Notes under the pieces: generated by a model
Told to the model about the DNA's origin: nothing
What the model saw: the letters and a program-made list of their open reading frames with translations, nothing else
Database searches by the model: none
Part shown: positions 1-30,396 of the stretch, one piece after another
How the letters are laid out: each line of letters starts with the position of its first letter
Numbering within the stretch: the stretch's first letter is position 1
Position numbers and translations under genes: made by a program
Virus record (IMG/VR): IMGVR_UViG_3300030333_003824
Span: 1 to 30,396 of that record
Length of the DNA stretch: 30,396 nucleotides
Direction: 5' to 3' (one strand)
Source: a virus

Positions 1-1204
1 TAGTCCCTGCATCATTGCAAAGGAATCTGTCTCCAGTAGCCAAAGTTGTTGACGTGGCAGAAGTATCTCCATCTATAAGATTAAGCTCGGCAGTCGTTAC
101 GGTTGCACCATCAAGTATTCCTATTTCTGTTGAAGTTAAAGCAGCTAAGGCCGCAGCTCCTCCAGATTGACAAGAACTAAGGGTGTTTAAGTCTGCTGCG
201 TATGCAACGATATCTGAACCGACAGCCAAACCAAGTGCCGTTCTTGCTGCACTAGCTGAAGTCGCTCCTGTTCCTCCATCGCTTACAGCAAGCGTTCCAG
301 TTATTGAACTCGCCGCTAAATCAACAGCAATTTCGGTGGATTCAATTACTAAACCACCGTTACTTTTTAAATCTACGGAATAAACATTTCCAGTTCTGTC
401 GAGTCCATCTCCTGCGGATGTAACCCCTGCGGAACTAAATTGAGTGAAGGCTAAATTATTCGTTCCAACAACTGCTGAACCTTTATTACTAGAGCAAACC
501 CAACCTGTATCGGCATTTGTAGATCCTTGCTCAATAAATGCAAATGCTCCAGCAGCATCAACACCAGCAGCCAAGTCATCAGCCCTCGTCCAACTTCCAC
601 CACTTACAACTTTATAAATACCGTTTTGACTGGCTGTTGATTGACCTGCAACAAGAACACGATCATCGGCAGATAAGGAAACTCCATCAATCGTCTGTGT
701 TCCTGAAAGAGTTATATTGCTTGTTGCTATAACAACGCAACTATCTTTTACGTCTAAGCCTTCAGCGTTTGAATCTACGTATCCCTTTGTTGCAAAATGA
801 GCATCAGCAGTTGGAGTAACACCAGAAACAGGATTCGTTGCACTTGCTAATTGATCGACTCTATTTGCCTGAACACCTGTATCAAAATCGGATATTTTTG
901 TATGAGCTATTGAGGGAATATCAGCAGCAACTAAAGCTCTGAAAGTCGGAGCCGCCGCACTCCCTGTCGTTGGTCCACTAAGAATCGTATTTGCTGTTTT
1001 CGTATCTGTCTTACTAAAAAACGCTCCAGATCCACCAACGGTAATAATTGAACTTGCAGAAGGTGGCGTTGACCCGTTATCACCAAAACCGTAATAGAGT
1101 TTTAAATCACTTTCGTTAAACGCTAATTCTGAAGGAGATAAACTTGACGGTGCGCCATCAGCACCACTAGCAGCCCTTTTCTTAATTCTGATCGTGTTAG
1201 CCAC
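1..1204 (-). CDS. Tail fibre protein, C-terminus cut by window edge
   Basis: The frame is open from a GTG at 1204 to the window edge, giving 401 codons with no stop. The GTG shares its first G with the last base of the TAG stop of the gene upstream, which supports this start. The N-terminus is basic (ANTIRIKKRAASGADGAP) and is followed by 'LSPSELAFNESDLKLYYG', a beginning often seen in marine phage fibre proteins. The middle contains 'VDQLASATNPVSGV' and 'FATKGYVDS', and the visible end carries the repeat-like 'ILDGATVTTAELNLIDG'. It is low in Cys and rich in Ser, Thr, Ala and Gly. The role is inferred to be a distal fibre or receptor-binding subunit, being last in the tail operon. Family-level confidence is good; the exact function is unknown because the C-terminus is missing. 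Confidence 0.85.
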   Translation of the reverse strand, partial: MANTIRIKKRAASGADGAPSSLSPSELAFNESDLKLYYGFGDNGSTPPSASSIITVGGSGAFFSKTDTKTANTILSGPTTGSAAAPTFRALVAADIPSIAHTKISDFDTGVQANRVDQLASATNPVSGVTPTADAHFATKGYVDSNAEGLDVKDSCVVIATSNITLSGTQTIDGVSLSADDRVLVAGQSTASQNGIYKVVSGGSWTRADDLAAGVDAAGAFAFIEQGSTNADTGWVCSSNKGSAVVGTNNLAFTQFSSAGVTSAGDGLDRTGNVYSVDLKSNGGLVIESTEIAVDLAASSITGTLAVSDGGTGATSASAARTALGLAVGSDIVAYAADLNTLSSCQSGGAAALAALTSTEIGILDGATVTTAELNLIDGDTSATSTTLATGDRFLCNDAGT

Positions 1205-1431
1205 TAGAATGATCCTCCGTTAGTAAGTGTGTCTGTGGTCCAAGTATTATTCGCCTTGAGACTCGACGAACTACCGTCATAATAAACGATAGATTTGTTT
1301 ACAGCACTATCCGTATCAATTACAGTTCCTTGTGCGCCTTGTGGACCTTGAGTTGCAACCGTAATGACTGAACTGTTGTCTTCGTCAATAGTTACGGTGT
1401 TTTTATTTGTTGTGATGTTAACTGAGGTCAT
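1204..1431 (-). CDS. Small collagen-like fibre-associated protein
   Basis: This is a 75-residue protein of unknown function. It begins with a beta-rich segment (TSVNITTNKNTVTIDEDN) and has one collagen-like stretch, GPQGAQG, near residues 29-35. It contains 'VYYDGSSSSLKANNTWTTDT', typical of small fibre or baseplate accessory proteins. Its ATG overlaps the TGA of the upstream gene (ATGA, 1428-1431), and its stop overlaps the GTG of the downstream fibre, so it is translationally embedded in the fibre operon. I infer an accessory fibre or linker role from position only. Confidence 0.75.
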   Translation of the reverse strand: MTSVNITTNKNTVTIDEDNSSVITVATQGPQGAQGTVIDTDSAVNKSIVYYDGSSSSLKANNTWTTDTLTNGGSF

Positions 1432-1769
1432 GCTGTATATCCTTCATCCATGTAAATAGTACCCTCTAACCAGTACTCTTTCAGCCCTGAACTATTAGTT
1501 AATAACACATCATATTTATACTCATCAGCAGTAAAAGTAGCCGTTTGAGTATCGGTAACGCTCCAAGTAAAAGCACCTCCAGAAGCATTAGTTACCGAAA
1601 CAGTTGCGTCGGCTGCCTTGCTGGTACGTCCAGAGTCCCAGATTTGCGAGGCTAGTGTGTAGCCACCTAAGTTAATTGCCGCATTACTTGAATCTTTCAA
1701 CGTCACAGAAACACTATGGTCCGATCTTCTTTGGATCGTCATATCATAAGTTCCAGGTGCAATAGCCAT
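1428..1769 (-). CDS. BppU-like N-terminal domain protein (baseplate/fibre)
   Basis: This 113-residue protein is all beta in character: 'YDMTIQRRSDHSVSVTLKD' is followed by 'INLGGYTLASQIWD', then 'YKYDVLLTNSSGLKEYWLEG'. The pattern (a request-type beta-sandwich with 'GYT..SQIWD' and a closing 'WLEGTIYMDEGYTA') resembles the N-terminal domain of phage baseplate upper protein BppU and related domains that fix fibres to the tail. It overlaps the downstream gene by ATGA. An attachment role in the tail tip or baseplate is inferred from resemblance and position, not from any catalytic motif. Confidence 0.7.
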   Translation of the reverse strand: MAIAPGTYDMTIQRRSDHSVSVTLKDSSNAAINLGGYTLASQIWDSGRTSKAADATVSVTNASGGAFTWSVTDTQTATFTADEYKYDVLLTNSSGLKEYWLEGTIYMDEGYTA

Positions 1770-1772
1770 GAT

Positions 1773-2033
1773 CTAACTATAAGGGCTTGTCCCTAGAATA
1801 GCTGTATTCCATTGCGCTTTTAAAGCATCTGTATCGGAAGCGGCAGCAATAGCAGAATCGGCTGGAGCATCTCTTAATGCTTGCTTTTTAGCAACAATAG
1901 TTGAAGTGTCGGCACTTGTTTCTTGTGCTTTTTGAAATTCAATATCAAGCTCGGCAAACTTCTCTATTCTTGCTTGCCTAATTCTTTGCTTGTGGATTTC
2001 TCTGGCTTTCGCCATGTCGATACTAAATCCCAT
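1773..2033 (-). CDS. Tail fibre assembly/chaperone-like small protein
   Basis: This is an 86-residue, mostly helical protein. The N-terminal half is charged ('AKAREIHKQRIRQARIEKF'), followed by 'AKKQALRDAPADSAIAAASD' and a C-terminal 'ALKAQWNTAILGTSPYS'. The 'xxKKQALRD.P......A...' segment is typical of small proteins encoded beside phage fibre genes, some annotated as tail-fibre assembly or chaperone proteins. It lies between fibre genes with intergenic gaps of only 2-3 bases. I infer a fibre-folding or assembly role; no domain proves it. Confidence 0.65.
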   Translation of the reverse strand: MGFSIDMAKAREIHKQRIRQARIEKFAELDIEFQKAQETSADTSTIVAKKQALRDAPADSAIAAASDTDALKAQWNTAILGTSPYS

Positions 2034-2035
2034 AA

Positions 2036-2239
2036 TTAATCAGGTGTGTAAGTCCAAGCATCCCTAAAATATCTGTCAGGAGGGAAGATTGATTTATCTA
2101 CGATATATGATGTTTTGCCAGTCGGAACACGTTTCGCTTGTATTTCTTCGATTGTTAAACTTGTGTTCGGAGAAGGGATGATGATAAGCATACTCCCATC
2201 ATCTTCGGTGTAAACAATTCGTTTGTTGGTGTCAGTCAT
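2036..2239 (-). CDS. Conserved small protein of fibre operon, function unknown
   Basis: This 67-residue protein has the segments 'RIVYTEDDGSMLIIIPSPNT', 'TIEEIQAKRVPTG' and 'DRYFRDAWTYTPD'. This combination is familiar from small proteins beside fibre and tail-assembly genes in marine phages. No catalytic motif or membrane segment is present. It sits two bases upstream of the assembly-like gene and 13 bases downstream of the large fibre gene, so it is co-transcribed with them. The function is unknown; an accessory role in fibre assembly is a guess from context. Confidence 0.65.
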   Translation of the reverse strand: MTDTNKRIVYTEDDGSMLIIIPSPNTSLTIEEIQAKRVPTGKTSYIVDKSIFPPDRYFRDAWTYTPD

Positions 2240-2252
2240 AATAAGAAGTAGT

Positions 2253-3437
2253 TTAATCGCCGAAAAAAGCTAAACAAGCATAATTAACGTGTTCATCCGC
2301 ATTCTGTAAATTTCTCATTTGAAATTTAAAAGAACCAACGGCAGGCTCATCAAAACCGCAAATAACTCTGCCTCCACCGCCTGATCCTGATGCTGCTTTA
2401 CATCCTGCTGTGAAGCAATAATCATTATTAGCAAAATCAGTTGAAAAATTTACCTGAATTACTGCTGATGAAATATCAGTTAAATCATCAACACCGAAAT
2501 CATCCCTAATAGTAGGGGTGCTTGCGTCACCTTCAATATTAACCCAAGCTTTACAACGCCCTTGAAAAACTTCGGCTGCTGTACTTTCATTTGACCCTGC
2601 TGATGTTCTGACAACTCCCGCATTAGTCGCCGTTGTTGCTGTTGTTGCTGAAGTAGCAGAAGTGACGCTAGTAGTCCAACTTAAATTTCCCGATCCGTCA
2701 GTTTTTAAAACCTCGTTTGCATTCCCATCGGTAGTCGGAAGAGTCAACGTATAGTTTGACGAAATAGTGCTAGGGGCTTGTATTGCCGCATAATTAGAAC
2801 TGTCTGAGTCATGTAAGCGTAAATCGAGTTGACCTTTAATATTTAAACCAGAACTATCAAAAGACGCTCTTTCTGTCCCTCCTGTCGTAACCGATAAAGT
2901 ATCTGCTGCCGATCTGTATAGACCTAAATCCGTATCAGCAGAAAAGCTGAATGATGGGGCCGAATTTGAGCCGTTAGTCCCTCGTAATGGCAACTTTGGC
3001 TCACTAGCTGTAGAAGTAAAAGTATGAGCATCCGTATTTCCTGCTCTTATATCTAATTCGTTTGTTGCCCCAAAATAAATTCCTGTATCTGTATCTGCTG
3101 CATTTCTAATTGGCAAGCTAGAACTTGATCCAGCAGGGAATCCCACATTACCTGTAAAAGTCGGGCTGGCTTCTGTCGCATGACCTAAGTTTGTTGCAAT
3201 ATTTCCAAGCGTTGTATAGTTTGCCGATGTTGTCCCTGAGCCTGTTTTAACTTTTAAAGTATCTGGAGTTGTACTTGTATCAATCCAAAGTTGCCCTGTT
3301 GCAGATCCAGCCGCAGCAGGTGGTGTTGATCCTGAACTTGTAGAATAAAGATCGTCTAAGTTTTCATTTATATCGGCCCTTACATTTGCCCCTGTGGAGT
3401 TAGGGATTGGATAATTACCAACTGAAACTTGTGCCAT
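2253..3437 (-). CDS. Tail fibre protein
   Basis: This 394-residue fibre starts with 'MAQVSVGNYPIPNSTGANVR', then 'INENLDDLYSTSSG' and 'TGQLWIDTSTTPDTLKV', a standard N-terminal arrangement in phage fibre proteins. Two copies of a beta unit follow ('DTDTGIYFGATNELDI' and 'DTDLGLYRSAADTLSV', about residues 113-130 and 168-185). Next comes a hinge rich in SATSATTATTA (about 260-275), and then a C-terminal globular part with Cys residues and a Gly-rich loop ('ASGSGGGGRVICGF'). Its ATG overlaps the TAA of the gpJ-like gene upstream by one base. The C-terminal domain is the likely receptor-contact or trimerisation part, by inference. Confidence 0.85.
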   Translation of the reverse strand: MAQVSVGNYPIPNSTGANVRADINENLDDLYSTSSGSTPPAAAGSATGQLWIDTSTTPDTLKVKTGSGTTSANYTTLGNIATNLGHATEASPTFTGNVGFPAGSSSSLPIRNAADTDTGIYFGATNELDIRAGNTDAHTFTSTASEPKLPLRGTNGSNSAPSFSFSADTDLGLYRSAADTLSVTTGGTERASFDSSGLNIKGQLDLRLHDSDSSNYAAIQAPSTISSNYTLTLPTTDGNANEVLKTDGSGNLSWTTSVTSATSATTATTATNAGVVRTSAGSNESTAAEVFQGRCKAWVNIEGDASTPTIRDDFGVDDLTDISSAVIQVNFSTDFANNDYCFTAGCKAASGSGGGGRVICGFDEPAVGSFKFQMRNLQNADEHVNYACLAFFGD

Positions 3438-6400
3438 TAGTTAACCTTTCCATGTCCTGTTGCCGTCCAAGTAAATGCTCTTGCTTGTCGGGCGTTGCTT
3501 GCATTGTAGATGGAGATCGCAAAAGTAGTCGCACTTGAAGAGGCAATCGTATAATAATCGCCCGTAGTAGTGGCACTAAAAGTAATTCCTATTGCTGGCG
3601 TAGCTGCAAATTTATTAGCAAAAGTAACGGTCAAATCACCACTACTTGAGGTAGTCCCTGATCCTGTTTCTGTACGTACCGCCATCATTGGTTGAACTCT
3701 TAACTGGTCAACTGCTATCTGTTCTAAATTTCCACCCGTTGTAAATTCAGCTTTTAACTCATATTTTCGTGCACTTAATTGAGCGTTGTTGTAAACCCTC
3801 CAACTTGTCCAGTCACTATTAGAAGGACTTGCTTCTTGTGTTGTTCTTACATAAAGCTTGACATCACAGTTAGATGGAGCTGTCCCATCTACGCTTGTAA
3901 TAGCATCCCAGTCTGCCCAAGTATCTACATTATCGGCATAAGGGAAAAACGATCTTGCTCTTAGTGTTGTATCAAGCCGAATGGAAAAAACATCTCCCAA
4001 ATCAATCGGGTTGTTTTGAAACAAATAAGTCCCAGACGTGTTTAATGTTGCATTTCCGCCAGAGCTACCCCCATCGGTTGCCATTAATAACTCACCACTA
4101 TCAACAGTTAAATTTGTTTTAGTTCCTGCAAATCCACCATCCTCTTGTTGAAGCGTTAGCAACTTCATATCGTCAAGATCAGGCATTGTAAATTCAACGC
4201 CTGCATAACCGACACTTTCATTACCTGTTGCATCTACGAATTTCATTAAATAAGTTCCGCCTTTTAAAGTTGCGTATGCTTCTTTGGCTGTACCTGTTAA
4301 ATCACTATGAATACTTGTTGCTGTTGCCCAAGTTACGTTTGATAAGTTTGGCGAATGTCTAAGCCGCACCAAACCACCAACCGTTACGTCAAGATCAGTT
4401 GATTGAGTCCAACTAAGACGAGCAAGCCCATTAGTCGGAACCATTGAGAATCCTGTTGGGTCTGATGGTGGAGCTGATTTACCTTCTAATAGTTTTTCAA
4501 AAGTTACAATTTGACTTCCTTTTCCAAGAGTGTTGTAAGCCTGAACTTGAATATAAATGGTTCCTTCTCTTACTCTTCTAATTGTTGCTGAAGGAGTTGA
4601 AGTTGTTATTAGTTGCCAGTTATCATTGTCTATTTTATAGCTAATTCTATATTCAGAAACATTCTTTTTATCATGTTGAAAATCAAAATCAAATCCAACA
4701 AAAACACCTTGACCATCTGAATATAAAAACTGTTCCCCTCTTGCATTTGTTATCGGATTAGGGGCAAGAGTTAAATTACTAATATCCCTAAGAACAATGT
4801 CCTCACCTGCGTCTACAGCATTATAAATACTTGCATTATATTCAAGAGCTGTAACTGATAAAGAAGATTTTTCATTGGTTTCTGCAACTGAAATTACTCG
4901 ATATTGTTGTGATTGAAGATCTGATGTTTGTATTAACCAAAGGTTTGGACTTGTTGGAGCTTCTGAAAAATTTCCGTCAATATTAATTGTAGTTCCACTT
5001 ATGCTATTAATTGTTTTTGTTTCTACCAATCCCGTTGGCATTATTACCGACAATGTTGGGCTTAAGCCTAAATTGATATTTGATAAATTTTCAGAACTAT
5101 CTGCAACAATCGCAGTTGTAGTCGCTGAACTAATTCGTCCTGACCTTCTTTCTCCAGCTCTTAACTCATCTGCAATATCAATAACCATTCCCGGCCTTAA
5201 AACTAAACCTGAATCAATACCAACTGAAAAATTAACTGTTTGGGTAAGAAGTTGTTCGCTTTTTAACAACCATCGACCCATTCTGTGAGCCTGTCCTTGT
5301 GAATAACAACCAAGAGCTTTTACTTGTTTTTCCTGTATTCCGTACTTAGCGATTGCGTCAGCATCTTCAACATATTCAAATTGAACTTCACCTAAAGCAG
5401 CGTAATCTTGCCAAGCCACTGAACATGTTGTATGTCTTGCTCTTTGAGAAGTACCTGAATAAGTAAAAAGCCCTTCTAGTACATTTGAGTTTCCTATTAA
5501 GTATTGACTATCTTGTGGTGCATCTTGCACCATAACAACACTTCCGGCACCGTAATAACTAATCCCTCTAAACAATGAAGTCATCTGTTGAATGACGTTA
5601 TAAACTTCATTTCTTGAATTAATCAAAAGGTTGCAAAGCATCCGAGGCTCTTGGCCTCCTTTCATATCAGAAACAAGCTCATTGCAGTATTTACTTATCG
5701 TGTAAAAATCCCATTTATCAAGTGTACTTTCAGGAAGACCTACGCCATAACGAGCGTTAGTCATTAAATCATATAAGCACCAAGCAGGATCAGCACACCA
5801 CGTAGCAGCTTGAAAAGAGCCGTCCCAAATTCCGCTATAAGTTAATCGGCCTATCTGGGATTCACCAATTCCTGCACTATCATCTTTTGCCGTTATAACT
5901 GTTGCATTGCTTGGAATTTTTACCTTAATTCCTCTAATTTTATATTTTCTAGAAGGAATATTTTGGAAAGAACGACTATCAAACCGTAGAAAAGCAATAG
6001 CCGAGTTTGGATACCTGAATTTTTCATCAATGATTTTGGTGTAACTATTCCACCAAGTTTGAGAACTGTTTTTTACACCCGAATCGTCAGCACTAAGACG
6101 AACAACTTTTATGTCAACGGGGAAATCACCTGTTAAAGGGATTAAATAATCTCTTAAATATGTATTACTTGACTTACCTGAAATCGTGTCTGTCTTTACG
6201 GCGTTATATCCACCGCCGTTATATTGAACATCAATTCTAATCTGAACAGAATTGCCAACAATATCTCCATCATCTTCAACATGTCGAAGAACTGGAACTT
6301 TTATAGTGACTCGTACTCTATCTGTTGTATTTTCTGATGCTGCTATTTGACGAGTAACAGGAGTCGAGTTTGTAACTTGTATCCCAACACCAACTTCTGA

Positions 6401-6682
6401 CTCATTTCCCGCTAAATCTGAAATATAAGTTTGATCTTGTGTTCCTGTTCTTGTTGTTATCGAATAACCTTCAAAATTATCTGTTCCTGAAGCATCTTGA
6501 ACTGGCGTTCCATCAAGATAGATAGACTTGTTGCCGTCATCTAATCCTTGTATTGGACCTTCTGAAAGTAAATCTAATACTTTTGCATATTGGATTGATT
6601 GGAGTGAATCGTCTGCCTCTGTGGGTGTTCTGTTGCCGCCGTTTTTACCTCCACCGCCACCTGATCCTCTAAGTTCAGTCAT
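3437..6682 (-). CDS. J: Tail tip / host specificity protein (gpJ-like)
   Basis: At 1081 residues this is the largest protein of the tail operon and lies directly downstream of gpI-, gpK- and gpL-like genes, exactly the lambda order. The N-terminus is Gly-rich ('ELRGSGGGGGKNGGNRTPTE'), followed by 'LLSEGPIQGLDDG..IYLDGTPVQ', the hallmark opening of lambda gpJ/TipJ. The middle contains 'FRYPNSAIAFLRFDSRSFQN', 'CADPAWCLYDLMTNARYGVG' and 'FRGISYYGAGSVVMVQDAP', all conserved in this family. One or two fibronectin-III-like units occur at roughly residues 645-840. In the family the protein forms the central tip and contacts the receptor. The C-terminus probably sets host range. Confidence 0.95.
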   Translation of the reverse strand: MTELRGSGGGGGKNGGNRTPTEADDSLQSIQYAKVLDLLSEGPIQGLDDGNKSIYLDGTPVQDASGTDNFEGYSITTRTGTQDQTYISDLAGNESEVGVGIQVTNSTPVTRQIAASENTTDRVRVTIKVPVLRHVEDDGDIVGNSVQIRIDVQYNGGGYNAVKTDTISGKSSNTYLRDYLIPLTGDFPVDIKVVRLSADDSGVKNSSQTWWNSYTKIIDEKFRYPNSAIAFLRFDSRSFQNIPSRKYKIRGIKVKIPSNATVITAKDDSAGIGESQIGRLTYSGIWDGSFQAATWCADPAWCLYDLMTNARYGVGLPESTLDKWDFYTISKYCNELVSDMKGGQEPRMLCNLLINSRNEVYNVIQQMTSLFRGISYYGAGSVVMVQDAPQDSQYLIGNSNVLEGLFTYSGTSQRARHTTCSVAWQDYAALGEVQFEYVEDADAIAKYGIQEKQVKALGCYSQGQAHRMGRWLLKSEQLLTQTVNFSVGIDSGLVLRPGMVIDIADELRAGERRSGRISSATTTAIVADSSENLSNINLGLSPTLSVIMPTGLVETKTINSISGTTINIDGNFSEAPTSPNLWLIQTSDLQSQQYRVISVAETNEKSSLSVTALEYNASIYNAVDAGEDIVLRDISNLTLAPNPITNARGEQFLYSDGQGVFVGFDFDFQHDKKNVSEYRISYKIDNDNWQLITTSTPSATIRRVREGTIYIQVQAYNTLGKGSQIVTFEKLLEGKSAPPSDPTGFSMVPTNGLARLSWTQSTDLDVTVGGLVRLRHSPNLSNVTWATATSIHSDLTGTAKEAYATLKGGTYLMKFVDATGNESVGYAGVEFTMPDLDDMKLLTLQQEDGGFAGTKTNLTVDSGELLMATDGGSSGGNATLNTSGTYLFQNNPIDLGDVFSIRLDTTLRARSFFPYADNVDTWADWDAITSVDGTAPSNCDVKLYVRTTQEASPSNSDWTSWRVYNNAQLSARKYELKAEFTTGGNLEQIAVDQLRVQPMMAVRTETGSGTTSSSGDLTVTFANKFAATPAIGITFSATTTGDYYTIASSSATTFAISIYNASNARQARAFTWTATGHGKVN

Positions 6683-7342
6683 TTAAACCTCCTGATCTAC
6701 ATCTAAGCCAGAACTGATAACAGAACTGCCAACCATTAAACGACCATAAGCTATTGGGACAGGGGTTCCTACTTGTGACGTATTTGTTACACCACTAAAA
6801 CTGTAATTTTGTAATTTAGTTGCTTGATTTGTATCGAGGCCTTCAGTTGGAGAAAGCATTTGTCCAACTCCACTCATAACCAGAGAAAGTCCAATCATTC
6901 CCACAACTTTTGATCCCCATGCAAGGCCATACAAACCTGCTCCTGCACCTGAACCAAAAATAGTTCCAGAAGCTACTCCTCCAAACATTCCAGCAGAAGC
7001 ACCAAAAGTTACAAAGGAAAGACCTATCAAAGCAACTCCTAAAATAACTTGCCCCCAACCGCCTCTTCCTGCTCCCATAACAACAGGCGTGATGGCAAAA
7101 ACTTCATTATCACTGAAAGGTAAAAGTAAAGTTTCTATTTCTTTTTCTTTGACAATTTCATTGCCTAACTGAACTGTGTAACCAATTCCATGTTGTTCAC
7201 TTTCAATCATCCATTTTGACAAGCCTTTGAAATTTGCTGTTAAAGCTCTAATGGCTTCAGCAGGTGTATTGACATCAAGCTCAAAAGTGCCTTGACCACC
7301 TAATTGCTTTTTTAAAGCTCCGTAAACCTTAACGACTTTCAT
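6683..7342 (-). CDS. I: Tail tip assembly protein gpI-like
   Basis: This is a 219-residue protein. The N-terminal about 95 residues resemble the ubiquitin-like beta-grasp domain of lambda gpI ('MKVVKVYGALKKQLGGQGTF', 'TPAEAIRALTANFKG', 'NEVFAITPVV'). A Gly/Ala-rich hydrophobic stretch (about residues 90-160) includes a likely membrane-active helix ('GWGQVILGVALIGLSFVTFG'). The C-terminal 'GTPVPIAYGRLMVGS' is conserved in gpI proteins. It overlaps the gpK-like gene by 14 bases and ends one base before gpJ, as in lambda. In the family it assists tip assembly and may help DNA pass the inner membrane. Confidence 0.92.
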   Translation of the reverse strand: MKVVKVYGALKKQLGGQGTFELDVNTPAEAIRALTANFKGLSKWMIESEQHGIGYTVQLGNEIVKEKEIETLLLPFSDNEVFAITPVVMGAGRGGWGQVILGVALIGLSFVTFGASAGMFGGVASGTIFGSGAGAGLYGLAWGSKVVGMIGLSLVMSGVGQMLSPTEGLDTNQATKLQNYSFSGVTNTSQVGTPVPIAYGRLMVGSSVISSGLDVDQEV

Positions 7343-8042
7343 GTTTTAAAACTTTAGCCGTGACCTTTTGATAATAGCCGCCATACACATCCCGAGAAGA
7401 CAATCTTCCTTGAACGTGATGCAAGACCACACCATCGTCTAAATAAATTCCAGCGTGATTAGGAACGGGGCTTTCTAATTGCATTAAAAACAAATCGCCA
7501 TAACTTACGTTGCTTAACTTTATTTCTTTAAAACCTTCTTTTTCAAAATTGTCTAAATACATGTTTTCACCATTTTCCCACCACTGATCTTTTCTATTGT
7601 AATCGTTTAATTGAATACCAAATTCTCTTTCGTAAAAATCCCTAACTAATGAATAACAATCGACAATCCCATGAGAAAATTCTCTACCAACATAAGGAAG
7701 TTTAAAACCATTAGGCTCATAAGACCCCCAAGTTTCTGTATTGGGATTAATAATAAACCAAGGCAATCCTGACGCTTCACATGCAACCATATCTGCTTTG
7801 CTTGGAGCGGGGCTTGTTTTGGGGTGACTGTGTATCACTGCTATAATTTCACCTTTCTTTTCACATTTCAGGTAATCTTTTGGGTCTAATATAAAATGTT
7901 CATCAGGTGTCGTAGATAAGTTTTGACATTTAAAATATCTATTTTTCCCCTTTACGACATGCACCAATCCAACAGATTCGCAAGGAAATTCTTCTTTAGC
8001 ATGTTCTAATGCTTTTGCTTTGATGGATTCTGTTAATTTCAA
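7329..8042 (-). CDS. K: gpK-like tail protein: JAMM plus NlpC/P60 domains
   Basis: This 237-residue protein has two catalytic domains. An N-terminal JAB/MPN metalloprotease-like domain has E22 and the HxHP...SxxD motif (H71, H73, S81, D84). A C-terminal NlpC/P60 domain has C129 in 'HGIVDCYSLVRDF' and H196 in 'NHAGIYLDDG'. This is the lambda gpK layout; the P60 part is expected to cut peptidoglycan peptides during entry. The start is a TTG overlapping the TGA of the gpL-like gene (TTGA, 8039-8042). A good Shine-Dalgarno AGGAAG sits 6 bases upstream, so the rare start is well supported. Confidence 0.93.
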   Translation of the reverse strand: MKLTESIKAKALEHAKEEFPCESVGLVHVVKGKNRYFKCQNLSTTPDEHFILDPKDYLKCEKKGEIIAVIHSHPKTSPAPSKADMVACEASGLPWFIINPNTETWGSYEPNGFKLPYVGREFSHGIVDCYSLVRDFYEREFGIQLNDYNRKDQWWENGENMYLDNFEKEGFKEIKLSNVSYGDLFLMQLESPVPNHAGIYLDDGVVLHHVQGRLSSRDVYGGYYQKVTAKVLKHESR

Positions 8043-8932
8043 GTTTGTCTTCCTGCTGAAGGAAACGACCCAAAAGGTAGCGGGTTGTTCTCACCAAATC
8101 TTAGTTTGCAAGAACTAACTCTTTTTCCGCAACGATCATTGGCTGCAGAAGTTTCTACATTGTCGTTTACGTCCCAATAATTAGATCCTGTGTAACTACA
8201 TTCTCCAGATCTATAGGCCCATTGACAAATATTTCCAATTAATTGTCTTCTTGGGATTTTATCTCCCGGTCTATCTAGTTTGCTTGCTAATTCAAATTCA
8301 ACAACGCTTCTATTTTCTGTTGATTTCCTATCAACATACCAGATCTCCATAGGCCATTGAGCGTTAGGATCTGCGGCTGATTCTCCATCAAGATATTTTT
8401 TAAGTGTTCTAATTCTTCTAACTTCTGCCCCTATTAAATCATTACCTGCTGTTGTTGTGTTTACTACAACTAATAAAGCTGTAATTGTATTATCTAAATT
8501 TGAAATTGTTAAAGTTGGCCGAGGTAATTGCCCTGTTGATGAATATTCAAAACCCGAAGCTTCTATTGGTTGCCGAGAATACTGATTTCCGTCCCACACA
8601 ATGTTTCCAGTTATGTTTTCATTACAACCAGCATGGAATCTATAAACATCATTTGACCCATGAAGATCATTCGATAATCGAACTTCATATAATTCAATAA
8701 TTGCACTTGGAGCTAGTTTAGAAAGTTCTTCATAAATGCTATTAATGGCTGTCCAAACAACATTGTTGTCTGTAACTGTTGAACCTATATCTGTCGGCCA
8801 ATCAGGTTCGGAACTTCCAGAAGTTCCAGCCGTTGTGACTTTAAAAAATAGACCTGTTAATTGATCTGTCGCACCTCTTCTTATGTCGCCAAGGCTATAG
8901 GAAGTACTAGCGGCCCATGCTGCAACTGCCAT
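8039..8932 (-). CDS. L: gpL-like tail tip protein with N-terminal carbohydrate-binding-like module
   Basis: The protein has 297 residues. Residues about 70-297 match lambda gpL: 'LSKLAPSAIIELYEV', 'GNQYSRQPIEASGFEYSSTG', and four Cys (C236, C245, C268, C275) in the spacing expected for the tip iron-sulfur cluster. It ends 'LPFGSFPSAGR'. Residues 1-65 form an extra module: 'WAASTSYSLGDIRR', 'GLFFKVTTAGTSG', 'EPDWP' and 'VVWTAI'. This resembles the small Trp-rich CBM5/12-like modules found on phage structural proteins and chitinases. The extra module should be surface exposed on the tip. It overlaps the gpK-like gene by TTGA and follows the gpM-like gene by two bases. Confidence 0.9.
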   Translation of the reverse strand: MAVAAWAASTSYSLGDIRRGATDQLTGLFFKVTTAGTSGSSEPDWPTDIGSTVTDNNVVWTAINSIYEELSKLAPSAIIELYEVRLSNDLHGSNDVYRFHAGCNENITGNIVWDGNQYSRQPIEASGFEYSSTGQLPRPTLTISNLDNTITALLVVVNTTTAGNDLIGAEVRRIRTLKKYLDGESAADPNAQWPMEIWYVDRKSTENRSVVEFELASKLDRPGDKIPRRQLIGNICQWAYRSGECSYTGSNYWDVNDNVETSAANDRCGKRVSSCKLRFGENNPLPFGSFPSAGRQT

Positions 8933-8934
8933 CT

Positions 8935-9273
8935 TTACGGCTCCGCTACTTGTTCAAAGGTAGCCGAAATAGAAGCTCGGTTATTATATGGAATTGTTTT
9001 ATTCCAGTTTCTACAAATATATTTTCCTGCTGAGTCGTTTGGAGGTGTCCAATCAAAAGACTCTTGCCCTTTCCTTGCTACAAGAAAATTTTCTATAGTG
9101 TCTGAATCACTTTCGCTTAAATTGTCAAATCTTAAATTATATAGTTTTAAGTCTTGATTAAGTCCAAAAACTAAACGGCTGGAATAACCGTCACCGTAAC
9201 GAGTTTCGAGGACTCTTGGGCTACTTGCTTTGCTTAATCCGTAACTTGGATTGATTGAGGGGAAATTTGCCAT
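8935..9273 (-). CDS. M: Minor tail protein gpM-like
   Basis: This 112-residue protein fits the phage minor tail protein M family. It has 'RVLETRYGDGYSSRLVFGLN' near the start, then 'YNLRFDNLSESDSDTIENFL', 'GQESFDWTPP' and a C-terminal 'RASISATFEQVAEP'. Its length is close to lambda gpM (109 residues). It lies between the tape measure and gpL-like genes with gaps of 2-3 bases. In the family it forms a ring of the tail tip complex together with gpL. Confidence 0.92.
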   Translation of the reverse strand: MANFPSINPSYGLSKASSPRVLETRYGDGYSSRLVFGLNQDLKLYNLRFDNLSESDSDTIENFLVARKGQESFDWTPPNDSAGKYICRNWNKTIPYNNRASISATFEQVAEP

Positions 9274-9276
9274 AAG

Positions 9277-11385
9277 TTAAACAGCTAATAAGCCACCCGG
9301 ACGTTTTTGGCGGACAAGTTCAGCTTGAATTGCTTGACCTAGCATATTGCCTAATTGTTCTGCTTGGCTTGTATTTCCTTCGGCTGACGAACCAGAAGCA
9401 TCAACATTTACAGAGACATTAACGGAACCACCTCCACCTAATTGATTGTTTGGGATAATTGTCCCTGATTGACGAGGGACAAAAAGTTCTGGTCCTTTTT
9501 CTCCAACTATTGCAGGTTTTCCAATAGGTGGTCTTCCTCCTGCTGCAAAACCCGGAAAACCTAAATTTTTAAAAGCTGAACTAATAGCAAGATCAAGCAA
9601 CATATCTGAAATTTTCAGAGCAATATTGCCAAGCATCTCACTCAATGATTGAGTGCCTTTGATTAATCCTTTAATTCCTTGTGCAAGATTTTGACTAATT
9701 GTTTGTCCTACATAGCCAAATGCTTCATTTAATTTATTTGTTTCGTTAACTTGTTTCTTTAATTCATTTGTTGAATCTTTTTCGTTTTTCTTTTTCTCGG
9801 AAGTTGTTCCATTTGGATCTGTAGGTGCTGTTGCAAAATCTTTAATTCCTTCAATAGTCATATTGGCTACTCCTCCAGCAAAACCAGTTACTTGTTTTAT
9901 GCCCCATTTCATCCAACCCGGCAGAAGGTTCCAAAATTCATCAACTTTTTTAAGAATCCAATTCATAGCCTTTTTCATTGGTTCAACTATTGTTTGAGCA
10001 ACCGCCCCCATCCCTTTTCCTAATTTCACTGTAAAAGCTTTAACTTTTTCAAATCCAACATCAACTGCTTTTAAAAATACAAACCATCCTTCTGTTAATT
10101 TTTGAATAGGTCCACTTGGTCCTGCTTGTATTCCTAAACCTTCAAAGAAACCTTGTGCAAGATTAGCTAATAAACGGAAAGGGAAAACAACTGTTTTAAT
10201 AGCAACTCCTAAAAGCTCAACTGTTCCATTAATTCCGTATAAGGTTAATTTTAAAAATTCCCCCATTTCTGAACCATCTGCAAACATATTTTGGAAAGCA
10301 ACGCCTAATCTTTTTATCTGACCTTGAAGTGTGTCTGAAGCTGTGAAAGCTGCTCGAGCTGCAACTCCATCAGCCGCTTTTTGACTTTCAACTAATTCTC
10401 TATATCTTTCCATATCTTTTAAAATTGGAGCCATAACTTGTATAGCTTCAGCCCCAAAAATATCTGTTAAAGCTTGAGTTCCTAATCCTTGTAATTTTTC
10501 TAAATTAGCTGCTAAACCTTCTGCTTCTATTGTTGCCGCACTTATATCAACCCCAAACTCTTTTAATTTTTTTTGTCCTCTTGAGCTTACTAATTTCAGC
10601 ATTGAAACTTTTAAGCCAGTAAAGGCAACTTCAGCTTTCACACCTGCTGCAGTTGATTGGGCAATAATTGCGTTTACTTCCGCTAAAGGAACATTTAATG
10701 TGGCAGCAACAGAAGCAACTTTACCAATATTTGCAGCGTATTCAGCAACAACTATTTTTCCATCATTTTGAGTTTGAATGAATTGATCCATTATTTTTGA
10801 CGACTCTGAAGCACTAGCTCCATAAGCATTTAAAACACTTGTTAAAGCATTTCCTGTTGTATTTAGATCCGCAAAACCACCTGTAGCTCCTTGGCTTGCT
10901 GCTTTTAAAACTTGAGCTGCATCTGCGGCTTTTATAAATCCAGCAGACGCAACATCATAAGAAGCTGCTGTTAATTCTGTAACACTTATCGAGTTATTAA
11001 GTTCAGAAGAAACAAGCTTTAATCTGTTTACTAAATTATCGGCTGAACCTCCTAAAGATTCATATTTTGCCTCACCAAAATCTTGTTTAACTAAGGTTGC
11101 AAAGACTTGCTGTAGAGCTGCCCCTGCTGCAATTAAAGGAAGAATTGGAGCAAGTGCTCCTTTTAATGCCGCACCAGCACCATGTATTGCTGGAGTTGCA
11201 CTTTTAGCAGCTCCTCCCATTCCAAGGAACCCAAGAGCTGCATGTTTTAGGCTTTTTGATTGGTCGTTAAGTTTTCCATTTGTATTTTTTACTGTATTGC
11301 TTAATTTTTTTGCATCTCTATCAACTACCCTTAACTTCGGGCTTGCGTCATTGACGACGCTTAATCTAATAACCGATTCTGCCAC
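9277..11385 (-). CDS. H: Tail tape measure protein (TP901/gpH-like)
   Basis: This 702-residue protein has the TP901-type N-terminal core, Ala-rich and helical ('TELTAASYDVASAGFIKAAD', 'GATGGFADLNTTGNALTSVL', 'AAGVKAEVAFTGLKVSMLKL'; about residues 130-330). Hydrophobic segments follow ('TVVFPFRLLANLAQGFFEGL', about 390-415), with a Lys/Asn-rich linker and a C-terminal 'GRPPIGKPAIVGEKGPELFV' followed by 'PRQSGTIIPN', which is shared with many tape measure proteins. Its length sets tail length; by the usual ratio (about 1.5 Angstrom per residue) a tail near 100 nm is expected. The start is GTG at 11385, preceded by the strong Shine-Dalgarno AAAGGAG. Confidence 0.95.
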   Translation of the reverse strand: MAESVIRLSVVNDASPKLRVVDRDAKKLSNTVKNTNGKLNDQSKSLKHAALGFLGMGGAAKSATPAIHGAGAALKGALAPILPLIAAGAALQQVFATLVKQDFGEAKYESLGGSADNLVNRLKLVSSELNNSISVTELTAASYDVASAGFIKAADAAQVLKAASQGATGGFADLNTTGNALTSVLNAYGASASESSKIMDQFIQTQNDGKIVVAEYAANIGKVASVAATLNVPLAEVNAIIAQSTAAGVKAEVAFTGLKVSMLKLVSSRGQKKLKEFGVDISAATIEAEGLAANLEKLQGLGTQALTDIFGAEAIQVMAPILKDMERYRELVESQKAADGVAARAAFTASDTLQGQIKRLGVAFQNMFADGSEMGEFLKLTLYGINGTVELLGVAIKTVVFPFRLLANLAQGFFEGLGIQAGPSGPIQKLTEGWFVFLKAVDVGFEKVKAFTVKLGKGMGAVAQTIVEPMKKAMNWILKKVDEFWNLLPGWMKWGIKQVTGFAGGVANMTIEGIKDFATAPTDPNGTTSEKKKNEKDSTNELKKQVNETNKLNEAFGYVGQTISQNLAQGIKGLIKGTQSLSEMLGNIALKISDMLLDLAISSAFKNLGFPGFAAGGRPPIGKPAIVGEKGPELFVPRQSGTIIPNNQLGGGGSVNVSVNVDASGSSAEGNTSQAEQLGNMLGQAIQAELVRQKRPGGLLAV

Positions 11386-11408
11386 TTGCTCCTTTCTTTT
11401 TTAGCAGT

Positions 11409-11591
11409 CTAACTAAGTGTATCGTCAATTATTAATTTTATAAGCTTAGTCTTATTCAAAGGTTTTTTTGTTCCTGCTAATTCTCGAAGCCACCAGTTAG
11501 GCATACTCTTTAAACCCCAAGCAAAACCTTCCATTTTTGATGGGGAACGATAAACAAAACCAGAACCAAAAAAGTCAAGAATCTTTTTCAT
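11409..11591 (-). CDS. Small protein upstream of the tape measure, SAP-like helices possible
   Basis: This is a 60-residue protein of unknown function located where lambda would have the tail assembly chaperones, but it is far too short and has no slippery sequence. It reads 'MKKILDFFGSGFVYRSP', then 'MPNWWLRELAGTKKPLNKTK' and 'LIKLIIDDTLS'. The C-terminal helices with Leu and Lys spacing faintly recall a SAP or HeH motif. It overlaps the zinc-ribbon gene upstream by 17 bases and is 23 bases from the tape measure start. I do not assign a function. Confidence 0.55.
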   Translation of the reverse strand: MKKILDFFGSGFVYRSPSKMEGFAWGLKSMPNWWLRELAGTKKPLNKTKLIKLIIDDTLS

Positions 11592-11802
11592 CGAGAACTT
11601 TGATCTTTTCAGGTAAGTTAGTTCCTTTTACATATTGAACAAGCTTGTCTTCAAGATATTCTTCTTTAGATTGAATAGTGTACCAACGTGCGTTACAGAC
11701 AAGACAGTTCCTTCTACGAACAATTCTGTCGTCTGTTGTTTCTCTGGTACTTACAACTTTTGATGTTTTGTTCCGGCAATACGGACACCACTGAAGTCTC
11801 AT
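11575..11802 (-). CDS. Stand-alone NrdR-like zinc-ribbon protein
   Basis: This 75-residue protein has the layout of the N-terminal zinc ribbon of the transcriptional repressor NrdR: CPYC (C6, C9), 'TSKVVSTRETTDDRIVRRRN' and CLVC (C33, C36), then 'ARWYTIQ'. The ATP-cone domain that follows in real NrdR (about 150 residues in total) is absent. Instead about 35 charged residues follow. It probably binds nucleic acid through the ribbon; regulation of nucleotide metabolism or of phage genes is conceivable but unproven. Its ATG overlaps the ATG of the plus-strand gene next to it (CATG at 11800-11803), leaving no room for a promoter between them. Confidence 0.75.
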   Translation of the reverse strand: MRLQWCPYCRNKTSKVVSTRETTDDRIVRRRNCLVCNARWYTIQSKEEYLEDKLVQYVKGTNLPEKIKVLDEKDS

Positions 11803-12115
11803 GTCTGATTATGAAAACCCGTTACTAAATTGGTTGGCAATAGAACACACTACCGAATCAGAGCTTCGATTGGAATTAGAAACTAGAGAAATTTTAAATT
11901 CTGAAGACTTGAAACAAGTTCGCTGGCTTTGTGCAAGTCTCTACAAAGAAAATTGGGCCAAGGATCAGGTCATAAAGAACTGCCTTGGCCGCATTGGTGA
12001 ACTAGAAGCTCAACTTGTAATTAGTCACATGGATCGGGAACAATCCTGTTTTATGAAACTACTTAGAAAGGTAATTCCTCGGAAGATCCTGAAGGTTCAA
12101 TCTTTTGAGGGTTAA
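11801..12115 (+). CDS. Unknown helical protein, divergent from zinc-ribbon gene
   Basis: This 104-residue protein of unknown function contains 'TESELRLELETREILNSEDL' and 'LYKENWAKDQVIKNCLGRIG' followed by 'ELEAQL', which predict long amphipathic helices and a possible coiled coil. It is a lone plus-strand gene in a minus-strand region. Its ATG overlaps the ATG of the NrdR-like gene on the other strand, and its 3' end runs 53 bases into the end of the SSB-like gene. The protein reads like a genuine small phage protein, but the lack of a clear ribosome binding site and the double overlap lower confidence. Confidence 0.6.
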   Translation: MSDYENPLLNWLAIEHTTESELRLELETREILNSEDLKQVRWLCASLYKENWAKDQVIKNCLGRIGELEAQLVISHMDREQSCFMKLLRKVIPRKILKVQSFEG

Positions 12116-12401
12116 TATTTCCAAAGTCTCCATACTGTCCAGCTTTACCTTTTGCATTAATCCAAACAACATCAACTTCTTTTTCTTCGTTGTTTGAAAA
12201 ATCCCAAACTTTTCCGGGCTTATGCTTTGAAGTGTCACCTTCAAGAGCCATTAAGTAATTAATAAAATCAGGAATTGAATCAATGGGAATAGCTAAAGAA
12301 AGCTGTCTAGGATTTTTACCTGACTCGTCGTAATTGTTGTCTGAGACTGTCCACTTGATTGGATTCCTTAGAGCAGGATTGAAGTCGAAATTGCTTGGCA
12401 T
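12063..12401 (-). CDS. Probable single-stranded DNA-binding protein with acidic C-terminal tip
   Basis: This 112-residue protein has a beta-rich body ('RNPIKWTVSDNNYDESGK', 'KVWDFSNNEEKEVDVVWINA') ending in 'KIEPSGSSEELPF'. The final acidic residues followed by Pro-Phe copy the partner-binding tail of bacterial SSB (typically DDDIPF). With the ERF, RusA and nuclease genes upstream, an SSB-like role in recombination is the best reading. I cannot confirm an OB fold by eye. The ATG is preceded by AAAGGA at 11 bases. Its 3' end overlaps a plus-strand gene. Confidence 0.65.
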   Translation of the reverse strand: MPSNFDFNPALRNPIKWTVSDNNYDESGKNPRQLSLAIPIDSIPDFINYLMALEGDTSKHKPGKVWDFSNNEEKEVDVVWINAKGKAGQYGDFGNINPQKIEPSGSSEELPF

Positions 12402-12470
12402 TTGATTGAGTCCTTTTTTTGAGTTGGTGGATAATTAACAAACCGGATTCGGTTGCTTGATCTGGAGACA

Positions 12471-13160
12471 TTAGACGGCGGCTTTTCCTTTAACCATTTT
12501 GGCTAAATAATCGCCATGTGCTTTTGTCGTAATGTGATTTGGTGAAATTTCTTTAGCTGAAATATTAAACTCAGTTTTAAAATCTTTTAAAATCTTTTTT
12601 CTTTGTTCATCAGACAAGCTCCTTAAATCATTTTCAATTTGAGATTTAAAAGCTGGAGCTATAAATTCAGGAGCACCTGTTGGAGGTGGACTTGAAACTT
12701 GTTTTGGCTGAGTCGGAGTTCTAGCAATTCCTTTTCTTTGTTCGACCTTTTCTTTGGGTGCTGAACTTTCTGCATCATCGTCATCTCCTGCTAATCCATA
12801 GATTGCTAAGAGTGCATAACGTCTTGCATAAGTAATAGCTGAACCAAGTGCTTGCATAATGTTCCCTCTATTTGGAACAAGTTCAGGAAAAGGAAGTCGG
12901 CTGACTATTTCTTCACCTGAAATATGCTTAAGAGTCGTAACCAGAATTGTGATAACTTGGCCTGAGTCTGTAACCGTTGAATCAAAGGTTTGCGTATGGC
13001 AAAGACCTAAATGAGTTGCTGGCTGAACTGCATTTAATCCACCTGCAAGAGTTGTATAAAAACCATAATTGGCTTTACCGTCTTTTCCTGCTGCGTGGTG
13101 TTCCTGTTGGAATTGAACTAATGCTTCAGCTAAATTAGCTGGAGGCTTTGGCGAGGGCAT
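12471..13160 (-). CDS. erf: ERF-family single-strand annealing recombinase
   Basis: The protein has 229 residues from the ATG at 13160. It carries the ERF hallmark 'SAITYARRYALLAIYGLAGD' followed by an acidic DDDAE (about residues 107-131 of this form), preceded by 'LVPNRGNIMQALG'. The N-terminal 'LAEALVQFQQEHHAAGKDGK' and 'ANYGFYTTLAGGLNAV' fit the family core. A Pro/Thr-rich linker and a helical C-terminal DNA-binding part follow. ERF proteins anneal complementary strands in phage recombination. An in-frame ATG lies at 13178, but the 13160 ATG follows the AAAAAACCAC leader shared by other genes here, so I prefer it. Promoter 13192-13223 lies just upstream. Confidence 0.92.
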   Translation of the reverse strand: MPSPKPPANLAEALVQFQQEHHAAGKDGKANYGFYTTLAGGLNAVQPATHLGLCHTQTFDSTVTDSGQVITILVTTLKHISGEEIVSRLPFPELVPNRGNIMQALGSAITYARRYALLAIYGLAGDDDDAESSAPKEKVEQRKGIARTPTQPKQVSSPPPTGAPEFIAPAFKSQIENDLRSLSDEQRKKILKDFKTEFNISAKEISPNHITTKAHGDYLAKMVKGKAAV

Positions 13161-13191
13161 GTGGTTTTTTGATCCCATTTGTGTACTCTCT

Positions 13192-13223
13192 AATATTAAT
13201 AAGAATAATGATAGTTGTACACC
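13192..13223 (-). promoter_or_regulatory. Promoter/operator element upstream of the ERF gene
   Basis: Read on the minus strand, GGTGTACA (13223-13216) is followed by a 17-base spacer and TAATAT (13198-13193). The variant palindrome ATTCTTATTAATATT (13206-13192) covers the spacer end and the -10 box. The start codon at 13160 follows a GAGAGT start-site-like sequence and the AAAAAACCAC leader. This is one of four copies with the complete TGTACA-N17 arrangement. Confidence 0.75.
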
Positions 13224-13669
13224 TATAAAGGAATAATTTTAATGATTGCCCCGGGTAATTCATTCTTTTGAATGTATTTCTTTGTTGCAGTAATTGAGAT
13301 GACAAAACTATCATCTTTTAAAACAATTCCTCCTGATGTCACCGACAATCCATCAAGTGTGCTTCGACATAGTTTGTCAATATCTCCACTAGCGTGACTT
13401 GTTAAAAATTCAGGAGCGGAAGGTTTTAATTTATTTTTATTTTTTCCTGTTCCAAAATGTGATTTAGGTCGAGGAAAAAGAAACATTATTTCAACAATAC
13501 AAGCTTGTTGAATTGGATCAAAAGGAAAAGCTTCTAAACAAGCATGTCGAATATCTTGCCGCCAAGGCTGAACTTTTTTAGATGATTCAATAAGAGATCC
13601 ATAGCGAGTTAATCGTTTTGATCCTTGTGCCCCTGGAATCCCAATAACTCGAATATCAATCGGGTTCAA
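13223..13669 (-). CDS. rusA: RusA-type Holliday junction resolvase
   Basis: The protein has 148 residues from a TTG at 13669 that overlaps the TGA of the nuclease gene (TTGA); the frame stays open upstream to another TTG at 13702. It has the RusA pattern: 'IDIRVIGIPGAQGSKR' at the start, 'VEIMFLFPRPKSHF', then 'SGDIDKLCRSTLDGL' with the paired acidic residues, and 'GGIVLKDDSFVISITATKKY' with the DD and the distal Lys. RusA cuts four-way junctions, here probably resolving recombination intermediates or branched DNA before packaging. It sits between the nuclease and ERF genes. The start is uncertain; the fold assignment is firm. Confidence 0.88.
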   Translation of the reverse strand: MNPIDIRVIGIPGAQGSKRLTRYGSLIESSKKVQPWRQDIRHACLEAFPFDPIQQACIVEIMFLFPRPKSHFGTGKNKNKLKPSAPEFLTSHASGDIDKLCRSTLDGLSVTSGGIVLKDDSFVISITATKKYIQKNELPGAIIKIIPL

Positions 13670-14367
13670 AATGGATTCTGTTGCGAGTCGAACTTCTCCC
13701 AAGATTCATGCCAAGCTAACCGACAGGTTAATGGATCTTGATCTTCTCCAACAATGCACGTGTTTGGTCTTGACCAAATAGTTTTACAAGCATCAACCAC
13801 AATTTTATGGTGATTAGCTAAAGCTTCGACATAACTTCCAAGCTGTGCATCAGTGTTATATGTTTTCTTGTTTGATTTACTTTGAGTTTTAAGATCAATT
13901 AAAAGCAACTTTCCTTCCTTATGGTCATAACCTAAAACATCAAATTGGCCTCCAACTGATTTATCTAAGTCGGCAATCATATATTCAACAGCCCACGTTT
14001 CAAAGTTATTCCAAAATGGATCTGACAAAAGTGGATCTACCCAGTCTTTATATTCTTTTGGATTGGGTTGTGCATCACCTAATAGAAATTGTTCAAGACA
14101 ATAATGAACATGAACGCCCCGAGGTTCCCATATATGACGATACCGTTCAATATTTGCCATCTGTTCTGGTGTTTTATCAGAACCTGTTACTCGAGTTGTC
14201 GAATAGGCAAGCCATTCTCCAGTTGGTTCCCAACAATATTGATGACGTTCTTCATCACGATAAATGGGAAGAGGATCAAGTTTAAGTGATCCCCAAGCTG
14301 GGTTGCGTGAAAGATTCGGATTGTTCCCTAGCTGCTGGTAAGGTCCAGAGGTGTTCTTTTTTTCCAT
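13666..14367 (-). CDS. PD-(D/E)XK nuclease (Cas4/RecB-like exonuclease)
   Basis: The protein has 233 residues from the ATG at 14367. Motifs of the RecB/Cas4 type nuclease are visible: 'RGVHVHYCLEQFLLG' (H86/H88), 'GGQFDVLGYD' with D143, 'LLLIDLKTQS' with D158-x-K160, and 'YNTDAQLGSYVEAL' with Q175. In phages such enzymes supply 5'-3' resection for single-strand annealing, which fits ERF and SSB next door. Upstream TTG and ATG codons extend the frame to 14400, but they lie deeper in the winged-helix gene. The ATG at 14367 still overlaps that gene by 86 bases, which is unusual. No Cys cluster for an iron-sulfur site is obvious. Confidence 0.85.
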   Translation of the reverse strand: MEKKNTSGPYQQLGNNPNLSRNPAWGSLKLDPLPIYRDEERHQYCWEPTGEWLAYSTTRVTGSDKTPEQMANIERYRHIWEPRGVHVHYCLEQFLLGDAQPNPKEYKDWVDPLLSDPFWNNFETWAVEYMIADLDKSVGGQFDVLGYDHKEGKLLLIDLKTQSKSNKKTYNTDAQLGSYVEALANHHKIVVDACKTIWSRPNTCIVGEDQDPLTCRLAWHESWEKFDSQQNPF

Positions 14368-14608
14368 AGATTCCAAAAACATAGTCATTTGTTTTTTCAA
14401 GTTGGCCTTCGTTAGATAAATTTGTCATTGCTCGTCTAATTGACGTAATTGGGCAGTTAAGTCCTGATCGAGCAAGAACCATTGACGGGCTAAGAGGCTC
14501 GTTACAAGAATTAAAACAGTCAAGAATTTTTTCGCCTTGAGTTTTAGCTTTGGCTTGAGACTCGGCAAGTTCATCGGCTGTTTCTTCAATAGTGTTATAG
14601 AAAGTCAT
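14282..14608 (-). CDS. Winged-helix DNA-binding protein
   Basis: The protein has 108 residues from the ATG at 14608, which has AAAGGA 8 bases upstream. The frame extends to a TTG at 14701, but that region encodes another small gene. It has a helical N-terminus ('TIEETADELAESQAKAKTQG'), then 'LSPSMVLARSGLNCPITSIR' with 'RAMTNLSNEG', a helix-turn-helix followed by a wing ('GQLEKTNDYVFGIYGKKEHLW'). Such winged-helix proteins are common beside phage recombination genes. A regulatory or DNA-binding accessory role is inferred. It overlaps the small basic gene at its start by 14 bases and the nuclease gene at its end. Confidence 0.75.
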   Translation of the reverse strand: MTFYNTIEETADELAESQAKAKTQGEKILDCFNSCNEPLSPSMVLARSGLNCPITSIRRAMTNLSNEGQLEKTNDYVFGIYGKKEHLWTLPAAREQSESFTQPSLGIT

Positions 14609-14741
14609 TTTTAAATCCTTTGGCGGTTTTGGGTAATCGTTTTTTAGAAGCCTTAGGTTTAATCCTTTTTTTTGGCTTGTTGTAATTCCTGAAGCTTTCA
14701 ATATGTTTGTTGCTTGAGGTTCGTGATCCGGCTTGGCTCAT
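14595..14741 (-). CDS. Small highly basic protein (48 aa)
   Basis: A 48-codon gene starts at ATG 14741, which overlaps the TGA of the upstream gene (ATGA, 14738-14741), and stops at 14595 inside the start of the winged-helix gene. The product begins 'MSQAGSRTSSNKHIESFRNY', continues 'NKPKKRIKPKASKKRLPKTA' and ends 'KGFKNDFL', with about one third Lys and Arg. The overlap at both ends and the protein-like composition argue that it is real. A nucleic-acid binding role is plausible from charge alone; I do not recognise a family. Confidence 0.65.
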   Translation of the reverse strand: MSQAGSRTSSNKHIESFRNYNKPKKRIKPKASKKRLPKTAKGFKNDFL

Positions 14742-15010
14742 GTTGCTAAGTCCTTTGGGTCGATTATTTCCACCGATTCAGAAGGTGGTGTTGCTTCTCT
14801 TGCTAGGTTCCTAAATCTCACACCTTCGTAGCCTCTGGGGAAGATAGCAAGATTTGAATTTGCATCATCAATACATCTTTGAGCACCTGGGCTTGGTTGA
14901 TCTAAATCTTCAAGAGTCCAAAGTGGCTTTTCTGGGTTTGAAGGGTTTGGGCTCGTAAGGCCTCGTTTGAGCAATTTGATGATCGAGGCTCTGTTATATA
15001 AGGGTTCCAT
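14738..15010 (-). CDS. Unknown protein of the replication/recombination operon
   Basis: This 90-residue protein begins 'MEPLYNRASIIKLLKRGLTS' and continues 'EKPLWTLEDLDQPSPGAQRC' and 'IFPRGYEGVRFRNLAREA'. I do not recognise a family; there are no membrane segments or metal motifs. It overlaps the TAA of the upstream gene by one base, with AGAGG about 10 bases before the ATG, and its TGA overlaps the next ATG. The tight coupling suggests a shared role with the recombination genes downstream. Confidence 0.7.
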   Translation of the reverse strand: MEPLYNRASIIKLLKRGLTSPNPSNPEKPLWTLEDLDQPSPGAQRCIDDANSNLAIFPRGYEGVRFRNLAREATPPSESVEIIDPKDLAT

Positions 15011-15663
15011 TAATCGAAGCCTCTGGAAGCCGTAAAGACTCGCTGTGCAGGATGTCCTGATGTTGGTTCAGGATCAAAAGGCCATTTGTTTTTTTTACTT
15101 ACTGAAAAGTTTTCATGGTTTTTTAAAAGGATGCTTTGCCACTCACTGGCAATAGCTAATTCAAGTTGTTCTTTGGCTGCTGTCTCTCCATATTTCTTTT
15201 TTATACCTAACAAACCTTTTTCACTCATCAATAAATCAAAAGCTGCTTCTGTTCTTTTTCCTTTTTTGCTGTACCAAAAATCTTCAATCAAGGTTGATAA
15301 AGATTGAAGTTCAAAAGGAATTAAATCCTTACTAAATTTAAACCTTGTTTTTTTGAAATTTTCTTTTTCTTTATTTATTCTATTAGATACTCTATTTGTA
15401 TTAGATAAAGCCCCGTCGCTCTTGTTCTCTTTGTTTTGTTCTTTTGTTTGTGTCTCTGCACCGCTAGGTGCTTTAAGTGTAACATGCCCCGTAACCCCCC
15501 TTAATCCTTGTGAAACCATTTCGTTTACAAAAGCAGTGGTAGAAAGCCAAGGCGGTTTTTCTGTCTGACAGGTTGATAGTAAACCTTCATCGATTGGTAC
15601 GTTTTTTGTAGGCATTGAATGTGCTAAATGTGCGGTTTTAATGCTGTTTTCATGCTTAATCAT
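15010..15663 (-). CDS. Unknown protein, possible replication-initiation/helicase-loader type
   Basis: This 217-residue protein has a low-complexity middle (Lys/Asn/Glu, about residues 70-105) between two better-structured parts. The N-terminal part has 'PPWLSTTAFVNEMVSQGLRG'. The C-terminal part has 'LIEDFWYSKKGKRTEAAFDL', 'KYGETAAKEQLELAIASEWQ' and 'SILLKNHE'. The C-terminal pattern (Trp-Lys-Lys-Gly-Lys followed by a helix pair and 'EWQSI') resembles small C-terminal domains of DnaT or replication-initiator proteins in phages. I infer a replication accessory protein at low certainty. It is the first gene of the leftward run from the divergent region 15664-15766. Confidence 0.65.
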   Translation of the reverse strand: MIKHENSIKTAHLAHSMPTKNVPIDEGLLSTCQTEKPPWLSTTAFVNEMVSQGLRGVTGHVTLKAPSGAETQTKEQNKENKSDGALSNTNRVSNRINKEKENFKKTRFKFSKDLIPFELQSLSTLIEDFWYSKKGKRTEAAFDLLMSEKGLLGIKKKYGETAAKEQLELAIASEWQSILLKNHENFSVSKKNKWPFDPEPTSGHPAQRVFTASRGFD

Positions 15664-15703
15664 GCTGTATGCAGTTTTTGAACGCCACCCTAGTTGAAAT
15701 AAA

Positions 15704-15734
15704 TTGCAATGTTATTTGTGTCGATATGTATAAT
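15704..15734 (+). promoter_or_regulatory. Possible rightward promoter in divergent region
   Basis: TTGCAA (15704-15709) and TATAAT (15729-15734) are separated by 19 bases, a little longer than optimal. They lie 33 bases before the ATG at 15767, which has GGAGG upstream. The -10 box is perfect; the -35 is weak. This region does not contain the palindrome found at the other promoters. Confidence 0.45.
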
Positions 15735-15766
15735 GGACTTGACCTGAAGCTCGGAGGCTGTTGCCA

Positions 15767-15961
15767 ATGACCACTAGGACTCAACAAATCAAGGAAAGTC
15801 TTAAAACTTATGGGGCTGATCCTTATCAAATTGCTGCTGAAGCCATTGAACGAGGCGACCGTTTAGCTGCTTATGTTAATCGGTTGCAAAAGGCTCTTTC
15901 CCAAGTGCCTGATTTAGAAGTTCACGAACAACATTGCTCTGGCTTGTGTTCGTCTCTCTAG
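15767..15961 (+). CDS. Small unknown helical protein
   Basis: This 64-residue protein starts at the ATG at 15767, with GGAGG 10 bases upstream (a TTG six bases earlier is less likely). It contains 'TQQIKESLKTYGADPYQIAA' and 'ERGDRLAAYVNRLQKALSQV', both helical, and ends with a Cys pair in 'CSGLCSSL'. I do not recognise a family. Its last 86 bases overlap the 3' end of the ribbon-helix-helix gene on the other strand, so both may be expressed at different times. Confidence 0.6.
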   Translation: MTTRTQQIKESLKTYGADPYQIAAEAIERGDRLAAYVNRLQKALSQVPDLEVHEQHCSGLCSSL

Positions 15962-16052
15962 CTATTTGAACAATTTGATTTTTAGTTTCGATAGTGACGC
16001 TGACTTGAAGGATTTCGCTCCATAAGTCACTACCTTTCGAGCGGTTAGACAT
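15876..16052 (-). CDS. Ribbon-helix-helix (Arc/CopG-type) DNA-binding protein
   Basis: The protein has 58 residues from the ATG at 16052 (a TTG at 16079 would add nine). It has the ribbon-helix-helix layout: a beta strand 'LQVSVTIET', helix one 'KNQIVQIARETN', a turn 'TSQS' and helix two 'NVVRELLNQALG'. Such proteins bind short palindromes as dimers or tetramers and often repress phage promoters. A copy of the genome's repeated palindrome lies at 16094-16108, just upstream of this gene, so autoregulation is plausible. It is the best candidate in the window for a regulator of the TGTACA/palindrome promoters, but this is inference. Confidence 0.7.
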   Translation of the reverse strand: MSNRSKGSDLWSEILQVSVTIETKNQIVQIARETNTSQSNVVRELLNQALGKEPFATD

Positions 16053-16087
16053 AAATTTTGGAAATAATTGAAAAAACAATTTTTAAA

Positions 16088-16291
16088 CTATTTTATCTTA
16101 TTAAGATTAGCAATGCTAAAATAAAGTTCAAGCTCTTCCTTTGTTGTTTCTTTTAAAAGTTGATAATCCTTTTCTGTTAGCTTTAAACCTTTTAATGATT
16201 TTGCGTTTTCTTCTTTTTCCCAATAAGAAATGAGGAGCGTTAACTCCTCAATCCTTTTCTTTGCGTATTCGATCTTTTCACTTGTCTTCAT
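16088..16291 (-). CDS. Small coiled-coil-like protein
   Basis: This 67-residue protein begins 'MKTSEKIEYAKKRIEELTLL' and continues 'LTEKDYQLLKETTKEELELY', with Leu and Ile spacing typical of a coiled coil. An in-frame ATG at 16300 would add three residues. It overlaps the upstream gene by 14 bases. The palindrome copy at 16094-16108 falls within its last codons. No family is recognised. Confidence 0.6.
   Translation of the reverse strand: MKTSEKIEYAKKRIEELTLLISYWEKEENAKSLKGLKLTEKDYQLLKETTKEELELYFSIANLNKIK
16094..16108 (-). promoter_or_regulatory. Palindrome copy upstream of the ribbon-helix-helix gene
   Basis: TATCTTATTAAGATT differs at one end base from the perfect palindrome seen elsewhere. 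Read on the minus strand it ends in TAAGAT at a distance of about 42 bases from the 16052 ATG, but TGTACA is missing at the expected -35 position. It lies inside the 3' end of the 16088-16291 gene. Confidence 0.5.
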
Positions 16292-16901
16292 TTTCAGCAT
16301 CTTCTATATCTTGCAAATAGTCTAATTCCTCTTTTGTTCTTGGATCTAATTCCTTATCTTCTCGATAACTAAACGCATTTTCTGGAGAATCTTCCTCTAG
16401 GAAAATGCCTTGCCCCGGATCTTCTCGTCTTAGAAGTAAATGGATAGGAACATTATTAACATCTAAGTAACCGCCTATTTTTAGAAATACCTCGGCTGGC
16501 AAATCCATTGCATCCTTCTCGTAATCGGGGTCATGTTTTTTCGATTCTGTGTACCAGAAGATAGAGCGAGTCCCTGCTGAGTCAGCCCATATCAAACGAG
16601 CTTTTGGCTCAAGATAATCCTGACTAAATTTTCTAACCCATTTATCCGCAGGTCTTTCAAAATAAGTTTTAGCCTTATGCTCTGATCCAACAATTAGAAC
16701 TTTTGGAAAGGGCTTTGTCCTGTGAACTCTCCATGACTGTTTAAGTTCCCACCACAAGCCTTCTTTTTCTCTTTTTTCAATTTGCTTTCTGGCTCTGGAG
16801 AGAACTTCGTCCATTGTTTCTCCATACATAATGCAATCTCCGAAATGCACTTCCCATCTCACTTCGGTTGGGACTGGATAAGCTGGATTTGTTGGGTTCA
16901 T
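16278..16901 (-). CDS. Unknown protein, acidic C-terminus
   Basis: The protein has 207 residues from the ATG at 16901, which overlaps the TGA of the gene upstream (ATGA, 16898-16901); an earlier in-frame ATG at 16955 lies inside that gene. Segments include 'VRWEVHFGDCIMYGETMDEV', 'GLWWELKQSWRVHRTKPFPK' and 'PAEVFLKIGGYLDVNNVP'. The last 35 residues are strongly acidic. I do not recognise a family. The Trp-rich, alternating pattern suggests a compact alpha/beta domain. It is co-transcribed with small genes on both sides. Confidence 0.65.
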   Translation of the reverse strand: MNPTNPAYPVPTEVRWEVHFGDCIMYGETMDEVLSRARKQIEKREKEGLWWELKQSWRVHRTKPFPKVLIVGSEHKAKTYFERPADKWVRKFSQDYLEPKARLIWADSAGTRSIFWYTESKKHDPDYEKDAMDLPAEVFLKIGGYLDVNNVPIHLLLRREDPGQGIFLEEDSPENAFSYREDKELDPRTKEELDYLQDIEDAENEDK

Positions 16902-17113
16902 GGTGCTGGCGTAAGCATGTGTTGAGCGTGTTCTGACGTGCGTCCGTCCTTCCATTGGACTGTGCAGTAAATACAGGGGGTTCCTTTTTTGTTGAACTTT
17001 TCCCTCATTGATATGACCTGCCCAACATCAGAGCCGATTTCTAAAAACATTCCTGCGGTGGTTCTTCTCTTGTTTACAGAATCACCTTTTTTGTATCTAG
17101 GGGTTGCTGGCAT
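16898..17113 (-). CDS. Small SH3/KOW-like basic protein
   Basis: This 71-residue protein has 'PRYKKGDSVNKRRTTAGMFL', 'GQVISMREKFNKKGTPCIY' and 'TVQWKDGRTSEHAQHML'. This beta pattern (a GD-V start, a turn, 'VQWKDG') is that of a small SH3- or KOW-like barrel, often seen in phage small proteins. The function is unknown. It follows a terminator at 17128-17165, so it needs its own promoter or readthrough; none is evident in the short gap. Confidence 0.65.
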   Translation of the reverse strand: MPATPRYKKGDSVNKRRTTAGMFLEIGSDVGQVISMREKFNKKGTPCIYCTVQWKDGRTSEHAQHMLTPAP

Positions 17114-17127
17114 TTTGTTTTGTGTAA

Positions 17128-17165
17128 ATAAAAAAAACCTGAGAAGTAATGACCTCTCAGGTTTG
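17128..17165 (-). terminator. Rho-independent terminator of the 17177-17410 gene
   Basis: On the minus strand an 8-base stem ACCTGAGA / TCTCAGGT (17162-17155 and 17144-17137) with a 10-base loop is followed by a run of seven T's and more T-rich sequence. It starts 12 bases after the stop codon of the upstream gene. Confidence 0.85.
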
Positions 17166-17176
17166 AAGTTTTGGTT

Positions 17177-17410
17177 TTAGTAGTTCAAGCCAACAATGTG
17201 TTTTGTGCATGAATACTTGAGGCCGTGTCTTTTTGCTTCGGCTACCATTGCTTCTTTTTCTTCTAAAGAGTAGGCGTAATCATCCCAATCTTTTTCAGTA
17301 ACAATGTGCCAGTAGTAGCTTGGATTTTCTTCCGCATGTTTTTCCTCTCTTGCTTGGATGTCAAGTTGTTCGAGGTGGCGGTTTAAATCTGATTCAACGG
17401 GACAAGACAT
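17177..17410 (-). CDS. Small unknown protein in a monocistronic unit
   Basis: This is a 77-residue charged protein ('RHLEQLDIQAREEKHAEENP', 'YYWHIVTEKDWDDYAYSLEE', 'KRHGLKYSCTKHIVGLNY'). I do not recognise a family. It forms a self-contained unit with a full TGTACA/palindrome promoter upstream, an AAAAAACCAC leader directly before the ATG and a terminator after it. The same layout recurs for other small genes here, suggesting an early accessory function such as host takeover or anti-defence; that is inference. Confidence 0.7.
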   Translation of the reverse strand: MSCPVESDLNRHLEQLDIQAREEKHAEENPSYYWHIVTEKDWDDYAYSLEEKEAMVAEAKRHGLKYSCTKHIVGLNY

Positions 17411-17436
17411 TTTGTGGTTTTTTATCTGAACTCTTT

Positions 17437-17468
17437 AATCTTATTAAGATTAGATCCACTTGTACACC
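17437..17468 (-). promoter_or_regulatory. Promoter/operator element, leftward copy
   Basis: Read on the minus strand, GGTGTACA (17468-17461) is followed by a 17-base spacer and TAAGAT (17443-17438), within the palindrome AATCTTAATAAGATT (17451-17437). TTAAAGAGT follows at the expected start site, then the AAAAAACCAC leader and the 17410 ATG. All elements are in the consensus arrangement. Confidence 0.8.
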
Positions 17469-17492
17469 TTTGCATCGGTTTTGTTATGTAAC

Positions 17493-17522
17493 TGTCTTGA
17501 TTGGATTATTCTTATTAAGATT
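17493..17522 (+). promoter_or_regulatory. Promoter/operator element, rightward copy
   Basis: ATTCTTATTAAGATT (17508-17522) matches the palindrome at 14 of 15 bases. TGTCTT at 17493-17498 lies 17 bases before TAAGAT (17516-17521), a weaker version of TGTACA. A short hairpin (GAGGAA/TTCCTC, 17530-17543) and the AAAAACCACGGAG leader follow, before the ATG at 17569. Confidence 0.65.
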
Positions 17523-17568
17523 AATGCATGAGGAATTTTCCTCTTATCTAAAAACCACGGAGTTTTAA

Positions 17569-17805
17569 ATGGGTCAAATCGCTGACAGCCTCAGATCAAT
17601 CGTTCAGACAATGAAAGATGGAGATGAGATTTTTAAACAGAATCTCAAAGAAATCGAAGAGGCAGCCAAAAACCTAAGCGAAGCTGCAGAAGGATTAACA
17701 AAAGCTTCTACTGAATTGATTGACGATTTAGAAGAAGAAGATGACGAGCCTTCTGACTATGAAATGATGTCTGCCTTTGGTACAAAATGGCACGACGGTC
17801 TTTAA
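17569..17805 (+). CDS. Small acidic coiled-coil-like protein
   Basis: This 78-residue protein begins 'MGQIADSLRSIVQTMKDGDE' and has heptad-like 'LKEIEEAAKNLSEAAEGLTK', then the acidic run 'DDLEEEDDEP' and 'MMSAFGTKWHDGL' at the end. It has no recognised family. The ATG is preceded by GGAG at 7 bases within the shared AAAAACCACGGAG leader. It is monocistronic: a palindrome promoter lies in front and a strong terminator starts at 17821. Confidence 0.75.
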   Translation: MGQIADSLRSIVQTMKDGDEIFKQNLKEIEEAAKNLSEAAEGLTKASTELIDDLEEEDDEPSDYEMMSAFGTKWHDGL

Positions 17806-17820
17806 ATTAAATTTCACGAG

Positions 17821-17847
17821 CCCCTCGAAAGAGGGGTTTTTATTTTT
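17821..17847 (+). terminator. Rho-independent terminator
   Basis: CCCCTC-GAAA-GAGGGG (17821-17836), a GC-rich stem with a GAAA tetraloop, is followed by TTTTTATTTTT. It ends the 17569-17805 gene. Confidence 0.9.
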
Positions 17848-17873
17848 CCTACATCTATCCCCCTATAAAAATT

Positions 17874-18245
17874 ATGTCAAAAGAAATCAGAATGATTAAA
17901 GGCAAATTGTACAAAGAAGAATCTGCTGGAAATTGGGAACCAATGGAAACAAATGCAATTAATGATGCTGGTGTTGCCTATCGAGCAATTCAGCGACTTC
18001 TTTTGTCAATTACTGATGATGAAATTAAAAGAGCTGATTTAATGCGACCTGAATTAAATCCTTTGGTTGAAGCTATGGACACACTTCAAGCAATAAGAAA
18101 TATTGAAAAAAAGTCTTTAGAAAAAGAACTTAGACCTAATTCATGGACTGAAGCAGCCGCCGGACCGTATAACCAAAAGGGATGGAAGGATGCCGCCAAT
18201 GCAGATGGTTATTTGTTTAACGAATACAACGAAGTCGAGGAATAG
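17874..18245 (+). CDS. Unknown protein (123 aa)
   Basis: The N-terminus 'EIRMIKGKLYKEESAGNWEP' is followed by helical 'NDAGVAYRAIQRLLLSITDD' and 'EALDTL'-type segments, and then 'RPNSWTEAAAGPYNQKGWKD'. I do not recognise a family. It begins 27 bases after a terminator, without a clear Shine-Dalgarno or palindrome, so its promoter is not identified. Its stop TAG overlaps the GGTGTACA of the next promoter. Confidence 0.65.
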   Translation: MSKEIRMIKGKLYKEESAGNWEPMETNAINDAGVAYRAIQRLLLSITDDEIKRADLMRPELNPLVEAMDTLQAIRNIEKKSLEKELRPNSWTEAAAGPYNQKGWKDAANADGYLFNEYNEVEE

Positions 18246-18276
18246 GTGTACAAAAGCACCTAATCTTATTAAGATT
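18245..18276 (+). promoter_or_regulatory. Promoter/operator element upstream of the DUF2958 operon
   Basis: GGTGTACA (18245-18252), a 17-base spacer and TAAGAT (18270-18275) are present, with the perfect palindrome AATCTTATTAAGATT at 18262-18276. The AAAAACCACC leader ends at the ATG at 18299. The start of transcription is predicted near 18282. Confidence 0.8.
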
Positions 18277-18298
18277 AAATTGTTCAATAAAAACCACC

Positions 18299-18598
18299 AT
18301 GAAGCTATTAACAAAAGCTCTTGAAAAAAAGCTCCCCGCCATTCATTCAGCTACAAATAAAGCTTATGTGAAATGGTTTACTCCTTGGACTAATTGGAAT
18401 TGGTTCGTTATGGAGTACAACCCAGAAACAGGAGAATGTTTTGGCTATGTTGAAGGTCTTGAAAAAGAGTTTGGCTACTTCAATATTAAAGAGATTGAAA
18501 AACTTGAAGGTCCATTTGGACTAAAAGTTGAAAGAGACAGATTGTTTGAAACAACAACTGTTGTTGTTAATGACAAAATCAACGAGGAATTGAACTAA
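18299..18598 (+). CDS. DUF2958 family protein
   Basis: This 99-residue protein matches the DUF2958 pattern: 'YVKWFTPWTNWNWFVMEYNP' followed by 'ECFGYVEGLEKEFGYFNIKE', then 'LEGPFGLKVERDRLF'. The family is found in phages, plasmids and mobile elements and has no settled function. It is the first gene of a rightward operon of six small genes ending at the 20514-20545 terminator. Its ATG comes directly after the AAAAACCACC leader, with no Shine-Dalgarno. The TAA shares a base with the next ATG. Confidence 0.85.
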   Translation: MKLLTKALEKKLPAIHSATNKAYVKWFTPWTNWNWFVMEYNPETGECFGYVEGLEKEFGYFNIKEIEKLEGPFGLKVERDRLFETTTVVVNDKINEELN

Positions 18599-18726
18599 TG
18601 AGATTCCTTTTATTTGCCGCCTTCGGGGCGGTTCTTTTTTGGGGAGTTAATTCTTCCCTTTCAGACATGACTCGCCACGATTGCGAAGTTAACAAAATCC
18701 AACTCGCTTGCCAATCTTTAAAATGA
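18598..18726 (+). CDS. Small membrane peptide (42 aa)
   Basis: A 42-codon gene begins at ATG 18598, overlapping the previous stop, with GAGG about 10 bases before it. It ends with TGA overlapping the next ATG (ATGA, 18723-18726). The N-terminal 20 residues 'MRFLLFAAFGAVLFWGVNSS' form a signal or membrane helix. The short remainder has two Cys ('DCEVNKIQLACQ'), compatible with a disulfide outside the cytoplasm. It fits a secreted or membrane-anchored peptide; a lysis or superinfection-exclusion role is only a guess. Confidence 0.7.
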   Translation: MRFLLFAAFGAVLFWGVNSSLSDMTRHDCEVNKIQLACQSLK

Positions 18727-19700
18727 GAACAAAAAGAACTAGAAAGTCCTCTAATATTACTGAGCTTAAAAAGCTTAGAAAGGCTGAACTTGATTATTCC
18801 AATGTTCATTTTCAAGTTGAACTTATTGATCCAGAAAAAGCAAGAGAATACTTAGCAACTAATTTTGAAAACAACAGAACGATTCGACCTTCTAATGTTT
18901 CCAAGATTGTTGATGATATTAAAAGCGGTGAGTTCTATTTAAGTTGGGACTGTCTTGCTTTTAATGAAAAAGGTCAATTAGTTAATGGTCAACATAGGTT
19001 ATCTGCTGTTATTGAAGCAGGTGTCCCTTGTCGTTTTTATGTTTTAAGAAACATAGATCATTCAACAATTAAACATTTTGATATTGGTAACAAACGAAGT
19101 CAGGCTGACCGCATTGCTGTTCATGGAACACCTATGAACCCTAAAGCTTGTGCAGTTATTAAAGCTTGCTTTGGCGATTGGGATTCTAATTTTACGGGTA
19201 AAGGTCGATATGGTTATGCAAAATATGATGATTTAATTGCTTCTTATTACAGAAGACATTCAGAATATTTTGAACAACTTGAAGAAGAGGGGTATCTCAG
19301 AGCTAAGTACATAGGAAACTTTGTAACAGCAGCTTTTAAGATTTTCTTGGAAATGAAGTCTGGAAAAGCACGTTTTAACGAGTTTCCTCATGGGATGGAA
19401 CCTTATGAAAGAAGTGTCTTCTGGTTAGATTTGTGTATTGATGGAAAATCAAAACATCATCAAATTGATTACAACACAGATCAAGCCCCATTTAAGTTAA
19501 GAGAAAAATTGATTTCTCGGAAAGGTTTAGGAAAAACCATGTATGGGCAAGATGCTTTCAAGCTTTATTGCGCTGCCGCCTTTTACTTTATGCAAGGTAG
19601 ATCACCAGCTCTTAGAGTTGATAATTTAAAATCTGACCCTTTTAGCGTGTTTAGAGGTCTTCCACTAACTAATGATGTAAAGAGAGAAAGTCATGAGTAA
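18723..19700 (+). CDS. ParB/sulfiredoxin-fold protein
   Basis: The protein has 325 residues from the ATG at 18723 (ATGA overlap; an earlier TTG at 18708 is less likely). The ParB/Srx-type motif is 'FNEKGQLVNGQHRLSAVIEA', with H91 and R92, preceded by 'TIRPSNVSKIVDDIKSGEF' and followed by 'FYVLRNIDHSTIKHFDIGNK'. The rest is helical and of unknown role. Phage members of this group may be nucleases, NTPases or regulators of DNA binding; the sequence does not say which. The basic N-terminus 'RTKRTRKSSNITELKKLRK' suggests nucleic-acid contact. Confidence 0.75.
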   Translation: MRTKRTRKSSNITELKKLRKAELDYSNVHFQVELIDPEKAREYLATNFENNRTIRPSNVSKIVDDIKSGEFYLSWDCLAFNEKGQLVNGQHRLSAVIEAGVPCRFYVLRNIDHSTIKHFDIGNKRSQADRIAVHGTPMNPKACAVIKACFGDWDSNFTGKGRYGYAKYDDLIASYYRRHSEYFEQLEEEGYLRAKYIGNFVTAAFKIFLEMKSGKARFNEFPHGMEPYERSVFWLDLCIDGKSKHHQIDYNTDQAPFKLREKLISRKGLGKTMYGQDAFKLYCAAAFYFMQGRSPALRVDNLKSDPFSVFRGLPLTNDVKRESHE

Positions 19701-19965
19701 TAATCGAGATTTATCCAAAGTTCTTGAATCTTTAAAAGATTTAGAACAAAAGACAGCTTCCGCAGAGGAAATCAGTGTCTTAAAAGAGTTGCTTGGAGTG
19801 ACAATAACTTCAGTAGTAGAAATTGCAAATCAAAATTCAATAATTTCAAAAGCTTTACAAAAAGAGAATCAACTTCTTAATAAGAAAGTTGGTTTAAACC
19901 GTGAAGCTATAGATCAAATTATTCAAACTCTTTCTAAATTGTTTGGTTTCCACTTAAAAAAATGA
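19693..19965 (+). CDS. Small helical protein (90 aa)
   Basis: The product begins 'MSNNRDLSKVLESLKDLEQK' and continues 'NQNSIISKALQKENQLLNKK', with Leu/Ile spacing suggesting an extended coiled coil. No family is recognised. It overlaps the ParB-like gene by 8 bases and the next small gene by ATGA, so translation is coupled within the operon. Confidence 0.65.
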   Translation: MSNNRDLSKVLESLKDLEQKTASAEEISVLKELLGVTITSVVEIANQNSIISKALQKENQLLNKKVGLNREAIDQIIQTLSKLFGFHLKK

Positions 19966-20135
19966 CAACATCTCAAGAAGTCACAATTCGACTAAAAATT
20001 CAAACACTTGAATATGTTTTGGATCTTCTTTGTCAAGAAGCAGATCGACCAATCACAGTTTTTCTACCAGAAAAATATGAAGATCAAGTTTCCTATTTAA
20101 AAAAGGAAATTACAAGAACAGTCGAGATGATCTAA
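19962..20135 (+). CDS. Small unknown protein (57 aa)
   Basis: A 57-codon gene begins at the ATG of an ATGA overlap (19962-19965). The product begins 'MTTSQEVTIRLKIQTLEYVL', continues 'DLLCQEADRPITVFLPEKYE' and ends 'DQVSYLKKEITRTVEMI'. The helix-turn-strand pattern and the overlap argue for a real gene. No family is recognised. Confidence 0.6.
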   Translation: MTTSQEVTIRLKIQTLEYVLDLLCQEADRPITVFLPEKYEDQVSYLKKEITRTVEMI

Positions 20136-20259
20136 AAATGGGGCATTGACTCCTCAAGGAAGTTAGTGGTTTTTCTTCTTTACCTGCTTCTTTGCACAAT
20201 GGGAAGTTAGGGAGCGAGTCATGTAAGACCCCTTATAATAAAAAAAAAGGTTTTAAATT
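20136..20259 (+). other. Non-coding leader with repeats and a -10-like box
   Basis: This 124-base gap contains a direct repeat GGAAGTTAG (20158-20166, 20202-20210), an inverted repeat TGACTC/GAGTCA (20147-20152, 20216-20221) and TATAAT at 20234-20239, with no convincing -35 box. It may be a structured leader or late promoter for the gene at 20260. The evidence is weak. Confidence 0.35.
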
Positions 20260-20499
20260 ATGGCCACATCAAGAACTTACAAAAGCCGGAGAAGCCTTGA
20301 ACGTGGGGCAGGCGCTCAAATTCGAAGAGGAGAAAGAGAAAAAAGAATTGCTGGAGGAAATGTTCTTATTAGAAGAACAGGTATTGCCGGAAAAATTATT
20401 GGAAGAGATGGCGGTCTGTATCAAATTCAAGTGACCTCACCCGGAAGTTTTTATGAAAGAGATGTTTTTCTTGAAGCTAGTGGATTTAGAAGAATTTGA
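20260..20499 (+). CDS. Small basic protein with KOW-like pattern
   Basis: This 79-residue protein is very Arg/Gly-rich: 'RTYKSRRSLERGAGAQIRRG', 'LIRRTGIAGKIIGRDGGLYQ' and 'QVTSPGSFYERDVFLEASGF'. The middle resembles a small SH3/KOW-like RNA- or DNA-binding barrel. AAAGG lies about 11 bases before the ATG, and a bidirectional terminator follows at 20514. A second frame over the same DNA (20192-20434) is less protein-like and starts at TTG, so I prefer this one. Confidence 0.6.
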   Translation: MATSRTYKSRRSLERGAGAQIRRGEREKRIAGGNVLIRRTGIAGKIIGRDGGLYQIQVTSPGSFYERDVFLEASGFRRI

Positions 20500-20513
20500 A
20501 TTTTAAAATAGGC

Positions 20514-20545
20514 AAAAAAAAAGGCCCCTTTTTGAGGGGCTTTTT
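20514..20545. terminator. Bidirectional Rho-independent terminator
   Basis: The stem GCCCCT / AGGGGC (20524-20529, 20535-20540) is flanked by an A run on the left and a T run on the right, so it can end both the rightward 20260-20499 gene and the leftward 20551-20796 gene. Confidence 0.85.
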
Positions 20546-20550
20546 AATTG

Positions 20551-20796
20551 TTAGTTGACTGGGAATAACTCAACGACTTGTTTTTTAGCGGCTCCGAAAA
20601 CAATAATCATGTCTTTTAAAGCGGCTGTAAATTCCTTGTCGTGAGTAGCTAGGCGGCGATTAAAGTCATTTCTGTAATCGCTTAAGCTGAGTTCCTTGTT
20701 ATCCAACTTTGCTTCCAATTCCTCAATTTTTTGAAGACTGGCTTTGTAAGCGGCAAAGATTTCAGCTTTTTTGTTTGCCTGAGTGACCTTAGTCAT
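20551..20796 (-). CDS. Small coiled-coil-like protein in a monocistronic unit
   Basis: This 81-residue protein reads 'MTKVTQANKKAEIFAAYKAS', then 'LQKIEELEAKLDNKELSLSD' and 'RLATHDKEFTAALKDMIIVF'. It is helical, possibly a coiled coil in the first half. The leader is AAAAACCACGGAGTTTT followed by the ATG, almost identical to that of the 17569 gene. A palindrome lies upstream at 20825-20839 and a terminator downstream. The function is unknown. Confidence 0.75.
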   Translation of the reverse strand: MTKVTQANKKAEIFAAYKASLQKIEELEAKLDNKELSLSDYRNDFNRRLATHDKEFTAALKDMIIVFGAAKKQVVELFPVN

Positions 20797-20824
20797 TTAG
20801 AAAACTCCGTGGTTTTTACTCTTT

Positions 20825-20854
20825 AATCTTATTGAGATTAGATTGATCCGTATG
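20825..20854 (-). promoter_or_regulatory. Promoter/operator element, variant copy
   Basis: The palindrome variant AATCTTATTGAGATT (20825-20839) on the minus strand ends in TAAGATT, followed by TTAAAGAGT and the AAAAACCAC leader. At the -35 position (20854-20849) the bases are CATACG, a poor match to TGTACA. Either a weaker promoter or one that needs an activator is possible. Confidence 0.6.
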
Positions 20855-20876
20855 CCCCTTTCTTTAAAATTGATGC

Positions 20877-20917
20877 GGTTTGATGTAATTCAAACCAAAA
20901 CATTAAGAGGGGGGGGG
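20877..20917. repeat. 20-bp inverted repeat and run of nine G
   Basis: GGTTTGA-TGTAAT-TCAAACC (20877-20896) is a perfect 7-base inverted repeat. It is followed by nine consecutive G's at 20909-20917, unusual in this AT-rich DNA. It lies in a 198-base gap between two leftward units. No gene is seen here. Confidence 0.5.
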
Positions 20918-20962
20918 TTTAGTAGGAAAAAGAATTTGGCTAGTTGAGCAGTTATTTTTTCC

Positions 20963-20986
20963 AAAAAAAAAGAGCCTTGCGGCTCT
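20963..20986 (-). terminator. Rho-independent terminator of the 20995-21159 gene
   Basis: On the minus strand AGAGCC-GCAA-GGCTCT (20986-20971) is followed by a run of T's (20970-20963). It lies 8 bases after the stop codon of the 54-residue gene. Confidence 0.9.
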
Positions 20987-20994
20987 TGTTTGAT

Positions 20995-21159
20995 TTAGGC
21001 AGGAATGACTCGTCTTCCATTTGAAACAACGTCTTTCCATTCAACCCAGCAATCTTTCTCTTTTTCATCCATCACTTGAATTAAGGTTCCTTTGTCATAT
21101 CCAATGATTTGAACGGGAACCATTGTTCTTTTAATGAAATGAGTTGGGCGAAATTTCAT
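20995..21159 (-). CDS. Small protein (54 aa) with promoter, leader and terminator
   Basis: A 54-codon gene begins at ATG 21159, immediately after AAAAAACCACCAA, and ends with TAA at 20995. The product begins 'MKFRPTHFIKRTMVPVQIIG', continues 'YDKGTLIQVMDEKEKDCWVE' and ends 'WKDVVSNGRRVIPA'. The beta pattern suggests a compact SH3-like domain. The complete unit (palindrome at 21184-21198, shared leader, terminator at 20963) is strong evidence that this small gene is expressed. The function is unknown. Confidence 0.75.
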   Translation of the reverse strand: MKFRPTHFIKRTMVPVQIIGYDKGTLIQVMDEKEKDCWVEWKDVVSNGRRVIPA

Positions 21160-21183
21160 TTGGTGGTTTTTTGATTACTTTTT

Positions 21184-21198
21184 AATCTTATTGAGATT
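21184..21198 (-). promoter_or_regulatory. Palindrome copy upstream of the 54-residue gene
   Basis: The same variant palindrome as at 20825 (AATCTTATTGAGATT) lies 24 bases from the ATG at 21159. Read leftward it ends in TAAGATT and is followed by AAAAAGT and the AAAAAACCAC leader. No TGTACA is found at the expected -35 position. Confidence 0.6.
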
Positions 21199-21233
21199 AT
21201 GTCCTTCTTTTTCTTTTTGATGCGGTTCGTTGC

Positions 21234-21248
21234 AATCTTAGTAAGATA
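21234..21248 (+). promoter_or_regulatory. Palindrome copy upstream of the ParB/packaging operon
   Basis: AATCTTAGTAAGATA (21234-21248) is a near-palindrome with TAAGAT at 21242-21247, 26 bases before the ATG at 21275. TTGATG at 21217-21222 could act as a -35 at 19 bases. It probably drives the rightward ParB, methyltransferase and terminase operon. Confidence 0.55.
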
Positions 21249-21274
21249 AAATTATTAAAAGCCTTATATCCTTA

Positions 21275-21778
21275 ATGACTTCGATACAAGATCTTAAGCC
21301 TGATCCTCAAAATGCTCGGAAAAGAACTGACCGATCCGCTTCTCTTATAAAAGAATCCATTCAACGTTATGGAACGGCTCGCTCAATAGTTATAGATGAA
21401 GATAATCGTATCCTTGCTGGTAATGGAACTGTTGAAGGAGCAAAAGCAAATGGTTTAAAGAATGTCCGAGTTATTGAGGCTGATGGATCAGAAGTAATTG
21501 CGATAAAAAGAACAGGATTAACCGAAGAACAAAAAATCGGTTTAGCTCTAGCCGATAACAGAACAAGTGACTTATCCGACTGGGATCGGGAAATGTTGCA
21601 CAACCTTTCTCAAACTCATGATGTCAGCCCTTGGTTTGATGAGGAAGACCTAGAAAACCTCTTAGGCAAAGACGACATAAAAGAGTACGAAGGAGCAACA
21701 GAACATTCAGAAGAAGATTTTGACAACTTCCAACACACTTGCCCTAGATGTGGATTTGAGTTTGATGGAAAAAACTAA
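21275..21778 (+). CDS. ParB-like domain protein with C-terminal zinc-ribbon half
   Basis: This 167-residue protein has 'IQDLKPDPQNARKRTDRSAS', 'LIKESIQRYGTARSIVIDED' and 'RILAGNGTVEGAKANGLKNV', the standard N-terminal ParB-like fold; the usual GHxR is replaced by GNGT. 'GLTEEQKIGLALADNRTSDL' is also typical of phage members. The C-terminus has one CPRC in 'HTCPRCGFEF', a half zinc ribbon. Such proteins occur next to phage DNA methyltransferases and terminases. Here the gene overlaps the methyltransferase by 14 bases. A role in DNA modification or packaging control is inferred. Confidence 0.85.
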   Translation: MTSIQDLKPDPQNARKRTDRSASLIKESIQRYGTARSIVIDEDNRILAGNGTVEGAKANGLKNVRVIEADGSEVIAIKRTGLTEEQKIGLALADNRTSDLSDWDREMLHNLSQTHDVSPWFDEEDLENLLGKDDIKEYEGATEHSEEDFDNFQHTCPRCGFEFDGKN

Positions 21779-22811
21779 AGGGCCGTGGCACCTGACCGAT
21801 CTTTCTGGAATAAAAAAGAACGGTTTTAAAGTTTTTAGCTGCTTCCATTGTGGTGGTGGTTCTTCAATGGGATATAAACTCGCAGGCTTTCATGTCTTAG
21901 GTGGTGTTGAAATAGATCCAGAAATGATGGCTTTATATCGAGCAAACCATAATCCGAAACATAGTTTTTTGATGGGCGTTCAAGATTTTAATAAAATTCC
22001 TTTAGAAGAAATTCCTGATGAATTAAAAAATTTAGACATTCTTGATGGGTCTCCACCTTGTTCAGTTTTTAGCATGGCTGGCAAGCGTGAAAAAAAATGG
22101 GGTAAAGAAAATTATTTCCGTGAAGGTCAACAAAAACAAAAACTAGACGACTTGTTTGGTCATTTTATTGAAGTAGGAAAAAGGCTTCAGCCCAAAATAA
22201 TTGTGGCTGAAAATGTTAAAGGTTTAATTGCGGGCAATGCCAAAGGATATGTCAAAGAAATTTTCACAGCCTTTCGTGAGGCTGGATATTCAACTCAATT
22301 ATTCCTTTTTAACTCAGCAAAAATGGGGGTTCCTCAAGCAAGAGAAAGAACTTTTTTTCTTGCTAGACGTAATGATTTAAACCTTCCACCTATAAAACCA
22401 TCTTTTAAAGAATCACCAATTTCAGTAAGAGAAGCCTTTAAAGATATTAAAAAACATGGGAAAGTAAAACAAATTAGTTCTAACCTTCAAAAATTTTGGA
22501 AAAAAGTTAAACCAGGCGATCCTTTATCTAAAGCACATCCAAAAGGCCATTATTTTAATATGAGCGTTGTTAATCCAAATATTCCTGCTCGAACTGTTAC
22601 AGCAACACAGGGATTAATGAAATGGGATGAACCCAGATATTTAAGTGAAGGAGAAATTCTTCGTATTCAATCATTCCCTGAAGACTACAATTTTCTTAAA
22701 TCTGATCCTTGTTATGTTATGGGGATGAGTGTTCCACCTTTCATGACTCAGCGAGTGGCTTTAGAAATTGCTGAGAAATGGCTTATTCCAGAGGCTTCAA
22801 ATGGCGGCTAA
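21765..22811 (+). CDS. DNA (cytosine-5-)-methyltransferase
   Basis: The protein has 348 residues from the ATG at 21765; a TTG at 21720 would extend it into the ParB-like gene. C5-methyltransferase motifs are in order: motif I-like 'VFSCFHCGGGSSMGYKLAGF' (residues 23-42), motif IV 'DGSPPCSVFSMAG' with catalytic C99, motif VI 'AENVKGL' (E149-N150-V151), motif VIII 'QARERTFFL', motif IX 'IPARTVTATQG' and motif X 'VPPFMTQRVALEIAEKW'. It transfers methyl groups from S-adenosylmethionine to cytosine in a specific site, probably protecting phage DNA from host restriction. No cognate endonuclease is seen. The target-recognition region lies around residues 200-285. Confidence 0.95.
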   Translation: MEKTKGPWHLTDLSGIKKNGFKVFSCFHCGGGSSMGYKLAGFHVLGGVEIDPEMMALYRANHNPKHSFLMGVQDFNKIPLEEIPDELKNLDILDGSPPCSVFSMAGKREKKWGKENYFREGQQKQKLDDLFGHFIEVGKRLQPKIIVAENVKGLIAGNAKGYVKEIFTAFREAGYSTQLFLFNSAKMGVPQARERTFFLARRNDLNLPPIKPSFKESPISVREAFKDIKKHGKVKQISSNLQKFWKKVKPGDPLSKAHPKGHYFNMSVVNPNIPARTVTATQGLMKWDEPRYLSEGEILRIQSFPEDYNFLKSDPCYVMGMSVPPFMTQRVALEIAEKWLIPEASNGG

Positions 22812-23124
22812 AGGATCTAGTAAAGCTGAGACTTTAATCCGTGTTCAAAGGTTTTCACGGATCATTGCTAATGGTGGGAGAAGGTCGGATTGTGTTCGGT
22901 ATGCTTCAGAAAACTGGGGGGTATCAGAAAGAACTGCAGATAACTATTTAGAGGCAGCTAGGCAAGCTCTCAAAGCTGACTGGGATATTGAGCGACCCCA
23001 AATGATTGCGGATCTTTTGAGCCAATGCAGCACCTTACAGATGGAAGCTAGAAGGGCTGGTCAATATCACATTGCACTTGGTGCTATTAATACAGCAGCA
23101 AAATTAGCTGATCTTTGCTCTTGA
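22801..23124 (+). CDS. terS: Terminase small subunit
   Basis: The protein has 107 residues from the ATG at 22801, with AGAGG 7 bases upstream. It has a helix-turn-helix-like segment 'RRSDCVRYASENWGVSERTA' with 'DNYLEAARQAL', and ends with a helical 'GQYHIALGAINTAAKLADLC' oligomerisation part. Its place between the methyltransferase and the large terminase, overlapping both, supports the call. In the family it recognises the packaging site and delivers DNA to the large subunit. A TTG at 22768 would add 11 residues. Confidence 0.85.
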   Translation: MAAKGSSKAETLIRVQRFSRIIANGGRRSDCVRYASENWGVSERTADNYLEAARQALKADWDIERPQMIADLLSQCSTLQMEARRAGQYHIALGAINTAAKLADLCS

Positions 23125-24485
23125 CTATTCTTCAAGAATTAACAACTGGGCACGTTTTACATCCTGAAGGGTTTAAACCTTATGCAATTTCTGCTGAAGA
23201 AAAGGAAGTAGAAACAAATTCAATTAAAGAACGTATTTTCAAAGGTTTATTAAATTATCAACAAAAAATCTGTGAAGACCATAATCATAGGATTGTTGGA
23301 TTCTGTGCAGGATATGGAGCAGGAAAAACAAGAACCTTATGTGCATGGACTACTTTATGCGCTCTTGATAATCCCAATACGGTTGGCGCTGTATTCGCCC
23401 CTACTGGTGCTTTGGTTCGTGATGTTTTGCAGCGTTCCCTTGAGGATTTTTGGGAAACAAATGAAATCAATTATGAATACAGAGCTTCACCCTTACCGGA
23501 ATACAAACTAAATCTTCCTACTGGTGAAGTAACAATTCTTTGTCGGTCAATGGAATCTTGGCAGAGAATTATTGGTGTTAACCTTAGCTTTATTGGCTCA
23601 GATGAGTTAGACACAACCAAAAGTGATATTGCACAAAAGGCGATTGAAAAGTTTCTTGGAAGATTAAGATCAGGAAACAGAAGACAATTAGGTCTTTTTT
23701 CTACACCCGAAGGTTTTGGAACCTTCTATAATTTATTTGTCCGAGAAGGTCACAAGGAAGACCGAGCACTCTACAAAGCTCGAACTGCTGATAATCCTTA
23801 TCTTCCTGATGATTTTCTTCAAGCATTACTCGAAAACTATCCAGCTTCTTTAGTTCGTGCTTATACCGAAGGAGAATTTTGCAACCTTCAGACCGGGGCT
23901 GTCTACGACAGATTTGACCGAGCAAAGCATGTAACTAAAGATATGCCTGACCACTCAGAAGAAATTATTAGAGTTGGTTGTGACTTTAACGTTGGAAACT
24001 GCAATGCAGCTATTGGGGTAATTAGCAAAGGGCATTTATACATTTTTGACGAGATAGGTGGAGCCCATGACACAGATTCAATGGCCGATCAGATTAGAGC
24101 CAAGTTTCCACATCAAACAATTTATGCTTACCCAGACGCTTCAGGAGGAAATAGATCAACAAACGCTGCGAAGACCGACATCGAGTTATTGCAACAAAGA
24201 AGAATTACAAATTTATCGCCAGCAAGCAACCCTTATGTAAGAGATCGAGTTGCAGCAGTCCAGGCAATGTTGCTTAATGGGAAAGAAGAAATAAGATTGC
24301 ACATTCATCCTCGTTGTGAAAAAACAATCGAATCTTTAGAACTTCAAGCCTATGCAGAAGACGGGACTCCAGATAAAACTCAGAATTTAGATCACATGGC
24401 TGACTCACTTGGATACCTTGTTTGGAGAGAGTTCAATCCATTACACATGAACTCTGGACGCTCTACAGGTATTAGGATCTATTAA
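23121..24485 (+). CDS. terL: Terminase large subunit
   Basis: The protein has 454 residues from the TTG at 23121, which overlaps the TGA of the small subunit (TTGA); TTG at 23115 is the alternative. Numbered from that longer form, Walker A is 'GFCAGYGAGKT' (62-72) and Walker B is 'LSFIGSDELD' (157-166). The coupling motif is 'LGLFSTPEGFGTFYN', and the RNaseH-type nuclease has D290 in 'GCDFNVGN', D341 in 'YPDASGG' and 'LDHMADSLGYL'. It powers packaging and cuts the concatemer. Length and motifs are complete. Confidence 0.95.
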   Translation: MTILQELTTGHVLHPEGFKPYAISAEEKEVETNSIKERIFKGLLNYQQKICEDHNHRIVGFCAGYGAGKTRTLCAWTTLCALDNPNTVGAVFAPTGALVRDVLQRSLEDFWETNEINYEYRASPLPEYKLNLPTGEVTILCRSMESWQRIIGVNLSFIGSDELDTTKSDIAQKAIEKFLGRLRSGNRRQLGLFSTPEGFGTFYNLFVREGHKEDRALYKARTADNPYLPDDFLQALLENYPASLVRAYTEGEFCNLQTGAVYDRFDRAKHVTKDMPDHSEEIIRVGCDFNVGNCNAAIGVISKGHLYIFDEIGGAHDTDSMADQIRAKFPHQTIYAYPDASGGNRSTNAAKTDIELLQQRRITNLSPASNPYVRDRVAAVQAMLLNGKEEIRLHIHPRCEKTIESLELQAYAEDGTPDKTQNLDHMADSLGYLVWREFNPLHMNSGRSTGIRIY

Positions 24486-24524
24486 AAGATGGCTAAACTG
24501 TTCACATAGACCGAGGTTTTCATC

Positions 24525-25964
24525 GTGTATAGCGGATTCAATTACTACAACAGGGAGAAATCAGGAGCAACGGCAGACGTTAATGATCCTTGTAATGCTT
24601 GGCTAAATATGGAGCCGCATTGGGTTTTGATTGAGAATTTAGGTGGTGGTACTTATGAAATGAGGTCTAAGCATCGGAGATATTTACCTCAAGAACCTCG
24701 AGAATTAGACGAATCTTATGACAACAGATTAGCTAGATCGGTTTGTCCTCCTTATTATCAACGACTTGAGAGAATGTTGGCAGGGATGCTGACAAGAAAA
24801 CCTGTCAGATTAAACGATGTTAGCGACACAATTCGGGAGCAATTATTCGATGTCGATTTACAAGGCAACGACCTAAATGTCTGGACATACGAAACCGCCC
24901 GGAAAATGATCCGTTATGGACACGTTGGAGTTTTAGTAGATGCACCTGCCGAAGCTGATGGCCGTCCTTATTGGGTCACATATACCCCTAGAGAAATTAT
25001 TGGCTGGAGGACGGAGTTTATAGATGGCGTTCAAAAGTTTACTCAGTTGAGACTCTTAGAGAAAGTAATAGAACCAGATGGAAAATATGGAGAGGTACAA
25101 GTTGAGCAAGTTCGAGTCTTAACACCAGGGGCTTTTGAAATTCACAGAAAAAACGATAACGGAAATTTTGCTGTTTACGAAAAAGGCACAACAACACTAA
25201 ATGAAATTCCTTTTTCTGTTGCTTATGCCAATCGAGTTAATTTAATGGAATCTCGTCCGCCAATGGAGGACATAGCAGAATTAAATCTCAAGGCTTATCA
25301 AACTCAATCAGACCTCGATAATCAATTACATATTTCGGCTGTTCCGATGTTGGCTTTTTATGGATTTCCCCAAACTGCTGAAGAGGTTAGTGCTGGCCCC
25401 GGCGAAGCAATCGCATTTCCTAGCGATGGCAGAGCTGAATATATAGAAAGCAAAGGCACAAGTTACAATGCCCAATTCCAAAGACTTGAGCAGATCGAAG
25501 AACAAATTAATGCACTTGGATTGGCAGCAGTTCTAGGGCAAAAGCTATCCGCAGAAACAGCAGAAGCAAAAAGGATAGACCGAAGCCAAGGAGACTCAAC
25601 AATGCAGGTGGTAGCACAACAGACCCAAGACATGATTGATAACTGTCTTATCTTCCATGCTAAATATTTAGCTGACAATGGATCTGGCAGTTGCTTTGTA
25701 AATCGTGACTTTTTAGCTTCTCGTCTTGATCCTCAAGAGATCGGTAGTTTGCTTCAGTTATTTACTTCTGGAACGATTACGCAAGAAACTCTATTAAAAC
25801 AACTCCATGAAGGTGAAGTCTTAGGAGATGAGTTTGATGTAGAGGAAGAATTAGAAGCAACACAAACGGCGGGACTAATTGAAATGGAACAACCTGAAGA
25901 GGAAGAAGAACCAGAAGAAGAGGAAGAGTCAGCCGAGCCTGAAGATGTTGATGAGCTTGAGTAA
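24525..25964 (+). CDS. Portal protein (DUF4055 type), strongly acidic tail
   Basis: The protein has 479 residues from GTG 24525, with GAGG 9 bases upstream. It contains 'YDNRLARSVCPPYYQRLERM', 'LAGMLTRKPV', 'YGHVGVLVDAPAEADGRPYW', 'LKAYQTQSDLDNQLHIS' and 'GLAAVLGQKLSAETAEAKRI', all as in DUF4055-type portals. The portal forms the dodecameric DNA channel at one vertex. Residues about 456-479 are almost entirely Glu, Asp and Pro, an unusual acidic tail. The TAA of this gene overlaps the ATG of the head protein by one base. Confidence 0.9.
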   Translation: MYSGFNYYNREKSGATADVNDPCNAWLNMEPHWVLIENLGGGTYEMRSKHRRYLPQEPRELDESYDNRLARSVCPPYYQRLERMLAGMLTRKPVRLNDVSDTIREQLFDVDLQGNDLNVWTYETARKMIRYGHVGVLVDAPAEADGRPYWVTYTPREIIGWRTEFIDGVQKFTQLRLLEKVIEPDGKYGEVQVEQVRVLTPGAFEIHRKNDNGNFAVYEKGTTTLNEIPFSVAYANRVNLMESRPPMEDIAELNLKAYQTQSDLDNQLHISAVPMLAFYGFPQTAEEVSAGPGEAIAFPSDGRAEYIESKGTSYNAQFQRLEQIEEQINALGLAAVLGQKLSAETAEAKRIDRSQGDSTMQVVAQQTQDMIDNCLIFHAKYLADNGSGSCFVNRDFLASRLDPQEIGSLLQLFTSGTITQETLLKQLHEGEVLGDEFDVEEELEATQTAGLIEMEQPEEEEEPEEEEESAEPEDVDELE

Positions 25965-28477
25965 TGGCGGATACTCCCGAGGCGTATTACAGAAACGCTC
26001 TTGATTTGAACCGTTTTGGTAATGGCGTTCAAAAAAAGTTAAGAGATTCATATAACAGAATTATTGTTGATTCTGTAGAAAAACTTTCACGGATTAATGA
26101 AATGCCTTTGGAAACGAGGCCAAAATATAAGGCTGCTCGTTTAAAAGCATTACTAAAGCAAACAACAGAAAGTTTGGCGAGGTGGTCGGGTAAAAGTGAA
26201 AAAACTGTAATTAAGGAATTACAAGGCTTGGCAAAAGTGCAGGTCGATTTTGCTGTTAACCAATTAGAAGCGGCTTTACCTGCTGGAATAAAAAGCTCGG
26301 TTAATTCTGTTGAAGTTTCAGCTTCTTATGCAGAATCGGTTGTGACTAAGAAGGCAACAGACTTAAATGCTTCTTTATTGTCTGATGATCTCGAAGCCAA
26401 AGTAAAAGGAGTCCAGCAAAAGTTTTCCCTGACTGCAAAAAAAGGTTCTCAGATTACCCTGCCTAATGGTGAAATTTTAACTAAGGCATTTCGAGGGTTA
26501 GCAGCAAATAAAGCAGAGCTTTTTGGTAGAAATATTCGTGATGGTTTGCTCTCTGGTGAAACAACTCAGCAGATGGCAAGGCGGCTTTATGGTGTTTTAA
26601 AATTTGAAGGTGGTGGAAAAGCTACTAATAATCAAATCTCAACTCTTGTTAAAACGAGCGTTCAGTCTGTTAGTAATCAGGCAGCTCAAACTGTTTATGA
26701 AGCTAATCAGGATATAACAAAGGAATATAGATGGATTGCAACTTTAGATTCTCGAACTGCTCCAGAGTGTCAGATTTTAGATCAGACAACTCATAAATAC
26801 GGGCAAGGTCCAGAGCCTCCACAACATTTTGGGTGCAGATGTCGAACTACTGCTGTTCTTGATTACAAAGGTTTAGGCGTTGATCCTCCTAAATATAAAT
26901 ATGTAAAAAGATCTGGAGAAAATGGTTCGGTTCCAATGGGAACGTCTTATGGCAAATGGCTAAGTCAACAATCTGCTTCTTATAAAGCAAAAACTTTAGG
27001 CCAGAGCAAAGTTAAATATTTTAATGCCTTGTCAAAAAAATATGGCCCAGATGAAGCGTTAAAAAAACTTGTCCGTCAAGATGGATCATCTAAGACTTTA
27101 AAGCAGTTACAAAAGACATATACAAAAACACCTTCCAAGAAACTGGCAGCAAAAACAACTCCAGTTAAGAAACCTGTTCCTAAGAAAACAAAACTTATTT
27201 CAGATAAGGAAAAGAAACAATTCTTAGAATTAGAAAAAACAACGGCAAAAATTCTAAAAGATATTGGAGCTGATCCAGCCTCTGTTGCTTCTTTATCAAA
27301 ACAAATTGCTAAACAACAGCAGAAAGACTTAGCAAAGGTTGTTAAGGCTAAAAAAATTGTCCCTAAAGCTCAAGGTCCAAAAAAAGCAACTTTTAAAGAC
27401 TTATCTGAGGACACTAAAAAGAATCTTCAAAACTTTAAGGATGTTGATTTATCAAAACCAAATCATCAAAAATGGTTTAAAAACAAAAAGGCAATATATT
27501 CGGACATTATTCCTAGTGGTCAATATACAAAGATTACTCCAAAGCAATTAGGGAAGATCGTAGAAAAGAAACAGATTGGACATCTTCAACAGAAATTTGA
27601 TAAAGACTTTAAGAAGTCATTACTTCCTCCTAAACCTGTTAAACCTCGTGCTCCGTTAAAGAAATGGGATGATCCATCCTTTATTCAGAAAAATATTGGA
27701 AGCACCGACACAAAGACACCACCACCACCTCGGAAAGCCCTGAGGAATGGAAAGAAAAAAACTGATGACCTTTATTACAAAGCTGATAATAAAAATGCTG
27801 TCAAAGACTATGACATGACAACAGCGCAATTTAAAGATGCAGAAGAGCAAATCAGTAATTGGACAGGAAGTTATTTTAAAGACATTCGGTCTATTCAAAT
27901 AAAACAAGCAAGATCAGTTGGAAAACAATTAAATCCAAATGAGCTTAGTCTTTTAAATAGATTGGAGCATAGAAGAGGTATGACTTCTTCTCAGCTTGAT
28001 TTGCTGGCTAGGAACGCCGACAAGATGGAGAGATATATAGCAAACTCACCTAAATGGAATGGGCCAACACGCTTTATAAACGAAACTGAAAAATTACATA
28101 AAAATCCTTTTTATACAAAACAACCAAATGGAACAATTTACAGGGGCATGACTGTCCACAAAAAAAGCATTGTTGATGAAGTACTTAAGAATATGGAGAG
28201 AGGCGAAGCAGTCAGCACTATGGAAAGTTGGTCAACAGATCCAAGAACTGCTTTGAAATTTGCAAAAGGAGAAATAGGAGACGGTACTCATGGAATTGTA
28301 TTTAGGCATGTCAATAAACATGGAACACCAATCGAATATTTGAATGGACTGAATGAAAGCGAAATATTACAGCCAAGTGGGGTTAGGTACAAGGTTATCA
28401 GTAAGACTACAAAAAACTGGACAGACAAAGTTAAAATGGAGCACTCTATGACTGAAGTTGTTTTACAAGCTATTTAA
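25964..28477 (+). CDS. Head morphogenesis protein fused to ADP-ribosyltransferase domain
   Basis: This is an 837-residue fusion. Residues about 1-320 match Mu gpF/SPP1 gp7-type minor head proteins, with 'WIATLDSRTAPECQILDQTT' and 'PPQHFGCRCRTTAVL'. Residues about 380-560 are a Lys/Pro-rich linker. The C-terminal part (about 600-837) has the R-S-E pattern of ADP-ribosyltransferases: 'TIYRGMTV' (R727), 'ESWSTDPRTALKFAKG' (S757-T758) and 'LNESEILQPSGVRYKV' (E798-S-E800). Such a domain would transfer ADP-ribose from NAD to a target protein. If injected with the DNA, as T4 Alt is, it could modify host proteins at the start of infection. That last step is inference. Confidence 0.9.
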   Translation: MADTPEAYYRNALDLNRFGNGVQKKLRDSYNRIIVDSVEKLSRINEMPLETRPKYKAARLKALLKQTTESLARWSGKSEKTVIKELQGLAKVQVDFAVNQLEAALPAGIKSSVNSVEVSASYAESVVTKKATDLNASLLSDDLEAKVKGVQQKFSLTAKKGSQITLPNGEILTKAFRGLAANKAELFGRNIRDGLLSGETTQQMARRLYGVLKFEGGGKATNNQISTLVKTSVQSVSNQAAQTVYEANQDITKEYRWIATLDSRTAPECQILDQTTHKYGQGPEPPQHFGCRCRTTAVLDYKGLGVDPPKYKYVKRSGENGSVPMGTSYGKWLSQQSASYKAKTLGQSKVKYFNALSKKYGPDEALKKLVRQDGSSKTLKQLQKTYTKTPSKKLAAKTTPVKKPVPKKTKLISDKEKKQFLELEKTTAKILKDIGADPASVASLSKQIAKQQQKDLAKVVKAKKIVPKAQGPKKATFKDLSEDTKKNLQNFKDVDLSKPNHQKWFKNKKAIYSDIIPSGQYTKITPKQLGKIVEKKQIGHLQQKFDKDFKKSLLPPKPVKPRAPLKKWDDPSFIQKNIGSTDTKTPPPPRKALRNGKKKTDDLYYKADNKNAVKDYDMTTAQFKDAEEQISNWTGSYFKDIRSIQIKQARSVGKQLNPNELSLLNRLEHRRGMTSSQLDLLARNADKMERYIANSPKWNGPTRFINETEKLHKNPFYTKQPNGTIYRGMTVHKKSIVDEVLKNMERGEAVSTMESWSTDPRTALKFAKGEIGDGTHGIVFRHVNKHGTPIEYLNGLNESEILQPSGVRYKVISKTTKNWTDKVKMEHSMTEVVLQAI

Positions 28478-28655
28478 GATAATCAGGTTTTTCTGAAAGG
28501 TTGATTGTTTCTGTTTTAACTCCTTGCTCTTTTAAATAATTGTCCAGATCTTTGTCAACCTCCTTGTTTGTTCTGTCGTCATCAGGGTCGATGTTGTAGC
28601 TAATCCCAATAGCCGTAAAGGGGCTTTTGTCAAGATAGGATTCTTTTTTAGCCAT
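28470..28655 (-). CDS. Antisense small gene with its own promoter in the head operon
   Basis: This 61-residue protein reads 'MAKKESYLDKSPFTAIGISY', 'NIDPDDDRTNKEVDKDLDNY' and 'LKEQGVKTETINLSEKPDYL'. No family is recognised. It is the only minus-strand gene between 21.3 and 30.4 kb. A full TGTACA-N17-TAAGAT element lies upstream (28678-28709), and its 3' end overlaps the head protein by 8 bases. The promoter places it in the same regulon as the small accessory genes, probably at a different time from the late head genes around it. Confidence 0.75.
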   Translation of the reverse strand: MAKKESYLDKSPFTAIGISYNIDPDDDRTNKEVDKDLDNYLKEQGVKTETINLSEKPDYLK

Positions 28656-28677
28656 TGACTTTTTTTCGGCTTACTCT

Positions 28678-28709
28678 TATCTTAATAAGAATAGCGTATT
28701 TTGTACACC
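28678..28709 (-). promoter_or_regulatory. Promoter/operator element of the antisense gene
   Basis: On the minus strand GGTGTACA (28709-28702), a 17-base spacer and TAAGAT (28684-28679) are present, with the palindrome ATTCTTATTAAGATA (28692-28678). AAGAGTAA follows at the expected start site. The AAAAACCAC leader is absent here. Confidence 0.75.
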
Positions 28710-28760
28710 ATGCCTTACGGTAAAAAGAAAAAAAACAAGAAAGGGGTCAAGAAGAAATAA
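28710..28760 (+). CDS. Tiny lysine-rich peptide (16 aa)
   Basis: An ATG directly after TGTACACC opens 16 codons, MPYGKKKKNKKGVKKK, with ten Lys in 16 residues, then TAA. Very short basic peptides of this kind occur near capsid genes in marine phages, but there is no clear Shine-Dalgarno here. It could be a DNA- or capsid-binding peptide, or an untranslated coincidence. Confidence 0.45.
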   Translation: MPYGKKKKNKKGVKKK

Positions 28761-28773
28761 TCTTGATAAGATA
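28759..28773 (+). promoter_or_regulatory. Palindrome copy upstream of the scaffold gene
   Basis: AATCTTGATAAGATA lies 22 bases before the ATG at 28796 and contains TAAGAT at 28767-28772. No TGTACA is found 17 bases further upstream (the bases there are GGGTCA). It probably adds a promoter inside the head operon. Confidence 0.5.
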
Positions 28774-28795
28774 AACCTAAACCTTATGGGTATTT

Positions 28796-29479
28796 ATGGC
28801 TGAAGAACAGAATCAAGAGGTTATGCCTGTTGACTCTTCTGAGAACGCAGAAGCACAATCCTTGAAAAACGAAATTGAAAGTCTTAAGAAAAAGAACTAC
28901 GAACTAATTGGCAAAATGCAGAAGAAGGAGCTTTTAGAAGTTCCCCCTGACTATGAAGCCCTAAAGGAGTTCAAGCAAAATGCAGAACAATCTCGACTCG
29001 AACAAGAGGGAAAATATGGAGAAGCCAAAACCGCTCTTGAAAAACAATACAGAGAAAAATCAGGTGAAGACAAAAAACGAATTGACGAACTCGAAGCAAA
29101 AGTCCGAGAGCTTGAACTCGTCAGTCCAGCAGTCCAAGCCTTGGCGGAAATCGTACATGACCCAAATTTAGTTTTAAACAACTTTCTTCCTAAAGATAAA
29201 ATAGAGGTTGATAATGGTGTTCCTGTCGTTGTTGATGGATACGAAAGAACTCCTGTCAACGACTGGGCTAAAGCTAAACTTCCTGATTATATTTTAAGGC
29301 AACCAAAGCCACAAGGAGGAGGCGCACCTGTAGGCAAAGCGACAGGAGCAGATCTACCTGTTGGGATGAAAGAAAACCCATTTGAAAATGGTGGAAATGT
29401 TACAGAACAAATGCGACTTTATAGGACTGATAAAGCACTTTATGACCGTTTATTAGCTCAATCGAAGTTAAAACGCTAA
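28796..29479 (+). CDS. Capsid scaffolding protein
   Basis: This 227-residue, highly charged helical protein has long coiled-coil-like stretches ('LKNEIESLKKKNYELIGKMQ', 'DKKRIDELEAKVRELE'; about residues 20-110) and a C-terminal part 'GMKENPFENGGNVTEQMRLY' with 'RTDKALYDRLLAQSKLKR'. That ending, a basic helix next to 'NPF', is typical of scaffolds directly upstream of the major capsid gene. It would guide procapsid assembly and then leave. No protease is seen nearby, so maturation cleavage is not evident. Scaffold by position and composition. Confidence 0.85.
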   Translation: MAEEQNQEVMPVDSSENAEAQSLKNEIESLKKKNYELIGKMQKKELLEVPPDYEALKEFKQNAEQSRLEQEGKYGEAKTALEKQYREKSGEDKKRIDELEAKVRELELVSPAVQALAEIVHDPNLVLNNFLPKDKIEVDNGVPVVVDGYERTPVNDWAKAKLPDYILRQPKPQGGGAPVGKATGADLPVGMKENPFENGGNVTEQMRLYRTDKALYDRLLAQSKLKR

Positions 29480-29556
29480 TATATTTAACAACAGGCGGAG
29501 CTATGCCGAGCCGAAGGGTTATGCCCATACCGTAAAACCATTTGGAAATTTAATTT

Positions 29557-30396
29557 ATGGCCACCGTAAGGTCGGACATCATAATTCCTGAGGTCTTTAC
29601 GCCATACGTTATTGAGCAAACAACGCAGCGTGATGCCTTCTTGGCTAGCGGTGTGGTTCAGCCTATGAGCGAGCTTAATGCGACAGATGGCGGAGATTTC
29701 GTGAATGTCCCTTTCTGGAAAGCAAACCTTTCTGGAGATTTTGAAGTATTAACTGATAGCACTTCATTAACACCAAGTAAAATCCAAGCTGACAAACAGA
29801 TTGGCGTAATCCTTCACAGAGGTCGTGCTTGGGAATCAAGAGACTTAGCTGCTTTGGCTGCTGGTGCTGATCCTATGGCCGCTATTGGTCAGAAGGTTGG
29901 TGCTTACATAGCAAACCAAAGACAAAAAGATCTTCTTGCTTGTCTTGACGGCGTTTTTGGTTCAATCAATGCAAATGACAGCAACTCTGCTTTATTTGCA
30001 AACTGCATTGACTCCGAAAGTGGCGACACTCCAACAAGCTTAAGTCCTAAGCATGTTGCGAAGGCTAAAGCGATTCTTGGAGATGCTGGCGATCAGCTTT
30101 CAGCAGTTTGTATGCACTCAAAAGTGTATTATGACTTGGTTGAGCGTAAGTTAGTTGATTATGTAGTTGCTGGAGATACTGGTGCTGGTGCAACCGCATC
30201 TGGTGGATCAATCGCTCCTGCATACGCTCCCGGCAACAATACTGTTCCTACATATTGCGGATTAAGAGTTATCGTTTCTGATGATGTTTCTACTACAGGT
30301 AGTGGAGCTTCAACAGAGTATTCCACGTTCTTCTTTACACCCGGAGCAGTTGCTTCTGGTGAGCAAGCTGGAATGACAATGGAGACTGATAGATAC
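29557..30396 (+). CDS. Major capsid protein, C-terminus cut by window edge
   Basis: The frame is open from ATG 29557 to the window edge (280 codons, no stop). It has 'IIPEVFTPYVIEQTTQRDAF' at the start, 'DGGDFVNVPFWKANLSGDFE', 'LHRGRAWESRDLAALAAGAD' and 'AVCMHSKVYYDLVERKLVDY', then 'YCGLRVIVSDDVSTTG'. The order of N-arm, spine and A-domain-like segments and the position after a scaffold indicate an HK97-fold capsid subunit. Upstream, 29480-29556 contains GC-richer sequence with short GGG/CCC pairs but no clear promoter. The product is incomplete at its C-terminus. Confidence 0.9.
   Translation, partial: MATVRSDIIIPEVFTPYVIEQTTQRDAFLASGVVQPMSELNATDGGDFVNVPFWKANLSGDFEVLTDSTSLTPSKIQADKQIGVILHRGRAWESRDLAALAAGADPMAAIGQKVGAYIANQRQKDLLACLDGVFGSINANDSNSALFANCIDSESGDTPTSLSPKHVAKAKAILGDAGDQLSAVCMHSKVYYDLVERKLVDYVVAGDTGAGATASGGSIAPAYAPGNNTVPTYCGLRVIVSDDVSTTGSGASTEYSTFFFTPGAVASGEQAGMTMETDRY

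Follow-up and report, generated by a model that had tools for sequence, protein, structure and literature searches.

Six genes in the window (the whole 30,396-nt stretch of viral DNA analyzed here) share the leader AAAAACCAC at their start codons, and an intergenic element of the same genome carries the exact complement of this leader in a predicted hairpin loop. We consider it probable that the phage encodes a trans-acting antisense RNA, which pairs with the leader common to the initiation regions of several genes, most likely preventing their translation. The common leader, the complementary loop, their co-variation, the compensatory stem changes and the strand of the RNA come from sequence comparison; that the RNA is made, acts in trans and represses, and when it does so, is what we infer from them.

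On both strands of the window AAAAACCAC was matched seven times against 0.72 expected, and none of 100 shuffles got to seven. The original prediction of a leader before six genes was thus borne out, with start codons located 0-12 nt downstream of six of the seven copies:

13161-13169 (-), leader AAAAACCAC, 0 nt from ATG 13160 of the ERF gene (12471-13160)
17414-17422 (-), leader AAAAACCAC, 3 nt upstream of ATG 17410 of a 77-aa gene
17550-17558 (+), leader AAAAACCAC, then GGAGTTTTAA and ATG 17569 of a 78-aa gene
18289-18297 (+), leader AAAAACCAC, 1 nt upstream of ATG 18299 of a 99-aa DUF2958 gene
20809-20817 (-), leader AAAAACCAC, then GGAGTTTTCTAA and ATG 20796 of an 81-aa gene
21163-21171 (-), leader AAAAACCAC, 3 nt upstream of ATG 21159 of a 54-aa gene

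In the genes at 17569 and 20796, GGAGTTTT stands between leader and ATG. The window leaders are predicted to be accessible, with an opening cost of 0.01-1.1 kcal/mol. The seventh copy, at 20166-20174 (-), was overlooked in the original prediction; it lies away from any start codon and is the antisense of the loop of the intergenic element; the complement found there accounts for the other six copies. Pairing of CCAC with 16S rRNA was considered and set aside. The earlier proposal, that some factor besides the 16S 3' end recognizes the shared leader, still stands. This factor is most probably neither a protein nor a plain stability signal but an antisense RNA which the phage itself encodes at 20140-20232 (+); the loop of this RNA is complementary to the leader, and from one phage lineage to another the two change together.

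The ERF gene at 12471-13160 (-) has a PF04404 match (E 2e-15). Its start had been re-set to 13160 because of the leader, correctly so: in L004 the frame opened by the upstream ATG is cut short by TAA, in L005 that ATG is out of frame, and the AAAAACCAC-ATG arrangement is kept. Six of eight close relatives (L003, L004, L005, L008, L009, and L010) have AAAAACCAC before ERF, and L006 and L007 have a different ERF leader. Between the window and L009 or L010 the nine leader bases are identical, and four-fold degenerate ERF sites are 56-59% identical. Start-proximal AAAAACCAC was not found in the more distant ERF relatives L011-L020; TAAACCAATG in L016 looks like a stop-start overlap. Scans with the ERF and 17410 families over one genome per species gave zero relatives, so no prophage and no host was identified by that route.

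The intergenic element is composed as follows:

20140-20232 (+), antisense structured RNA element, 4 nt past the stop of the 57-aa gene 19962-20135
20140-20143 with 20229-20232 (+), P1, GGGG pairing with CCCC, almost invariant and therefore uninformative
20147-20150 with 20218-20221 (+), P2, UGAC pairing with GUCA, inside P1
20156-20181 (+), seed hairpin P3, stem 20156-20162 with 20175-20181
20166-20174 (+), seed GUGGUUUUU in hairpin loop 20163-20174, exact reverse complement of the leaders

It is predicted to fold into a closed stem and a hairpin whose loop, UUAGUGGUUUUU, is exactly complementary to the leaders; the minimum free energy (MFE) in the window is -30.6 kcal/mol vs -20.3 on the opposite strand, and the seed has a mean probability of 0.76 of being unpaired (opening cost 1.1 kcal/mol). 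The architecture is conserved in 11 contigs of leader type A, at least 12 of type B and one of type C (types defined below). An Rfam search of the element gave no family matches, and no U-run terminator was seen downstream. A tiny minus-strand peptide ending in KKKNH, read within the element, was rejected as a candidate, its frame being lost in L006 and L009 (by eye). The 9-bp seed-leader duplex alone is weak (-10.0 to -10.6 kcal/mol); -10 is reached by 4% of random 60-mers from the window, and -9.7 or lower at two of 28 other gene starts.

Across the aligned elements the stems show compensatory changes. P2 is paired in 40 of 40 cells (shuffle mean 30.1, maximum 37) and P3 in 72 of 77 (shuffle mean 57.2, maximum 65). 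Read on the antisense strand, the stems contain 11 G-U and no A-C cells, and these G-U pairs assign the RNA to that strand, which also folds better in 15 of 18 elements; the opposite strand folds better in L006, L163, and L007. The MFE structure pairs part of the seed region in L004 and L005, and in three of seven B elements (L191, L198, and L202) the seed is more often paired than open. In nine of the 11 A and C cases the element begins 3-4 nt past the stop of a gene on its own strand, and this upstream gene is not always the same one. In lineage B a predicted -10 (TAGAAT) was noted by eye 6 nt upstream of GGGG.

Relatives gathered by protein similarity were sorted into three leader types: A with AAAAACCAC leaders and the GUGGUUUUU loop, B with TCAACCAC leaders and the GUGGUUGA loop, and C, a single contig, with AAATACCAC leaders and the GUGGUAUUU loop besides two A-type leaders. 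Counting start-proximal leaders only in contigs in which the hairpin was seen, the 11 A-loop contigs have 60 A, 0 B, and 0 C leaders, the 12 B-loop contigs 73 B, 1 A, and 0 C, and the one C-loop contig 3 C, 2 A, and 0 B. Which of the A, B and C leaders precedes an orthologue of the 17410 gene depends on the lineage, and the leader of the 18299 orthologues likewise switches with lineage. The A loop occurs once per record in all six A records and in none of the other 10, the B loop once per record in all four B records and in none of the other 12. It had been anticipated that relatives conserving the genes without this sequence would speak against the leader; some relatives do differ, with TCAACCAC or AAATACCAC, and there the hairpin loop is altered to match. 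Leader variants without full pairing are TAAAACCAC (3), ACAAACCAC (2), and AAATACCTC (1). The loop changes number only about two (A/B and A/C), C resting on one contig with mixed leaders. Complementarity to the initiation regions of several mRNAs, conserved by co-variation, would place the element with trans-acting antisense sRNAs. The leader-loop criterion applied to a single genome is unspecific: among 147 other loci, with L173 (which duplicates the L164 contig) counted in that total, 26 pass it, and the case is therefore carried by the comparison between genomes. Ten contigs with an 18299 or 17410 homologue (group N) are without the leader set and without the hairpin. L213 was grouped as type A by pattern at first, and its antisense copies look incidental. 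A loose promoter-plus-leader pattern search of viral contigs was swamped by chance matches.

In the mechanism we propose, one small structured RNA from 20140-20232 (+) would be encoded by the phage, arising in this lineage by read-through from, or processing out of, the operon 3' end, and in lineage B possibly from its own promoter. Its loop GUGGUUUUU would pair in trans with AAAAACCAC, the 9-nt leader next to the start codon in no fewer than six mRNAs; these encode the ERF annealing protein, the DUF2958 protein, and four small proteins without assigned function. Judging from antisense RNAs that mask a start site, such a duplex would exclude ribosomes from the initiation region, and the RNA would thus be a common brake on a gene set that is probably early. 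A further possibility, which we regard as rather doubtful, is a re-addressable RNA regulon: an RNA with an 8-9-nt address and matching tags at the start codons of a gene set, both changing together between lineages. With an address peculiar to each lineage, a resident phage's RNA would shut off genes of incoming phages of its own type, the recombinase included, and spare those of other types, amounting to RNA-based heteroimmunity acting on a whole regulon.

The leaders could instead be double-stranded DNA sites (operator or stoperator-like) for a phage protein, and leaders and intergenic copy would change together since one protein reads all copies. One sequence is indeed common to all sites, the intergenic one included, and a palindromic promoter element often lies upstream of the leaders:

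17437-17451 (-), palindrome AATCTTAATAAGATT over a predicted -10 (TAAGAT), with TGTACA 17 nt upstream
13192, 16094, 17508, 18262, 20825, 21184, 21234, 28678, and 28759, palindrome-like sites

At three or fewer mismatches the palindrome has 25 matches vs 3.95 expected (both strands counted); the promoter reading of these sites was made by eye. The CTTAWTAAGA core is absent from the eight group N contigs counted. We nevertheless think a DNA site unlikely. The intergenic copy lies in a hairpin loop whose stem covaries and has G-U pairs on one strand; the leaders stay near the start codon at varying distances from the promoter, the leader at L003:792 having no such promoter upstream, and promoters of the same type occur without a leader, e.g., at 21275 and 16052. 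An RHH protein is encoded at 15876-16052. Leader copies before starts are sense in 157 cases and antisense in 5, and internal variants still pair through G-U (AAAAGCCAC at three sites, TCAACCGC in five contigs, AGATACCAC at one site).

The element might also act in cis, the 3' hairpin of an operon pairing with the leader at the 5' end of its own mRNA and affecting decay or circularization, as would suit the window element, which follows a gene run starting at leader gene 18299. This is very unlikely, since the leaders at 13160, 17410, 20796, and 21159 are on the other strand and hence on other transcripts, and the gene upstream of the element differs between lineages. Another reading takes the leader for no more than a Shine-Dalgarno-free enhancer of translation (A-rich, S1-type), its match to the hairpin being incidental. 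This would fit the leader's A-richness and its place near the start codon, and in L040, a Bacteroidota-like phage contig, 18 starts share a leader of comparable kind; such a reading is highly improbable, as it leaves unexplained both the switching of a whole leader set with one loop and the single conserved antisense copy per record. An enhancer role may be additional to antisense pairing. The least probable of these readings is a CsrB-like decoy transcribed from the opposite strand, on which AAAAACCAC in the loop would titrate a leader-recognizing RNA-binding protein; the reverse strand folds too, and better in three of 18 elements, but the folding of the other 15, the G-U count and the same-strand gene just upstream in most A and C elements all argue for the antisense RNA.

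These phages belong to an ocean group related to cyanobacteria-infecting ones. The cultured phages nearest by terminase (Synechococcus phages S-H1 and KBS-S-2A, Prochlorococcus phages MED4-184 and MED4-117; 52-53% identity) contain no AAAAACCAC and no shared leader surviving inspection, and a search for a related RNA in cultured phages found none. Like bacterial sRNAs derived from 3' UTRs, the element lies 3-4 nt past a stop codon in most A and C contigs; unlike them, its upstream gene changes between lineages, it has no U-run terminator, and its putative targets are phage genes.

Among phage RNAs, CfrI of cyanophage S-PM2 is likewise an antisense RNA of a marine phage, but it is cis-encoded at psbA, about 225 nt long, and the passage describing it mentions no shared leader (PMC12197685). 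The CI RNA of satellite phage P4 (with seqA and seqC) is, in the part of the source dealing with it, processed from a longer transcript and has more than one complementary target, as the RNA proposed here would; it causes premature transcription termination via sites up- and downstream of itself, whereas here the sites lie where separate genes start, on either strand (PMC4825925). The c4 antisense RNA of phages P1 and P7 (RF01695) is structured, has target-complementary loops and blocks translation at the ribosome-binding site, according to the passage on it (PMC12197685). A covariance-model search with RF01695 had no match in the window (to E 5) nor in L008, L177, and L006 (to E 1), and no antirepressor match was obtained among the six leader genes (PHROGs, Pfam), ant, the c4 target, being an antirepressor gene. 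The known phage antisense RNAs described in the passages covered target a single gene or leader transcript each. In the present case a whole gene set appears to be under one structured RNA by way of a common leader, and compensatory change across lineages is the usual proof of base pairing. If true, this would be a simple route to one post-transcriptional switch over scattered operons, and shared leaders in phage genomes could serve to trace the RNAs recognizing them. As with c4, a phage-encoded structured RNA displays in its predicted loop the complement of a ribosome-binding, initiation region; unlike c4, described in that passage as acting on the single ant mRNA, one loop here fits at least six leaders (PMC12197685). 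The best explanation of the compared sequences is that the RNA works like the c4 RNA of P1 and P7 but on many targets.

The original prediction that six genes share a leader was borne out in the window: six copies of AAAAACCAC lie 0-12 nt upstream of the starts at 13160, 17410, 17569, 18299, 20796 and 21159, on both strands, and in two of them the leader is followed by GGAGTTTT. The genes encode an ERF annealing protein (13160; PF04404), a DUF2958 protein (18299) and otherwise small proteins without a confident family. The window contains 7 copies of AAAAACCAC vs. 0.72 expected; the seventh lies in an intergenic element.

20166-20174, minus strand: seventh AAAAACCAC copy, flanked by the 20135 stop codon and the 20260 gene
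20140-20232, plus strand: intergenic element with a predicted RNA structure

The design of this element in relatives is GGGGC...UUGAC...GAAG-UUAGUGGUUUUU-CUUC...GUCAUGUAAG.CCCC, with stretches of zero to many bases between the conserved blocks. Its plus-strand RNA is predicted to fold into an outer stem (P1), an inner stem (P2) and a hairpin (P3), the 12-nt loop of which contains GUGGUUUUU, exactly complementary to the leader.

Upstream of most leader genes is a predicted promoter whose spacer measures 17 nt (spacing judged by eye), with TGTACA in the window, or TTGACA in many relatives, followed by TAAGAT or TAATAT. The -10 falls inside the palindrome AATCTTAWTAAGATT (25 matches vs. 3.95 expected), and from the promoter position the 5' leaders are therefore probably only ∼20-35 nt long. 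Since promoters of the same kind occur without a leader (21275 and 16052) and a leader occurs without such a promoter (contig position L003:792), the leader is a separate module linked to the start codon. Iteron-like GATGCGGTT-like repeats are found upstream of several leader promoters (about 17473, 20866-20885 and 21218-21230) and in contigs L004, L006 and L007. Near the structural genes, palindromes at 28678-28692 and 28759-28773 flank a short region between 28655(-) and 28796(+); the genes there carry no leader. The same palindrome (16094-16108), again without leader, lies upstream of the gene for a 58-aa ribbon-helix-helix/Arc-like protein (15876-16052, minus strand; PF01402 E 0.0037, not reaching the curated threshold; match to the PHROG Arc-like repressor at E 0.002), which is a candidate autoregulated, operator-binding repressor for all palindrome promoters.

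Relatives were gathered by protein similarity to the ERF, 18299 and 17410 products, which presupposes neither leader nor loop, and a few more were added via hairpin or leader patterns; they were grouped by leader and loop into types A (including the window), B and C. Eight contigs (L174, L175, L182-L184, L186, L187 and L200) have an 18299 or 17410 homologue but none of the palindrome core, the leader set or the hairpin; these three features seem to travel together as a package. Lineage B orthologues carry TCAACCAC instead of AAAAACCAC, and their same-design element has the loop UCCCGUGGUUGAGG. The type C contig L008 has three AATACCAC and two AAAACCAC leaders and the loop GUGGUAUUU. Among contigs with the hairpin seen, start-proximal leaders of a contig's own type numbered 60 in 11 A, 73 in 12 B and 3 in 1 C contigs, and foreign ones 0, 1 and 2, respectively. 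Of 16 records searched whole, the 6 A records each contain one A loop and the 4 B records one B loop apiece, and neither loop turns up anywhere else in the set. The script did not find the hairpin in four contigs grouped with A, five with B and one with C; L204 does have it, with an altered 3' half, L213 is probably not a true member of its A group, and the remaining ones are incomplete pieces. Nine of the 11 A and C elements begin 3-4 nt past the stop codon of a same-strand gene, the upstream genes being different; in lineage B a predicted -10 (TAGAAT, by eye) lies in a related palindrome 6 nt upstream of GGGG. Tandem CCCTATTTA repeats are located immediately upstream of one B element (L177:11600-11665).

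Stem pairing was counted helix by helix in 11 elements. With helices picked by eye, a bias in their favour, P2 was paired in 40/40 cells (shuffle mean 30.1, max 37), with U-A/C-G, G-C/A-U/U-A, A-U/G-C and C-G/A-U exchanges, and P3 in 72/77 (mean 57.2, max 65); P1 hardly varied. The stems contain 11 G-U cells vs. no A-C cells, which assigns the structure to the leaders' antisense strand. The antisense strand had the lower energy in 15/18 elements (exceptions L006, L163 and L007), and single-element folding z-scores ranged from about 0 to -4. Leaders before starts were in sense orientation in 157 cases vs. 5 antisense. The internal leader variants AAAAGCCAC, TCAACCGC and AGATACCAC still pair with the loop by way of G-U, and a few variants elsewhere have mismatches to the loop.

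The predicted loop-leader energy is ∼-10 kcal/mol, a value that 4% of random 60-mers attain and that two other gene starts miss by no more than 0.3 kcal/mol; medians for cognate pairs (-10.5, -13.4 and -10.5) are more favourable than those for non-cognate pairs (-7.4 to -8.7). A hairpin-plus-leader criterion applied to a single genome was passed by 26/147 other loci. Given these weak energies and the unspecific criterion, the case for a putative antisense RNA depends on the comparison, with about two independent loop changes. In the most likely mechanism, the element would be transcribed as an RNA that blocks initiation on several mRNAs by pairing in trans across their positions -1 to -21. The RNA might exert negative feedback, because it sits behind a gene run itself opened by a leader gene. 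An unrelated phage contig, L040, has AACCAAAA ahead of 18 starts, after a TATATTCACGTT-like sequence; this shared leader resembles the Bacteroidota type.

The terminase of the window phage is 52-53% identical to those of Synechococcus and Prochlorococcus siphophages, and judged from this protein alone the hosts are likely marine picocyanobacteria. No Rfam family matched the element in the window, L008, L177 or L006, and among the listings from a paper library made up largely of non-subscription papers there was none describing a single phage RNA that serves a shared-leader regulon. In the literature, c4 and the cyanophage motifs manA, wcaG and PhotoRC-II are catalogued (PMC2864571), P4 CI RNA is described with two complementary sites (PMC4825925), and P22 sar, lambda OOP and CfrI of a cyanophage are on record as phage antisense RNAs, as is c4 RNA, whose loops display complements of the ant mRNA ribosome-binding site (PMC12197685).

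Follow-up and report, generated by a model that had tools for sequence, protein, structure and literature searches.

We found that the C-terminal effector of a phage head protein and the small gene converging on it move as one cassette between near-identical phage backbones. The DNA analyzed here (hereafter the window) is a virus record of 30,396 bases with a G+C content of 38.5%, and its features are collected in Table 1. The effector is the C-terminal domain of a minor head protein and is predicted from a structural model to be an R-S-E ADP-ribosyltransferase (ART). On balance, we lean towards the view that the locus belongs to a MuF-based system of polymorphic effectors in marine cyanophages, in which each effector is predicted to have its own cognate inhibitor. 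A marine picocyanobacterial host appears likely because the nearest cultured relatives by head protein, KBS-S-2A (47.6% identity), S-H1 and MED4-184, are all cyanophages.

Table 1. Features of the head module and the exchanged cassette (coordinates refer to the window)
Feature	Coordinates	Strand	Evidence
Portal protein gene	24525..25964	+	PHROG 145 E=3e-116
MuF-linker-ART minor head protein gene, 837 aa, intact	25964..28477	+	ORF, domain searches, model
MuF / SPP1 gp7-like domain, residues 190-295	26531..26848	+	PF04233 E=1.9e-12; TIGR01641 E=1.4e-12
Lys/Pro-rich linker, about residues 386-600 (start: where MuF-only relatives end)	27119..27763	+	Composition, short relatives
Exchanged cassette (effector + small gene)	27164..28663		DNA identity drop and return, boundaries by 150-nt bins
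Predicted ART domain, residues 602-837	27767..28474	+	AlphaFold pLDDT 81.9, Foldseek PDB, conservation
R727, R of R-S-E	28142..28144	+	Invariant in 34 sequences
S755-W756-S757, probable STS-equivalent motif	28226..28234	+	S755, W756 invariant; 757 = S/T; Vis match
E798-x-E800, ExE motif	28355..28363	+	Both Glu invariant
61-aa gene, predicted cognate partner/inhibitor, overlapping the ART stop codon	28470..28655	-	Pairing, dN/dS
Scaffold protein gene	28796..29479	+	PHROG 206 E=2e-17
Major head protein gene, cut by window end	29557..30396	+	PHROG 247 E=1e-67

The head protein gene had been predicted originally to run from 25964 to 28477 and to encode an 837-aa protein with a Mu-F/gp7-like domain and a Lys/Pro-rich linker, all of which was borne out. 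The open reading frame has exactly these limits and lies directly 3' of the portal gene within the head module. Its MuF domain scored above the curated cut-offs of both PF04233 (48.4 against 29.6 bits) and TIGR01641, the SPP1 gp7 family (48 against 39.65), and PHROG 241 matched the protein at E=5e-72. The composition of the linker agrees with its description, as 17-26 Lys per 100 residues were counted over about residues 300-650 and the part near 550-600 is rich in Pro. No protease was recognized among the head-module genes of the window, which stops inside the major head gene. The head domain occurs alone in KBS-S-2A (416 aa) and S-H1 (407 aa), and 74 relatives in IMG/VR stop 9-14 residues past the MuF region. 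Given these MuF-only relatives, the C-terminal half is an add-on to a structural protein that is complete without it.

The structure prediction that had been called for returned an ART fold for this addition. An AlphaFold model built with 34 relatives reached a pLDDT of 81.9 and a pTM of 0.77 (a first run with 15 close relatives only gave a pLDDT of 41 and was discarded). When the model was compared with the PDB by Foldseek, the best 50 matches were ART-fold proteins only (top E=8.5e-6), including Vis, C2-I, Certhrax, CDTa, Tre1, VIP2, SpvB, C3 and SidE-type mART domains, all of them remote at about 10-15% identity. The best viral fold matches included proteins of the sizes of P-SS2 ORF030 (1499 aa) and S-2L gp17 (489 aa) as well as other phage head proteins, and the likeness to ModA/ModB and related phage ARTs was at the fold level only. 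The window domain alone gave no Pfam match, no significant PDB match by sequence or profile search, and no bacterial relative in a scan of genome contigs. Two relatives bridge it to the ADPrib_exo_Tox family (PF03496): the homologous ART domain of locus L020 passes the PF03496 cut-off (23.8 against 23.4 bits), and S-2L matches the window domain at E=2e-17 and PF03496 at E=0.0017.

Conservation was used to locate the catalytic residues. Across the 34 relatives, down to 30% identity, R727, S755, W756, E798 and E800 were invariant, whereas position 757 was either S or T and position 758 was variable. The original prediction had placed R727, S757, T758, E798 and E800 correctly, but its choice of S757-T758 as the serine site should probably give way to S755-W-S757, two residues earlier. 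The Vis segment 'STSTLPEVAKRF' aligns without gaps and places S755-W-S757 on the STS motif (S755-W-S757-T-D-P-R-T-A-L-K-F on S-T-S-T-L-P-E-V-A-K-R-F). On the basis of this alignment and the conservation pattern, the serine of R-S-E is more likely to be S755. The ExE motif in R-S-E ARTs points to arginine as the acceptor, and E798-x-E800 would thus suggest arginine specificity for the window domain. It appears very improbable that the ART fold is a structural or binding module that is catalytically dead, as the remoteness of the fold matches might indicate, considering that the R, the S, the ExE motif and their neighbors are invariant in all these sequences and that other enzymes take the place of the ART in related phages.

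Such replacements could be followed directly in the DNA. Identity between the window and L020 is ~90% up to about 27163, only ~45% from 27164 to 28663, and ~90% again thereafter; identity to L021 likewise falls from 27164 and is regained from 28664. On the right, the boundary is just beyond the 61-aa minus-strand ORF. The same exchange boundaries were found in two further pairs of loci (L006/L117 and L003/L134), and in another pair (L010/L115) the break is the same but identity recovers more slowly downstream. Heads ~90% identical to that of the window carry other effectors, namely ART2 in L020 and a Zeta toxin plus a protein-kinase-like domain in L021; the latter combination is also present in L023, whose head is 83% identical. 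MED4-184 carries a sequence that contains an HExxH motif and matches ATLF weakly. The head-domain tree requires at least 17 switches of effector type; for ART1a, at least 10 are imposed by well-supported branches. The six-member head clade that includes the window contains four effector types (ART1a, ART1b, ART2 and Zeta+kinase), and independent exchanges counted by paired contrast on effector type numbered 9 and 4. Assembly chimeras were considered as a cause of the swaps and judged unlikely, as the pairs involving the window differ by roughly 5-25% on both flanks, many metagenomes are represented, two closed genomes carry the ART, and the isolate P-SS2 has the same architecture.

The small convergent gene, which is the strongest feature of the locus, was absent from the original prediction. 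A member of its family adjoins every ART1 gene that has intact downstream DNA. ART2 genes have a different gene of 59 aa at the same place, Zeta+kinase genes are accompanied by small genes of 52 and 81 aa, and the type of small gene matched that of the effector in every case with intact DNA. Using as the criterion a convergent ORF that is 45 aa or longer and ends within -10 to +3 of the effector-gene stop, we identified such an ORF at 41 of 43 effector loci (42 if the non-ATG copy of L122 is counted) and at none of 70 MuF-only loci. The dN/dS values of the 61-aa gene against its relatives (0.04-0.18) show it to be under strong purifying selection by this measure, and these values together with the MuF-only controls rule out a chance ORF. 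A PHROG search of the small genes gave no convincing match, PADLOC found nothing, and no ADP-ribosyl hydrolase was recognized among the scanned ORFs of the window. It should be noted that a TTTACA-17-TAAGAT sequence, considered as a promoter of the small gene, recurs in many loci; its copy in the window scores 8 of 12 and was not flagged by the scan, and a dedicated promoter is therefore not claimed.

The pairing bears on a reading modeled on T4 Alt, in which the injected ART would modify the RNA polymerase or translation of the host and would be harmless during assembly, the 61-aa gene being an unrelated regulator or hitchhiker. We consider this unlikely, since the small gene accompanies the effector in every exchange, every type of effector comes with a small gene of its own, and the effectors swap with Zeta/kinase and other enzymes. 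We know of no cassette-linked partner gene of T4 Alt. What speaks for such a reading is that the ART is fused to a head protein and would be virion-borne (compare PMC9503650), that the fold matches include ModA/ModB, and that no lysogeny genes were seen among the scanned ORFs of a closed relative.

According to the reading that we favor, that of effectors with cognate inhibitors, exchanged together through recombination, the MuF part would dock the head protein at the portal and thereby carry the ART into the particle, and the 61-aa protein would bind the ART and silence it in the producing cell during assembly. At infection, the ART would enter with the DNA, the inhibitor would stay behind, and arginines on host proteins would be modified, for takeover or counter-defence. 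In this scheme we infer the enzyme activity, the injection, the host target and the inhibition by the 61-aa protein. Whereas classic immunity genes do not, the small gene lies on the strand opposite to its effector gene, which counts against an inhibitor. In addition, S-2L is the sole effector locus among the 43 that has no recognizable small partner, which also counts against the favored reading.

The lifestyle of these phages is relevant to what an inhibitor would protect. The closed relative has 42,160 bases with a 77-base terminal repeat, and no lysogeny gene was recognized in it among scanned ORFs of at least 100 aa outside the structural region, which makes the need for immunity less obvious. 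No integrase was found in the window or in this relative; the PF00589 search also missed the annotated integrase of P-SS2, and its negative results therefore carry little weight. A more tentative possibility is that marine cyanophages, possibly strictly lytic, carry exchangeable virion-packaged MuF effectors, each co-packaged with a convergent small inhibitor that would be shed at ejection and would serve to protect the cell producing phage, not a lysogen. If true, the logic would be different from that of toxin-immunity in temperate phages.

The view that the head protein with its R-S-E ART is probably carried in the virion, as originally predicted, gained support from the predicted fold, the conserved residues and a homologue detected in particles of P-SS2 (PMC2784084). 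This homologue, ORF030, is a MuF-Zeta-ART protein of 1499 aa whose ART is 31% identical to that of the window. According to the P-SS2 virion table, it was found in purified particles with an average of 96.5 peptides, a whole-protein count given there without peptide positions, and, among the table entries considered, was second only to the tape measure (102) (PMC2784084). It is named a major capsid protein in that paper, and by its Pfam match it is a MuF-type head protein. Proteolytic loss of the ART from P-SS2 virions would be compatible with these data, because the table gives no peptide positions. ORF031-033 were listed in the purified particles as well, with 1-2.5 peptides each (PMC2784084). 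ORF033 is homologous to the 81-aa small protein (E=2e-11), and when 20,776 six-frame ORFs were searched with the profile of the 61-aa family, ORF032 was its only weak-range non-self match (E=9e-4). Thus, the peptides of ORF031-033 faintly suggest that co-packaging of the small partner with the effector is possible. The main rival explanation draws on the same peptides, two of the three proteins being homologous to small cassette genes: the 61-aa protein would not inhibit the activity of the effector but would serve it as a specific packaging chaperone or pilot, by which it is loaded or unfolded. The chance of this seems low to us, as the peptides listed for these proteins are so few and those neighbors of MuF toxins whose function is known act as inhibitors or as ADP-ribosyl hydrolases (Bxa, PMC11699363).

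Marine cyanophages are abundant, and little is known about what enters the host besides DNA. Here, the effectors, their points of exchange and a candidate partner for each could be read from the sequence, and the idea is directly testable in P-SS2, which is cultured and has existing virion proteomics. If the small proteins are inhibitors, they would show how a possibly non-lysogenic phage handles dangerous cargo during assembly.

With regard to known systems, T4 Alt, an ART in the phage head that acts at entry (cited in PMC5512222), had been proposed as the analogy. It is a good model for virion delivery; however, T4 Alt is not a MuF fusion, and it is not the closest model, leaving the partner gene unexplained. 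MuF polymorphic toxins (PMC5576092), including Bxa (PMC11699363), are closest because the C-terminus here can be exchanged as a cassette that includes a small convergent gene of its own. They share an N-terminal MuF domain, a variable C-terminal toxin, short MuF-only siblings and an adjoining small ORF, which follows 89.4% of toxin genes versus 25.5% of short MuF genes (PMC5576092). Similarly, in our loci the same MuF domain is found with different C-termini, and the small gene is specific to the effector and absent beside MuF-only genes. On the other hand, the small gene in our loci converges on the effector gene and overlaps its stop codon, and the lineage is that of marine cyanophages. MuF polymorphic toxins have also been reported from temperate phages only (Jamet et al. 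2017, PMC5576092), whereas our closed relative shows no recognized lysogeny gene among the ORFs scanned. Bxa of a Bacteroides stercoris prophage is an experimentally tested MuF-ART with immunity proteins (PMC11699363), and resembles the window in its fusion, in the small genes beside it, which in Bxa confer immunity, and in its MuF homologues with other toxins; it has both an ADP-ribosyl hydrolase and a binding inhibitor, whereas one small protein, a predicted partner, is present here. P-SS2 ORF030 shares the MuF protein, the homologous ART and homologous small neighbors, but also has the Zeta domain and the greater length; only ORF031 is convergent, ORF032/033 being co-directional, and P-SS2 has an integrase. 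Vis (4xzj) and Tre1 (PDB 6drh/6dre) are alike in fold (E=8.5e-6 and E=4.6e-5, respectively) and their motifs align; Tre1 is a PAAR-linked (T6SS) toxin that is not phage-borne, and its sequence similarity to the window domain was not significant (E=1.1).

As the original prediction had noted, head-ART fusions are known in some phages: MuF-Alt/VIP2 fusions and polyvalent proteins have been described in which an ART is joined to a MuF or portal protein, with packaging and injection as the predicted fate (PMC9503650, PMC5512222). The text covered from these two surveys names the fusion class and describes neither this lineage of cyanophages nor a partner gene in a cassette. Among the non-subscription papers covered by full-text searches, none dealt with cyanophage MuF toxins. 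Both MuF-ART fusions and MuF toxin-immunity pairs had been described before, and our data suggest a set of injected weapons that can be swapped, each coming with a safety catch of its own. What is added here is the lineage, the convergent overlapping layout, direct evidence for the exchange of effector and partner as a cassette, and the tie to virion proteomics.

The protein ORF030 of phage P-SS2, named 'major capsid protein' in the P-SS2 paper (PMC2784084), is, contrary to this label, a MuF-Zeta-ART protein. Past its ART, approximately residues 1200-1370 resemble a further ART-type domain, as judged by eye. In two relatives with other effectors (L021 and L023), whose head domain was 83-90% identical to that of the window, the head protein carried a Zeta-toxin domain (E=4e-26) and a protein-kinase-like domain, and two small genes (52 and 81 aa) were convergent to this effector gene. 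The C-terminal sequence of the head protein of Prochlorococcus phage MED4-184 contained an HExxH motif and weakly matched ATLF metallopeptidases; its gene was followed by a 63-aa ORF in the same direction.

Many relatives shared a recurrent TTTACA-17-TAAGAT-like element upstream of their small convergent gene; for the most part it lay beyond the exchanged cassette, in the conserved flank. The window copy was weak (8/12). Upstream of the terminase, the genes for a ParB-like protein and a C5 cytosine methyltransferase overlapped, and a single 412-aa protein in one relative (G008) was a fusion of a ParB-like domain with a methyltransferase.

Coordinates of the features discussed
Feature	Locus	Position	Strand
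ParB-like and methyltransferase genes	window	21275-22811	
TTTACA-17-TAAGAT-like element	window	28679-28707	-
P-SS2 ORF030	L017	3430-7929	
S-2L MuF-ART protein	L018	4119-5588	
ORF at end of S-2L gene	L018	5557-5748	-
MED4-184 head protein	L019	4992-7277	
Zeta + kinase-like head protein	L021	3561-5156	
Zeta + kinase-like head protein	L023	1080-2702	

No recognisable small partner of the MuF-ART gene could be identified in the locus of cyanophage S-2L, the 2-aminoadenine (Z-DNA) phage; a minus-strand ORF overlapped the end of this gene by 32 bases. The ART of the S-2L protein was homologous to that of the window.
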